Assembly: GCA_902593735.1 (NCBI GenBank)
Contig: CACJJL010000007.1
Location: 1 to 64,000, forward strand
DNA from: an uncultured SAR116 cluster alpha proteobacterium
GTDB lineage: Bacteria > Pseudomonadota > Alphaproteobacteria > Puniceispirillales > Marisalimonadaceae
Direction: 5' to 3'
Length of the DNA: 64,000 nucleotides
The translations under genes were made by a program, and so were the position numbers. Shown here piece after piece: positions 1 through 64,000 of this stretch (position 1 is the first letter of the stretch; each line of letters opens with the position of its first letter). A model generated the notes under the pieces. The model was not told the DNA's origin. It worked only from the letters and a program-made list of their open reading frames with translations, and searched no databases.

Positions 1-354
1 CTTGTAATTGGTATTGCTCAAACACTGGCAATTATTCCTGGAACTAGTAGATCAGGAATTGTTATAACCGCAGGGTTATGGATGGGGTTCAGTCGATTTG
101 AAGCGTCCAAATATTCTCTTTTATTATCAATCCCGGTGATAATAGCTGCAACTACGTTGGAAAGTACTAAAATGTTCATAGAAAAAGGATTATTTTTTAG
201 TAATGAAATGATTATTGGTATAATTTTAAGTTTTTGCATTGCTTTAATTACAATTAGGTTGTTTATGCGTTGGATTAATAAAGCTTCGCTTAAAATTTTT
301 GTTACTTACAGAATTATCCTTGGTATTCTGATCTTGGTATATGCTTACATTTAA
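1..354 (+). CDS. uppP: Undecaprenyl-diphosphatase UppP (BacA), C-terminal part
   Basis: The 5' end lies outside the window; the reading frame is open from base 1 and gives 117 residues. UppP dephosphorylates undecaprenyl pyrophosphate in the inner membrane to recycle the lipid carrier of peptidoglycan and O-antigen synthesis. The visible part starts with the family signature GIAQTLAIIPGTSRSG, which contains the PGTSRSG phosphate-binding loop, and continues with hydrophobic segments that would form the last three or so membrane helices. The stop is one base from the stop of the convergent NDUFA9-like gene, so no terminator fits between them. Confidence 0.93.
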   Translation, partial: LVIGIAQTLAIIPGTSRSGIVITAGLWMGFSRFEASKYSLLLSIPVIIAATTLESTKMFIEKGLFFSNEMIIGIILSFCIALITIRLFMRWINKASLKIFVTYRIILGILILVYAYI

Positions 355-355
355 A

Positions 356-1276
356 TTAGTTTTCTTTATATATTTTTAAAAGCTCTGTTTGCATGTCAGA
401 TATTTTAATACCCAAATCTTTTAATCCAGGTAAACCATTTTTTAAAATATTATCTGTTTTAAGAAGTATCATTTGATCAACTGTAAAGGGAGGCTTAGGT
501 AAATTTTGTAAAAAAAATGCAGGTATCATCATTATTTTAGGATTAAGCGGAATAAGGAACCTCTTAATATTTTTAATTTTTAATAATATTTTTATTAATT
601 CCTCAAAAGAGTAGATTGTATCTCCTGCCAATTCATAAATATTGTTTTTATGTTTTTTATCTTTTAATAATTTTATTATTGCTTTTGCTACATCCTCAAC
701 AAAAACTGGTTGGAACTTTGTGGATCTTGAAATTAACGGCAAAAAAGGAGATATCTTAGTCATGTCAGAAAACTGTCCAAAAAAATTATCGCCTTTACCA
801 TAAAGTAAAGAAGGTCTTAAAATTTTTACATTAGGAAAATGTTCTAACAATTTATTTTCACCCTCTGCTTTACTTCTAGAATATTTACTTTCAGAAGTAG
901 CAGAAACACCAAGAGCTGAAACATGAATTAAGGTATTAATTTTATTATTTAGAGAAATTCTACCTAAGAAGGCAGGAAAATCTTTATGAACTCTAAAAAA
1001 ATCACCATGTTTATTTTCAAAAAGAATTCCACATAAATTGATTATGCAATTTACATTTTTAGTATTCTCTTCAATGATTTTTAAATTGTTTAAACTCCAC
1101 TGAATACAATGAATATTATTGTAAGGAAAAATTTTGTTTATTCTTTTCTGATAATTTTTTTTTTGTGTGAATAAAATTATTTCAGCATCTTCATTTGAAA
1201 GTAATTTCAATAATGATTTTCCAAGAAATCCACTACCCCCAATAACTGCAATTTTTGTATTTATATTTGTTCCCAC
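356..1276 (-). CDS. Complex I NDUFA9-like NAD(P)-binding protein (atypical SDR)
   Basis: 306 residues with a Rossmann fold. The dinucleotide-binding loop GGSGFLG is at residues 13-19, the short-chain dehydrogenase-like segment HVSALGVSA is near residue 120, and an ILRPSLLYGKGDNFF segment near residue 150 is typical of the NDUFA9/39-kDa complex I subgroup common in alphaproteobacteria. Family members bind NADP(H) and are linked to assembly or stability of complex I or to quinone biosynthesis; the bacterial role is not settled. The YxxxK-like pair (YSRSK) is present. It is convergent with uppP and divergent from rnd, with about 108 bp between the two starts. Confidence 0.8.
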   Translation of the reverse strand: MGTNINTKIAVIGGSGFLGKSLLKLLSNEDAEIILFTQKKNYQKRINKIFPYNNIHCIQWSLNNLKIIEENTKNVNCIINLCGILFENKHGDFFRVHKDFPAFLGRISLNNKINTLIHVSALGVSATSESKYSRSKAEGENKLLEHFPNVKILRPSLLYGKGDNFFGQFSDMTKISPFLPLISRSTKFQPVFVEDVAKAIIKLLKDKKHKNNIYELAGDTIYSFEELIKILLKIKNIKRFLIPLNPKIMMIPAFFLQNLPKPPFTVDQMILLKTDNILKNGLPGLKDLGIKISDMQTELLKIYKEN

Positions 1277-1384
1277 TGGATTTGCCTTTTATGCTATGAT
1301 AAATTTATATTTGATTGTAGATTTACTTTGCTACGATATATATTTAGTAATGACACTTTTTTTTTAAAGTTTTATGGATTATAA

Positions 1385-2008
1385 ATGAGTTATTTCTTAT
1401 ATCATGATGATATTCCATCTGAAGTTGATTTAGGTAAAATTGTAGCAATTGATACAGAAACAATGGGACTAAATTTAAATAGAGATCGATTATGTTTGAT
1501 ACAATTATCAAGCGGAGATGGAAATGCACATCTTGTTCAAATATCCAAAAAAAGTTTTGAAAAACAAAATGATTTTTCTAATCTAAAAAAAATTTTTAAA
1601 AATCCAAATACAACTAAACTATTTCATTTTGCAAGATTTGATATAGCCGTTATAGAAAAAAATATATGTAGGTTAAATGGCCCTATATATTGCACAAAGA
1701 TAGCATCAAAGTTATCAAGAACTTTTGGAGCAAAGCATGGTTTAGCAGACTTATGTAAAGATCTTTTAAATTTAGAGTTAAACAAACAAAACCAAACTTC
1801 TGACTGGGGACAAAAAGTACTTAGTGATTCCCAATTAAAATATGCTGCTTCAGATGTTCTTTATCTACACCTTTTAAAGAGTAAATTAGATCAAATACTT
1901 GAACGTGAAAATAAAGAGGATATAGCAAAAAAGTGTTTTGAATTTTTAAGAACAAGATCAGAGTTAGATTTAATTGGATATGAAAATTTAGATATTTTTG
2001 CACATTGA
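1385..2008 (+). CDS. rnd: Ribonuclease D, short form (DEDDy 3'-5' exonuclease)
   Basis: 207 residues. All DEDDy exonuclease motifs are visible: Exo I DTE with D23 and E25, Exo II around HFARFD with D86, and Exo III YAASD with Y153 and D157. It should trim RNA 3' ends, for instance tRNA precursors. E. coli RNase D is about 375 residues with two HRDC domains; this protein has only the catalytic domain, as is common in alphaproteobacteria. It precedes the lpt genes by about 30 bp and may be co-transcribed with them. Confidence 0.88.
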   Translation: MSYFLYHDDIPSEVDLGKIVAIDTETMGLNLNRDRLCLIQLSSGDGNAHLVQISKKSFEKQNDFSNLKKIFKNPNTTKLFHFARFDIAVIEKNICRLNGPIYCTKIASKLSRTFGAKHGLADLCKDLLNLELNKQNQTSDWGQKVLSDSQLKYAASDVLYLHLLKSKLDQILERENKEDIAKKCFEFLRTRSELDLIGYENLDIFAH

Positions 2009-2039
2009 TATATTAAACTAAATAAAAATTTTGATAAAA

Positions 2040-2615
2040 ATGAAAATAATTAGTGTTAAATCGATTTTCGCATCTTTAGTTATACTTCTTATAATGAGTT
2101 TTGTAGTTAATAATTTTCTTACTGACAATAATTTCTTAAACTATAAAGATAAATTTAAAAAAATATCAAAAAACAAAGATAAGATTCTTGGCGTTGAAAT
2201 AAGACAGCAAAACAAACAAGGAGATAAAGTTTTAATTATTGCTGATACTATGGAAGAATTAGATTCAAAAGAGAAAAAGGTTATTTTAGAAAATTCGTTA
2301 ACGACAATTGATCAAAAAGGGATTTTAACAAAAATTTCTGCAGGTAACGCTATAATAACAAATGATTACAACGATTTCATCTTTTCAAACACAGTTAAAA
2401 TTACAAAAAAAACTAGAAAATTTACTCTCAGAACTCAAACATTAACTGGAACTTTCAAAAAAGGTAATTATCATACAAATGATGAAATTGATATAGTTTC
2501 TGGCAACACAATCATTAAAGGTAAAGGCCTTCATGTAAAAAAAAATGGTGAATATATAAAAATTAAAGGAAAAGCAAGATTAAGGATGCTTTTATCAAAA
2601 CAAAATGTCTACTAG
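2040..2615 (+). CDS. lptC: LPS export protein LptC
   Basis: About 191 residues from the ATG at 2040; a TTG three codons upstream at 2031 is an alternative, and neither has a clear Shine-Dalgarno. An N-terminal membrane anchor (about residues 6-25) is followed by a periplasmic beta-jellyroll-like region. LptC receives LPS from the LptBFG transporter and passes it to LptA. Sequence identity is low, as usual for the family; the call leans on size, topology and position immediately before lptA and lptB. It overlaps lptA by 11 bp, so translation is probably coupled. Confidence 0.8.
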   Translation: MKIISVKSIFASLVILLIMSFVVNNFLTDNNFLNYKDKFKKISKNKDKILGVEIRQQNKQGDKVLIIADTMEELDSKEKKVILENSLTTIDQKGILTKISAGNAIITNDYNDFIFSNTVKITKKTRKFTLRTQTLTGTFKKGNYHTNDEIDIVSGNTIIKGKGLHVKKNGEYIKIKGKARLRMLLSKQNVY

Positions 2616-3402
2616 AAAAATATTTATACTTGTCTTTATTTTGTTAACTTCCTTATCCCAGTTAGTCTGGGCAAAGAGTAATAATAATTCAGAATTAACA
2701 GTCGAGGCTGATGAATCAATAGAATGGTTTGAAAAAGAAAAATATTATCTTGCAAAAGGAAATGTTGTCTTAAAAAAAGACGGTATAACTCTAAAAGCAA
2801 ATATTATCAAAGCTGATTATGTTTTTGAAAATGGGGAAAATATTTTAAAAAAAATAATTGCGAGTGAGAAAGTAGTTCTTACTAATAAAAATACAAGAGC
2901 AACCGGACAATACATGACATATGATTTAGAAGAAAAAATTGCAAAGATATCAGGACCTTTCCAAACATTTTCATCTCCATCTGGGTACGTGGAATCAAAA
3001 AAAATTATTATTTTTGATGATGCGAAAAATACAGCCAAGGCCAAAGGAGATGTTAAGATAATCTTATCAAATAAAACTTTAATTTATGCAGATGATGTCA
3101 AAGCTGATTTTGTATCTACTAATAAATCTCTAAAAAAGGCTATTGCTAAAGGGAATGTCATCATTGAAAACAAGGACAAAGGTAGAAAGTCTCAAGCTGA
3201 TTTAGGAATTTACAATTCAGATGATGAAATAATAAGATTAACTGGAAATGTTGTCATAATTAATCAGAAATCGAAAGTTTCAGGCTCCAAAGGTATTACA
3301 AATTTGAAAACTGGTGTAAGTAATATTGTTGGTGATCAAAAAAATAAAAAACGTGTTAAAGGAACTTTTTCTCCCATAAAAAAACAGAAAAAAGGAGATT
3401 AA
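2605..3402 (+). CDS. lptA: LPS transport periplasmic protein LptA (OstA-like)
   Basis: 265 residues. A signal peptide is evident: basic start, hydrophobic core, and cleavage probably after VWA near residue 23. The rest is rich in short beta-strand repeats of the OstA/LptA type (segments such as YYLAKGNVVLKK, and later KAKGDVKI and RLTGNVVI). LptA forms the periplasmic bridge that carries LPS to LptD. It is longer than E. coli LptA (185 residues), with more beta repeats and a basic, lysine-rich tail. A strong AAAGGAG lies at its 3' end (3391-3397), apparently for the downstream gene. Confidence 0.86.
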   Translation: MSTRKIFILVFILLTSLSQLVWAKSNNNSELTVEADESIEWFEKEKYYLAKGNVVLKKDGITLKANIIKADYVFENGENILKKIIASEKVVLTNKNTRATGQYMTYDLEEKIAKISGPFQTFSSPSGYVESKKIIIFDDAKNTAKAKGDVKIILSNKTLIYADDVKADFVSTNKSLKKAIAKGNVIIENKDKGRKSQADLGIYNSDDEIIRLTGNVVIINQKSKVSGSKGITNLKTGVSNIVGDQKNKKRVKGTFSPIKKQKKGD

Positions 3403-3448
3403 ACTGACTATTTTAGAAGAAGAGCTTAAGCGATTAAAATCATCTTTG

Positions 3449-4231
3449 ATGAATCATAACAATAAAAATGATTCTATTTCTTATGCTTCAAATAAATCTG
3501 AAACCATTATTTCAAAACAAGAATTAAAAGTAAATTCAATTTCAAAAACTTATAACAAAAGGAAAGTTGTAAATAAAGTTTCATTACAGTTAAATAAAGG
3601 AGAAGCTGTGGGACTTCTTGGCCCAAATGGGGCTGGGAAAACTACTTGCTTTTACATGATAGCAGGACTTATTGATACTGATGAGGGAGATATATTTTTA
3701 AACCAGGCACGTATAAATCAATTGCCAATGCATATACGTGCAAGAAGGGGAATTGGTTATTTACCACAAGAGTCTTCAATATTTAGAGGATTAACGGTTG
3801 AAGAAAATATTTTATCTGTTTTAGAAATCCAAAAATATGACAAAAACCACAAATACCAAATATTAGAAGAATTGTTAGCAGAATTTAATTTAAATAAAAT
3901 AAGAAACTCAAATGGTGCCATATTATCTGGAGGAGAGAGAAGAAGGACTGAAATAGCTAGAGCTTTGGCTTCAAACCCAAGTTACATTCTTCTTGATGAA
4001 CCACTTGCTGGTATAGATCCTATTGCCATTAATGATGTAAGAAATTTAATTAATAAATTGAAATCTAAAAATATAGGTGTACTTATTACGGATCATAATG
4101 TCAGAGAAACGTTAAGTATAGTTGATCGAGCATATATTCTTTTTGATGGTTCGGTAATAATGTCAGGTAATCCAAATGAAATTAAATTAGACAGAAGAGT
4201 CAGAGATGTATACCTCGGAAATAATTTTTAA
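3449..4231 (+). CDS. lptB: LPS export ABC transporter ATPase LptB
   Basis: About 260 residues from ATG 3449; TTG 3446 is also possible. It powers LPS extraction from the inner membrane with LptF and LptG, which are not in this window. Seen: Walker A GPNGAGKT near residue 60, Q-loop GYLPQE, signature LSGGERRR near 160, Walker B ILLDEPLAGIDP, and the H-loop in ITDHNV. The N-terminus has about 30 residues before the usual LptB start. The frame remains open upstream to the lptA stop, where AAAGGAG (3391-3397) lies six bases before an in-frame CTG at 3404; see findings. Confidence 0.93.
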   Translation: MNHNNKNDSISYASNKSETIISKQELKVNSISKTYNKRKVVNKVSLQLNKGEAVGLLGPNGAGKTTCFYMIAGLIDTDEGDIFLNQARINQLPMHIRARRGIGYLPQESSIFRGLTVEENILSVLEIQKYDKNHKYQILEELLAEFNLNKIRNSNGAILSGGERRRTEIARALASNPSYILLDEPLAGIDPIAINDVRNLINKLKSKNIGVLITDHNVRETLSIVDRAYILFDGSVIMSGNPNEIKLDRRVRDVYLGNNF

Positions 4232-4255
4232 AATCACTTTTTTTAAATTATAAGC

Positions 4256-4287
4256 TTGACTGATATTGAAGTTAATATTAATTAACT
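4256..4287 (+). promoter_or_regulatory. Candidate ptsN promoter with operator-like inverted repeat
   Basis: A TTGACT hexamer at 4256-4261 is followed by AT-rich -10-like sequence around 4276-4284. An inverted repeat AGTTAAT-ATTA-ATTAACT (4270-4287) sits in or on the -10 region, where a repressor could bind. The gap between lptB and ptsN is 94 bp, much longer than elsewhere in this operon. The -10 match is only moderate. Confidence 0.35.
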
Positions 4288-4325
4288 GACTCGAAATGTA
4301 TATTCCTAAAAATTAAAGGTTTAAT

Positions 4326-4790
4326 ATGAATATCAATGATATGTTATCTAGTGATGGTTTCCTTGTTAATTTTGATGGCACAAGTAAAAAACAAATATTA
4401 GAAGAACTATGTAAATTAGCTGAAATTAATCTCGGAATTAATTCTAGAATACTTTTAGAAAATTTAACTAAAAGAGAAAAATTAGGTTCAACAGCAGTTG
4501 GTAATGGCATTGCAATTCCTCACGCTAATGTTGCAACAATTGATAGACCTCATGTTTTTGTATCTACATTAGTCAATGGTTTAGACTTTAATTCTATTGA
4601 TGATCTGCCAGTGGATATTATTTTCTTATTGATAGCTCCAGAAAATAAAGGTTCAGAACATTTACAAGCCCTAGCCCTTATTTCACGATTACTAAGAAAC
4701 AAAGAACTTACAACAAAATTAAGAGGTTGCAAAAGTGCCGAGAGTGCTTTAGCTGTTATTTCCCAATCAATTAGAGAAGAAGCTGCTTAA
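4326..4790 (+). CDS. ptsN: PTS EIIA-Ntr regulatory protein PtsN
   Basis: 154 residues, the usual length. PtsN is the terminal phosphoacceptor of the nitrogen-type phosphotransferase system and acts as a cytoplasmic regulator (potassium transport, sensor kinases) rather than in sugar uptake. The phosphorylated histidine is H66 in GIAIPHAN. The Shine-Dalgarno-like AAAGG lies near 4315. In many proteobacteria rpoN and hpf separate lptB and ptsN; here they are absent. The stop is four bases from the stop of the convergent dehydrogenase. Confidence 0.93.
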   Translation: MNINDMLSSDGFLVNFDGTSKKQILEELCKLAEINLGINSRILLENLTKREKLGSTAVGNGIAIPHANVATIDRPHVFVSTLVNGLDFNSIDDLPVDIIFLLIAPENKGSEHLQALALISRLLRNKELTTKLRGCKSAESALAVISQSIREEAA

Positions 4791-4794
4791 CAAA

Positions 4795-5772
4795 CTATTT
4801 GTTTACGTGGTTGAGTATTGGTTTTTTATCTACATAATTTAATATAGAGTTTATTGCTTCAGTCGCAATATCGTTAAAGCATTCATCTGTCCAACAAAGA
4901 GCATGCGGAGTTATAATAACATTCTGATATTTTAATAATTTACTAGCTGTTGAAAGAGGTTCTTTATCAGTTACATCCAAGCCAGCTCCAGCAATTTCTT
5001 GTTTCTCAAGCGCTCTTTCTAAATGAGTTTCATTAATCACAGGACCTCTTGATAAATTAAAGATATAAGCGCTTTTTTTCATATTTAAAAAAAAATCACT
5101 TTTAATCATACCTTTAGTTGAATTATCAAGATTACAAAGAATTACAATAAAGTCACTTTTACAAGCTAACTCAATCAGATCAACTTTAATAGCACCAATT
5201 TCTAATAACTGCTTTTCAGATTTAAATGGATCATGGGCTAAAATATTCTCAAAAAAGGGCTTTGACAACTCAATTGTCTCTGTACCTATACTACCAGCTC
5301 CTATAACTCCTAAAGTCTTTCGCGCTAAACCTGTACCCATAAAATTAGTTCTGTCGTTCCATTTACCATTCCTCACTAGAGAATCTTTTTGTAATAATTT
5401 ACCAGCAACTGCAAAAATCATGGTAAGGGCTGCAACAGCAACCGGTCTTCTTACAGCATTAGGGGTATTAGTAACTATTATATTTTTTTTTTTCATAGCT
5501 TCAATATCAACAGAGTCAAAACCAACACCAAATCTAGATATTATTTTTAACTTACAATTAGAATTAGATACACAATCAGAATTTGCTTTTGGTAAATTTA
5601 AAAGTATCGCATCATACTTTGAAGTCATTTCTGAATTTAATTCAATTATTGATTTGTCCATCCAAGATATTTCAATATCTTCTCTATCCTTTAAAAGTTT
5701 TAATGGACCCTTGCCAAAGCATGGTTCGTTACTGCTATTTAACAAATCTCCTGAAATTCCAACCTTAAACAT
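4795..5772 (-). CDS. D-isomer-specific 2-hydroxyacid dehydrogenase (SerA-like)
   Basis: 325 residues. It should reduce or oxidise a 2-oxo/2-hydroxy acid with NAD(H). Seen: the substrate-domain motif FGVGFDSVD (81-89), the nucleotide loop GVIGAGSIG (155-163), and the catalytic triad R242 (SRGPV), E271 (KEPL) and H290 (TPHALCW). It lacks the C-terminal ACT domain of full-length SerA, so the substrate may be phosphoglycerate or another hydroxyacid. It is the last gene of a three-gene minus-strand cluster with an HpcH/HpaI aldolase and a GhrA-like reductase, which suggests hydroxyacid catabolism rather than serine synthesis. Confidence 0.82.
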   Translation of the reverse strand: MFKVGISGDLLNSSNEPCFGKGPLKLLKDREDIEISWMDKSIIELNSEMTSKYDAILLNLPKANSDCVSNSNCKLKIISRFGVGFDSVDIEAMKKKNIIVTNTPNAVRRPVAVAALTMIFAVAGKLLQKDSLVRNGKWNDRTNFMGTGLARKTLGVIGAGSIGTETIELSKPFFENILAHDPFKSEKQLLEIGAIKVDLIELACKSDFIVILCNLDNSTKGMIKSDFFLNMKKSAYIFNLSRGPVINETHLERALEKQEIAGAGLDVTDKEPLSTASKLLKYQNVIITPHALCWTDECFNDIATEAINSILNYVDKKPILNHVNK

Positions 5773-5802
5773 AATTTTACTCCATCATTTTTGTTATTAA
5801 AC

Positions 5803-6549
5803 TTATTTTAAAATTTGAGAAATTGATCTAGATAAAATATTCATTTCTGTTCCAACCGCAATCATATTAAAACCAAGCTTAGAATATGTTTCTAATTCTT
5901 CTTTGTTATTTACCATTATTCCAACACTTTTGTTATAAAGTTTTGCAGCAGCAACAATTTCATTAATTGCATTTAGATAGATCTTTGAAGTAAAATCTCC
6001 AGGTATTCCTAAGAAGTTAGTTAAATCAAAATGTCCAACCCAAAGACAATCTACTCCGTTTATTGATGCTATTTCTCTCAGATTTTCTAAAGCTGTTTTA
6101 GTTTCAATCTGAATAATATTAATTAAAGAATTATTTGCTTTTTCAATATAAGATAAAGGGCTTTGATTTATATAATTATCATGTGCAAAACCAAATCCAG
6201 CACCACGTTTGCCTTGTGGTGGATATTTAGATGAATCAACAATTTTTATTACATCATCAGGTGTGTTCACCATTGGAACCATTATGCCTAAAGCACCAAG
6301 ATCTAAAGCTCTGGTCACATAATTATAATTTACTTGAGGTATTCTAATAAAAGGTGCTATTTTACTAGCATTAGATATAATTGCAAGGGTTTTAAATTGC
6401 TCTAGAGAAAGACCTCCATGCTCCATATCAAAAATTATAAATTCACAACCTGCATTTTTTAGTATAATTGGCATTCCTGGACTAAAAAATTCAAAAATCA
6501 TTGCACCACGAATTTGTCCATATGATGTAATCTTATTTTTCAGATCCAT
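5803..6549 (-). CDS. HpcH/HpaI-family class II aldolase
   Basis: 248 residues. The family cleaves or forms 4-hydroxy-2-oxo acids, releasing pyruvate, with a divalent metal. Expected active-site residues align closely with E. coli HpaI: H44 in FDMEHGG, R69 in IRIP, metal ligands E149 in QIET and D175 in GHFDLT. It sits 26 bp downstream of the GhrA-like gene and 30 bp upstream of the SerA-like gene on the same strand. A good Shine-Dalgarno (AAGGAGG on the minus strand) precedes the start. The real substrate cannot be read from sequence. Confidence 0.85.
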   Translation of the reverse strand: MDLKNKITSYGQIRGAMIFEFFSPGMPIILKNAGCEFIIFDMEHGGLSLEQFKTLAIISNASKIAPFIRIPQVNYNYVTRALDLGALGIMVPMVNTPDDVIKIVDSSKYPPQGKRGAGFGFAHDNYINQSPLSYIEKANNSLINIIQIETKTALENLREIASINGVDCLWVGHFDLTNFLGIPGDFTSKIYLNAINEIVAAAKLYNKSVGIMVNNKEELETYSKLGFNMIAVGTEMNILSRSISQILK

Positions 6550-6575
6550 GAAAACCTCCTTAAATTCTTTTAATA

Positions 6576-7514
6576 TTAATAACCTAGTTTTCTTTCTATT
6601 GTGTTAGGTGGTATTTGCCCATTTTCAATACATCTTATTGCATTTGCTATTTGCTTAGCCGCAGTTTCAGGGTTTGTTTCTGCAGCTACATGAGGCCAAA
6701 TGCTAATGTTTTCTTGTTCCCATAGCTTGCTCTTTTTTGGCAATGGTTCTTTACGGTAAACATCTAAAATCGCTGAAGAAATATGACCAGATTTACAATT
6801 TTTTATCAAATGTTCTTCAACTACTTGCTCTCCCCTTCCAGCATTTATAAAACATGAACCATGTTTCATTATTTTAAATGAGGAGTTATCAAAAATGTTA
6901 TAAGTTTCTTTGGTTAATGGGAGAAGACATATATGGATATCACAAGACTTAAGTAGATTTTTAAATTTATCTTTACCAATTAAACAAATAATACCTGGAA
7001 TTTTTTTTTGTGTTCTGCTCCAGCCGTAAACTTTAAATCCTAATTTTTTAAGATCTTTTGCAACAACACTTCCTATTGCTCCAATACCATAAATTGCGAT
7101 TTTTAAATTAGTAAAGTTTTTTTCCTTCCTAGGTTTATATATTTTATTTTTTTGTTGATCATAATAACCAAATGTATCCCTAGTAAAATTTAGAACACAC
7201 ATAACTACCCAATGACTCATAGATTTTGCCATGAAAGGATCAACTATCCTTACAACAGGCATTTTATTATTAATTATGTTATCTTTTAGGATATGATCTA
7301 CACCTTGACCTAAAGATATCAAACCTTTTAAGTTATTTAAGTTTTTTACTCTTTCAAGTGGTGCTTTCCATAATAGAGCAATTATTGCATTCTCTGCTTG
7401 ATCACTTAACAAAGGCACTAAATTAACTAATGGGTAATGTACTTGTATCTTGTTTTCCCATTCACTTTGTAATTTTGCATTACTATGGTTACTATAAAAA
7501 GCTACGACCGGCAT
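6576..7514 (-). CDS. Glyoxylate/hydroxypyruvate reductase, GhrA type
   Basis: 312 residues, the length of GhrA. It should reduce glyoxylate or hydroxypyruvate with NAD(P)H. Visible features: nucleotide loop YGIGAIG (142-148), R227 in NAGRG, E256 in RKEPLP, and H275 in WPHVAAETNP, an ending typical of the GhrA subgroup. As the first gene of the minus-strand cluster, it may reduce the oxoacid product of the neighbouring aldolase. A second hydroxyacid dehydrogenase of a different subgroup in the same cluster suggests two sequential or opposing redox steps. Confidence 0.84.
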   Translation of the reverse strand: MPVVAFYSNHSNAKLQSEWENKIQVHYPLVNLVPLLSDQAENAIIALLWKAPLERVKNLNNLKGLISLGQGVDHILKDNIINNKMPVVRIVDPFMAKSMSHWVVMCVLNFTRDTFGYYDQQKNKIYKPRKEKNFTNLKIAIYGIGAIGSVVAKDLKKLGFKVYGWSRTQKKIPGIICLIGKDKFKNLLKSCDIHICLLPLTKETYNIFDNSSFKIMKHGSCFINAGRGEQVVEEHLIKNCKSGHISSAILDVYRKEPLPKKSKLWEQENISIWPHVAAETNPETAAKQIANAIRCIENGQIPPNTIERKLGY

Positions 7515-7573
7515 TACTAAATTCCAAAATCAAATAATTTAATATTTTTATAAATACAAACTTTTAAACTCCT

Positions 7574-8179
7574 TTGATAATGGTGGACTATTTGTACAAA
7601 TATTGGAATACCAATTATTATCCATTGTTAAAATTTAAAGAACACCTTAAGACCGCTTTTATCTCCAAAAAATTCATTACAATAAAGAGTTATAAAAGGA
7701 AACTTTATCACCATACAACTATCAAAATAAAAAAGTCAATAATACTCAATTGTAATCAACTAATAGCTGTACAACTTGTCGCTTAAGGAAAAAAAGATAA
7801 ATTTATTTCAGAACATTTAAATATGCCTGAAGAAACCGTCTCTCATTGGAGAAAAAAACCAGAATTCATCACTTCAGTCAATATGGTCCTTAATCAATTA
7901 AGATATTTCACACAACAAAAAATGTGAAATGTTTTAATTTTATTATTAGAAATTCTTGAAAAAAAATTAATCAAAGGAAATAATTCAGTAAATACAAATC
8001 TAGCCTTTAAAAATTGTGCAAAATTATAAATTAGTAGTTTAATTAATGAAAAAATAGCATCAGAAAGTTCACAAGATAAAGAAAAAAACTTTTTAAGAAA
8101 CAATTTGATGAAATATTTTAATGTTAATATTCTTTATGTGCGTAAGTATTTATTAATTATATTTATATCATTTTTTTAA
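7574..8179 (+). pseudogene. Decayed helix-turn-helix (terminase-small-subunit-like) protein
   Basis: One frame reads through as protein-like sequence but is broken by TAA 7784-7786, TGA 7925-7927 and TAA 8027-8029. Around the first stop, from about 7745, it reads LNCNQLIAVQLVA, stop, GKKDKFISEHLNMPEETV and SHWRKKPEFITSV. This has the shape of the HTH seen in phBC6A51-type and phage terminase small-subunit proteins (Q..AI.LLA.GK....IA..L...E.TV..WRK.PEF). The downstream part is charged and helical and ends at TAA 8177-8179. The first 50 or so codons (from GTG or ATG near 7574) are not recognised. The family call is by eye, and the decay is seen directly. Confidence 0.6.
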
Positions 8180-8507
8180 AACTGTTCTAATGACTTCTTG
8201 GAATTATATAACACTAAATAAACGTTCAACATTTTGAAACTAGCCCTCTTTACAGGTGGCAACACCCTGCTACAATGCTTTTTCAATCTTTAATTCTATT
8301 AAATTTTCTTAATCTCTGTCTCAAACATGCTTTAAGTACCTGTTTTTTGGTTACTACATTATTCTAGGATATTAATTCACAAATAGCATATGTATATATC
8401 GATTTGATTAAAATAAATTATCAATTATAATTTTAATGATTTGTTGTTGATATTATATTTGCTAGTTAAATTTTGATGTTAATTTAGCTTAGCATTTAGC
8501 TTATAAC
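8180..8507. other. Non-coding AT-rich stretch inside the decaying patch
   Basis: About 330 bases between the HTH pseudogene and the end of the sulfotransferase gene. No reading frame of useful length, RNA gene or repeat is evident. A locally GC-richer piece near 8240-8280 breaks the AT-rich background, and a short TTCAA/TTTGAA inverted pair is near 8225. It may be remnant DNA of the same decayed accessory region. Confidence 0.5.
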
Positions 8508-10358
8508 TCATGGCGACAGTAAATCATCAAATGCTCCATTAAGGTATGGTTGATATTTCTTCCATTCCTCCGAACTACCTCGATAAACTTTTTTTCTAAT
8601 CTGAAGGTTGGACGCTGTTCTTACACTTCTCTTATTATTTTGAGGCGAGAGGCATTTTTTGTCCCAATTTAAGCCTAGATATTCAATTAGCCGTCGTGTC
8701 TCACTATCTTGATTAACTGTTAGTAGTTCGTAATCAAGTTTGTAGATCCTTTTACTGAGCGTGTTTGTCCAAAAATCCATCAGGTTTTCATACAATTTAT
8801 GATAACTAATTACATCATTAAGCGCGTAACTATAGCCCAAATCTTTTGACACAAAATATCGCTTATAATTCGCCCAACATACGGCAGCTGGGTTTCTTTT
8901 TACGTATATTATTTTAGCCTCAGGAAACGCTGCAGCAAGCAATCCTATAAAACGGAAGTTTTGTGGCATCTTGTCTGTAACAATTAAATTTCCTTTAGAA
9001 ACATTATGCAGTTTATTTAGATAGTTATGACGGAAATCGAGTAAAGATTCTTTATTTACTTTAGTAATACCAGTTGCAATAGCTCCACCAAATTGAGCTA
9101 CAAAATTTATCTCTCCTGCTCCAGTTACTTTCGAGTGAGAAGAAATTATTTGTTCAACTAAAGTTGTACCAGATCGAGGCATACCAACAATAAAAATTGG
9201 GATTAGTTTCTTTGACAATTTGTCAGGTTCTAATGAACTGTTTTCTATTTTTGGATAGCTAAATTTAAGCTGTTTAAAAAGTTTTAAATCTTGACTGATA
9301 TTGTAGTTCAAAAGCTTTTTACGTAGCATATTACCCTCTCTATAATGGTTGTACGCTTGCTCAAAATTTCCTAAATCCTCACAAGCTTTGGCTAAACCAA
9401 AGTTAATATGGCAACGTTGCTCCTCTGAAATATTTTTATCAAGATATAGCTCTTGCATTTTTGAATAATGTTCATCTTCTCGATTAAATTTTCTCATTAA
9501 TGTAATATGCCTATGGGCTTCGGCATAATCAGGTTTCAATACTGTCGCTTTTGCGTAACTTGCTAGAGCTTCGTCTAATTTTCCTAGTTCTTGAAGTGTA
9601 ATACCCAGGTTGTTGTGGGCTAGAGCAAAGTCGGGTTTCAACGATATTGCTTGTCTGTAGCTCACTAAAGCTTCGTCTAATCTTCCAAGTTCTTGGAGCG
9701 AGGTACCCAAGTTGATGTGGGCTTAGGCATAGTCAGGTTTCAACATTATTGCTTTTTTTTGACTTGCTACAGCTTCGTCTAATCTTCCTAGTTCTTGAAG
9801 CGAGACACCCAAATTGTAGTAGGCTAGGGCTGAGTTAGGTTTCAATGATATTGCTTGTGTGTAACTTGCTACAGCTTCATCTAATCTTCCTAGTTCTTGG
9901 AGCGCTGTACCCAAGTTACTGTGGGCTTCGACATAGTTAGGTTTCAATGATATTGCTTGCATGTAACTTGCTACAGCTTCGTCTAATCTTCCTAGTTCTA
10001 GAAGCGTGTTACCCAAGTTGTAGTGGGCTAAGACAAAGTCTGGTTTCAATGATATTGCATGTATGTAACTTGCTACAGCTTCGTCTAATCTTCCCAGTTC
10101 TAGAAGCGTGTTAGCCAAGTTGTTGTGGGCTTCAGCATCTTGAGGAGATAATGCGACTGCCCTCTGATTAGCAAATACTGCATCCGAATTTCTGCCTGTT
10201 GCCCCAAATACTGCGCCTAAAACTTTCCAGGCAAATTGATGCTTTGGAAAATCTTGGCTAATGGAAGTAGCCAGCTTTTCAGCATCATCTAACCGTCCAG
10301 CCTGATAGTGTTCTAACAGATTACTTAATTGTTGCTGAGATGGGCTTTCATATTCCAT
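8508..10358 (-). pseudogene. TPR-repeat sulfotransferase, interrupted by one in-frame stop
   Basis: A single 617-codon frame with one TAA at 9723-9725, in codon context GCC-TAA-GCC where sister repeats read GCC-GAA-GCC. N-terminus: TPR array with repeats of the form NLG..LQELGRLDEAVASY..AISLKP. C-terminus: a sulfotransferase domain with the 5'-phosphosulfate loop PIFIVGMPRSGTT and the 3'-phosphate motif VKRNPAAVCWANYKR. Intact relatives transfer sulfate from PAPS to a surface or secreted target that is unknown. As written, translation ends after 211 residues. The downstream 400-codon part could start at an internal TTG, but without an obvious Shine-Dalgarno. The TPR part is visibly richer in G+C (27 of 60 bases at 9781-9840) than the flanks, suggesting transfer. 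Confidence 0.85.
9567..10178 (-). repeat. Six tandem 102-bp repeats encoding TPR units
   Basis: The hexamer AGCTTC of the unit recurs at 9567, 9669, 9771, 9873, 9975 and 10077, exactly 102 bp apart (34 codons, one TPR). The units share long identical blocks at DNA level, such as CTAATCTTCC and GGTTTCAA, so unequal crossing-over or slippage could add or remove whole units in frame. The nonsense codon lies in one of these units. Confidence 0.93.
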
Positions 10359-10509
10359 TATTTTATTATCAGATAAATTATATAAAATTCAAATTTAAAT
10401 TTAAATTCTTTGTAATCTAAACATTTATAAATTTGTTATAAGCCTTATTTAATAAAAAATGTATCAAAATTGAAAATGAAGGTTAAAATCTTATAGATTA
10501 TTTGAGAAA

Positions 10510-10722
10510 ATGAGTGGAATAAAAAAATATCAATTTAAAAAAATCAATTTTTTTAGAGACCTTTCCGTACATTGGTCTTTCTAAAACAACGAAGCTACAC
10601 TGAGCTTTTACAAATTAATATTACCTGATGGAATTTCGTATGCATTAGATGAGAAAATTACAACATCCTAAATGTCTAAGCATTTTGATGTTTACAGCAA
10701 AACATTGAACAGAAAGATAATC
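10510..10722 (+). pseudogene. Decayed ORF of unknown family abutting tRNA-Ala
   Basis: From ATG 10510 one frame reads MSGIKKYQFKKINFF onward, with in-frame TAA at 10582-10584 and 10669-10671. After the second stop it continues with MSKHFDVYSKTLNRKI and runs into the 3' end of tRNA-Ala. The composition is protein-like and the last part resembles an HTH, but I do not recognise the family. It could be chance coding-like sequence; the context (next to a tRNA, beside two other broken genes) favours a remnant of an inserted element. The preceding 150 bases (10359-10509) are AT-rich with no feature seen and probably hold the sulfotransferase promoter. Confidence 0.35.
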
Positions 10723-10798
10723 TGGTGGAGCTAAGGGGGTTCGAACCCCTGACCTCTACACTGCCAGTGTAGCGCTCTCCCAACTGAGCTATAGCCCC
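10723..10798 (-). tRNA. tRNA-Ala (anticodon GGC)
   Basis: A complete 76-base cloverleaf on the minus strand. The 5' acceptor arm GGGGCTA pairs with TAGCTCC, and ACCA is encoded at the 3' end. D-arm GCTC...GAGC, anticodon loop CTGGCAG with GGC at 10765-10763, and T-loop TTCGAAC are all present. It starts 10 bases after the stop of the FYDLN gene, so the two are probably co-transcribed. Its 3' end faces the decaying accessory patch. Confidence 0.97.
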
Positions 10799-10807
10799 AT
10801 TAAAACT

Positions 10808-11224
10808 CTAATTCTTATCTTCGTCACTAATTTCTACACTTACTTCATCTTCCCCTTCAAAATCATCTTCTTCTGATATTTCATTAGCGTCAATAAAAGA
10901 AATATCATCATCCAAGACAATATTATCTTCAGTCATTTCATTCTGTTCATCTTTATTGATTTCAATCAAATCATCATCCTCAGAATTATCTTCGTTCTCA
11001 GTATCAATTTCAATTTCATCTAAATCACTAATATCATCTGAAACATCTTTGTTGCTTTCAACGATAGATTTTGGTGATAAACTTTTTTTTCTACCACTTA
11101 AGTAAAAATCAGGATCAAATTTTGTACCGCATGAAGGACAGATAATAGGAGATTTATTTAAATCATAGTACTTTAAATTACATGATAAACAAATTCTTTT
11201 TATACCCCACTCAGGTTTGGCCAT
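10808..11224 (-). CDS. FYDLN acid domain protein (TIGR02300 family)
   Basis: 138 residues. The N-terminus has two CxxC pairs (C12/C15 and C29/C32) around the family motif, here KYYDLNKSPIICPSCG, which would bind zinc. The second half is low-complexity and extremely acidic (Asp/Glu runs), as in the family. Function is unknown; the family is almost confined to alphaproteobacteria. It is divergent from aroA, as in many relatives, and followed by tRNA-Ala. The minus-strand Shine-Dalgarno GGAG precedes ATG 11224. Confidence 0.9.
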   Translation of the reverse strand: MAKPEWGIKRICLSCNLKYYDLNKSPIICPSCGTKFDPDFYLSGRKKSLSPKSIVESNKDVSDDISDLDEIEIDTENEDNSEDDDLIEINKDEQNEMTEDNIVLDDDISFIDANEISEEDDFEGEDEVSVEISDEDKN

Positions 11225-11259
11225 ATTATTTCTCCATAGTGTAAAATATATATTATTGG

Positions 11260-11287
11260 ATTAGACTCAAAAATTTCAATCTGTCAA
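11260..11287 (-). promoter_or_regulatory. Sigma70-like promoter of the FYDLN gene and tRNA-Ala
   Basis: On the minus strand a perfect -35 TTGACA (11287-11282) and a -10 TCTAAT (11265-11260) are separated by 16 bases, about 35 bp before the start codon. Confidence 0.65.
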
Positions 11288-11362
11288 AAGTTTTTTTAAG
11301 AATTTAATTAACATTTCAGAATTTAAATATATATTTAGCTTTTGTATAAGAAAGGAAAGTTT

Positions 11363-12694
11363 TTGATTAATTCTATATCCTCTAATAAATCCTCAAATTT
11401 GTCAGGTGAAATTGTAGTTCCTGGTGACAAATCTATTTCTCATAGAGCTCTTATAATAGGATCAATGGTTTCAGGAAAAATTAAAGTTAAAAATTTACTT
11501 GAAAGTGATGATGTGATTGCTACTGCAAATGCACTTAGAAGATTAGGTTGTAATATCAATAAAGTAAATAACTTTTGGGAGATTTTTGGAAATGGTATAG
11601 GTAACTTATTTGGGTCTAATTATGAATTAAATATGGGTAATTCAGGAACTGGTTCTAGATTATTGATGGGTTTAATCGCAGGGTCAGATGTAGAGGCTAC
11701 TATTTATGGAGATGCTTCACTTTCTAAACGACCAATGAAAAGAGTCATCATACCATTAGTTAAGACTGGAGCAAGATTTGATAATCCTAATAATGACAAT
11801 CTTCCAATTAAAATAAGGGGTAGTAAAATTCCTTTACCTATAAAATACGAAAGCCCAGTAGCTTCAGCTCAAATAAAATCTAGTATTTTGTTGACAGGAC
11901 TATCCTCCCCTGGAAAAACAACCGTTATTGAGCCTACATTGTCACGAGATCACACTGAAAGGATGTTAAAATACTTAGGTGCTAAAGTAGATATAGAACA
12001 ACAATCAAACTCTTTTTGGAAAATCAGCTTAGAGGGTTTACCTTTGCTAATGCCATATGATATTGAAGTACCTTCAGATCCATCAAGTGCGGCATTTCCT
12101 ATAGTATCGTCATTACTAACTCCCAATAGTAATGTAAAAGTTTTAAATGTATGTGTTAACGACTTAAGAATTGGATTATATAAAACTTTAATTGAGATGG
12201 GAGCAAATATCACTTTTTCAAATAAACGAGAAGTCAATGGTGAACCAGTTGCAGATATTTCAGCAAGTTATAGTATTCTAAATGGTATTACTATTCCAAA
12301 ATCAAGAGTTGCTTCAATGATTGATGAATATCCAATACTATCTATTGCAGCGGTAAAAGCACAAGGCGAAACTCATATGGAAGGTATAGAGGAATTAAGA
12401 TTTAAAGAAACCGACAGAATTAATGCAATTAGTAAAGGGTTACATTCTTTAGGAATTGAAACTTTTGATACTAAAGATAGTATGGTTATAAAAGGTAATG
12501 GACCAGATTGTAAATTAGAAGGAAAAATTAGTATTGAATCACAACTTGATCATAGGATTGCGATGTCATTTTTATGTTTAGGTATGATTACAGAAAATTC
12601 TTTGATTGTCGAAAATACTGACACAATAAATTCATCTTTCCCATCATTCGTTAAAATAATGAATACAATTGGAGCTAAATTAGAATATGTTTAA
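11363..12694 (+). CDS. aroA: 3-phosphoshikimate 1-carboxyvinyltransferase (EPSP synthase), class II
   Basis: About 443 residues from TTG 11363, chosen because AAGGAAAG (11352-11359) is at the right distance; a TTG at 11342 would add seven residues but has no Shine-Dalgarno. The enzyme joins PEP to shikimate-3-phosphate on the way to chorismate. Seen: PGDKSISHRAL at the start, GNSGTGSRLLMG, SLSKRPM, RDHTERML, DPSSAAFP and DHRIAMSFL. RDHTE and the overall pattern match CP4-type class II enzymes. The position that is Ala100 in glyphosate-tolerant CP4 is Gly here (GNSGTG), so tolerance at that site is not expected. First gene of a run with cmk and rpsA. Confidence 0.95.
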   Translation: MINSISSNKSSNLSGEIVVPGDKSISHRALIIGSMVSGKIKVKNLLESDDVIATANALRRLGCNINKVNNFWEIFGNGIGNLFGSNYELNMGNSGTGSRLLMGLIAGSDVEATIYGDASLSKRPMKRVIIPLVKTGARFDNPNNDNLPIKIRGSKIPLPIKYESPVASAQIKSSILLTGLSSPGKTTVIEPTLSRDHTERMLKYLGAKVDIEQQSNSFWKISLEGLPLLMPYDIEVPSDPSSAAFPIVSSLLTPNSNVKVLNVCVNDLRIGLYKTLIEMGANITFSNKREVNGEPVADISASYSILNGITIPKSRVASMIDEYPILSIAAVKAQGETHMEGIEELRFKETDRINAISKGLHSLGIETFDTKDSMVIKGNGPDCKLEGKISIESQLDHRIAMSFLCLGMITENSLIVENTDTINSSFPSFVKIMNTIGAKLEYV

Positions 12695-12720
12695 AATTTA
12701 ATATAAAAGTTAAGCGTTAA

Positions 12721-13398
12721 ATGTTAAAAATTGCAATAGATGGTACTGCGGCCTCAGGTAAAGGAACTTTAGCTAAAAATTTAGCTCAAAAATATGGTTT
12801 TGCTCATTTAGACACAGGACTTTTATATAGGAAAGTTGCAAGTGATTTAATAGTTAAGAAAAAGGATACAGACAATAATTTAGAATATTTAAGTTGTAAA
12901 TATGCAAAAGAAGTAGAATTTTCAGAATTAAAAAAAGAATATTTAAGATCAGAAAAAATTGCTAAATTAGCATCATTAATTGCAACTTACCCAAAATTAA
13001 GAAAAATATTAAATTTAAAACAAAAAGAATTTGTAGATATTAATCTAAATAAATTTGGGGGATGTATTCTAGATGGTCGAGATATTGGTACAAAAATCCT
13101 ACCTAATGCAGATTTTAAGTTTTTTATTGATGCATCTATTGAAATAAGAGCAAAAAGAAGATTGTTAGAAAAAAATATATCTTTCTTGCATGAAAATGAT
13201 GAAAAGTGTATGTTGCATGCTTTAATTGTAAAAATGAAAAACAGAGATAAGCTAGATAGAAGCAGATTTGAGGCCCCCCTAGTACCGGCCAAAGATGCTC
13301 ATATTATTGATACAAGTTTAATGAGTGCTGAAGATTTATTGTTAGTAGTTACAAAAATTATTGAAGGAAGAAAGAATATAAAAGAAAAAAATAAGTAA
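12721..13398 (+). CDS. cmk: Cytidylate kinase
   Basis: 225 residues, normal length. It phosphorylates CMP and dCMP with ATP. P-loop IDGTAASGKGT at residues 6-16, the LDTGLLYR substrate motif, and LDGRDIGTKILPNAD are all typical. It lies between aroA and rpsA, the widespread aroA-cmk-rpsA-ihfB order. No clear Shine-Dalgarno precedes the ATG. Confidence 0.94.
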   Translation: MLKIAIDGTAASGKGTLAKNLAQKYGFAHLDTGLLYRKVASDLIVKKKDTDNNLEYLSCKYAKEVEFSELKKEYLRSEKIAKLASLIATYPKLRKILNLKQKEFVDINLNKFGGCILDGRDIGTKILPNADFKFFIDASIEIRAKRRLLEKNISFLHENDEKCMLHALIVKMKNRDKLDRSRFEAPLVPAKDAHIIDTSLMSAEDLLLVVTKIIEGRKNIKEKNK

Positions 13399-13439
13399 AT
13401 TAAATTTCATCTACTTTATTACTCATATGTAATTATAGA

Positions 13440-13468
13440 TTGATTTCTTTTGTTTGCATATTTATAAC
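13440..13468 (+). promoter_or_regulatory. Sigma70-like promoter of rpsA
   Basis: -35 TTGATT (13440-13445), a 17-base spacer, and -10 TATAAC (13463-13468), about 42 bases before the rpsA start. This gives rpsA-ihfB its own promoter apart from aroA-cmk. The short AU-rich leader is the kind of region where S1 represses its own translation in other bacteria. Confidence 0.6.
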
Positions 13469-13510
13469 AACACAAATTAATGACGTACATACATTTTATA
13501 GGAGAAAATA

Positions 13511-15217
13511 TTGAATCAAACTGAAACGACCACCAAATCTTCAACTGAAAACTTTGCTGAGTTGTTAGATCAAAGCTTTCAAGAGATGACAAGTATTGAA
13601 GGATCAGTGGTATCTGGAACAGTTCTATCAATTGAAAAAGACATGATTTTAATTGACGTTGGGCTAAAATGTGAAGGACGTGTGCCAATAAGGGAATTCG
13701 GAAACAACGAACATGAAATAAACATTAAAATTGGTGATACTGTTGAAGTATACATTGAAAGACTTGAAGATATCAATGGTAATGCAATTTTAAGTAGAGA
13801 AAAAGCTAGAAGAGAAGAATCTTGGGTTAACCTTGAATTAGCTCTTCAAAAGCAACAAAGAGTTAATGGAATAATTTTTGGAAAGGTCAAGGGTGGTTTT
13901 ACCGTTGATTTAGAAGGTGCAACTGCCTTCTTACCTGGTAGCCAAGTTGATATTCGACCTATAAAGGATTTAAGTGTACTAATGGGCACCCCACAACCTT
14001 TTCAAATATTAAAAATGGACAGAAGAAGAGGTAATATTGTTGTTTCTAGAAGAGCAGTTCTGGAAGATAGCAGAGCTGAGGCAAAATCAGAGTTAGTTGC
14101 AAACTTACAAGAAGGCCAAGTTTTACAAGGTGTTATCAAAAATATAACTGATTATGGTGCATTTGTCGATTTAGGTGGAGTTGATGGTCTATTACACGTA
14201 ACAGATATATCTTGGAAAAGAATAAATCATCCCTCAGAAACTCTTCAAGTTGGGGAGTCAGTTCAAGTCAAAGTTATAAAATTCAATGACGAAACGCAAA
14301 GAATATCACTTGGTATTAAACAATTAACTGAAGATCCTTGGGTCAAAGTTTTTGAAAAATTTCCTGTCGGTGCAAAAATGTCTGGTATAGTTACCAATAT
14401 AACAGATTATGGTTCATTTGTTGAATTAGAAGATGGTATTGAAGGCTTAGTTCATGTTTCTGAAATGAGTTGGACAAAGAAGAATGTCCACCCAGGTAAA
14501 ATAGTATCAACCTCAGAAAAAGTTGAAGTTATGGTACTTGAAATTGATGATCAAAAAAGGCGTATATCATTAGGCATAAAACAATGTATGGATAATCCAT
14601 GGGAAAAATATAAAAATAATAAAAAAGTTGGAGATATAATTGAAGGTGAGATAAGAAATATAACTGAATTTGGATTATTTATAGCACTTTCAGATGATAT
14701 TGATGGGTTAGTACATCTTTCTGATCTAAGTTGGGATGGAAATGGTGACGAACTGATAAAAAATTATTCTAAGGGTTCTGTTGCTCAAGCTAAAATATTA
14801 GATATAGACGTTGAAAAAGAAAGAATATCTCTTGGTATCAAACAATTAAAAGAAGACGTAACAGCTACAGAAATAGGTAACATAAGAAAAGGTTCCACAG
14901 TTACATGTACTATTGCAGAAATTTCTGAGAATGGTTTAGAAGTTAACGTTGGTGATAATATTAAAGGCTTTATTAGGAAAAATGATCTATCAAGAGAAAG
15001 AGTTGATCAAAAAACTGATCGTTATGGTGTTGGTGATAAAGTTGATGCAACTGTTACAAATATTGATAAAAAATTAAGAAAAATTTCTTTATCAATAAAA
15101 GCAAGAGAAATTGAAGAAGAAAAGAAAGCTATGGCAGAATATGGTTCATCTGATAGTGGAGCAAGTTTAGGTGACATATTAGGTGCTGCATTAGCAAAAA
15201 AAGATGAAAAGTCCTAA
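13511..15217 (+). CDS. rpsA: 30S ribosomal protein S1
   Basis: 568 residues, close to the 557 of E. coli, with six successive S1 (OB-fold) domains. Repeated elements such as GVIKNITDYGAFVDLGGVDG with HVTDISW, and ISLGIKQL at the domain ends, are easily seen. S1 recruits mRNA to the 30S subunit. The start is TTG at 13511, supported by AGGAG at 13500-13504. The C-terminus is a short Ala/Ser-rich tail. ihfB follows 12 bp later. Confidence 0.97.
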   Translation: MNQTETTTKSSTENFAELLDQSFQEMTSIEGSVVSGTVLSIEKDMILIDVGLKCEGRVPIREFGNNEHEINIKIGDTVEVYIERLEDINGNAILSREKARREESWVNLELALQKQQRVNGIIFGKVKGGFTVDLEGATAFLPGSQVDIRPIKDLSVLMGTPQPFQILKMDRRRGNIVVSRRAVLEDSRAEAKSELVANLQEGQVLQGVIKNITDYGAFVDLGGVDGLLHVTDISWKRINHPSETLQVGESVQVKVIKFNDETQRISLGIKQLTEDPWVKVFEKFPVGAKMSGIVTNITDYGSFVELEDGIEGLVHVSEMSWTKKNVHPGKIVSTSEKVEVMVLEIDDQKRRISLGIKQCMDNPWEKYKNNKKVGDIIEGEIRNITEFGLFIALSDDIDGLVHLSDLSWDGNGDELIKNYSKGSVAQAKILDIDVEKERISLGIKQLKEDVTATEIGNIRKGSTVTCTIAEISENGLEVNVGDNIKGFIRKNDLSRERVDQKTDRYGVGDKVDATVTNIDKKLRKISLSIKAREIEEEKKAMAEYGSSDSGASLGDILGAALAKKDEKS

Positions 15218-15229
15218 TTAAAAGGTGAA

Positions 15230-15511
15230 ATGTTGAATAAATCTGATCTTATTGTCAAAATAGCTAGTTTAAATCCAAGTATATATCAAAAAGATGCTTC
15301 AAAAATTGTTAATGTATTCTTTGACACTATTAGTAGAGCTCTTTCGAAAAATGAGAGAGTTGAATTACGAGGTTTTGGTGTTTTTGATGTAAAAAGAAGG
15401 GAAGCCCGCATTGCTAGAAATCCAAAAAATGGACAAGCCGTAGCTGTTCCTGCTAAAAACGTTCCATTCTTTAGAATGGGAAAAAATATGAAAGATCGTT
15501 TAAATAAATAA
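15230..15511 (+). CDS. ihfB: Integration host factor beta subunit (HU/IHF family)
   Basis: 93 residues. DNA-bending architectural protein. The family signature is present: a GFGVFDV-type beta-arm start with ARNPKNGQAV and the DNA-intercalating proline region VPAKNVPFFRMGK. It sits directly after rpsA, the position of ihfB in many proteobacteria, which favours IHF-beta over HU. Its ihfA partner is not in this window. AAAGG precedes the ATG. Confidence 0.88.
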   Translation: MLNKSDLIVKIASLNPSIYQKDASKIVNVFFDTISRALSKNERVELRGFGVFDVKRREARIARNPKNGQAVAVPAKNVPFFRMGKNMKDRLNK

Positions 15512-15558
15512 CTTTATTATTAAATCTTCTTTTACCCAGAATATATATCTTGTTTAAA

Positions 15559-16200
15559 ATGAAGAATCTATTTGAAATCAAAATCTGTGGAATAAATGAT
15601 GAAATATCAATGAACACAGCACTTAAATGTAAAGTTGATTACGTGGGATTAGTTTTTTTCCAAAATTCACCACGAAACATCTCAATTAATTTATCTAGGA
15701 ATTTACTTAAATCAAGAAACAAAACAACTAAAATAGTCGCTCTCACTGTTGACCCAAATGATGACTTTTTAAATGAATTAATAAAAAGTGTTAACCCAGA
15801 CTATATACAACTTCATGGGAAAGAAAGTGCAAATAGATGTCTTACCATAAAAAATCAATTTAATCTTCCTTTGATAAAAGGAATCAACGTAAAAAACAAA
15901 GTTGATCTATTAAGAACAATTAAAGAATTTGAGGATATTTGTGACATCTTACTACTTGACGCTCAGTCTGAGGCTTTGCCAGGTGGTAATGGTAAAAAAT
16001 TTGACTGGGATATTCTTAAAGGTTTTAAATTCAAAAAGAAATGGATGCTTGCAGGTGGATTAAATATAAAAAATATAGAAAATGCTATTAATATTACTAA
16101 AGCACCTGCTATAGATATTTCTTCTGGTTTGGAAATTAGGAGAGGCATCAAAGATTCTAAATTAATTGAAGATTTTATGATTAAATGTAAAAATTTATAG
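15559..16200 (+). CDS. trpF: Phosphoribosylanthranilate isomerase
   Basis: About 213 residues from ATG 15559; TTG 15550 is an in-frame alternative, and neither has a good Shine-Dalgarno. It catalyses the Amadori rearrangement in tryptophan synthesis. The general base cysteine is in EIKICGIND (C10 from this start) and the general acid aspartate is in [20 protein letters not shown], with GGLN and ISSGLE at the phosphate-binding end of the TIM barrel. Start of the alphaproteobacterial trpF-trpB-trpA-accD-folC cluster. Confidence 0.93.
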
Positions 16201-16210
16201 TGGATTGCAT

Positions 16211-17428
16211 ATGACGAAATTGAATTTAAATAGCTTAAAAACTGGACCAGATACTTTCGGTAAGTTTGGCATTCATGGTGGTAGGTTTGTTGCTGAAACT
16301 CTAATGCCATTAATTTTAGAGGTTGAAAACGCTTATGAACAAGCAACAAAAGACCAATTGTTTATTGATGAATTAGATATGTATAGAAGAGATTATATCG
16401 GAAGACCTAGCCCATTATATTTTGCAGAAAGACTAACCGAACATTTTGGGGGAGCTAAAATTTATTTAAAAAGAGATGAACTTAATCACACAGGGGCTCA
16501 CAAAATCAATAATGTAATAGGTCAAATTTTATTAGCAAAAAAAATGGGCAAAAATAAAATTATAGCTGAAACAGGTGCTGGCCAGCATGGAGTGGCAACT
16601 GCTACTGCTTGCGCTTTATTTGGATTTGAGTGCATAGTGTTTATGGGTGCTAAGGATATCCAAAGACAAAAACCTAATGTCCAAAGAATGCAGTTATTAG
16701 GCGCTAAAATTAATCCAGTAACCTCTGGTACAGGTACATTAAAGGATGCAATGAATGATGCATTAAGATTCTGGGTAGCTAATGCAAATACTCATTTTTA
16801 TATTATTGGAACAGCAGCTGGACCTCATCCATATCCTAAAATGGTAAGAGATTTTCAATCAATTATAGGTGAAGAGGCAAAAAAGCAAATTTTAGAAAAG
16901 GAAAACAAACTTCCAAATGCTTTAGTTGCTTGTATTGGTGGTGGATCAAACGCATTAGGTTTATTCCATCCATTTCTTGATGATGAAGAAGTTGAAATAT
17001 TTGGAGTAGAAGCAGCAGGAAAGGGGCTGAATTCTAATCTACATGCTGCGTCACTTACTGCAGGCTCCCCAGGAGTGCTTCATGGCAATAGAACTTACTT
17101 ACTTCAAGACAATGATGGTCAAATAATTGACGCTCATTCAATTTCCGCTGGTTTGGATTATCCTGGCATTGGACCAGAACATTCATGGCTTTATGATATT
17201 GGTAGAATTAAATATTTATCAACAACAGATGAACAAAGTTTAGCTGCTTTTAAGTTGTGTAGCAGGTTAGAAGGTATAATTCCTGCTCTCGAACCTGCAC
17301 ATGCATTACATATTACAGGTAAACTAGCTTCTGAGAGAAGAGGCCAAATTATAATCATGAATATGTGTGGTAGAGGAGACAAAGATTTGTCTGTTGTGTT
17401 ACCATTAATAATGAAAAATGATAGTTAA
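16211..17428 (+). CDS. trpB: Tryptophan synthase beta chain
   Basis: About 405 residues from ATG 16211, with TTG 16205 as an alternative. It joins indole and serine with PLP. The PLP lysine is in [10 protein letters not shown] (residue 98 from this start), the glycine-rich PLP phosphate loop is GGGSNA, and GAGQHGVA is the indole-site segment. It partners with TrpA, encoded 8 bp downstream, and lies 10 bp after trpF. It is the canonical TrpB1 form that channels indole. Confidence 0.97.
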
Positions 17429-17436
17429 TATAAAAT

Positions 17437-18255
17437 ATGAATCGCATAAAAAAAACCTTTGATAAATTAAAGAAAGAAAATAAAACAGCTTTAGGAATTT
17501 TTGTTACCGCTGGCGACCCTAATTTTGAAATCTCCCTGGATCTTATTACTAATTTGCCTGATAGTGGCGCAGATTTTATAGAAATTGGAATGCCGTTTTC
17601 AGACCCAATGGCAGATGGACCATCTATACAATTATCAAGTCAAAGAGCTCTCAAATCAGGCATGAATCTTAATAAATGTTTATCACTAATTAAGATTTTT
17701 AGAGAAAAAAACAGTTATACACCTATTATATTGATGGGATATTACAATCCAATTTATAAGTTTGGGAAAGAAAAATTTATTAATAATTGTATAGAGTTAG
17801 GTGTAGATGCGCTTATCATTGTGGATTTACCACCAGAAGAAGATAATGAGTTCTATTTTGAAGCAGAAAAAAATAATCTTTCTATGATCAGATTAGTTAC
17901 TCCAACTACAGATGAAAAAAGACTTAAAAAGATTTTGCTAAATGCTACTGGATTTGTGTATTATGTATCAATAACTGGTATTACTGGCACCCATGCCCCT
18001 GATATTGAAAACGTTCAGGAAAATATAAGAAAAATTAAACAGATCACAGACTTACCAATTATTGTTGGATTTGGCATTCGATCACCAGCTCAAGCAACTT
18101 TGATGTCAGAATTATCTGACGGTATTGTTATAGGATCTGCGGTAGTTGATTTAATCAAAAAAACTCTAGATAATGATGTTGTTTCCAGCAGTGAAGACTT
18201 AATTACATGTTTAGACTTTACTAAAGATATATCAAAAGCTTTAAAACATAATTAA
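17437..18255 (+). CDS. trpA: Tryptophan synthase alpha chain
   Basis: 272 residues, normal length. A TIM-barrel lyase that releases indole from indole-3-glycerol phosphate for TrpB. Catalytic E49 (FIEIGMPFSDP) and D60 (MADGPSIQ) fall at the same positions as in E. coli. The ITGITG segment, the GFGI phosphate-binding loop and GSAVV follow. It is co-transcribed with trpF and trpB, and accD follows after 47 bp. Confidence 0.96.
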   Translation: MNRIKKTFDKLKKENKTALGIFVTAGDPNFEISLDLITNLPDSGADFIEIGMPFSDPMADGPSIQLSSQRALKSGMNLNKCLSLIKIFREKNSYTPIILMGYYNPIYKFGKEKFINNCIELGVDALIIVDLPPEEDNEFYFEAEKNNLSMIRLVTPTTDEKRLKKILLNATGFVYYVSITGITGTHAPDIENVQENIRKIKQITDLPIIVGFGIRSPAQATLMSELSDGIVIGSAVVDLIKKTLDNDVVSSSEDLITCLDFTKDISKALKHN

Positions 18256-18302
18256 GCCTTATTTATTTGGTAATTTAATGTCACAAAAGAAGGAAATGAT
18301 AA

Positions 18303-19157
18303 TTGAATTGGATTAAAGAGACAGTTTTACCTAAGTTTAAAGCTTTTGTTAAAATAAAAGAACCTGAGGAAGTGTTGTGGAGAAAATGCAAATCTTGTTC
18401 TCAAATGATATTTCATAAAGAGTTTACTGCAAATCATAATGTTTGTAAAACATGTGGTTTTCATGATCATTTATCAGCAAAAGAAAGAATTGAGTTTCTT
18501 CTTGATAAAGACACCATAGAAAATATCACAATTCCAAAACCAAAATTAGATCCACTTAATTTTAAAGATAAAAAAAAATATAGCGATAGAATAAAAGATG
18601 CTCAAATCAAAACAAAACTAGATGATGCTTTATTGGTCAGTTTCGGATTAATTGATAAAACTCCAGTGATTTTGGCGTGTTTTGATTTTACGTTTATGGC
18701 AGGATCTATGGGTAGATATGTAGGAGATGGATTAATTTTAGCCTCTGAAGAGGCTATAAAAAGAAAATGTTCCCTTATAGTAGTCCCATCTTCAGGAGGT
18801 GCAAGAATGCAAGAAGGCATATTTTCTCTAATGCAAATGCCAAGATCAACAATTGCAATTAATAAAATTAAAAAAGCAAAGCTTCCATATATAGTTTTAC
18901 ATGCAAATCCAACTACTGGAGGTGTTACAGCAAGCTTTGCTATGCTTGGTGATATTCATATTGCAGAACCAGGAGCAATTATTGGGTTCGCTGGTAGAAG
19001 AGTCATAGAAGAGACAGTAAAAGAAAAATTACCTGAAGATTTTCAAACTGCGGAATATTTAAAATCTCATGGTATGATAGATTTGGTTGTTCCTAGATCC
19101 GAACAAAAAATAAAAATTTCAAAACTTTTAAAATCTTTAACTTTTTATTTAAATTAA
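18303..19157 (+). CDS. accD: Acetyl-CoA carboxylase carboxyltransferase subunit beta
   Basis: 284 residues. With AccA (not in this window) it transfers carboxyl from biotin to acetyl-CoA to make malonyl-CoA. The N-terminal zinc ribbon has C29, C32, C48 and C51 (CKSC...CKTC), followed by the crotonase-like carboxyltransferase domain with GSMG, GGARMQEG and TTGGVTASFA. The TTG start at 18303 is supported by AGGAAA at 18291-18296. Confidence 0.95.
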   Translation: MNWIKETVLPKFKAFVKIKEPEEVLWRKCKSCSQMIFHKEFTANHNVCKTCGFHDHLSAKERIEFLLDKDTIENITIPKPKLDPLNFKDKKKYSDRIKDAQIKTKLDDALLVSFGLIDKTPVILACFDFTFMAGSMGRYVGDGLILASEEAIKRKCSLIVVPSSGGARMQEGIFSLMQMPRSTIAINKIKKAKLPYIVLHANPTTGGVTASFAMLGDIHIAEPGAIIGFAGRRVIEETVKEKLPEDFQTAEYLKSHGMIDLVVPRSEQKIKISKLLKSLTFYLN

Positions 19158-19179
19158 CACTACTAAATTTTAATTTAAA

Positions 19180-20412
19180 TTGAGTAATACTAAAAACAAA
19201 TTATTTTTAACCTTAAATAGGATGTTTGATTTACATCCAAAACTTATAGATTTTGATCTTAAAAGATTAAAAGATCTAATGAATAAATTTGACAATCCAC
19301 AAAATACGCTAAACAACGTAATACATATAGCTGGGACAAATGGTAAAGGCTCAACTGCATCATTCTTAAAAGAAATTTTAGAAGCTCATGATTTGTCAGT
19401 TAATATATATACTTCTCCTCATTTAATAAATTTTAATGAACGAATTAGAATAAACAAAAAATTAATTTCAGATAAAGATTTAATAAATATATTAGAGGAA
19501 GTTGAGTTAAAAAATAATCGTAATCCAATAACATTTTTTGAAATTACTACAGCAGCAGCTTTTATCGCTTTTAAACGGTTTCCTACTGATATTAATATTT
19601 TTGAGACTGGGATGGGTGGGAGATTAGATGCGACAAATATTATAGAAAATAAAAAGCTTACTATAATAACTAAAATAGGCTTGGATCATGAAGAATTTTT
19701 AGGAAAAAATATTGAAAAAATAGCAAAAGAGAAAGCAGGAATTTTAAGAAAAAATATACCCGTAATTATTGCTAAACAGAGTAAAGATAAAGCAATGAAA
19801 ACACTAGTTCATGCTGCAAAAGAATTAAATTCAATACCAATCGAGATAAAAAGAATTTCAAAAAATACAAAATTAAGTTTAGTTGGTGACTTTCAATACG
19901 AAAATGCATCAACAGCATTTACAGCTGCTAAATTTTTAATACCATCGATGTCCATATATAAAGTAAGGCATGCACTTGCAAAAACCTCTTGGCCCGGCAG
20001 AATTCAAAAATTAAATGATGGTAAGATTTTCAATCTCAGAAAAAATGTTACTATAATTGATGGATCACATAATCAAGATGGTGCAATTGTTCTTGATGAA
20101 TATTTGACTAAAAATTCATTGGGTAAATGGAACATAATTATTGGTATGTTAAATAACAGAGAAGTAAAAGATTTCGTCAAAATTTTTAAAAACCACATCA
20201 ATCAAATTTATGCAATTACTATTCCTGATAAAAATTCATATTCAGCTCTAGATATAAAATATAAATTAGATACATTAGGTTTTGAAACAAATGTTTCAAA
20301 CAGTTTTGAAGAAGCTCTTAAAAAGGCCGACAATAAAATACCATTATTAATTACTGGATCTTTATATTTAGCAGGTCATGCATTAAAATTTAACAAAACT
20401 ATAATTGATTAG
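19180..20412 (+). CDS. folC: Bifunctional folylpolyglutamate/dihydrofolate synthase
   Basis: 410 residues. A Mur-ligase-like enzyme that adds glutamate to folates. P-loop AGTNGKGST is at residues 51-59; FETGMGGRLDATN and ITKIGLDHEEFLG follow, and DGSHNQDG begins the C-terminal domain. The TTG start lacks a good Shine-Dalgarno, but the LHPK..D.DL.R segment just after it is the conserved family start. Its stop overlaps the stop of convergent trxA by 4 bp. Confidence 0.92.
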   Translation: MSNTKNKLFLTLNRMFDLHPKLIDFDLKRLKDLMNKFDNPQNTLNNVIHIAGTNGKGSTASFLKEILEAHDLSVNIYTSPHLINFNERIRINKKLISDKDLINILEEVELKNNRNPITFFEITTAAAFIAFKRFPTDINIFETGMGGRLDATNIIENKKLTIITKIGLDHEEFLGKNIEKIAKEKAGILRKNIPVIIAKQSKDKAMKTLVHAAKELNSIPIEIKRISKNTKLSLVGDFQYENASTAFTAAKFLIPSMSIYKVRHALAKTSWPGRIQKLNDGKIFNLRKNVTIIDGSHNQDGAIVLDEYLTKNSLGKWNIIIGMLNNREVKDFVKIFKNHINQIYAITIPDKNSYSALDIKYKLDTLGFETNVSNSFEEALKKADNKIPLLITGSLYLAGHALKFNKTIID

Positions 20413-20729
20413 ATTGTATCTTTAATCCATGTCTCAAGAGCCGATTTTGGAAGAGCTCCCATCTTCTCAGATATTTTTTCTCCATCTTTAAATATCATTA
20501 AAGCAGGAATACTTCTTATACTGTATGCTTGAGATGTTGACGGATTTTCATCAACATTAATTTTTACAACTTTTAATTTGTTACTCATTTCTTCAGATAA
20601 TTCTTCTAAGGAAGGTGCAATTGCTTTGCAAGGTCCGCACCACTCAGCCCAAAAATCTACTAACACAGGTTCTTTAGCTTCTAATACATCTGCTTTAAAG
20701 TTTTGATCATTTGTTTTATTTGTAGCCAT
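20409..20729 (-). CDS. trxA: Thioredoxin
   Basis: 106 residues. Redox-active WCGPC with C31 and C34; the DFWAEW start and the cis-proline segment SIRSIPALMIF are typical. It reduces ribonucleotide reductase and protein disulfides. A strong Shine-Dalgarno (GGAG on the minus strand) precedes the ATG. Convergent with folC, the usual neighbour in alphaproteobacteria, where addA normally follows on the other side. Confidence 0.97.
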   Translation of the reverse strand: MATNKTNDQNFKADVLEAKEPVLVDFWAEWCGPCKAIAPSLEELSEEMSNKLKVVKINVDENPSTSQAYSIRSIPALMIFKDGEKISEKMGALPKSALETWIKDTI

Positions 20730-20761
20730 TTTAATATCTCCTTAGTTAACAAAGTTTAAAT

Positions 20762-22171
20762 TCATTGGTACTGCTTTTCAAGATCTTGTAGAAAGTGATC
20801 CCAATCTTCCAAGAATAACAACTTTTCATCATTACCTTGTCTTTCAAATTCTTCACGTAAATTATCCAGCTCATGATATGCCTTAGGAATTGTATTCCAC
20901 TTTTCATTGTCAGTACTTAAAATCTGATTGGCAATAATCTTATGGATATTTTCATAGTCAGATTTAGGAAGTATATGAGGCATCTCTTCATAAATTAACA
21001 GTTGAGCAAAATATTTATAACGTTTATCTTTAAACTGATTTGAAATATAAAATCTTTCTTCCCAATCAGCATTATGAAAATCAATCATTTTCGATTTTTC
21101 GTGATTGTCAGGGAAACCACCAGAATAAATACTTTCTTCGGGCATTACATCAATCTGTGATTTAGTCATTTGTTTTGTCTCATATTCTTCAAAAAGAATT
21201 GTTTGAATTTTATTTTTAAAATCAGAACTTTGTTTAATAATTTCTGCTCTGTGAGTTAAAACTTCCATCCCAATTGATTGATACACTGGTATTTTATCAA
21301 CAACGCTTGAATCTAATAATATAGGATTTTTATTATTTTTGATTTCTTTAATTAATTTAGGTTTTTGTTTCATTTTAATTTTTAAATCTTTAATAGACAT
21401 ATCAATATAATCAAGTGGATCGTGTAGTAAATCAAAACATTGAGGATAATTAAATTGATTCTTGCAAATGTAAGTAACAGCATGTACGTTATATTTTCCA
21501 AAAAGATATTCGTCCATACAAACAATGTTATTTTGAATTAGGAAATTATCTACATCTATTTTATTATTATTTTTAAGCGCAGCATTCCAAATTTTGTTAG
21601 AACTTTTCTGTAAAATTTTAGCAATTTCTAAAGTTGCATCTACATCACCCATAGCATCATGAGCATTGTGAACAATATTATTAAGTTCAGTTAAAACATC
21701 TAATTTAAAGATTTGATTCCCCTTTTCATTAATTCCAACTTTTAAACAATCAGGAAAATAAAATTTAGATGCTCTAGTTATGCCAATGACATCAGCTCTT
21801 CTATTACCATTAAATTGGGTTAAATAGGGCTCAAAAAGAGTTTTAAAGAAATTTTTTCTAATAAATTCTTCATCAAAATTTATTGAATTGTATCCAACAA
21901 AAATTGCTGGTGACCATTTTTTAAATGTTTTTTCTATTTTTTTTGTTAACTCATAATGTGACAAATTTACATTTTTTAAAATTTCAACAGATGTTTTGTT
22001 TACGATCAATGCTTCAGGATAAGGTACTAAACCTTTTTTTAATCGACATCTTTCTTCAAATTTGTCAATAACATTAAATTTATCATCGGTAAGTATAGCT
22101 GCCACTTGAATAATTTGATCCCAAGAAGAATTTCTTCCTGTAGTTTCTAAATCATAGAAGACATAATTCAA
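20762..22171 (-). CDS. sbcB: Exodeoxyribonuclease I (SbcB-like)
   Basis: 469 residues, against 475 in E. coli. A single-strand-specific 3'-5' DNA exonuclease of the DEDDh class. D7 and E9 are in YDLETTG, a second Asp is in SINFDEEFIRK, and the H/D pair is in NAHDAMGDVDATLEIA. NNIVHNAHDAMGDV and NADWEERFY in the C-terminal region are characteristic of the SbcB family. It follows tsaE on the minus strand by 18 bp and precedes trxA by about 30 bp. In alphaproteobacteria this place between tsaE and trxA is usually held by addB-addA. Confidence 0.85.
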   Translation of the reverse strand: MNYVFYDLETTGRNSSWDQIIQVAAILTDDKFNVIDKFEERCRLKKGLVPYPEALIVNKTSVEILKNVNLSHYELTKKIEKTFKKWSPAIFVGYNSINFDEEFIRKNFFKTLFEPYLTQFNGNRRADVIGITRASKFYFPDCLKVGINEKGNQIFKLDVLTELNNIVHNAHDAMGDVDATLEIAKILQKSSNKIWNAALKNNNKIDVDNFLIQNNIVCMDEYLFGKYNVHAVTYICKNQFNYPQCFDLLHDPLDYIDMSIKDLKIKMKQKPKLIKEIKNNKNPILLDSSVVDKIPVYQSIGMEVLTHRAEIIKQSSDFKNKIQTILFEEYETKQMTKSQIDVMPEESIYSGGFPDNHEKSKMIDFHNADWEERFYISNQFKDKRYKYFAQLLIYEEMPHILPKSDYENIHKIIANQILSTDNEKWNTIPKAYHELDNLREEFERQGNDEKLLFLEDWDHFLQDLEKQYQ

Positions 22172-22189
22172 ATTATTGACCTCACAAAA

Positions 22190-22674
22190 CTAAAAAGCAC
22201 TTAAATGTTTAATTTTATTATCCCATTTTTTTGAACCAGATAAAGAAATTTTTCTATATTCAGATAAATTACTTTGATTATTCTTTATAATCTCAATATT
22301 AAGGTTCAAGGGATCAAATTGACTTAATTCATGACTAAATTTTGGCCACTCAATAAAAATAATTTTTTTTTTAAGTCCTCAAAAATACCAATCTCATCTA
22401 ATTCTTCAAAACTATTAATCCTATAAAAATCACAATGCCAGATTTCTTCATTTTGTTGAAATGGATATGTTTGAACAATATTAAATGTAGGACTAACAAC
22501 TTCATTAATTTTTGTTAAATTATTTATTATTGATTTACATAAAAATGTTTTACCAACACCTAAATCGCCATCAAATGTAATCAGATCATTTAGCGAAAAT
22601 AACTTTGCTAATTGTATACCAAAGTTATGCATTTCAGTTTTAGATTTAATCGCTATTTCTAATAACAATTTCAT
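22190..22674 (-). CDS. tsaE: tRNA t6A biosynthesis ATPase TsaE, with a frameshift at a poly-A run
   Basis: TsaE is the ATPase of the TsaBCDE complex that makes t6A37 in tRNAs. The first 100 or so codons contain the P-loop GDLGVGKT (K42) and the motif VSPTFNIV. On the minus strand the frame then meets ten A residues (plus-strand T run 22363-22372). As written it continues as LFLLSGQ and ends at 22324. One extra A would instead give IIFIEWPKFSHEL, matching the conserved (V/I)EWP end of TsaE, and continue to TAG at 22190, making about 161 residues (E. coli 153). The restored stop is 18 bp before sbcB. Confidence 0.85.
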
Positions 22675-22677
22675 AAA

Positions 22678-24069
22678 TTAGTATCTATAATTGTCTGATT
22701 TAAAAGGTCCTTGTACTGGAACACCTATGTACTCAGCTTGTTCATAAGAAAGTTTACTTAAAGTTGCACCAACTTTGTCAAGATGTAATTTAGCAACTTT
22801 TTCATCTAAATGTCTTGGTAAGGTATATACCTTATTTTCATAATTTTCTGGCTTTTCCCATAACTCTATTTGTGCAAGTACTTGATTAGTAAAAGAAGCA
22901 CTCATAACAAAACTAGGATGGCCAGTAGCACATCCTAGGTTTACCAATCTTCCTTTTGCTAAAACTATTAAACGCTTTCCATCTTGAAACTCAACCTCAT
23001 CCACTTGAGGCTTAACCTCTGACCATTTCATATTTTGAAGTGACTCAACTTGAATTTCAGAATCAAAATGACCGATGTTACACACGATAGCTCTGTCTTT
23101 CATTTCTCTCATATGGTCCACAGTAATAACATCTTTATTACCAGTTGCTGTTACAAATATATCTCCTCTAGAACATGCCTCTTCCATAGAACACACTTCG
23201 TATCCTTCCATTGCAGCTTGTAATGCACAAATAGGGTCAATTTCAGTTACAATTACTCTAGCCCCACCTTGACGAAGTGATGCAGCAGATCCTTTACCAA
23301 CGTCACCATAACCTGCAACCACTGCAACTTTACCAGATAACATTACATCAGTGGCTCTTCTAATGCCATCTACTAAAGATTCTCTACATCCATAAAGATT
23401 ATCAAATTTAGATTTTGTGACTGAATCGTTCACATTAATTGCTGGAAAAGGAAGATCACCTTTTTCTGCCATTTGATATAATCTAAGGACACCTGTAGTT
23501 GTTTCTTCAGTAACGCCTTTTATACTATTTTTAACTTTAGTGAACCACCCTGGAGAACTTTCAAGTCTGGATAAAATTTGTGCCTTAAGAGCTTCTTCTT
23601 CTTCATTAGCGGGGTTAGTTAATACTTTATCACCACTTTCTGCTTTAGCACCTAATATAATATATAAAGTTGCGTCACCGCCATCATCTAATATCATATT
23701 CGCAACAGTATTATCTGACCAAGTAAATATTTGATCTACATAATTCCAATATTCTTTTAAAGTTTCTCCTTTTTTCGCAAAAACTGAAATGTTTTGTTTT
23801 GCAATTGCTGCTGCTGCGTGATCTTGAGTTGAAAAAATATTACAGCTTGCCCATCTAACACTAGCCCCAAGACTTGTTAACGTTTCTATAAGAACTGCTG
23901 TTTGAATTGTCATATGAAGACAACCCGCAATCCTAGTACCTTTTAATGGTTTATCGTTTGAAAACAGTTCTCTACATGCTATTAATCCTGGCATTTCAGT
24001 CTCAGCAATTGAGATTTCTTTTCTTCCCCATTCAGCAAGATTTATATCTGTTATTGAATAATCATTCAT
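22678..24069 (-). CDS. ahcY: Adenosylhomocysteinase (SAH hydrolase)
   Basis: 463 residues from the ATG at 24069, which has GAGGG five bases upstream; an ATG at 24081 contains that Shine-Dalgarno and is less likely. The enzyme splits S-adenosylhomocysteine into adenosine and homocysteine, keeping methylation running. Seen: [17 protein letters not shown] near the start, NAD loop [11 protein letters not shown], and the C-terminal KSDNYRY that reaches the neighbouring active site. No SAH or SAM riboswitch is recognisable in the 77 bp upstream. Confidence 0.97.
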
Positions 24070-24146
24070 AGCAACCCTCATTTAATTTAATCATTCTATA
24101 ACATTTAAAATTACTCATTTAAAGCTTGAATTGATGTATTTAAAAA

Positions 24147-25751
24147 TTAAGTTTTGACTTCTGGAAAAGAAACTTTAACACTTCCACCTAGACATTCATT
24201 CTTTTGATTTAAACGATTTAATGCCTTTATTAATCCACCATGTGCTTCAACGATCTGTTTTGAGATAGATAATCCCAAACCAGAATGATTACCAAATTTT
24301 TCATTTTTAGGTCTGTCTGTATAAAATCTGTCAAAAACCTTTTTCAGAGACCCTTTAGAAAAACCCGGCCCATTATCTTCAACAGTAATAGTTACATTTT
24401 CTAAATTTTTTTCTATTCGAATATTTATAAAATTATTTCCCTTTGAAAACGAAGCAGCATTTTGTATCAAATTGTCAAAAACTTGAGCAATCTTATTTTC
24501 ATCACCTAAAATATAAATGTCCTCAGTGTGCTTTAGAAGATTAATTTTTGACATTATTGTAGTTGATCTTATATCAACAAGAGTTTCAAGAAGCTTTGAA
24601 ATATTTATTTCTTTAATTTCTATTCTTGACAATTCAGCATCTAATCTTGAGGCAGCAGAAATATCATTGATCAATCTATCTATTCTTTCTACATCATTTT
24701 GTATTACTTTTATTAATTTTTTTTGCTCACTCAAACTTCTAACTTTTGTAATTGTTTCAGAAGCTGACCTAACAGACGTTATTGGATTTTTTAACTCGTG
24801 AGCAACGTCAGCAGCAAACTCTGCAATATGATCAATTCTTTTTTGTAACTCATTAGTCATTTTAAAAAAAGATTGGGCTAAATTACCTATTTCATCTTTC
24901 CTATTTCTAAATTTATTTAAGTTAAATGTTTTTAGTGTTTTATCCTCAGCAATTTTATCTGCTTCATTAGATAAACTCACTATAGGATTTGTAATTGATC
25001 TCCCAAAATAAATAGCAAGAGCAACTGTTGCCAACAAAATAAGACCAAACGCCTTAAAAAGCTCAGTTTCTAAGTCAACTAATTCTTGTTCAATCTTTTT
25101 TCCTGAAACAGAAAGAAGAACAGCTCCTCTTACCATTCGAATGTTTTTAATTGGTATAGCTACAGACAAATAAAGTTTACCATTATCATCTTGTCGTAAG
25201 ATTTTTTGAGTCCTCCCTTTTAGAGCCATAATAACTTCTGGGAAGTCTTCAAATGAGAAAATTGTATCATCTCTGTAAAGAGGTAGGTCAAGAGGTTTTG
25301 AAATTAAATTTGAAAATAAAGAGACAAATTGTGTTAGAGTATTTTTTATGGAAAATCCATTGTCAACAGCTGGTAACGGGCTCACTTTAACAAAAGGACT
25401 GTACTTCATACTTGATTTTGTATCTGCTATTAAATTTCCATACATATTAAAGAGTCTTGCTCTTATACTAGACCCATATTCGACCTTTGGAATAAGACTT
25501 TGAAGAGCTGGACTTGATATTTGATTATTCTGGATTAAGCCATACTGATTTTCTGCTAATGCAAGTGCTTTAGTAAGCGTTAATCCTTGTCTTTCAATGG
25601 CTACGAATTCAGACTTAATTAAAATATCTTGATACTTATTAAAATAAATTAAGATAATTGGGTATAATATTACAGGTAATAATATTATAAATAGTATCCT
25701 CATTTTTAGAGGAAAATATAACTTTTCAAATTTTCTAAAAATAAATTTCAA
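24147..25751 (-). CDS. chvG: Sensor histidine kinase, ChvG type
   Basis: 534 residues. Two membrane helices (about 17-37 and 233-250) flank a periplasmic sensor region of some 190 residues. A HAMP domain follows, then the dimerisation/phosphoacceptor domain with H318 in FAADVAHELKNP, and an ATPase domain with NLIQNA, DNGPGF and GLGLS. ChvG/ChvI-type systems respond to acid or envelope stress in alphaproteobacteria. It is encoded 3 bp after its response regulator. The HPr kinase often linked with this pair is not seen here. Confidence 0.87.
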   Translation of the reverse strand: MKFIFRKFEKLYFPLKMRILFIILLPVILYPIILIYFNKYQDILIKSEFVAIERQGLTLTKALALAENQYGLIQNNQISSPALQSLIPKVEYGSSIRARLFNMYGNLIADTKSSMKYSPFVKVSPLPAVDNGFSIKNTLTQFVSLFSNLISKPLDLPLYRDDTIFSFEDFPEVIMALKGRTQKILRQDDNGKLYLSVAIPIKNIRMVRGAVLLSVSGKKIEQELVDLETELFKAFGLILLATVALAIYFGRSITNPIVSLSNEADKIAEDKTLKTFNLNKFRNRKDEIGNLAQSFFKMTNELQKRIDHIAEFAADVAHELKNPITSVRSASETITKVRSLSEQKKLIKVIQNDVERIDRLINDISAASRLDAELSRIEIKEINISKLLETLVDIRSTTIMSKINLLKHTEDIYILGDENKIAQVFDNLIQNAASFSKGNNFINIRIEKNLENVTITVEDNGPGFSKGSLKKVFDRFYTDRPKNEKFGNHSGLGLSISKQIVEAHGGLIKALNRLNQKNECLGGSVKVSFPEVKT

Positions 25752-25754
25752 CTT

Positions 25755-26444
25755 TTATAAGTCTCTATATCTATAGCCCACACCATACAATGTTTCGATA
25801 TGATCAAAATTTTTGTCAAAAACTCTAAATTTTCTTCTCATTCTTTTAATATGACTGTCAATTGTTCTATCATCCACATATATAGTTTCACCATACGCTG
25901 TATCAATTAGTTGGTCTCTATTTTTCACTATTCCTGGCCTTTGAGCTAAGGAATATAGAATTAAAAATTCAGTAACTGTAAGTCTTATTTCTTCACCTTT
26001 CCATTTACAAAGATGTCTATCTGGATCAAGTGATAAATCATTTCTTTGAATTAATTTATCTGAAACGTCATTACTTTTATACATACTTCGCCTCAGTACG
26101 GCTCTTATTCTTTCAATCAAAAGCTTTTGGGAAAATGGCTTAGTAATATAATCATCAGCTCCCATTCGAAGTCCGATTGCTTCATCAATTTCATCATCTT
26201 TGCTGGTTAAAAAAATTACAGGAACGTCATTTGTTTCTCTAAGTTTTTTTAAAACTTCCATACCGTCAAGTTTTGGCATTTTAATATCTAATATTACTAT
26301 ATTAGGCGTATTCCTTTGAAGCGCTATTAGACCTTGTTCACTATCATTATAAGTTTCAATTACCCAGCCTTCAGCTTTTAAAGCCACCGAAACTGATGTT
26401 AAAATATTATTATCATCATCAATAAGAATTATTTTTTCGCTCAT
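25755..26444 (-). CDS. chvI: Response regulator, ChvI type (OmpR family)
   Basis: 229 residues. Receiver domain with acidic pocket D10/D11, phosphoacceptor D53 in ILDIKMP, a conserved Thr in FLTSKDD and Lys in ITKPF; then a winged-helix DNA-binding domain with [17 protein letters not shown] and [11 protein letters not shown]. It is transcribed with chvG. The 100-bp upstream region has AT-rich -35/-10-like sequence, but nothing I would call with confidence. Confidence 0.9.
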
Positions 26445-26545
26445 GCTTTTGCCTGTATTTTTATTAAAATTAATTTACATAGTGATTTGAGTAGAAAATT
26501 TAGTTTTATTCAAGGCTAAATTAAGTTAATTTATGTTTATAATAT

Positions 26546-29395
26546 CTAATGAGCCTCAGCCCAATTATCTCCAAAACCAGTGTCTACTTTTAAGTTAACG
26601 TTCAAAGAAACTATAGGTAAATTGGCATTCTCCATAATTACTTTTATAATATCTGAATATTTATCAATACTATTTTCTCTTATCTCAAATACGAGCTCAT
26701 CATGAACTTGCATGAGCATTGAAACATCATTATTATAATCAAATAAATTATTGTGTATTCTTACCATCGCTAGTTTTATTATATCTGCGGCTGATCCTTG
26801 GATGGGTGCATTGATTGCCTGCCTTTCAGCAAATCCTCTTAACCTTTGATTTTTAGCATTACTATCATTAATATATATACGTCTGTTGAATAGAGTTTCT
26901 ACATATCCATTTTCTTCTAAGTTAGATTTAACCTCTTCCATATAATCTCTAATTCTTGGAAATCTTTTGAAATATGAATCTATAAATTCTTTAGCTTCAT
27001 TAACAGAGCACTTTAATTGTTTTGCAAGACCGTAAGCAGAAATACCATATATAATTCCAAAGTTTATAGCTTTAGCTTTCCTTCTTAAATCTGACGTCAT
27101 TTCATTAATAGGAACTCCAAAAACCTTGGAAGCAGTATCCGAATGGATGTCTAGATCATTATTAAAGGCGTCTAACATTTTTATTTCATCAGCTATATGC
27201 GCTATTAGCCTTAATTCAATTTGTGAATAATCCATAGATACTAATTTAAAACCTGGCTTTGACACAAAGGCGGTTCTAATTAATCTTCCTTCCTCTGTTT
27301 TTATGGGTATATTCTGTAAATTAGGATTTGAAGATGATAATCTTCCTGTACTAGCACCCACCATTGAATAATTTGTATGCACTCTATTAGTTTTAGGATT
27401 TATTTGTTCAACTAGCGCATCAGTATAAGTACTCTTTAATTTAGAAAAATGTCTCCAATTTAAAATAAGTTGTGCAATTTCATGTCCTAAATCTGAAAGA
27501 TTTTCAAGAATCTCAACACTAGTTTGCCAAGATCCATTTTTGGAGCGTTTACCACCCTCAATCCTCATTTCATCAAACAAAATTTCTCCTAGTTGTTTAG
27601 GAGAACCAATATTGAAATTTTTGCCACTGTAGTCAAAAATCTTATTTTCTAATTTAAGAATTTCATCAGATAAATTTTTTGAAATTTCTAACAATTTTTG
27701 AGCATTTATTGTTACGCCAGTATTTTCCATTTCTATTAATACATTGATTAATGGATTCTCTAATCTTTTATAAACAGAAAATCTTTTATCATTAAATATT
27801 CTTGGTAAAATTCTATTATATATTGCTAAAGTTACATCTGCGTCTTCAGCCGCATAATCAAGCGCATCAGCAGGAGATAATTGATGAAATAAAATTTTGT
27901 TCTTGCCTTTTCCACAAACATCCTCATATTTGATCGTATTGTGATTTAATTCACGTAAAGCCATAGAATCTAGTTTGTGATTATCTACTCTGCCTGAATC
28001 AACAACATAAGAAAGACACATAGTATCTCCAATTGGATCAATGTTTATACTACCATTGTGAGATTGTTTAAGTACTAGCGCATCAAATTTAATATTATGA
28101 CCAATTTTCAAAATAGATTTATCCTCCAGAATCGGTTTAAGTAATTCAATAGCATCTTCAAAATGGACTTGATTAAAAGATTTTATATTATCAAAATTAA
28201 AGTCTGATTGATTATCATCTAGTTTGTGTCCGTGTCTTAATGGTATATAACAAGCTAAACCTTCTTCACATGATAAAGAAATCCCAACTAATTCTGCAGT
28301 TTTTGCATTTAAAGAATTAGTTTCACAATCAAATGAAATTACTGATTTACTGTAACAATTCTCTATAAATTTTATCAATTGATGTTTATTTTCAATTAAT
28401 TCGTATTTTTTGGAAATAGAACTATATTCATTAATAAAATTAATAGGATCTACATTTATCTCAGATTTAGGTATTTTAGTTTGTTGCTTTTCACTATTTT
28501 CATATTTATTTAGTAAACTTTTAAAACTATGTGACCTTAAAAAAGGAATTAATTTATTTAACTCTAATTCAGTACTTATTTTAAATTCTTCTATATGAGA
28601 TTTAATAGGAACGTCTTTTTTAAGTGTTACTAATGATCTAGATAATATTGCCTGATCTGCGTACATTAATAAGTTTTCTCTCCTTTTGTTTTGCTTTATC
28701 TCAGAAGCTCTATTTAATAATTGGTCAAGATCTCCAAATTGGTTAATCAATTCTGCTGCTGTTTTAATACCAATTCCAGGAACACCAGGTATGTTGTCAC
28801 TGGTGTCACCGGCAAGAGATTGAACATCAATTACTCTGTTGGGATAAACTCCAAATTTTTCTAAAACTTTTTCTTCATTAATCCAAAATTGTTTCATCGG
28901 ATCAAATAAAGTTATATTTTGATCGACTAGTTGCATCAAATCTTTATCACTAGATACTATTATAACATTTTTATTCATTTTTGATGCTAAATCGGAATAT
29001 GTAGCAATTAAATCGTCAGCTTCATACCCTTCCATTTCGACAACAGGTAATCCAATTGCGTTAGTAGCATCTCGAATAATTGAAAATTGAGGGATTAATT
29101 CATCAGGAGGATCAGATCTATTTGCTTTATACAAATCATATAAATCATTTCTGAAAGTTTTTCTAGCAACATCAAATATAACTGCTACATAACATGGTTT
29201 AAAATCATCAATTAGTTTAAGAAGCATTTTAGTATAACCAAACACTGCATTTACTGGAACGCCATTACTATTGCTCATTGAAGGGAGGCCATAAAAAGCT
29301 CTAAAAATATATCCTGACCCATCAATTAGAAATAAATTATTTGGATCATTCAATTTAAGTTTAGGTCTTATATTATTTTCAATAGGTGTATTCAT
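26546..29395 (-). CDS. polA: DNA polymerase I
   Basis: 949 residues with all three domains. The 5' nuclease (about 1-300) shows DGSGYIFRAFYGLP and GDTSDNIPGVPGIG. The 3'-5' proofreading domain is intact, with the DCE pair in SFDCETNS, GHNIKFDALVL and YAAEDAD. The polymerase domain has motif A DYSQIELR, motif B RRKAKAINFGIIYG and motif C QVHDELVFE. It acts in Okazaki-fragment processing and repair. Some alphaproteobacterial PolA lack proofreading residues; here they are present. Confidence 0.97.
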   Translation of the reverse strand: MNTPIENNIRPKLKLNDPNNLFLIDGSGYIFRAFYGLPSMSNSNGVPVNAVFGYTKMLLKLIDDFKPCYVAVIFDVARKTFRNDLYDLYKANRSDPPDELIPQFSIIRDATNAIGLPVVEMEGYEADDLIATYSDLASKMNKNVIIVSSDKDLMQLVDQNITLFDPMKQFWINEEKVLEKFGVYPNRVIDVQSLAGDTSDNIPGVPGIGIKTAAELINQFGDLDQLLNRASEIKQNKRRENLLMYADQAILSRSLVTLKKDVPIKSHIEEFKISTELELNKLIPFLRSHSFKSLLNKYENSEKQQTKIPKSEINVDPINFINEYSSISKKYELIENKHQLIKFIENCYSKSVISFDCETNSLNAKTAELVGISLSCEEGLACYIPLRHGHKLDDNQSDFNFDNIKSFNQVHFEDAIELLKPILEDKSILKIGHNIKFDALVLKQSHNGSINIDPIGDTMCLSYVVDSGRVDNHKLDSMALRELNHNTIKYEDVCGKGKNKILFHQLSPADALDYAAEDADVTLAIYNRILPRIFNDKRFSVYKRLENPLINVLIEMENTGVTINAQKLLEISKNLSDEILKLENKIFDYSGKNFNIGSPKQLGEILFDEMRIEGGKRSKNGSWQTSVEILENLSDLGHEIAQLILNWRHFSKLKSTYTDALVEQINPKTNRVHTNYSMVGASTGRLSSSNPNLQNIPIKTEEGRLIRTAFVSKPGFKLVSMDYSQIELRLIAHIADEIKMLDAFNNDLDIHSDTASKVFGVPINEMTSDLRRKAKAINFGIIYGISAYGLAKQLKCSVNEAKEFIDSYFKRFPRIRDYMEEVKSNLEENGYVETLFNRRIYINDSNAKNQRLRGFAERQAINAPIQGSAADIIKLAMVRIHNNLFDYNNDVSMLMQVHDELVFEIRENSIDKYSDIIKVIMENANLPIVSLNVNLKVDTGFGDNWAEAH

Positions 29396-29574
29396 TTAAT
29401 TTACAGAATTAATTCTATTAGATTTATTTTTGTATTAAGAAAAATTGCATTTAAACTATCTTGCAACCAATTTGTTAACAGTATTATTATAATTAATAAT
29501 TAGATAGTTGTCATTAAATCAAAATTAATGTCATTTTATAAAATAATATTTATTTTAGAAAAGAAAGAGCTTAA

Positions 29575-30531
29575 GTGACAGAAAAATATTGGGAAATTCC
29601 AGATAATCAATTAGCATTGCAAATTGAAAAATTATTTAAAATTTATAATGATAAAGTTAAAAACATTGCCTTAAATGACATATCCTTAAACGTCCCGGTA
29701 GGAAGTATATTTGGTTTACTTGGACCAAATGGTGCAGGAAAATCAACTCTAATCAACATTATTTCTGGGTCAGTTTTAAAAACTTCTGGAAAAGTTCGTG
29801 TATGGGGTTTAGACATAGATAAATATAGAAAACAATCTAAACTTGCCGTTGGCGTTGTACCACAAGAACTGAACATAGATGCTTTTTTCACACCAAAAGA
29901 AACACTTAATCTCCATTCTGGAATGTTTAATGTTCCAAAAGTTAGTTGGAGAACAGACGAACTTTTAGAATTAATGGATTTAACTGACAAAGCTGAAACA
30001 TATAGCCGAAAATTATCTGGCGGAATGAGACGAAGGCTATTAGTAGCAAAAGCGATGGTTCATTCACCACCTATTGTTATACTTGATGAGCCGACTGCAG
30101 GAGTGGATGTAGAATTAAGACAAAAACTATGGAATTATTTTAAAAAATTAAATAAATTGGGTGTTACAATAGTATTAACCACACATTATTTAGAAGAGGC
30201 TGAATTTTTGTGTGATCATATTGCTATAATCAATAAAGGCAAAATTATTGCTAACGAAACAAAAAAATCATTACTTTCAAAATCAAATCAAAAAGTAATA
30301 TTTATTACATTGACTAACGACAAGATTACCAAAAAGGATAAAGAATGTCTTAAAGATATTAATAATATTAAAATTCTTAAAAATAAAGTTAAAATATACT
30401 TCGACCCTAAACACATATCTATGAACAAAATTATGGAAACAATTTATAAAACAGATTTAAAAATATTAGATTTATCTACTAAAGACATCCGCCTCGAAGA
30501 AATTTTTGTTAATTTGATCAAAGATAATTAG
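29575..30531 (+). CDS. ABC transporter ATP-binding protein (ABC-2/CcmA type), no permease nearby
   Basis: 318 residues from GTG 29575. Walker A GPNGAGKST (50-58), Q-loop PQE, signature LSGGM (147-151), Walker B ILDEPTAGVD with D171, and H-loop H204. The C-terminal 100 residues are a divergent, lysine-rich domain like those of drug/polysaccharide exporter ATPases (NatA/YadG type). The natural partner would be an ABC-2 permease, but the next gene is a GIY-YIG protein and no permease is in the window. The substrate cannot be inferred. Confidence 0.85.
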   Translation: MTEKYWEIPDNQLALQIEKLFKIYNDKVKNIALNDISLNVPVGSIFGLLGPNGAGKSTLINIISGSVLKTSGKVRVWGLDIDKYRKQSKLAVGVVPQELNIDAFFTPKETLNLHSGMFNVPKVSWRTDELLELMDLTDKAETYSRKLSGGMRRRLLVAKAMVHSPPIVILDEPTAGVDVELRQKLWNYFKKLNKLGVTIVLTTHYLEEAEFLCDHIAIINKGKIIANETKKSLLSKSNQKVIFITLTNDKITKKDKECLKDINNIKILKNKVKIYFDPKHISMNKIMETIYKTDLKILDLSTKDIRLEEIFVNLIKDN

Positions 30532-30544
30532 ATAAAATAATTGA

Positions 30545-30811
30545 ATGAATTGGGTTGTTTATATTGTGAAATGTAATGATAGCTCTATGTATACAGGTAT
30601 ATCAAATAATTTAAAAAGAAGATTAGATACCCATACAAAGGGTAGTGGTTCAAAATATGTTAGAGCAAGATTACCTTTTAAATTAATTTATACCGAAGAG
30701 TGCCTTAGTAGAAGCAAAGCTATGAAAAGAGAAATAGAAATAAAAAAACTTGATAAGAAAAATAAAGAATTACTAGTCGAATTATATAATAAAAAAAAGG
30801 AGTTATTATGA
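30545..30811 (+). CDS. GIY-YIG domain protein (UPF0213/YhbQ-like)
   Basis: 88 residues. Single GIY-YIG nuclease-fold domain: the two half-motifs are VYIV near the start and YTGIS near residue 17, with the conserved Arg in NLKRRL and an Ala-x-x-x-Glu helix (KAMKREIEIKK). Relatives are small proteins with proposed DNA or RNA nuclease activity and unclear roles. It starts 13 bp after the ABC ATPase and overlaps the next gene by 4 bp (ATGA). Confidence 0.88.
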   Translation: MNWVVYIVKCNDSSMYTGISNNLKRRLDTHTKGSGSKYVRARLPFKLIYTEECLSRSKAMKREIEIKKLDKKNKELLVELYNKKKELL

Positions 30812-31152
30812 ATATTTCTAAATTTGTTTTTATAGTCTCTATGAATGTTAAAAAAGAATATGAAAATTTATTTAATGAAGTATATGATGGAGAACATGTA
30901 CCGCATTTGCTTAATGTTCCAGGAGTAAATAAAGTAACTAGAGGGAAAGGAATACCCTTTAATTTTTCTATAGGTGGGAAAACAAAATCAATGGATTCAC
31001 CCAAACAAAAATTTGTGGCTATGTATGAAATAGATAATCCAGAAGTTATCAATAGTAAAGAATGGGCAATTGCAGTTGAAAAAGGAAGATGGAGCACACA
31101 AGTAAGGCAACATACTTATGACAGATCACATTTTTTGTATGAATATTGTTAA
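30808..31152 (+). CDS. Small uncharacterised protein, EthD/dimeric alpha-beta-barrel-like
   Basis: 114 residues, no signal peptide. The pattern KEYENLFNEVYDGEHVPHLLNVPGV resembles the start of ferredoxin-like dimeric alpha-beta-barrel proteins (E..F..WY...H.P.LL..PG), which include monooxygenases and decarboxylase-like enzymes as well as proteins of unknown role. Catalytic residues cannot be assigned. It is translationally coupled to the GIY-YIG gene by a 4-bp overlap and has a Shine-Dalgarno (AAGGAG) inside it. Confidence 0.65.
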   Translation: MNISKFVFIVSMNVKKEYENLFNEVYDGEHVPHLLNVPGVNKVTRGKGIPFNFSIGGKTKSMDSPKQKFVAMYEIDNPEVINSKEWAIAVEKGRWSTQVRQHTYDRSHFLYEYC

Positions 31153-31181
31153 ATTTTAATGAAATTTAAATGAATTTTCTT

Positions 31182-31208
31182 TTGACATACTTTAATTTTT
31201 TATATCAT
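31182..31208 (+). promoter_or_regulatory. Candidate promoter of the 79-residue gene
   Basis: A perfect -35 TTGACA (31182-31187) with -10-like TATCAT (31203-31208). The 15-bp spacer is shorter than ideal. It lies 36 bp before the start codon of a small gene in a 91-bp gap. Confidence 0.5.
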
Positions 31209-31243
31209 AGTTATTAAATTATTTAATTTTACGGAGATTAAGT

Positions 31244-31483
31244 ATGTCAAACATAATCGAAACTAAATTTGGTACATTACTAAATACTAGTAAAATAGCT
31301 GCAGGTAGCGCATCAAGCATTAAGAAAAACGGTGCATTCTATAATTTCTCTTTAAGAATAACCCATGATGATATTCGTGAGTATTCATTTACAAATTTAG
31401 CGAGAGCTGAGTATATGAGACGGATAATGATTGATCACTTGGAACAAAAGATAAAAAAAGAATCTAAAATTTCAAAAAACTAA
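31244..31483 (+). CDS. Small uncharacterised basic protein
   Basis: 79 residues, soluble, lysine-rich C-terminus. I do not recognise a family. The codon pattern is protein-like, with the segment FYNFSLRITHDDIREYSF followed by a helical ARAEYMRRIMIDHLEQKIKK. It has a proper Shine-Dalgarno (CGGAG, about 31232) and its own TTGACA promoter candidate, so it is probably expressed. Nothing nearby suggests a role. Confidence 0.65.
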   Translation: MSNIIETKFGTLLNTSKIAAGSASSIKKNGAFYNFSLRITHDDIREYSFTNLARAEYMRRIMIDHLEQKIKKESKISKN

Positions 31484-31708
31484 ATTATTCACTTATTTGT
31501 TTAAACAGATTATTTCTTAAAAATATAATGTAATTAGAATAGTTGTATAAAATTATTTAATTAAAAACGATTAAATTTTAACTAAGTTTAAGATTATGCA
31601 TAAAAAAATTACATTTATGATATTTTTTATACAAAATATTTTTACTATTAGCATTCTGCAACCATTTGTAATTGAATAAATATGGGAGGTTTTACAAAGG
31701 AGATAATA

Positions 31709-31921
31709 ATGTTTTTTGCTATAATGCTAGTTTGCTCACCTCTCAATCTAATTCATCATGGTAATGAGTGCTTTGGAATTGAAGACACTAATGGTTACTA
31801 TTTAACAATGGATAAGTGCAGTCTCAGAATAAATGAAATGGAAACTGACCTTTTAACAGCTCTTAATTATCCTGTAATAATAAGAAAAAGTTGCATAAGA
31901 GTTAATATGAAACCTGCATAG
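31709..31921 (+). CDS. Small cysteine-containing protein with hydrophobic N-terminus
   Basis: 70 residues from ATG 31709, chosen because AAAGGAG lies just upstream (31697-31703); an upstream ATG at 31682 lacks one. The first 16 residues (MFFAIMLVCSPLNLI) are hydrophobic, like a signal sequence or membrane anchor, and four cysteines follow the pattern of a small secreted, disulfide-bonded protein (C9, C21, and Cys in the MDKCSL and KSCIRV segments). No family is recognised. It is convergent with the DUF3147-type gene. Confidence 0.6.
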   Translation: MFFAIMLVCSPLNLIHHGNECFGIEDTNGYYLTMDKCSLRINEMETDLLTALNYPVIIRKSCIRVNMKPA

Positions 31922-31922
31922 C

Positions 31923-32270
31923 TTAAATAATCTTATAACCAAATTTTTTAGACAAAAAATGAACTACTAATATGAAAAGAATTGTTAGCATTACGCTAAA
32001 GAACATTGCAAAATAAAATCCAAATTTATTAATAAAGTAAGGAAATAGTATAAACATTGGTAATGTTGGAAGCACGTATAAAAGAGTGTAGGACACATGA
32101 CTAGATATTTTTTCAATGGAGTTACCTTCATATTTTAGCCAAAATAAAATTATGAAAGTTGTAATTGGTAATGCTGCAATTAGTCCTGCAATCCTATCAT
32201 TTAACTTTGCTACCTCAGTTATTACAGCTATAACTATTGCAGTTATAATAATTTTAAAAAAAATAATCAT
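31923..32270 (-). CDS. DUF3147-type small membrane protein
   Basis: 115 residues with four predicted membrane helices (about 3-20, 28-45, 62-80 and 85-107). The ordering ITEVAKLNDRIAGLIAALPITTF followed by an EKI segment and PTLPMFILFPY resembles DUF3147 proteins. These are of unknown function, perhaps small transporters. It is convergent with the small cysteine protein and has no operon partner. Confidence 0.7.
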   Translation of the reverse strand: MIIFFKIIITAIVIAVITEVAKLNDRIAGLIAALPITTFIILFWLKYEGNSIEKISSHVSYTLLYVLPTLPMFILFPYFINKFGFYFAMFFSVMLTILFILVVHFLSKKFGYKII

Positions 32271-32749
32271 AGTGTAGTTTAAAAATGAAAATTTGATAAA
32301 ATCAATCGTAAAGTTTTATTTTTTAAAAAATCCTTAAGATGAAAATATTTAATATATTTATCAAATAAAAATTGTTTAACAAAATTAATTATATAAAAAA
32401 TTTTTTCGATTTATTTCAAATCCAAAGCAAAAATAATTAATGGATAAGTATTAATTATCTTATTTTTAGAGTGTACTAAATAGAATGCGTGAATATCTTT
32501 TATTTGAAGAATTATATGTAGCCAGTTATCTTCAAGTTTTTTTAGGAATTGATTTTGTGTGCTCAAGGCAGAATAATACGACATAGTTTTAAAGCTAAAA
32601 CATACTCTCTTTACCACATGTTAATTTTTCAAATCATATGGTACACACTTTGAGAAATAATAAGTTTGATTGCAATTGATAACATTATTTAAGATATATT
32701 TGTTTCTCAAATTGTTTTACACTTTCAAAAAGCAGTTAAATTTATATTT
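32271..32749. other. Gene-poor AT-rich region
   Basis: About 480 bases with no supported gene. A 68-codon minus-strand frame (32411-32617) and a 33-codon plus-strand frame (ATG near 32480) overlap each other, lack Shine-Dalgarno sequences and match nothing I know. The region may hold the promoter of the DUF3147-type gene and sequence decayed beyond recognition. Confidence 0.5.
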
Positions 32750-32776
32750 AAAAACATTGAGTTAGATATAACTCAA
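32750..32776 (-). terminator. Rho-independent terminator after tRNA-Leu
   Basis: On the minus strand, 14 bases after the tRNA CCA end, there is a perfect 8-bp stem TTGAGTTA-TATC-TAACTCAA (32776-32757) followed by TGTTTTTA. The stem is AT-rich but position and U tract fit. Confidence 0.6.
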
Positions 32777-32789
32777 GGTTTGGGATTAA

Positions 32790-32876
32790 TGGTGCGGCTG
32801 AGAAGACTCGAACTTCCACGGGTTTTATCCCACAGCGACCTCAACGCTGCGCGTCTACCAGTTCCGCCACAGCCGC
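32790..32876 (-). tRNA. tRNA-Leu (anticodon GAG)
   Basis: An 87-base tRNA with a long variable arm, as expected for leucine. Acceptor GCGGCTG pairs with CAGCCGC, discriminator A and CCA are encoded. The D-region GGCGGAACTGGTAGACGC is the leucine type, anticodon stem CAGCG/CGCTG holds loop TTGAGGT with GAG at 32842-32840, and T-loop TTCGAGT is present. Confidence 0.96.
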
Positions 32877-32964
32877 ACTTTAAATGTTCTTCTGCGATAA
32901 CAAAATGATATAACTATTGCAAGATAAATAATATATTGTATCTATTAAAAAGAAAGTAATTATC

Positions 32965-33615
32965 TTGATTAATAAAATAGAATGGAAAACCTCAAAAAAC
33001 CCTGTAGAATATAATTTTGCAGTTAAAGAGATGAAAAACCGTGTTTTAGAAATAAAAAAAAACTCTAGGAGCGAAATGATTTGGCTATTAGAGCATAATT
33101 CGATTTTTACAGCTGGAACATCTGCTAAAAAAGAAGATTTAATAAATAGTGAAGTTAATTTCCAATATACTGGAAGAGGTGGTCAATGGACTTGGCATGG
33201 CCCTGGGCAACGAGTTGTTTATTTAATGCTTAATTTAAAAAGAAGATTACAAGATGTAAAAGCATATGTGTATGCACTAGAAGAATTAATAATCCTTACT
33301 TTAAAAGACTTCTGTATTAATGGAACAAGAATGTATGATCAACCAGGTGTTTGGGTAAAAAATCATAATAAATATAATAAAATTGCTTCACTAGGAATAA
33401 GAATATCCAGTTGGATAACATTTCATGGAATATCAATAAATGTAAATCCAAATTTAAATGAATTTAATAATATTGTACCGTGTGGTATTAAAGACTCTGG
33501 GGTGACTAGTTTTTATGATTTAGGAAAAAAAATATCATTAAAAGAATTAGATTTATGTCTGAAAAAAAATTTTAATGATATCTTTGATAATGATGGTTTA
33601 TTTAAACTAAAATAA
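32965..33615 (+). CDS. lipB: Octanoyl-ACP:protein N-octanoyltransferase
   Basis: 216 residues from TTG 32965. It moves octanoate from acyl-carrier protein to lipoyl domains, the first step of lipoate synthesis. The catalytic pair is visible: C173 in IVPCGI and K139 in NKIASLGI. The pocket motif RGGQWTWHGPGQ and FHGISINV are typical. Its stop is three bases from the stop of a convergent small gene. LipA is not in the window. Confidence 0.94.
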   Translation: MINKIEWKTSKNPVEYNFAVKEMKNRVLEIKKNSRSEMIWLLEHNSIFTAGTSAKKEDLINSEVNFQYTGRGGQWTWHGPGQRVVYLMLNLKRRLQDVKAYVYALEELIILTLKDFCINGTRMYDQPGVWVKNHNKYNKIASLGIRISSWITFHGISINVNPNLNEFNNIVPCGIKDSGVTSFYDLGKKISLKELDLCLKKNFNDIFDNDGLFKLK

Positions 33616-33618
33616 TCA

Positions 33619-33999
33619 TTATTTTCTAAATAGAATATAAAAACACCTTTTTAAGGTAGTGTCAGCACGAATTGCATCTAATTCTAAAGTCTTTTTACTA
33701 TCTTGATTACCTAAAAACCCTTCTATAGGTTTTTCAAAATGAAGTATTTGATTACGTCTAATTCTTAACCAATGAAAATCCTTTGAGCTTTTAAAGTGAT
33801 TTATATCTATACCATCTACATAATCTAAATTATCAATATTATTCATAATATTATCAATAATCGTAAGGGATAATATAATTACTGACGCCCACATTTTATT
33901 TTTAAACGCAATATTATACTCATCAAATAACACTTTAGCGTGAGGATTTAATTGCTTCACGAAATCTTCATTTATCTTTTTTATCATTGGAGAAAACAT
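33619..33999 (-). CDS. Small helical protein with a HEPN-like RNxxxH motif
   Basis: 126 residues, soluble and mostly helical. RNQILH at residues 82-87 matches the Rx4-6H signature of HEPN-fold RNases; the preceding helix (LSLTIIDNIMNNI) and the spacing are compatible with the fold. This is motif-level evidence only. It lies 4 bp after the ATP12 chaperone gene and ends the minus-strand group rluC-HAD-ATP12. No antitoxin-like partner (MNT, MazE, etc.) is adjacent, so a housekeeping or assembly role is as likely as a toxin. Confidence 0.6.
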   Translation of the reverse strand: MFSPMIKKINEDFVKQLNPHAKVLFDEYNIAFKNKMWASVIILSLTIIDNIMNNIDNLDYVDGIDINHFKSSKDFHWLRIRRNQILHFEKPIEGFLGNQDSKKTLELDAIRADTTLKRCFYILFRK

Positions 34000-34003
34000 T
34001 ATT

Positions 34004-34699
34004 TTATTTAAGACAATCTAAAAAGAATATAGATTTATTTAATTCAATGGATACTTCTTTTCTTTTTTGTGAAGTTTCTTTATCAAAACCCCAATTTTCT
34101 GATTGCCATAGTTCGTCTAAAAACGATAACTCATAAGCTTCATTTTTTGATATTTTCCTTTTTATAACACATAATGATAAAAAAATTGATCCTGTAATAT
34201 TTGTAATTCTATGTAATGCTGATATCTCAAAAATATTGAACTGATTAATTAAATTATTTAACTTACTGTGTACAGAAGTGTGTTGTTTTTTAGGTAAAAT
34301 ACCTTGAAACACTTGAACTTTGGTGCCGATAAATTTCTCAATAAGTAATATTATTGGATCCCATTTATTTTTTTGTAGTTCAACTAATTCTTTTGGATTT
34401 TCAGCGCGATAACAAATTAAATCCGTATCAATATAATCAAGAATATCGTCAATATACAAATTTCTATTATCTGTTACTTTATCTAAAGAGGTTGATATAA
34501 GACCATAAAAAATCATTGAATTAGTATTTATATTTTTTGAAACTTGATCCCATTCTTTTACAATCTCTTGTGTTAAACGCAAGTTTGGTAGTACTAATTT
34601 CCTTTTGCGAGGTGTTTGTAGAATTTTTTCATCTAACATAATTTGAAAAGAGTTAGATGATATTTTTTTTATACTGACTTTTTTCCAAAATTTTTTCAT
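34004..34699 (-). CDS. ATP12-family F1-ATPase assembly chaperone
   Basis: 231 residues. ATP12 proteins bind the F1 alpha subunit during ATP synthase assembly; they occur in mitochondria and alphaproteobacteria. Seen: KKFWKKVSI at the start, LLDEKILQTPRKRKLVLP-type segment near residue 25, LDYIDTDLICYRA near 90, and LWQSENWGFD near the end, all family landmarks. It starts one base after the HAD gene, and the rluC-HAD-ATP12 order is common in alphaproteobacteria. Confidence 0.9.
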   Translation of the reverse strand: MKKFWKKVSIKKISSNSFQIMLDEKILQTPRKRKLVLPNLRLTQEIVKEWDQVSKNINTNSMIFYGLISTSLDKVTDNRNLYIDDILDYIDTDLICYRAENPKELVELQKNKWDPIILLIEKFIGTKVQVFQGILPKKQHTSVHSKLNNLINQFNIFEISALHRITNITGSIFLSLCVIKRKISKNEAYELSFLDELWQSENWGFDKETSQKRKEVSIELNKSIFFLDCLK

Positions 34700-34700
34700 T

Positions 34701-35372
34701 TTAGGAATATATAGTTTTCATTAATTTACTCAACTCAATTGTATCACTTACTAAATAGCTTGCTCCAGCTGAGAATAATAAATCCCTACTGTTATAACCC
34801 CATGTAACTCCTATACTGGTAATACCTGCATTTACTCCTAACCCAATGTCATTGATTGTATCTCCAATCATTACACAACGTTCTTTTTGCACACCTAAAT
34901 CATTCATTGCTTTAATTGCCATCTCTGGATTAGGTTTAGGTATATTTTCATCTGTGCTCATTGTTATGTCAAAAATTTTTGATAAATTATGTTTTGCCAA
35001 ACCATTTGTTAATCCGATTCTCGACTTATTAGTTGCAATACCAATTAACCAATTGCTTTCTTTAAGTTCGTTCAATAATTCAATTAATCCAGGATATAAT
35101 GGTTCATTTTGTAAACCTAATCTTCCTTGTTCTGCATACCATGATCTATAAGCATCTGAGATTTGTTCTGGTGTTACATTAAAACCTGGAGGCATATATT
35201 CATCTAAAGCTATTGCGAGTGGCTTACCAATATTTTCTCTAACTTTTTTTGGATCAGGGTCTGGCAATCCACACATTCTAAAAGCTTCAATAGCACCTTT
35301 AACAATCATTATAGCAGAGTCGACTATAGTTCCGTCATAATCAAATAAAGCTAATTTTAGATCTTCTGACAA
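34701..35372 (-). CDS. HAD-superfamily phosphatase (phosphoglycolate phosphatase-like)
   Basis: 223 residues, HAD subfamily IA. Motif I FDYDGTIVDS with nucleophile D11 and acid D13, motif II IATNKS, and motif IV MIGDTINDIGLGVNAG are intact. The cap is helical. The closest functions are phosphoglycolate phosphatase and other small-molecule phosphatases; the substrate is uncertain. A phosphoglycolate role would feed glycolate/glyoxylate to enzymes such as the GhrA-like reductase elsewhere in the window, but this link is inference. Confidence 0.85.
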   Translation of the reverse strand: MSEDLKLALFDYDGTIVDSAIMIVKGAIEAFRMCGLPDPDPKKVRENIGKPLAIALDEYMPPGFNVTPEQISDAYRSWYAEQGRLGLQNEPLYPGLIELLNELKESNWLIGIATNKSRIGLTNGLAKHNLSKIFDITMSTDENIPKPNPEMAIKAMNDLGVQKERCVMIGDTINDIGLGVNAGITSIGVTWGYNSRDLLFSAGASYLVSDTIELSKLMKTIYS

Positions 35373-35389
35373 TTTACACTCTCCAAAAA

Positions 35390-36397
35390 TTAAATAAAAA
35401 TATTATGTAAATTTTTTGGTAATTTTAACCCTAAGAATTTTAAATTTTGCTTAAAATCTTCTGAAACATCTGCTGTAATTATTTCACTCTTAGATATTCT
35501 AATTGAATAAGCGTGTAATTGTAAATTCTTTATATTATTTGGTATCCATTTAATGTGAGAAAGTTTCTTATGTTCTGGTAAATTTTGTGGAGATATATAA
35601 ACTTCTGATAAACCTCTATATTTATTATCCCCAACTATAGGTGCATTTATATATTCTAGATGAACTCTTAATTGATGAGTTCGACCTGTTTTCGGATAAA
35701 GGGCAACTAAAGCCACACGAGATCCAACCTTATCTACAACTTTATATTCAGTTATAGCTCTTTTACCCATATTTTGATCAACTGACATTCTTTGATATTT
35801 TTTTGTACCAGATTTTGATAATGGCAAATCAATAGTGCCTACATCAACATTTGGAGACGGAGAAACAATTGCCAAATATGTTTTAATTATTTTTTGATAT
35901 TTAAAAAAAGATGCAAATTTTTTTGCTGCTTTGTTTTCTTTTGCTAGCAACAACAAACCAGATGTATCTTTATCAATTCTGTGGATAAGTTTTAGTGAGA
36001 CGTTATTAGTGGAAATAAATTTTAGCATATCATCAACATGGAACTTTTGCTTGCTACCTCCTTGCACAGCAAGTCCACTAGGTTTATTAATTGCTATATA
36101 TTCATTTGTTTCTTTTATAAATATTTTTTTAAATAAATTTTTATAATACTTTTCATTATATTGACTTATTCTTTTTATTTGATGAGGTTTCTCAAAACTT
36201 ATCTTTTGTGAATAGTTTAGTACTTGACCATAAAATACCTTTGTTGATGATTTAGCTTTTTTTCCATCTAACAAAATCATTCCAAATCTTAAAAACTTCT
36301 CTAAAAGTGATTGGTTTATCTGTCCTAATAATCTTCTAACAGATCTGTCAAGCCTAGTTCCATGTTCTTTTTCAGGTATTTTAATACTTAACATCAT
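35390..36397 (-). CDS. rluC: 23S rRNA pseudouridine synthase RluC
   Basis: 335 residues. N-terminal S4 RNA-binding domain (about 13-70), then the RluA-type catalytic domain with the signature HRIDKDTSGLL; catalytic D144. AINKPSGLAVQGG and GRTHQLRVHL are typical of the RluC/RluD group, which modify 23S rRNA. RluC rather than RluD is chosen from the QGGS wording and the neighbouring HAD and ATP12 genes. Confidence 0.9.
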   Translation of the reverse strand: MMLSIKIPEKEHGTRLDRSVRRLLGQINQSLLEKFLRFGMILLDGKKAKSSTKVFYGQVLNYSQKISFEKPHQIKRISQYNEKYYKNLFKKIFIKETNEYIAINKPSGLAVQGGSKQKFHVDDMLKFISTNNVSLKLIHRIDKDTSGLLLLAKENKAAKKFASFFKYQKIIKTYLAIVSPSPNVDVGTIDLPLSKSGTKKYQRMSVDQNMGKRAITEYKVVDKVGSRVALVALYPKTGRTHQLRVHLEYINAPIVGDNKYRGLSEVYISPQNLPEHKKLSHIKWIPNNIKNLQLHAYSIRISKSEIITADVSEDFKQNLKFLGLKLPKNLHNIFI

Positions 36398-36422
36398 GAA
36401 TTTCTATTTTAGGTAATATTAT

Positions 36423-37277
36423 CTATACTCCAAAAATCCATCCCTCTTTCTTGGATAAATTAGGAACATTCCAATTTTTTTTGTCAGTTGATAAAAATCT
36501 TAATGCCGCTGACGAAATTATTGAATCAGCATCATCTTGATCTGGACCACCAATTATTTGGTTTTTTTTAAGAGGTTGTGAGTTAAAAAAATCTAATGAT
36601 TTGTTAATATTTTCTATTGTATAACCAACTTTTTTTTTAGGTTTAATTTTAGAAAGTCTAAAATAATAAGATGGAAAAATTTCAACAATAACTGTTTTTG
36701 TTGGAAAATTAAGCTCTTCAAAAGGCCAAATTTTTGTTTTGTTTTTTAATAAATTAAGAATTCTCATACCCGCCAGAGTGCCTGTGCCAACAGCCCCAGG
36801 TCCAACACAGTTAAAAGTAGGACTTGGAGAAAGTATTTTTTTTTTAGCTATTATTTCCGTATATCTTCTTCTACTGGAAAAATGTGAACCTTTAAGTTTT
36901 GGTGAATTAAAAAATTTACCATAAGTTTTATTTATCCAGATCTCTCCACCATAAAAATTTTTACTACTTAAATTAATAATATCTATTAACTCCCACAATT
37001 TTTCTACATGAAAAGGACTATCTTTTAAACCTGGAAAATAAGAAAATTTGTCGTAAAACGGATATGAAAATGCAAAATCAAATCCAATAAGATTTCTTTG
37101 CTTCTTTATTTCTTCGTTAAGCCACTTTATTAGTGATGATCTTGTCCAGTACATTTCAGAAGATTTAACTATTTGTGGTACCTCATTTCCAATTTGACAC
37201 GAAGCCACGCTGATACCCTTTTGAAAATTATTTTTGTCGCCAGACCAATCTATTCCTATAAATTTATCAAAATACAT
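36423..37277 (-). CDS. Predicted RNase H-like protein (DUF429-type)
   Basis: 284 residues. Acidic residues fall where an RNase H fold would place them: D10 in GIDWSG, D67 in IGFDFAFSYP, a Glu in VEIFPSYYF near 205, and Asp in DQDDADSIISSAALR near 248. DUF429 proteins are predicted nucleases or nucleic-acid-binding factors of unknown role. A segment PGAVGTGTLAGMRIL is well formed and presumably structural. Its start lies just past the rplQ terminator; it is the first gene of the run with rluC. Confidence 0.65.
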   Translation of the reverse strand: MYFDKFIGIDWSGDKNNFQKGISVASCQIGNEVPQIVKSSEMYWTRSSLIKWLNEEIKKQRNLIGFDFAFSYPFYDKFSYFPGLKDSPFHVEKLWELIDIINLSSKNFYGGEIWINKTYGKFFNSPKLKGSHFSSRRRYTEIIAKKKILSPSPTFNCVGPGAVGTGTLAGMRILNLLKNKTKIWPFEELNFPTKTVIVEIFPSYYFRLSKIKPKKKVGYTIENINKSLDFFNSQPLKKNQIIGGPDQDDADSIISSAALRFLSTDKKNWNVPNLSKKEGWIFGV

Positions 37278-37288
37278 TTTTTACTCAT

Positions 37289-37318
37289 AAAAAAACCGTT
37301 CGCTATATTGAACGGTTT
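37289..37318 (-). terminator. Rho-independent terminator after rplQ
   Basis: On the minus strand, 22 bases past the rplQ stop, a 9-bp stem AAACCGTTC/GAACGGTTT with an 8-base loop is followed by a run of T (plus-strand A run 37289-37295). This ends the whole ribosomal block. Confidence 0.92.
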
Positions 37319-37339
37319 TAAATTTATTTAGTTTGAAAA

Positions 37340-37780
37340 TTATCCTGCAACAGCTTCTTGAGTCTCATCTTCATTGTTATTGTTCTTTTGAACAGGACCA
37401 CTATCTTTACCTCTAGCATTTTCATCTCTATCAACTAATTCAATAACAGCCATTGGTGCACAATCGCCATATCTGTAACCAGCTTTTAAAACTCGTGAAT
37501 AGCCACCCTTTCTTTCTGCATACCTGGATGCGAGTGTGCTAAATAATTTTGACACGATTGAGTAATCCCTTAATTGAGAAAATGCTTGTCGTCTTGCATG
37601 CAAGTTTCCCTTTTTTCCAAGAGAAATTAATTTATCAATTATTGGTTTCATAGTTTTAGCTTTAGGTAATGTCGTTATTATCTGCTCATGCTTAATGATG
37701 GCCTGAGCCATGTTTTTGAACAAGGCTTTTCTGTGAGAAGAGGTTCTGTTAAGTTTTTTTCCTTTTATTCTGTGTTTCAT
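37340..37780 (-). CDS. rplQ: 50S ribosomal protein L17
   Basis: 146 residues. The conserved start [19 protein letters not shown] and the core [20 protein letters not shown] identify L17, which sits near the exit tunnel. The last 20 residues are an asparagine- and glutamate-rich tail beyond the E. coli length (127). Last gene of the block; its terminator follows. Confidence 0.97.
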
Positions 37781-37807
37781 AAAATTCTCCTAAACTTTTT
37801 TATTGAA

Positions 37808-38824
37808 TTAGAATGGTTCTTCTATTCTTTTTACTAATTCTTCAATATTTTCTGGAGGCCAATTTTCAACATCCATGCCTAGTTCTAGGCCCATTACTTT
37901 TAACACTTCCCTAATTTCATTAAGACTTTTTCTACCAAAATTAGGAGTACGTAACATTTCAGGTTCTGACCTTTGTACTAAATCTCCAATATATACTATG
38001 TTGTCATTTTTTAAACAATTCGCTGACCTAACTGATAACTCTAGTTCATCTACTTTTCTTAAAAGATTCTTATTAAATGGAAGATCTTCTAAAACTTCCG
38101 GTGTTTCCTCTTCCTCTGGTTCTTCAAAGTTTATAAAGTTACTAAGTTGATCTTGCATTATTCTAGCTGAAAATGCCACAGCGTCTTCAGGAGTGACAGA
38201 ACCATCAGTTGTAACGATTAATGATAATTTATCGTAATCCGTTTGTTGACCTACTCGTGCGTTATCAACATTATAAGAGACTTGAACTACTGGGCTGTAA
38301 ATTGCATCAATCGGAATTACACCAATGGCTACATCATCTTTTCTGTTAATTGATGAAGAAACATACCCTTTTCCATTTTCAACAGTAAACTCTGCAGCAA
38401 ATTTAGCACCTTTATCTAGTGTACAAATTTCATGATCTTTATTCATAATTTCAATCTCAGGCGGACACTCTATCATGCCTGCGGTTACAGTAACTGGGCC
38501 TTCAACATTTAATTGGATTTTTTTTATACCATCATAATCCATTCTTACTTTTATACCTTTAACATTTAATATAATATCAGTAAGGTCTTCTCTTACACCT
38601 GGAATGGATGAGAATTCGTGCAACACTCCTTGAACTTGAATTGAGGTTATAGCTGAACCTTGAAGAGATGAAAGTAATATTCGTCTAAGTGCATTTCCGA
38701 TAGTGACACCGTAGCCCCTTTCGAGAGGTTCTGCAATTATTGTAGAGGTGTTTTTAAGTTTATCCTCCTCTTTAACTTCAAGTTTAGAAGGTTTTATTAT
38801 TTCTTTCCAATTCTTTTCAATCAT
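37808..38824 (-). CDS. rpoA: RNA polymerase alpha subunit
   Basis: 338 residues. The N-terminal domain drives dimerisation and assembly ([20 protein letters not shown] near residue 35). An acidic linker ([11 protein letters not shown]) near residue 240 leads to the C-terminal DNA-binding domain ([12 protein letters not shown]), which contacts UP elements and activators. Between rpsK and rplQ as in most bacteria. Confidence 0.97.
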
Positions 38825-38877
38825 GATTACTCTCTATAATAAATTGTTAAGTTATAAACTTGTCTTAATTTGTTAAC

Positions 38878-39273
38878 TTAGACTCTTCTACGCTTTTTTG
38901 GTCTGCATCCATTATGAGGAATAGGTGTAACATCTCTTATAGAATTAACCTGAAAGCCAATTGTTTGTAGAGCTCTAAGAGCTGATTCTCTTCCTGATCC
39001 AGGCCCTTGCACTTGTATATCAACTGTTTTTACACCGTGTTCAGATGCTTTTTTCCCAGCATCCTCAGCTGCAAGCTGAGCAGCATAAGGCGTAGACTTC
39101 CTTGAGCCTTTGAAACCCATTGTACCAGAAGAAGACCAAGAAATTGCATTACCTTGTATGTCTGTAATAGTTACAACAGTATTATTAAAAGATGAATTAA
39201 CGTGTGCTACAGCATTTGTAACATTCTTTTTTTCTTTGCGACGAACTCTTGTCTGTGTAGGTTGTTTAGCCAT
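38878..39273 (-). CDS. rpsK: 30S ribosomal protein S11
   Basis: 131 residues. Core [20 protein letters not shown] and the C-terminal [15 protein letters not shown] are diagnostic. S11 lies on the 30S platform close to the E site. It is 23 bp downstream of rpsM. Confidence 0.97.
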
Positions 39274-39296
39274 TAATTTGATTCTCCTTATGAAGA

Positions 39297-39665
39297 TTAC
39301 TTCTTTTTGCCTGCAATTGCTTTTGCAGGACCTTTTCTAGTTCTTGCATTTGTATGTGTTCTTTGTCCTCTAACTGGAAGATTTTTTCTATGCCTAAGAC
39401 CTCTTAAACAACCCAAATCTAAATACCTTTTTATGTCCATAGAGGTTTTTCTTCTTAAGTCACCTTCAACCAGATAATCAGAATCAATTAAATCTCTAAT
39501 TTTTGTAAGTTCTTCTTCCGACAAATTATTAACTCTTTTATCCTGAGAAACACCAACTTTATTACAAATGTCTCTAGAACTTGTTAATCCAATGCCATGA
39601 ACATAAGTAAGAGCAATATGAACTCTTTTATTAGTTGGTACATTAATACCTGCGATACGTGCCAC
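39297..39665 (-). CDS. rpsM: 30S ribosomal protein S13
   Basis: 122 residues. [19 protein letters not shown] at the start and [19 protein letters not shown] near the end are diagnostic; the basic tail reaches the P-site tRNA. First gene of the alpha-operon part. It has its own promoter and a hairpin leader, described separately. Confidence 0.97.
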
Positions 39666-39693
39666 TAATTTCTCCTTTTTTTCAATTTTTTAA

Positions 39694-39717
39694 GATCTAT
39701 TTGAAACTTAATAGATC
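39694..39717 (-). promoter_or_regulatory. Hairpin in the rpsM leader
   Basis: An 8-bp perfect inverted repeat GATCTATT/AATAGATC around an 8-base loop lies between the rpsM promoter and its Shine-Dalgarno. Being in the 5' UTR, without a U tract, it may be a translational control site (S4 controls this operon in E. coli) or an mRNA stabiliser. Regulation is inferred. Confidence 0.45.
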
Positions 39718-39721
39718 GAGG

Positions 39722-39749
39722 ATTATAATCTTAACAATTTATCAGTCAA
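39722..39749 (-). promoter_or_regulatory. Sigma70-like promoter of rpsM-rpsK-rpoA-rplQ
   Basis: Minus-strand -35 TTGACT (39749-39744), 16-base spacer and consensus -10 TATAAT (39727-39722), in the 87-bp gap after adk. One of the best promoter matches in the window. Confidence 0.75.
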
Positions 39750-39752
39750 CTT

Positions 39753-40322
39753 TTATAATTTTAATAATTCTAGAATATCTTTTGTTACTTTTTCAATATT
39801 TTGCATGCCATTTATGGTATTAAGTATTTCACGTTCTTTATAATATTTTAAAACTGGCAATGTGTCTTTTCTATATACAAAAATTCTGTTTTTTAATATT
39901 TCTGTTTTATCATCACCTCTATTATAATTACTCTCTTTAGCTCGTTGAATTATTCTTTCAATCAATAATTCTTCATCAACATTAATTTCGATTACTTTAT
40001 TTATTTTTTTATTTAAGTTTTCTAATATTTCACCCAGATCAACTGCTTGTTTTAATGTTCTAGGAAAACCATCAAGAATAAATCCTTTTTCACAATCTGA
40101 TTTACAAATTCTTTTTTCAATCATTGACATTATAATTTCATCTGATACTAAATCCCCAGAGTCCATAATTAATTTTGCTACTTTGCCTAGATCAGTTCTC
40201 GCATTAACTTCTTCTCTTAACATATCCCCAGTTGAAATTTGAACAATTTTAAATTTGTCAACTAATATTTTAGCTTGAGTACCTTTACCTGCTCCAGGTG
40301 GACCAAATAATATTAAGTTCAT
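39753..40322 (-). CDS. adk: Adenylate kinase, short-LID form
   Basis: 189 residues. Interconverts ATP, ADP and AMP. P-loop GPPGAGKGTQ at 7-16, the NMP-binding STGDMLR, and LDGFPRT are present. The LID is the short version (no Zn-type CxxC), as usual in alphaproteobacteria. It begins immediately after secY. Confidence 0.96.
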   Translation of the reverse strand: MNLILFGPPGAGKGTQAKILVDKFKIVQISTGDMLREEVNARTDLGKVAKLIMDSGDLVSDEIIMSMIEKRICKSDCEKGFILDGFPRTLKQAVDLGEILENLNKKINKVIEINVDEELLIERIIQRAKESNYNRGDDKTEILKNRIFVYRKDTLPVLKYYKEREILNTINGMQNIEKVTKDILELLKL

Positions 40323-41651
40323 TTAGCGTCTCCCACCTCGTAATCTTGTTTTTTTTATTAAACCTGCATATCTATGAGCAATTAAATGAGATTGAGCCTG
40401 CGATACTGTATCCATCGAAACTGTAACCACAATTAACAAACTTGTACCACCAAAATAAAATGGTATAGAATATTTTGATATTAAAATTTCTGGTAAAATA
40501 CAAACAGCGGCCAAATAAGTTGCCCCAATAGCTGTAAGTCTTGTTAATACAAAATCTAAATATTCAGCTGTAGGTGGACCAGGTCTAATACCAGGGACAT
40601 AACCTCCATTCTTTTTTAAATTATCTGCAGTTTCGTCTGGATTAAATACAATAGCTGTGTAAAAAAACGCAAAAAAGACAATTAATCCTATATAAATTGC
40701 CAAGTAGAGTGGTTGCCCTCTACCAAAATAAGAATTTATTGTTAAAACCCAATCTGAGCTATTTCCATCTAAACCTGAAAAAGAAGATAGTGAGGTAGGA
40801 AGCAATAACAAAGCTGATGCAAATATTGGAGGTATAACTCCAGGAACATTAATTTTTAATGGTAAATGCGAAGAATCACCAGAAAACATTTTATTTCCCA
40901 TTTGTCTCTTAGGATATTGTACAATTATTTTTCTTTGGGATCGTTCAATAAATACAATAAAAATTATCACCGCAATAGCCAAAATGAATATTGCAATAAT
41001 TAAAAAAGTAGAAATCGACCCTGTTCTACCTTGCTCTAGTATTTGAGCCATAGCTCTAGGTAATTCTGCAACTATACCTGCAAAAATTATTAGGGATACT
41101 CCATTTCCTATACCTCTAGAAGTAATTTGCTCTCCTAGCCAGAGTAAAAACATTACTGAACCAACTAAAGTAACAACAGTAGTAACTTTAAAAAAAACAC
41201 CAGGATTATTAACTAATTGACCTGATGCTCCTGAGGTTCCTTCTAAGGCTATAGCAAACCCATAGGCCTGAACTGTAGCCAGTAATACTGTTAAATATCT
41301 TGTATATTGATTTATAGTTTTTCTTCCAGATTCTCCTTCTTTCTTCAATTGTGACATTTGAGGTGAAATTGAAGTCATGAGTTGCATTATAATAGAGGCA
41401 GAAATGTATGGAAGAATCGTTAATGCAAATATAGTCATTCTTCCTAATGCACCACCCGAAAACATATTAAACATACCCAATACTCCATTATTGGCATTAT
41501 TAACGATTTCAGATAATGCAACAGAGTTAATTCCAGGAACAGGTATATAGGTCCCTAATCTATATATAATTAAGGCCCCTAAAGTAAATAAAATTCTTTG
41601 ACGCAGTTCAGTAGCTTGTCCTAAAACCCCAAACATACTCTCATTTGCCAT
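40323..41651 (-). CDS. secY: Protein translocase subunit SecY
   Basis: 442 residues with ten hydrophobic helices. It forms the protein-conducting channel with SecE and SecG. YRLGTYIPVPGIN near residue 30, the NPDETADNLKKNGGYVPGIRPG loop region near 330 (seen here as two parts), and the basic C-terminal tail are typical. Its stop abuts the adk start; the L36 gene often found here is absent from the window. Confidence 0.97.
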   Translation of the reverse strand: MANESMFGVLGQATELRQRILFTLGALIIYRLGTYIPVPGINSVALSEIVNNANNGVLGMFNMFSGGALGRMTIFALTILPYISASIIMQLMTSISPQMSQLKKEGESGRKTINQYTRYLTVLLATVQAYGFAIALEGTSGASGQLVNNPGVFFKVTTVVTLVGSVMFLLWLGEQITSRGIGNGVSLIIFAGIVAELPRAMAQILEQGRTGSISTFLIIAIFILAIAVIIFIVFIERSQRKIIVQYPKRQMGNKMFSGDSSHLPLKINVPGVIPPIFASALLLLPTSLSSFSGLDGNSSDWVLTINSYFGRGQPLYLAIYIGLIVFFAFFYTAIVFNPDETADNLKKNGGYVPGIRPGPPTAEYLDFVLTRLTAIGATYLAAVCILPEILISKYSIPFYFGGTSLLIVVTVSMDTVSQAQSHLIAHRYAGLIKKTRLRGGRR

Positions 41652-41654
41652 TAA

Positions 41655-42155
41655 TTAAACTCCAGATTGATTATCTTTATTAGGAATACTTTTTTTACTT
41701 CCAATTATAGTTATAGAACCTCCTACCTTTTCAATACTTTCTCTTGCAGATTTTGAAAGAGAAGATGTTTCAATGTCAATTTTATCTATAATTTTTCCAT
41801 TAGCTAAAAGTTTGATTTTAGATTGATTAGATTTGATTAAACCAAGATCAATGAAGGTTTGAAAACTTATAATTTTTTTTGGATCAATTTTTTTACTATT
41901 AATAAGTGTCTGTATTTTTCCTAAATTTAGTTCGGTATAAATTATCTTATTAGTATTTTTAAAACCTCTTTTTGGTAATCGTCTATGAATTGGCATTTGC
42001 CCACCCTCAAATCCTTTGATAGAAACACCAGATCTTGCCTTTTGTCCTTTGTGACCCTTTCCAGAAGTCTTACCAGTTCCAGAACCAATGCCTCTTCCAA
42101 TTCTTTTAGGGGATATCGACGAGCCTATATTATCTTTTAATTGGTTTAATTTCAT
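41655..42155 (-). CDS. rplO: 50S ribosomal protein L15
   Basis: About 166 residues from ATG 42155 (ATG 42158 is equally placed to the AGGAG). The start MKLNQLKDNIG and glycine-rich KRIGRGIGSGTGKTSGKGHKG identify L15. The C-terminus is longer than in E. coli by about 20 residues. secY follows three bases later. Confidence 0.96.
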   Translation of the reverse strand: MKLNQLKDNIGSSISPKRIGRGIGSGTGKTSGKGHKGQKARSGVSIKGFEGGQMPIHRRLPKRGFKNTNKIIYTELNLGKIQTLINSKKIDPKKIISFQTFIDLGLIKSNQSKIKLLANGKIIDKIDIETSSLSKSARESIEKVGGSITIIGSKKSIPNKDNQSGV

Positions 42156-42184
42156 CATTTTCTCCTATCTAGTAATTTAATTGA

Positions 42185-42367
42185 TTAATCAACTTTAACT
42201 AGATGCTTGACTTTATTTATCATCCCTCTAATTGAAGGGGTGTTTTGTAATTCTTTTTGTCTACCTATTTTGTTAAGGCCTAATCCTATTAAAGTTTGTC
42301 TCTGATAGGATTGTCTTCCTATTGGACTTTTCTTCTGTGTTACAACAATGGTTTTTTTATCTATCAT
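42185..42367 (-). CDS. rpmD: 50S ribosomal protein L30
   Basis: 60 residues, standard length. [19 protein letters not shown] and the C-terminal [12 protein letters not shown] identify L30. It lies 8 bp after rpsE. Confidence 0.95.
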
Positions 42368-42375
42368 TTTTACTC

Positions 42376-42942
42376 CTAACTAACAGTAGAATTTGTATTT
42401 GAAACTGACTTAGGTTGATTTCCGAATATTTCAGCAACCTTTTTACCTCGTTTGTTAGCAACACTTCTTGGAGCATTCATAGATCTAAAAGCGTCAAAAG
42501 TTGCCTTTATCATATTATGTGGGTTTGAAGTACCAATTGATTTTGCTACAACATCTTGAACACCAAGTGTTTCAAAAACAGCTCTCATAGGTCCACCAGC
42601 AATAATGCCAGTTCCAGAGGGAGCTGATCTTAAAACAACTTTACCAGCTCCAAAATGTCCATTCATGTCATGGTGCAGTGTTCTACCTTCCTTTAAAGGA
42701 ACTTTAACCATATTTTTTTTTGCATCGTCAGTTGCTTTTTTTATAGCCTCAGGAACTTCCTTGGCTTTACCAGTTCCAAATCCCACCTTCCCTCTTTGAT
42801 CACCTACAACAACTAATGCAGCAAATCCGAAACGTCTCCCACCCTTAACAACTTTTGCCACTCTATTTATGCCAACGAGTTTGTCTACCAGGTCAATTTC
42901 ATCTTTTAAATTTTTTTTATCTTGCTTATCAATTCTTGTCAT
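42376..42942 (-). CDS. rpsE: 30S ribosomal protein S5
   Basis: 188 residues. Double-stranded-RNA-binding-like N domain with [20 protein letters not shown], then [15 protein letters not shown] and [13 protein letters not shown]5 helps decoding fidelity. The C-terminal 20 residues are an Asn/Ser-rich extension. Confidence 0.97.
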
Positions 42943-42951
42943 ATAAAACCC

Positions 42952-43314
42952 CTAAAATTTTAAACCAGCTTCTCTAGCTCCATCAGCTAAATTTTTTACT
43001 CTACCATGGAAAATATAACCCCCTCTGTCAAAAACCACGTTTTTAATTCCTTTTTTTAAAGCTTTTTCTGCTACTAACTTACCAACTACAGTAGCAACTT
43101 CTTTTGTTCCACAATTTTTAAATTTATTTTTTATATTACTTTCAAGACTTGAGGCAGAAGTAAGAGTTATACCTGCCTTATCATCAATTATCTGACCATA
43201 GATATGCTTGCTAGATCTGAATACGGAAAGTCTTAACTTTCCATAAGATTTGTTTTTAAGGCTTTGTCTATTTCTTTTTGTTCTTTTATCATGTAAATAC
43301 TTTGAATTAGTCAT
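42952..43314 (-). CDS. rplR: 50S ribosomal protein L18
   Basis: 120 residues. A 5S rRNA-binding protein; [18 protein letters not shown] and [26 protein letters not shown] (given here as a continuous region at the C-terminus, residues 93-118) fit L18. Confidence 0.96.
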
Positions 43315-43322
43315 TTCAACCT

Positions 43323-43856
43323 CTATTTCTTTTTACCTTCTTTTCTTAGCACGAATTCATTACTATATCTTATGCCTTTCCCTTTAAAAGGTTCTGGTGG
43401 CCTCTTAGAACGAACCATTGCAGCAAATTCACCAAGTTTTTGTTTGTTAGCACCAGTGATTGTAAATTTGGTATTACCATCCATTTTAATGGAAAGATCA
43501 TCAGGTACTTCAATCTCAACAGAATGACTTAGTCCAAGGCTCAAAGACAATTTTTTTCCTTGAAGTGAGCACCTATAACCTACACCTATAATCTCCAAAT
43601 CTTTAGAAAAACCAACATTAACTCCCTGAACAGCGTTATTTATTAGTGCTCTAGTTGTTCCCCACAGTGCTTTAGTACGAGAACTTTTATCTTTGGGTTC
43701 AACTTTTATTACTTTGTTCTCAACTTTTACATTAATTAAATTATTTATGGGCGCACTAAGCTCACCTTTGGCACCTTTTACAAAAAATTTGTCCTCTTCT
43801 TTTCTAACTTCAACGCCATCTGGAATATTAATAATAGCCTGACCTACTCTAGACAT
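43323..43856 (-). CDS. rplF: 50S ribosomal protein L6
   Basis: 177 residues, standard length, with two repeated alpha/beta domains. [15 protein letters not shown] at the start and [11 protein letters not shown] near the end are diagnostic. L6 lies near the factor-binding site. Confidence 0.97.
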
Positions 43857-43865
43857 AGTAAACTC

Positions 43866-44264
43866 CTAAAATACTTGACAAAGAACTTCACCACCTACGT
43901 GAGCAGCTCTGGCTTCATTGTCACTCATTACGCCTCTTGGGGTAGACAATATAGATATACCAAGACCATTATACGTTCTTGGTAAATCATTTATGCTTGA
44001 ATATACCCTTCTACCTGGAGTAGATACTCTTTTAATTTCACTAATTACGGGCTTACCCTCATAGTATTTTAATTCTATTTTGAATTCATGAATTCCAGGT
44101 CTTTTTTCAACTTTGGAAAAATTACGTATATATCCTTCTCTTTTCAAAACATCTAGAACATTTGCTCTAAACCTAGAGGCAGGAGCCTCTACTACAGTTT
44201 TATTGGATGATTGACCATTCCTTATTCGGGTCAACATATCACCAAGTGTATCACTCATCGACAT
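43866..44264 (-). CDS. rpsH: 30S ribosomal protein S8
   Basis: 132 residues. [15 protein letters not shown] at the start and [23 protein letters not shown] at the end (residues 108-130) are diagnostic. In E. coli S8 represses its own operon by binding the rplE leader; no obvious copy of that structure was seen here. Confidence 0.96.
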
Positions 44265-44277
44265 AATTAATACCTCT

Positions 44278-44583
44278 CTACCAACTTGATTTTACCATTC
44301 CTGGAATTTGTCCAGATAATGCCAATTCTCTTAAAGCTATTCGTGACATTTTTACTTTTCTGTAATAACCTCTTGGCCTGCCTGTTATGAGACAACGATT
44401 TCTTAATCGAATTTTTGAACCATTTCTTGGCATTTCAGAAAGCTTCAGCTGGGCTTCAAACCTTTCTTCTATAGGTAAAGACCTATTATTACAGATTGCC
44501 TTTAAACGATCTCTTCTAGACTTATTTTTTTTAACTTGCTTTTCCTTGTTCAAATTTTTTTGGATAGCACTTTTTTTTGCCAT
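44278..44583 (-). CDS. rpsN: 30S ribosomal protein S14, zinc-free type
   Basis: 101 residues. [16 protein letters not shown] and the [12 protein letters not shown] end identify S14. The length and lack of CxxC pairs show the long C-minus form that does not need zinc. Confidence 0.97.
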
Positions 44584-44605
44584 CTATGTCTCCTAATTAA
44601 AATTA

Positions 44606-45148
44606 TTATAAATTAAATGGAAAGTTAAAACCATTTAACAACTCTTTTGCTTCGTAATCAGATTTTGCAGAAGTAACAAAAATTATGTCCATACCTCTTA
44701 TGGAATCAACATTGTCATATTCAATCTCTGGAAAAACGTATTGTTCTTTCAAGCCAATGGCATAATTTCCATTGCCATCAAAACTTTTTGGGTTAACCCC
44801 TCTAAAATCACGAACCCTAGGTAACGCAATATTCACAAACCTATCAACAAATTCGTACATTTTATTTTTCCTAAGAGTTACTTTTACACCAATAGGCATA
44901 CCCTCCCTTAGTTTAAAGCTTGCATTAGCTTTCTTAGACTTAGTAACGACTGGCCTCTGACCAGTGATAGCGGCCAATTCTTTAATTGCAATTTCTATTT
45001 TTTTACTATCTTTTACAGCCTCTCCAACGCCCATATTTATAACAACTTTTTGAAGTTTTGGTATTTGAAATACATTTTTATATTTGAATTTTTCCTTTAA
45101 CATTGGAGAAATTTCTTCATTGTATTGTTTTTGTAGTCTAACAGTCAT
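44606..45148 (-). CDS. rplE: 50S ribosomal protein L5
   Basis: 180 residues from ATG 45148; the upstream ATG at 45160 overlaps the GGAG Shine-Dalgarno and would add four residues. [34 protein letters not shown] and [11 protein letters not shown] are diagnostic. Binds 5S rRNA. Confidence 0.96.
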
Positions 45149-45161
45149 TATTAACTCCATG

Positions 45162-45479
45162 TTAATTATCTAAAGATAAGCCTGAACTTACTGTAAATCT
45201 TTTTTTAACACCATCTTTGAATTCATATTTTATTCTTGTCGGTTTACCGTTCTCTGGATCTACATGTGCTACATTTGAAATATGTATTGAGGCTTCTTTT
45301 TCTTCGATTTTGCCAGGACTTTCTTGGGTAGCTTTTTTATGTTTTTTTACAATATTAATACCTTCCACAATTACCCTATCCTTATTTTTTAAGATTGATG
45401 AAACATTTCCAGTCTTACCTTTATCTTTACCCGAAATTACAATTACAGTATCACCAGTTTTAATTTTAAATTTTTTCAT
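45162..45479 (-). CDS. rplX: 50S ribosomal protein L24
   Basis: About 105 residues. [20 protein letters not shown] is the KOW motif that marks L24, an early assembly protein. The start overlaps the rplN stop (TGATG), with the rplN 3' end supplying GGAGG as Shine-Dalgarno. A GTG at 45482 is an alternative start. Confidence 0.96.
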
Positions 45480-45847
45480 CACAATACCTCCGGAGCAAGA
45501 GAAACTATTTTCATAAATTTACGACTGCGCAACTCCCTAGTTACTGGTCCAAAAATACGTGTGCCTATAGGTTCGTTGCTTTTGTTGACTAACACAGCTG
45601 CATTTTTATCAAAACGTATAGATGTTCCGTCATTTCTTCTGACTTCTTTGGAGGTTCTAACAATGACAGCCCTATGAATATCACCTTTTTTTACACGCCC
45701 TCTAGGAATGGCTTCTTTAATTGAAACAACAATCACATCACCAACAGCTGCGGTTTTTCGTCCAGAACCACCTAAAACTTTTATACATTGGATTCTCCTT
45801 GCACCTGAATTATCCGCAACATCTAAGTTGCTTTGCATTTGTATCAT
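45479..45847 (-). CDS. rplN: 50S ribosomal protein L14
   Basis: 122 residues, standard. [17 protein letters not shown] at the start and [13 protein letters not shown] near the end are diagnostic. Sits at the subunit interface. Confidence 0.97.
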
Positions 45848-45867
45848 TATATGTCTCCAGAAATTAG

Positions 45868-46095
45868 TTAATATATGACTTCAAAACGTTTGTTTTTTGA
45901 AATAGGGGCACACTCTCTTATATTTACAATATCTCCAACTTTAAATTTATTTTTACTATCGTGAACAGAAAATTTTTTTGATTTTGTAACAAATTTTTTA
46001 TACATAGGGTGCATTATTTTACGTTCTACGATTACAGTGACAGTTTTATCAGATTTATTACTTGTAACTTTACCTGTTAATATTCTTTTTGGCAT
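45868..46095 (-). CDS. rpsQ: 30S ribosomal protein S17
   Basis: 75 residues. [19 protein letters not shown] and the [20 protein letters not shown] segment are diagnostic. Primary 16S-binding protein. Confidence 0.96.
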
Positions 46096-46116
46096 AATAA
46101 TATAATTCCTTATAGC

Positions 46117-46317
46117 TTAAGAAGATGCTTCATTATTCAAAATAGTTTTAATACATGCTATTTCTTTTCTAATGAACCTAAATCTAGCTGGATTTTCGTT
46201 TTGTCCATTACTCACTTGAAATCTTAAATTGAATTGTTCTTTACGAAGAAGTTTCAACTGCTCTTTTAATTCATCCGGAGTTTTAACTCTTAAATCTTTG
46301 ACCTTGTGTTTTGCCAT
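46117..46317 (-). CDS. rpmC: 50S ribosomal protein L29
   Basis: 66 residues, a two-helix protein near the tunnel exit. TPDELKEQLKLLRKEQFNLRF identifies it by its central part (residues 14-33). rplP ends 14 bp upstream. Confidence 0.95.
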   Translation of the reverse strand: MAKHKVKDLRVKTPDELKEQLKLLRKEQFNLRFQVSNGQNENPARFRFIRKEIACIKTILNNEASS

Positions 46318-46331
46318 TTACAAATCCCCCA

Positions 46332-46745
46332 CTATTCACCTAATCTCTTAACAACTTTAGTATGCATTGGAAGTTTTGCAGCCGCCAAACTTAGAGCCTC
46401 TTTTGCAGCGATCTCCGATACACCGTCTAATTCAAACATTATCTTGCCAGGTTTTACTCTACATACCCAATACTCTGGGGAGCCTTTTCCTTTTCCCATT
46501 CTTACCTCTGCAGGTTTACTTGAAACAGGAACGTCGGGAAAAACTCTTATCCATACCCGACCAGCTCGTCTGAGGTGTCTAGTTATAGCTCTACGAGCTG
46601 CTTCAATTTGCCTTGCTGTAACTCTTTCTGGTTGAACCGCTTTTAACCCGTAAGAACCAAAATTTAATTTAGTTCCACCCTTTGCTAAACCGTGTATTCT
46701 ACCCTTATGAGCTTTTCTAAATTTTGTTCTTTTTGGTTGAAGCAT
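46332..46745 (-). CDS. rplP: 50S ribosomal protein L16
   Basis: 137 residues. [19 protein letters not shown] and [19 protein letters not shown] are diagnostic. L16 is a late assembly protein near the A-site tRNA. It starts 3 bp after the rpsC stop. Confidence 0.97.
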
Positions 46746-46748
46746 AAC

Positions 46749-47450
46749 TTATCCCTGATCCATATTTTTAATGTTAGAACCTTTATTAATATTTCCCATT
46801 TTTTTGTCTTGAGCCATTGGATCATGTTCCATAACTTCACCTTTAAAAATCCAAACTTTTATTCCCGTAGCACCATAAGTAGTAAACGCAGTAGCTTCTC
46901 CATAATCAACATCTGCTCTAAGTGTGTGTAAAGGAACTCTACCTTCTCTATACCATTCTGTTCTAGCAATTTCTGCACCACCAAGTCGACCTGCACAATT
47001 AATTCTAACACCTTCAGCTCCAAGTCTCATCGCACTTTGAACAGCTCTTTTCATTGCTCTTCTGAAAGCAACTCTTCTTTCAAGTTGTTGGGCTATACCT
47101 TCAGCAACTAGTTTTGCATCCAGTTCAGGTTTTCTAATCTCAATAATGTTAAGACTAACTTCTGCATTAATTTTCTTACTAAGCAAAATTTTTAAAGTTT
47201 CAATGTCTTGACCTTTTTTACCAATAACAAGACCAGGTCTACCTGCATAAATAGAAATTCGAGCACGGCCAGCGGGTCTTTCTATGACAATTTTACTAAC
47301 AGCTGCGGCTTTCAGTTTTTCAAAAAGATATTTTCTTAATTCAATGTCTTGGTGAAGTAGTTCGCCATATGATTTTCCACCAAACCATCTAGAGTCCCAA
47401 GTTCTGTTTATACCTAGTCTAAATCCAATTGGCTGTGTTTTTTGGCCCAT
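46749..47450 (-). CDS. rpsC: 30S ribosomal protein S3
   Basis: 233 residues. [14 protein letters not shown] start, KH-domain [11 protein letters not shown] and the [18 protein letters not shown] segment are diagnostic. S3 lines the mRNA entry channel. It begins 2 bp after rplV. Confidence 0.97.
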
Positions 47451-47452
47451 GA

Positions 47453-47830
47453 TTAACTACCCTCCTGCTCAGATAATAAAATAGTTAGATGAGAAAATGG
47501 TTTAATAATCCTTGCACCACGCCCCCTTGCACGTGCATGGAAACGTTTCATCACTAAACCTTTACCGACGTATGCTTCTTTTACTATAAGCTTATCTATG
47601 TCTAAAGAATGATTATTTTCTGCATTAGCTATAGCTGATCTCAATGCCTTTTCTACCACATAAGAAATTCTTTTTTTAGAGAATTGAAGAATAGATATGG
47701 CTTTAGAAGCACTCTCTTTTCTGATCATTTGAGCAACAAGATTTAATTTTTGTGGACTAACTCTTATATTTTTGAGAACTACTTTTGCTTCGTTTTCTAA
47801 CTCTCTGCGTTTGTTTTTTTGTTTAGCCAT
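47453..47830 (-). CDS. rplV: 50S ribosomal protein L22
   Basis: 125 residues. The [17 protein letters not shown] segment and C-terminal hairpin [13 protein letters not shown], which lines the exit tunnel, are diagnostic. Confidence 0.96.
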
Positions 47831-47838
47831 CTTAACTC

Positions 47839-48114
47839 CTAACGCTTAGATTTTTTGTCTGCAGTATGACCATAATAGGTTCTTGTGGGCGAAAACTCTC
47901 CAAGTTTATGTCCCACCATGGCTTCTGTTATTGTTACGGGTATGAATTTTTTACCATTGTAAACGCCAAACGTTAAACCCACAAATTGAGGCATAACTGT
48001 AGACCTTCTAGACCATGTTTTAATAACGTCATTTCTACCAGAATCTCTGGCAATTTCAGCTTTTTTAAGTAAATATCCGTCCACAAAGGGACCTTTCCAT
48101 ATGGATCTTGACAT
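47839..48114 (-). CDS. rpsS: 30S ribosomal protein S19
   Basis: 91 residues, standard. [18 protein letters not shown] and [16 protein letters not shown] are diagnostic. It sits on the 30S head with S13. Confidence 0.97.
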
Positions 48115-48123
48115 TAAACTACC

Positions 48124-48948
48124 CTATACTTTTCTTCTTCTTATAATTAATTTATCTGTTCTCTTGTTATTACGCGTCCTGTATCCTTTTGTTGGCTTGC
48201 CCCATGGTGTTACAGGATGTCTTCCTCCAGATGTACGCCCCTCTCCACCACCATGTGGATGATCAACTGGATTCATAGCAACACCTCTTACATTAGGTCT
48301 TTTTCCTAACCATCTGTTCCTTCCGGCTTTTCCTAAATTAGTGTTTTGGTTATCTGGATTTGAAACTGCCCCTATCGTACATAGGCATGATGATAAAACA
48401 AGTCTTACCTCCCCAGAGGTTAATCGTAATATTGAATAAGATAGATCTTTCCCTATTAATTGCACATAAGAACCAGCTGAGCGGGCGAGTTGACCACCCT
48501 TACCAGGTTTCAATTCAACATTGTGTATTATAGAACCAACTGGAACTGATGATAGGGGCATACAATTACCAGGTTTTATATCTGCCTTATTTGCTGATAT
48601 AATTTTGTCGCCAATATTCAATCTCTGAGGGGCAATTATGTACCTCAGTTCGCCATCTTCATATTTAACAAGAGCTATATACGCTGATCTATTTGGGTCA
48701 TATTCAATACGTTCAATAGTTCCAATAGAATCTAATTTATTTCTTTTAAAATCTATAATTCTATATCTTCTTTTGTGACCTCCACCTCTTTGCCACATCG
48801 TTATTCTGCCAGAGTTATTTCTACCACCAGATTTATTCAAACCAATAGTTAGTTTTTTTATGGGCTTTGATTTATACAAATCAGATCTATCAACTAAAAC
48901 TAGACCTCTTTGTCCTGGGGTAATAGGTTTGTATTGCTTTAATGCCAT
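48124..48948 (-). CDS. rplB: 50S ribosomal protein L2
   Basis: 274 residues, standard. [22 protein letters not shown] and the peptidyl-transferase-proximal segment [13 protein letters not shown] are diagnostic; the conserved histidine in DHPHGG is intact. Confidence 0.97.
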
Positions 48949-48949
48949 T

Positions 48950-49279
48950 CTAAACTCCTGCGGATAAATCTATAGTATTTCCAGGAACAAGTGTAACTAT
49001 AGCTTTTTTTGTGTTTGATCTTTTCCCTAATATTCCTTTAAATCTCTTTATTTTACCTTTAAGTAATATGGTGTTAACTGATTTAACTTTAACTGAAAAT
49101 ATTTTTTCAATAGATAATTTGATCTCTAATTTAGTAGCATTAATGGGGACAGAAAAAACAATTTTATTATATTCTGAATGTTGTGTTGATTTTTCCGTAA
49201 CAAGAGGGTTTAATATCACTTGATATGCTTTGTTAAGGCTAATTTTCATATCATTTTTTTTTCGTGGCCTTACACTCAT
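48950..49279 (-). CDS. rplW: 50S ribosomal protein L23
   Basis: 109 residues. [11 protein letters not shown] near residue 22 and [15 protein letters not shown] are typical. L23 docks trigger factor and SRP at the tunnel exit. The N-terminus is about 10 residues longer than usual. The ATG overlaps the rplD stop (ATGA). Confidence 0.95.
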
Positions 49280-49893
49280 AGTAAGCGCTCCTGAACATAA
49301 TTTAATGCATTATCAACAATAATTAGGTTATCTTTTTTTACTATATCGTAAACATTCAATCCATTATGGTGTAGTATATCTATATTTTTTATGTTTTTTG
49401 CAGCTTTCAAAAAACCTCTGTCTAAATCATTTCCTGAAATTATAAGAGCATTATTTACACCTAATTTATCAAGATTTTTCTTTAAAGATGAAGTTTTTCC
49501 ATCACTTTTTAAATTTTCTAAAATAATAAGTTTACCTGACTTATGTTTATCTGATAAGGCAGACTTTAGACCTAATTTTCTAACCTTTTTATTTAATTTA
49601 TGATAATGAGAATGAATAACTGGTCCGTGAGCCATTCCTCCACCTCTAAATTGTGATACTGAACCAGACCCATGCCTTGCTTTGCCAGTACCTTTTTGTT
49701 TGTACATTTTTGCAGTAGACATTTTAACTTGGCTTCGTGTTTGAACAGAATGGTTGCCTAATCGTTTTTTTGCTAATTGCCATCTTATTACTCTTGCAAC
49801 TATATCTTCCCTAGGATTAATTCCAAATACATTTGCGTTAAGAGATATTTCTTTCCCTGGTTTGTTGTTGAGAGTTAGAGATTTAATTTTCAT
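49276..49893 (-). CDS. rplD: 50S ribosomal protein L4
   Basis: About 205 residues from ATG 49893 (TTG 49902 also in frame). [14 protein letters not shown] is the extended loop that reaches the exit tunnel, with GGGMAHGP next to it. It overlaps rplC by 11 bp. In E. coli L4 represses this operon; no S10 leader was identified. Confidence 0.95.
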
Positions 49894-50647
49894 CTTCAGC
49901 AACCTCGTTTAATGAATCGGTTTTTTGTTCACCATCATTTGAAGATGAAATTACTTCATCATTTGATTTATTTTTAATGTCCAGACCAGCTGGAAATGGA
50001 GCATTTGTTGGTATATTATGCTTTATGGCATCACATAAAAATACAATACCATTTTTTGATCCTGGTACTGAACCTTTAATAAGTATCAAATTATCCTCTT
50101 CAAGGAGTTTAACAACTTTTAAATTCTGAGTAGTAACTCGAATATTACCGTATTGACCAGCCATCTTTTTACCTTTCCAAGTTCTACCTGGATCTTGGCT
50201 GTTTCCTGTTGATCCATGAGATCTGTGACTAATAGATACCCCATGGGATGCCTGCATACCTCCAAAATTATGTCTTTTCATTGCTCCTGAAAAACCTTTA
50301 CCTTTTGAAATACCAACTACATCAACTTTCTGCCCTGGAACAAAATGATGAACACTTAATTTGTCGCCTATGTTTAATATAGCATCTTGACTAACTCTAA
50401 ATTCAGCAACTTTTTCTTTTGGTTCTGATTTAACTTTAGAAAAAAAACCCTTCAAAGGTTTAGAAACATTTTTTTGTTTTTTATTACAAAAACCTAATTG
50501 AACTGCAGTATAACCTTCTTTTTCTAACGACTTAATTGACAAAACCTCTACATCTTCAAGCCTTAAAATTGTAACTGGGACATGCATCCCGTTATCATCA
50601 AACAAACGTGACATTCCTAACTTTCTTGCAATAACTCCACACCGCAT
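49883..50647 (-). CDS. rplC: 50S ribosomal protein L3
   Basis: 254 residues. GISKGKGFSGAMKRHNFGG and MAGQYGNIRVT are diagnostic. The C-terminal 40 or so residues are an acidic, serine-rich extension beyond the E. coli length (209), as in other alphaproteobacteria. Confidence 0.96.
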   Translation of the reverse strand: MRCGVIARKLGMSRLFDDNGMHVPVTILRLEDVEVLSIKSLEKEGYTAVQLGFCNKKQKNVSKPLKGFFSKVKSEPKEKVAEFRVSQDAILNIGDKLSVHHFVPGQKVDVVGISKGKGFSGAMKRHNFGGMQASHGVSISHRSHGSTGNSQDPGRTWKGKKMAGQYGNIRVTTQNLKVVKLLEEDNLILIKGSVPGSKNGIVFLCDAIKHNIPTNAPFPAGLDIKNKSNDEVISSSNDGEQKTDSLNEVAEDEN

Positions 50648-50658
50648 GATTACATTCC

Positions 50659-50967
50659 CTAAATTTTAATTTCTATATCAACGCCTGATGCCAAGTCTAA
50701 TTTCATAAGAGCGTCGACAGTTTGAGGTGTTGGCTCTACAATATCAAGTACACGCTTATGAGTTCTCATTTCAAATTGTTCACGACTTTTTTTGTCTACA
50801 TGAGGACTTCTAAGTACTGTAAATCTGTTTAAAGATGTTGGTAAAGGAATAGGACCACGTATTTTTGCACCAGTTCTTCTTGCAGTATTCACTATCTCAG
50901 ATGTAGATTGATCAAGAATTCTATGATCAAAGGCTTTCAACCTTATTCTAATATTTTGATTGTCCAT
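50659..50967 (-). CDS. rpsJ: 30S ribosomal protein S10
   Basis: 102 residues, standard. [16 protein letters not shown] and [15 protein letters not shown] are diagnostic. Also the NusE elongation factor. It is 32 bp after tuf with no promoter visible, so it continues the str transcript. Confidence 0.97.
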
Positions 50968-50999
50968 TAAAATCTCACCGCTATGACTAAATTAACTAA

Positions 51000-52190
51000 T
51001 TAAGCCTCAATACTTGAAACAACTCCAGCACCCACAGTTCTTCCACCCTCTCGTATTGCAAATCTTAAACCTTCATCCATTGCAATTGGGGTAATTAACT
51101 CCACAGATATTGCTATATTATCGCCTGGCATTACCATTTCTGTACCCGATGGCAACTCAACTGCCCCAGTCACATCAGTTGTTCTAAAATAGAATTGTGG
51201 ACGATAATTAGTAAAAAATGGTGTATGTCTTCCACCTTCATCTTTAGTTAATATATAGGCCTCACCTTTAAATTTAGAATAAGGTTTTATTGAACCAGGT
51301 GCAGATAACACTTGACCACGTTCAACTTCTTCTCTTTTTGTGCCTCTTAGTAGAACACCAACATTATCGCCAGCTTCACCAGAATCTAATAATTTACGAA
51401 ACATTTCAACTCCAGTACATGTTGTCTTAGCTGTTTCTTTAATTCCAACTATCTCTATTTCTTCACCAACTTTTATAACACCTCGTTCAACACGGCCTGT
51501 AACCACCGTACCTCTTCCTGATATGGAAAAAACGTCTTCAATAGGCATTAAGAAAGGTTTATCCTTATCACGCTCAGGTTGAGGAATGTAAGAATCTACA
51601 GCAGCCATTAACTCTGTAATTGAATTCACACCGATGGCTTCATCACGACCTTCAAGTGCAGCTAAGGCACTACCTTTAATTATTGGAATATCATCACCAG
51701 GAAACTCATAACTACTTAATAATTCACGAACTTCTAATTCAACTAATTCTAACAGCTCTTCATCATCAACTTGGTCAACTTTATTCATGTAAACAACTAA
51801 GGAAGGAACACCAACCTGACGAGCTAATAGAATATGCTCCTTAGTTTGTGGCATTGGACCATCAGCAGCATTAACAACTAATATTGCACCATCCATTTGA
51901 GCCGCACCAGTAATCATGTTTTTAACATAGTCTGCGTGACCAGGACAATCAACATGAGCGTAATGACGGTTCTCAGTTTCATACTCTACATGAGCAGTGG
52001 AGATAGTTATACCTCTTTCTCTTTCTTCAGGAGCCTTGTCAATTTGGTCATAAGCAGAAAAATCTGCACGACCAGCATCCGCCATGACTTTTGTAATTGC
52101 TGCAGTTAGAGTAGTCTTACCATGGTCAACATGACCAATCGTTCCTATATTTACATGTGGTTTACTACGATCGAATTTTTCTTTAGACAT
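51000..52190 (-). CDS. tuf: Elongation factor Tu
   Basis: 396 residues. GTPase motifs GHVDHGKTT (P-loop), DCPGHADY and NKVD, and the C-terminal [10 protein letters not shown] are all intact. It delivers aminoacyl-tRNA to the ribosome. The G+C content is visibly higher than in neighbouring genes, as expected for a highly expressed gene. Whether a second tuf exists elsewhere cannot be seen. Confidence 0.98.
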
Positions 52191-52215
52191 CTTGAATGAC
52201 CTTTCTTTAATTAAA

Positions 52216-54354
52216 TTAAGCTAACTTAGCTTTTACTTCATCTGCAACTGCTTGAGGTACTTGGTCGTAATGATCAAAAATCATTGTATACTGAGCTCTA
52301 CCCTGACTCATAGATCTTAAATTATTAACATAACCAAACATATTTGCCAGTGGCACCATAGCATTGATAACTTGTGCATTTCCTCTTGCATCCATTCCAT
52401 TAACTTGACCGCGTCTACTATTTAAATCACCAATGATATCACCCATGTATTCTTCTGGTGTAACACATTCAACTTTCATAATTGGCTCAAGCAGAACAGG
52501 TGATGCTTTGCTCATACCATCTCTAAATGCTGCTCTTGCTGCAATTTCAAAAGCCATTACGGAAGAATCAACATCATGAAAGGCACCATCATGCAAGTTA
52601 ACTTTGAAATCAATAGCGGGAAAACCAGCAATAATTCCAGCCTCCTTGGCTTGAATCAGACCCTTTTCGACACCGGGAATATATTCGGTAGGTATGTTAC
52701 CTCCCTTAATGGAGTTTATAAATTCAAAATTTTTATCAGGGTTGGGTGAAAATGTCATTTTAACTCTAGCAAATTGACCAGAACCACCAGATTGTTTTTT
52801 ATGAGTATAATCGACTTCAACTTCTTTAGTGATAGTTTCTCTATAAGCCACCTGCGGGGCTCCAATATTAGCTTCAACTTTAAATTCACGTTTTAATCTG
52901 TCAATCAAGATATCTAAATGAAGCTCGCCCATACCCTTCATAATTGTTTGACCTGACTCTAGATCAGTTGAAACTTGAAAAGAGGGATCTTCAGCTGCCA
53001 ATCTAGCTAGTCCTGTAGACATTTTTTCCTGGTCATTTTTTGACTTCGGCTCTACAGCTATTTCAATTACAGGATTTGGGAATGACATGGTTTCAAGAAC
53101 AACTGGTTTATTTGGATCACATAATGTATCACCTGTAGTTGTTTCTTTCATTCCAGCTAAAGCTACGATATCCCCAGCAAAGGCCTCGTCTATCTCTTCT
53201 CTATTATTCGAGTGCATCATCATCATTCTGCCTACACGTTCTTTTTTGCCTTTTGTAGAATTTAGTAGAGAGTCGCCTTTTTTAATGGCACCAGAATATA
53301 TTCTAAGAAAAGTTAGAGAACCAACGAAAGGGTCATTCATAATTTTAAAAGCTAGACCTGAAAACGGCTCAAAATCACTAGCCTTTCTCTCAATATTTCT
53401 ATTTTCTGACTTGTCGCCAGGTAAAAAACCAAGATAGGCGGGAACATCTAAGGGATCAGGAAGATAATCAATTACTGAATTCAGCATTGTTTGAACACCT
53501 TTATTTTTAAATGCAGAACCGCATAAAATAGGCACAAAACTCATAGATAATGTACCTTTTCTAATCAAACTCCTTAGCGCAATTTCGTCTGGCTCTTCCC
53601 CTTCTAAATATTTTTCCATCCAATCATCGTCTTGTTCCACAGCTAACTCAATAAGTTCAGATCTCATTGATTTTGCTTTTTCTAATAAGTCTTTTCTTAT
53701 TTCTCGGATAGTCCAAGTAGCACCTAAATCTTCGGAGTCCCAAACCCATTCTTTCATTGAAACTAAATCTACTAATCCAGAAAATTCATTTTCAGCTCCA
53801 ATAGGTAAATTAATAGGTAATGGCGTAGCTCCAGTTCTATCTTTCACCATTTCAACACATTTAAAGAAATCTGCACCAATCTTGTCCATTTTGTTTACAA
53901 AAACTATTCTTGGAACTTTATACCTATCAGCTTGACGCCAAACTGTTTCTGTTTGAGGCTCTATACCAGCGTTAGCATCGAGAACAACTACAGCTCCATC
54001 TAGAACTGCCAAAGATCTTTCAACCTCAATAGTAAAATCAACATGTCCAGGTGTATCTATTATATTAAACCTAAATTTCGCTTCATTTTCAGATGCACCA
54101 TAAAATTTATCAAAATTTTTACCATCTTCAGTCCTGGTCCAAAAACATGTTGTTGCAGCAGAAGTGATTGTTATACCTCTTTCTTGTTCTTGTTCCATCC
54201 AATCCATAGTTGCATTACCATCATGAACTTCGCCAATTTTGTGAGATCTACCTGTATAATATAGCACTCTTTCAGATGTTGTAGTTTTACCAGCATCTAT
54301 GTGAGCTATTATTCCGAAATTTCTATATCTATTTAAGTTATATCCACGAGCCAT
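52216..54354 (-). CDS. fusA: Elongation factor G
   Basis: 712 residues. GTPase motifs [31 protein letters not shown] and [10 protein letters not shown]; the domain IV tip segment with [13 protein letters not shown] follows. It drives translocation. AAAGG precedes the start. It is 19 bp after rpsG. Confidence 0.98.
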
Positions 54355-54372
54355 TTTAATACCTTTGTTTAT

Positions 54373-54843
54373 CTACCAACGATAATGAGAGAAAGCTTTA
54401 TTAGCCTCTGCCATTTTGTGAGTGTCTTCCTTCTTTTTTACAGAAGCACCTCTATTAGATGAGGCATCAATCAATTCTCCACTCAATCTTTGCATCATGG
54501 AATTTTCAGATCTATTCCTGCTACTATAAATTAACCATCTAATGGCTAAGGCTAAAGCTCTGTCTGAACGCACTTCAACTGGAACTTGGTAAGTGGCGCC
54601 ACCAACTCGCCTAGATCTAACTTCGAGTTGAGGTTGGACATTCTCAAGAGCCTCATGAAAAACTTTAACTGGCTCTGAACCAACTTTCTTTTGAATAACA
54701 TCAAATGCTCCATATAAAATTTTTTCAGCAGTTGATCTTTTACCGTCATACATTAGACATGAAGTAAACTTCGAGATCACTTTATCATTAAACTTTGGAT
54801 CTGGCATAACATCTCTTTTAATAGCTTTTCTTCTTCGTGACAT
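54373..54843 (-). CDS. rpsG: 30S ribosomal protein S7
   Basis: 156 residues from ATG 54843 (standard length), with AAGGAT just upstream; longer in-frame starts up to 54879 lie inside rpsL and are rejected. [19 protein letters not shown] and [12 protein letters not shown] are diagnostic. It nucleates 30S head assembly. Confidence 0.97.
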
Positions 54844-54856
54844 AAAAATATCCTTT

Positions 54857-55228
54857 TTACTTTGGTCGTTTTGCACCATATTTAGATCTACGTTGTTTTC
54901 TATCAGTTACACCTTGAGTATCTAAAGTACCTCTGATTACATGATATCTAACTCCAGGAAGATCTTTAACACGACCTCCTCTAATCATTACTACAGAGTG
55001 TTCTTGCAAATTGTGACCCTCACCAGGAATATAAGAAGTAACCTCAAAACCATTAGTAAGCCTGATTCTTGCCACTTTCCTTAGAGCTGAGTTAGGTTTT
55101 TTTGGTGTGGTTGTGTATACACGAGTACAAACTCCCCTTTTTTGGGGGCAGGATTGCATAGCAGGAACTTTCGTTTTGTTAACTGGTCTAGATCGACCAT
55201 GCCTGATTAGCTGATTAATGGTAGGCAT
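54857..55228 (-). CDS. rpsL: 30S ribosomal protein S12
   Basis: 123 residues. [20 protein letters not shown] and the [14 protein letters not shown] loop are diagnostic. Both streptomycin-determining lysines are wild type (in PKKPN and GRVKDLPG). First gene of the str operon, with its own promoter. Confidence 0.98.
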
Positions 55229-55330
55229 TTATAAATCCTTTGTAAAACTAATGATTATAATTCATTAGAAATCTTAAAATTTGGGCTAGCGTCTAATTAG
55301 AAATTACAACCAGAACCCAATATTCGCGGG

Positions 55331-55359
55331 ATTGTATTCTCAACTTATCAAATGGTCAA
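55331..55359 (-). promoter_or_regulatory. Sigma70-like promoter of the rpsL (str) operon
   Basis: Minus-strand -35 TTGACC (55359-55354), 17-base spacer, -10 TACAAT (55336-55331), followed by CCCGCG as discriminator. GC-rich discriminators are typical of promoters inhibited by ppGpp/DksA in proteobacteria. It lies in the 161-bp gap after rpoC; a weak AT hairpin with six T just before it may end some rpoC transcripts. Confidence 0.8.
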
Positions 55360-55389
55360 GAATAAAAAACACAATTTTTTTAAATTTGT

Positions 55390-59568
<4,179 letters not shown>

Positions 59569-59602
59569 TTAAATTTCCAATCTTTATTAATAACGTAATT
59601 GA

Positions 59603-62600
59603 TTAATCTACCAAGTCCATGTTAACGTTGAGACCAAGAGACTTTAACTCCTTTATTAAAACATTAAATGATTCTGGAATACCTGCTTCAAAATCATCAT
59701 CACCCCTAATGATAGATTCATAAACTTTGGTTCTTCCAGAAACGTCGTCTGATTTGACTGTCAACATTTCTTGAAGAGTGTATGCAGCCCCGTAAGCTTC
59801 AAGAGCCCACACTTCCATTTCACCAAATCTTTGACCTCCGAACTGAGCTTTACCACCAAGCGGCTGTTGCGTAACTAATGAATACGGCCCAATTGATCTT
59901 GCATGAATTTTATCGTCAACCAAATGATGTAATTTTAACATATAAATATATCCGACCGTAACTTTACGGTCAAAAACCTCTCCAGTTCGACCATCAGTTA
60001 AATAAACTTGACCAGTCTCATCTAAATCAGCTAATTTTAGTATTTCTCTTACATCGGTTTCATTTGCTCCATCAAACACTGGTGTGGCCATTGGAACACC
60101 ACTTCTAAGGTTCTGAGCTTGTTGAACAATACTTGCATTGTCCATTTCAGAAAAGTCAGACTTAAATTGTTTTTCACCATAAATTTGTGATAAGAATTTT
60201 ATAATGTTTTTGCTATCAGATTTTTCTTGATCAGCAACCATTTTCCCAATTTTATTTCCTAAACCTGCTGCGGCCCATCCTAAGTGTGTTTCTAGAATTT
60301 GCCCTACATTCATTCTAGATGGTACACCTAAAGGATTTAAAACCACATCAACTGGAGTACCATCTTCTAAATAAGGCATGTCTTCAGCAGGGATAATTTT
60401 TGATATAACACCTTTATTACCGTGCCTACCAGCCATTTTATCTCCAGACTGCAATTTTCTTTTTACTGCCACAAAAACTTTTACCATCTTCATAACACCA
60501 GGTAGAAGTTCATCACCACGTTGAAGTTTATCAACTCTATCATTAAATCTATTTTCTAGTGACTTAATCACACCATCAAAGTGATTTGATAATTTTTCCA
60601 TTTTTTTCTGTATTATGTCATCATCAATTGAAATTGACCTAAGATCATTTCGCGAAAGATTACTTATGATATCTTCAGTTAATATTTTACCATTTTTAAT
60701 ATCTTTTACAGACGAGGAAGAAATTTTTTGACCAATTAAAAATTCTTTAAGACGTCCATAATATCCTCGTTCAAGAATTAATTTTTCGTCATCCCTATCT
60801 TTGGCAAACCGATCAATTTCAGCTCGTTCTATCGCTCTTGCTCTCTCATCTTTATCAACTCCTCTTCTTGAAAACACCCTGACATCTACAATTGTTCCAG
60901 ACACTCCAGGTGGAACTTTTAATGAAGTGTCCCTAACATCAGATGCTTTTTCACCAAATATTGCTCTCAACAATTTTTCTTCTGGTGTCATTGGACTCTC
61001 ACCTTTCGGTGTAACCTTACCAACCATTATATCACCAGGTTTAACCTCTGCGCCAATGTATACCATTCCTGCTTCGTCTAAATTTCTTAGGGCCTCTTCA
61101 CCAATATTAGGTATATCCCTCGTTATTTCTTCTTGGCCTAACTTTGTGTCTCTGGCCATTACTTCAAATTCTTCAATGTGTATTGAAGAGAAAACGTCAT
61201 CTTTGACTATCCGTTCAGAAATTAAAATTGAGTCTTCAAAATTATAACCATTCCATGGCATGAAGGCTACTAGAACATTTCTTCCTAGAGCTAATTCTCC
61301 ATCCTCAGTTGCAGGACCATCTGCAATTATATCACCATTACTAATAAAATCTCCAACTTGCACCAATGGTCTTTGATTGATGCAAGTATTTTGATTACTT
61401 CTTTGAAACTTCAACAAAGAATAAATATCAACTGGACTAATATCAGCTTCATCTGAAGATATTGCTCTAATTACTATTCTAGTAGCATCAACTTGATCTA
61501 CAATACCTGATCTCCTTGCAACTAAAGTAACTCCAGAATCCTGAGCAACAGTAGATTCAATTCCAGTTCCTACCAGTGGGCTTTCAGACTTCACTAAGGG
61601 AACAGCTTGTCTCATCATGTTCGAACCCATTAATGCTCTGTTTGCATCATCATTTTCTAAAAAAGGAATTAAAGCCGATGCAACTGAAACCAGTTGTTTT
61701 GGCGAAACATCCATAAGATTAATATCTTGCGGATTTGCTAAGCCAATATCTCCACCTTTTCTAACAGGTAATAATTCACCGGTAAAGTTATCTGCGTTAT
61801 CTAATTCTGCATTAGCTTGAGCAATTGTAAACTTCCCTTCTTCAATCGCTGAAATGTATACAACCTCTTTTGTAACTTTACCATCATGAACTTTTCTGTA
61901 GGGAGTTTCAATGAAACCATATTGATTAATCTGAGCAAAAGTTGCTAATGAATTAATTAAGCCAATATTTGGACCTTCAGGAGTTTCAATAGGACATATC
62001 CTACCATAATGAGTAGGATGAACATCTCTGACTTCAAAACCTGCCCTTTCACGTGTTAAACCACCAGGCCCTAGTGCAGAAACACGTCTTTTGTGTGTAA
62101 TTTCGGATAGTGGATTTGTTTGATCCATAAATTGGGATAATTGACTAGATCCAAAAAATTCTCTAAGGGAAGCGGCGGCTGGTTTTGCATTAATGAGATC
62201 TTGTGGCATCAAATTTTCAATTTCATTTGCGGAGCTCATCCTTTCTTTAATTGCTCTTTCCATTCTTGAAAGTCCAACTCTGTACTGGTTTTCTAGTAGC
62301 TCACCAACAGATCTCACTCTTCTATTACCTAAGTGATCTATATCATCAATCTCTCCATGACCATCTTTAAGGGATATTAACTCTTTGAGAATGGAAAGAA
62401 CATCAACTTTTCTTAAAACTCTAATTGAATCATCTACTTTAAGGTCTAGACGAGCAGACATCTTAACTCTACCTACAGCTGATAAATCGTAACGTTCTTC
62501 ATCAAAGAATAGACTATTAAACAAAATCTCAGCTGTTTCATACGCTGGTGGCTCACCTGGACGCATAACTCTGTATATATCAATTAATGCTTCTTCTCTT

Positions 62601-63781
62601 GAAGCATTTTTATCTAAGGCTAATGTGTTTCTTATCCATGGACCAACTGAAGATTTATCTGTAGATAAGATTTTTAAAGTTTTAAAATTATTTGACTTGA
62701 ACATATTTATAAAGTCATCAGTAACTTCATCACCAGCTTCTGCATAAACTTCTCCAGTATTTTCATTTATAATATCCTCTGATAGAAATTTACCGATTAG
62801 TTCTTCTTCTTTTATTAAAACTGATTTTAGCCCATTTTCTAATATTAACTTAAGGGTACGTGGAGTAATTTTTTCGCCTGCCTTGGCTACGACTTTAGCT
62901 TTTTTGGAATCGACTAGATCAAAATTTAACCTTTGACCTTTATAGTTATCCTCTATAAATTCTGTAGTCCATTTTTCAGATTCTAAATTGTATATTTGGG
63001 ATCCGTAAAAGTAGTTGAGAATTTCTTCTCTACTCATGCCTAATAGTTTGCTTCTGTCAAGCTCTTGATTATTCTTAATACTCTCCTTAAGATATTCATG
63101 TGATTCATCGTTAAGCAGCGCCATAAGAAATGTTGTGCATGGTAATTTTCTTTTTCTATCTATCCTTACATTTAGAATATCTTTGGGATCAAACTCAAAA
63201 TCTAACCACGACCCCCTGTAAGGAATAACTCTAGCGGCAAATAAAAATTTTCCAGATGCATGAGTTTTGCCCTTATCATGATCAAAAAACACTCCTGGTG
63301 ATCTATGCATTTGGGACACAATTACTCTTTCAGTTCCATTGACTACAAAAGTTCCGTTAGGTGTCATGAGTGGCATATCACCCATATATACATCCTGTTC
63401 TTTCATATCTCGTATTGATTTGGCTCCTGTGTCAGAGTCTAAATCCCAGACTATTAATCTTAAAGTTAATCTCAAAGGTGATGCATATGTTAGTCCCCGT
63501 TGATGACATTCATCAACATCGTACTTAGGTTCTTCTAAAGTATATGATACAAATTCCAACATAGATCTACCCACAAAATCCTTAATTGGAAAAACTGAAT
63601 TAAACACGGCCTGTAATCCAACATCGATTCTCTCTTCGGTCGGAACATACATTTGAAGGAATTGCTCATATGAATTTCTTTGAACTTCAATTAGATTTGG
63701 CATCTGAGCAACTTCACTAATTTTGCCAAATGTTTTTCTTATTCTTCTTCTGTTTAATAAAGTACTCTGTTGGACTGACAT
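59603..63781 (-). CDS. rpoB: RNA polymerase beta subunit
   Basis: 1392 residues, a usual alphaproteobacterial length. The rifampicin-region segment [20 protein letters not shown], followed by [10 protein letters not shown], carries the sensitive-type Asp, His and Ser. [13 protein letters not shown] and the C-terminal [19 protein letters not shown] are typical. It is downstream of rplL across a gap holding an inverted repeat. Confidence 0.98.
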
Positions 63782-63814
63782 TTATAATCCCTTTAAAATT
63801 TAAATTTAACAAAC

Positions 63815-63860
63815 ATATATTAACAATCTAACGAGCTTAAAATTAAGATTGTTAATATAT
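63815..63860. promoter_or_regulatory. 15-bp inverted repeat between rplL and rpoB
   Basis: ATATATTAACAATCT (63815-63829) and its exact reverse complement (63846-63860) enclose a 16-base loop. In RNA made from the minus strand this would be a long AU-rich hairpin 18 bases after the rplL stop. In E. coli the same gap holds an attenuator and an RNase III site that set the ratio of L12 to RNA polymerase; the same job here is inferred from position. Confidence 0.65.
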
Positions 63861-63877
63861 ATTAAGATACAAAGAAA

Positions 63878-64000
63878 TTACTTGATTTCAACTGAAGCAC
63901 CAGCTTCTTCAAGTTTGCCCTTAATCTCGTTAGCTTCAGCTTCAGGTATTCCTTCTTTAACAATAGAAGGAGCAGCTTCTACAAGATCTTTAGCTTCCTT
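63878..64000 (-). CDS. rplL: 50S ribosomal protein L7/L12, C-terminal 40 residues
   Basis: The frame is open to the window edge and ends at TAA 63878-63880. [20 protein letters not shown] and [14 protein letters not shown] are the conserved end of L7/L12, the stalk protein that recruits translation GTPases. The N-terminus lies outside the window. Confidence 0.97.

Follow-up and report, generated by a model that had tools for sequence, protein, structure and literature searches.

A TPR-sulfotransferase gene with a probably young internal stop codon in a cassette beside tRNA-Ala(GGC) of a SAR116 genome

A 64,000-nucleotide stretch of DNA from an uncultured SAR116 cluster alphaproteobacterium (hereafter the window), located on contig 7 of a 1.81 Mb assembly that comprises 65 contigs and is 84% complete, carries a TPR-sulfotransferase gene interrupted by a single stop codon. 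We conclude, with a probability of about 0.64, that what we see is a null allele of recent origin, in a horizontally acquired accessory cassette gene next to tRNA-Ala(GGC) caught in early decay, and not a demonstrated on/off switch.

Results

The reverse strand of positions 8508–10358 reads as a TPR-sulfotransferase frame of 617 codons, recognized by translation and Pfam matches, with one internal stop, a TAA at codon 212 (9723–9725). Translation thus bears out the sequence-only reading, an earlier annotation of this DNA made without database searches, which had described a frame intact over 617 codons except for this TAA. As the other two frames of the same region contain 59 and 60 stops, the long frame is not due to chance. 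The part 5' of the stop encodes an N-terminal region (10140–10358), conserved with the related copies L051 and L053, and four TPR units. On the 3' side of the stop, an open frame (8508–9710) whose nearest possible restart is the TTG at 9710 encodes what remains of unit 5, then unit 6 and the whole Sulfotransfer_3 domain; Pfam TPR repeats match both ahead of and past the stop. TPR array and domain therefore do not share one open frame in the window, while they do in the intact homologues L051 and L052, relative to which the window frame is disrupted; the window copy is a broken member of the TPR-sulfotransferase family and a probable pseudogene.

The array (9528–10139, reverse strand) consists of six 102-bp units in exact register (units 1–6 at 10038–10139, 9936–10037, 9834–9935, 9732–9833, 9630–9731 and 9528–9629) with pairwise DNA identities of 74–87%, and an array of period 102 was also found by TRF. 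Six units in perfect register had been proposed before, in a register that is 39 bp off ours and equally valid. The stop lies in unit 5, and the codons at its position in units 1–6 are GAA, TTA, GAA, CTA, TAA and CTA. Comparison between units confirmed that the TAA is one base change away from the GAA of sister units; it is equally one change away from TTA.

Two ways around the stop were rejected. Slippage on an A8 run shortly upstream (9753–9760, reverse strand) would not rescue the product, as both other frames soon reach stops. Stop-codon reassignment or readthrough does not fit the other genes of the window, which end normally at TAA, TAG and TGA; none of them in the 64 kb is split like the TPR-sulfotransferase gene, and neighbors that share a frame are ordinary adjacent genes.

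The C-terminal region (8511–9500, reverse strand) contains an intact Sulfotransfer_3 domain (PF13469; Pfam match at 8661–9200), which aligns with positions 1–215 of the 216-position profile (E 7e-40) and so covers the whole domain. Its 5'-PSB loop is present, with GMPRSGTTLVEQIISSH conserved and the motif PRSGTT kept. The domain is 83–84% identical to that of L051, from the SAR116 single cell AG-914-E17 (genome G074, same family as the window genome), and 79% identical to those of L052 and L053. Among solved structures, the catalytic part best matches SULT4A1, though weakly (E 1e-4). Wider sampling of Alphaproteobacteria yielded only distant relatives outside the order, and a virus-carried copy was rejected, as no relative was present in viral_contigs. 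Judged by the domain, the enzyme might sulfate a surface component or a peptide; the surface-modification role proposed in the sequence-only reading is guesswork based on what the domain is called. We found no characterized TPR-Sulfotransfer_3 member and, in the literature on TPR-sulfotransferases in SAR116, nothing on point.

The domain was under purifying selection until recently. Its dN/dS is 0.22 between the window and both L051 and L053 and 0.15 against L052, and lineage-unique domain changes (nonsynonymous/synonymous) number 20/20 in the window, 20/26 in the intact L051 and 33/33 in L053. In addition, the N-terminal region has a dN/dS of 0.18 between the two stop-bearing copies, window and L053. 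Relaxed selection was thus not detectable in the window lineage, either in the domain (dN/dS 0.15–0.22) or in the N-terminal part, as expected if the lesion is very young. Since neither side of the stop shows relaxation, either the mutation happened recently on this scale or the gene product is still of use. An estimate of dN/dS on the domain had been suggested as a check on the proposal of a young mutation, with which these values agree.

The gene lies in a segment (7588–10722) that is missing from the relatives L134, L138 and L145 and that stands between tRNA-Ala(GGC) (10723–10798, reverse strand) and a 2-hydroxyacid dehydrogenase gene. In the four relatives compared, homology breaks off where the tRNA ends, at 10723 or, for L132, at 10717; it starts again at 7587 in three of them and at 7514 in L132. 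Judged from these alignments, the segment is an insertion relative to the compared relatives, or would have been lost in all of them. Across 29 other loci of the order that share the conserved neighbor gene (10808–11224) and tRNA-Ala(GGC), no TPR units were found near the tRNA, and the dehydrogenase gene directly follows tRNA-Ala in 13 of the loci displayed in that orientation. In a same-genus genome (L149/L204; G017:C2), another open frame, not the dehydrogenase gene, directly follows tRNA-Ala, which makes this site a possible hot spot for insertions.

The cassette gene is situated downstream of tRNA-Ala(GGC), its conserved neighbor, and in the same orientation in the window, L051 and L053, in the last of these only 13 bp away. 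The cassettes beside the tRNA lie within 7588–10722 in the window, 3527–7405 in L051 and 5026–7005 in L053. A small P-loop kinase-like gene on the opposite strand (3537–4322) lies between tRNA-Ala and the cassette in L051; it matches APS kinase/AAA and, weakly, cytidylyltransferase. Genes around the cassette in the L053 genome are unrelated to those of the window. Window and L051 have a block in common (8144–10474, reverse strand; 8496–10468 with L053), which would represent the transferred cassette. While the synonymous-site difference (pS) between the window and L051 is 0.30 for the domain, it is 0.56–0.67 for four flanking genes, with protein identities of 45–61%. Because the domain is far less diverged than the flanking genes, the comparison provides clear evidence that the cassette was horizontally transferred.

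A decayed 5'-end remnant of a second TPR gene (8205–8295, reverse strand; IELKIEKAL*QGVATCKEG*FQN) follows the cassette gene, as one also does in L051 (7202–7350), and is broken differently in each genome. The decayed state of this adjoining gene speaks for the reading of early decay. No integrase was recognized among the genes examined in L051, L053 and the window segment, and no tRNA-end repeat or duplication was found at the cassette site. We therefore rejected an integrase-borne island and recognized neither of these marks of a tycheposon or integrative element in the cassette.

We next consider 33 relatives, including the window, with a domain identity of at least 50% and an assessable array. 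Six of them bear array lesions and none bears a domain lesion. Apart from the window, these are L053, with one stop at the same unit codon as in the window, but in unit 3; L054, with a TGA in unit 2 and a TAA in unit 8; the Rhodobacteraceae copy L072, with an in-frame TAG and a TAA in the array (5533–5679) and an intact domain; and L058 and L068, with array frameshifts. Although the array constitutes only 40–42% of the sites open to lesions, it contains all nine lesions of these close relatives (P about 0.0004 by length), all six nonsense codons (P 0.004 by opportunity) and, with each broken gene counted once, six breaks out of six (P 0.006). Distant relatives carry array lesions in L115 and L035 and domain lesions in L202 (TGA) and L203 (frameshift), giving 11 array versus 2 domain lesions for close and distant relatives together (P 0.002); the distant domain lesions thus weaken the array bias but do not remove it.

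For comparison, we inspected 48 control TPR arrays, which together comprise 333 units and stem from draft genomes of the order; one of them carried a lesion. This array, L197 (G055:C26, position 708), belongs to the SAR116 order and has an in-frame TAG between units and an unidentified C-terminal domain. Broken arrays are modestly more frequent in the sulfotransferase family than among the controls (6/33 versus 1/48), with P 0.017 for any lesion and P 0.15, not significant, for nonsense codons alone, and the lesion tests were devised post hoc, once the pattern had been seen. Only the restriction of lesions to arrays in close relatives would not be expected from plain decay, as the domain should be hit too.

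Such a restriction would be expected if the split gene still worked, with translation restarting at TTG 9710 or ATG 9497; the resulting sulfotransferase would be shorter, with two or no TPR units, and array lesions would be tolerated. The intact domains next to six broken arrays are in line with this idea, as is the TTG that lies five codons past the stop in both the window and L053. However, every candidate restart lacks a preceding Shine-Dalgarno-like sequence, L054 has not retained the ATG with which the domain begins in the window, and the NNLG/NNMG consensus of TPR units itself predicts start-like codons. Moreover, the N-terminal part was conserved as well, and intact relatives at 50% identity or above all have at least five units. 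We therefore consider a functional restart unlikely.

The stop might also be an amplification or assembly error, given that template damage in single cells can be fixed as G-to-T changes and that repeats assemble badly. Three nonsense changes (window, L053 and unit 8 of L054) can be read as G to T, and in L058 and L068, which come from MAGs, the frame is shifted by one base. L053, L054 and L072 bear isolate codes typical of single-amplified genomes, which they presumably are; the records are silent on it. An artefact is nevertheless improbable, considering that the window holds no second split gene, that the control arrays, likewise from draft genomes, yielded a single lesion, that short-read misassembly does not normally create new codons, and that A to T is the best reading of the change in L054 unit 2.

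According to the sequence-only reading, recombination between flanking units could delete exactly one unit together with the stop, making the locus an on/off or length-variable gene. The in-register geometry allows such an event, but that it happens readily is not supported. The exact repeats at which a crossover would remove the stop are at most 18 bp long, which is short for RecA recombination, for which the minimum is about 23–27 bp in E. coli. A full-length MutS frame is present in the assembly; recA was not found, which carries little weight at 84% completeness. The repeats of true phase-variable genes are as a rule identical or almost identical. The window units, at 74–87% identity and with a usable tract of 18 bp, are not near-identical and would not be expected to recombine often. 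Because of the short repeat and the presence of MutS, reversible switching in the window array is possible but poorly supported.

Length variation, the other part of that proposal, was found among relatives: the closest ones have 6, 8, 6 and 10 units. The stop and unit number are thus not fixed, L051 and L052 being intact and L053 having a different stop, and relaxed selection on the domain, which together with such fixation would have spoken for a simply dead gene, was not seen. Arrays of this family do recombine, as the L054 array (4947–5970) contains a recent duplication of a 5-unit (510 bp) block in which four of the five unit pairs share 95–101 of 102 bases. It bears two different stops, one per copy; as both differ between the copies, they most likely postdate the duplication. 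Mean unit identity is 79.9% within the window and within L053 versus 76.5% between them, while L051 units show no such excess (73.0 within versus 73.9 between), and concerted evolution among units thus appears weak.

Varying array length, the L054 duplication with its later stops, the within-gene similarity of units and the confinement of close-relative lesions to arrays could all be accommodated by a contingency locus, in which the array switches reversibly or varies in length, and in which nonsense units arise and disappear again through recombination or gene conversion between units, leaving the gene off in some cells. We consider this quite unlikely, given the divergence of the window units and the other obstacles to recombination described above, the weakness of concerted evolution and its absence in L051, and the presence of two stops each in L054 and L072, which would be hard to reverse in one step; with one genome per species, no switching event was observed and frequent switching is unsupported. 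It is very unlikely that arrays of the whole family act as recurrent reversible off-switches, with nonsense units purged by recombination and a standing off fraction with intact domains in many marine lineages. The literature offered nothing on point on nonsense codons in repeat arrays as switches.

Discussion

Early decay of an acquired accessory gene explains the data more simply than switching. We suggest that the horizontally transferred TPR-sulfotransferase cassette was inserted next to tRNA-Ala(GGC), and that one recent substitution, which probably turned GAA into TAA, then created a null allele in the sampled cell. Translation would end after 211 codons, ahead of the catalytic domain, and no full-length enzyme would be made. 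The window allele is thus probably non-functional and heading for loss, while the family would persist through the continued spread of functional copies to new hosts as resident copies break. Loss of the damaged unit is conceivable, given that array length changes over evolutionary time, but is not needed to explain the data. Relative to the sequence-only reading, what is new is the horizontal cassette at tRNA-Ala, the differing lesions in relatives, the lack of relaxed selection and the change in array length.

If the window gene is only a young null allele, it adds to the cases in which streamlined marine bacteria rapidly gain, break and lose accessory genes, with the useful detail that transfer has recurred next to one tRNA gene. 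Should larger samples uphold the array bias, this would suggest either that truncation is tolerated or that a repeat-based switch exists which does not rely on short identical repeats.

The window gene has the domain order of the TPR-Sulfotransfer_3 fusion proteins of marine proteobacteria (PF13469 with N-terminal TPR), from which it differs by its internal stop. Phase-variable genes such as icaC of Staphylococcus aureus, off alleles of which occur in 9% of genomes and whose switching relies on frame-shifting slippage of 4 bp (PMC4117637), resemble the TPR-sulfotransferase family in having a repeat tract in the coding sequence and a minority of genomes in the off state. In the window, however, the units are 102 bp long, diverged and in frame, and the off state is due to a substitution. 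Flexible islands and tycheposons of pelagic bacteria have been described at tRNA genes (PMC10872708). While no integrase and no duplicated tRNA end were found at the window site, it shares with recent pseudogenes or null alleles in such islands a tRNA-adjacent insertion, a patchy distribution, a low divergence compared to the host background and an older gene remnant alongside.
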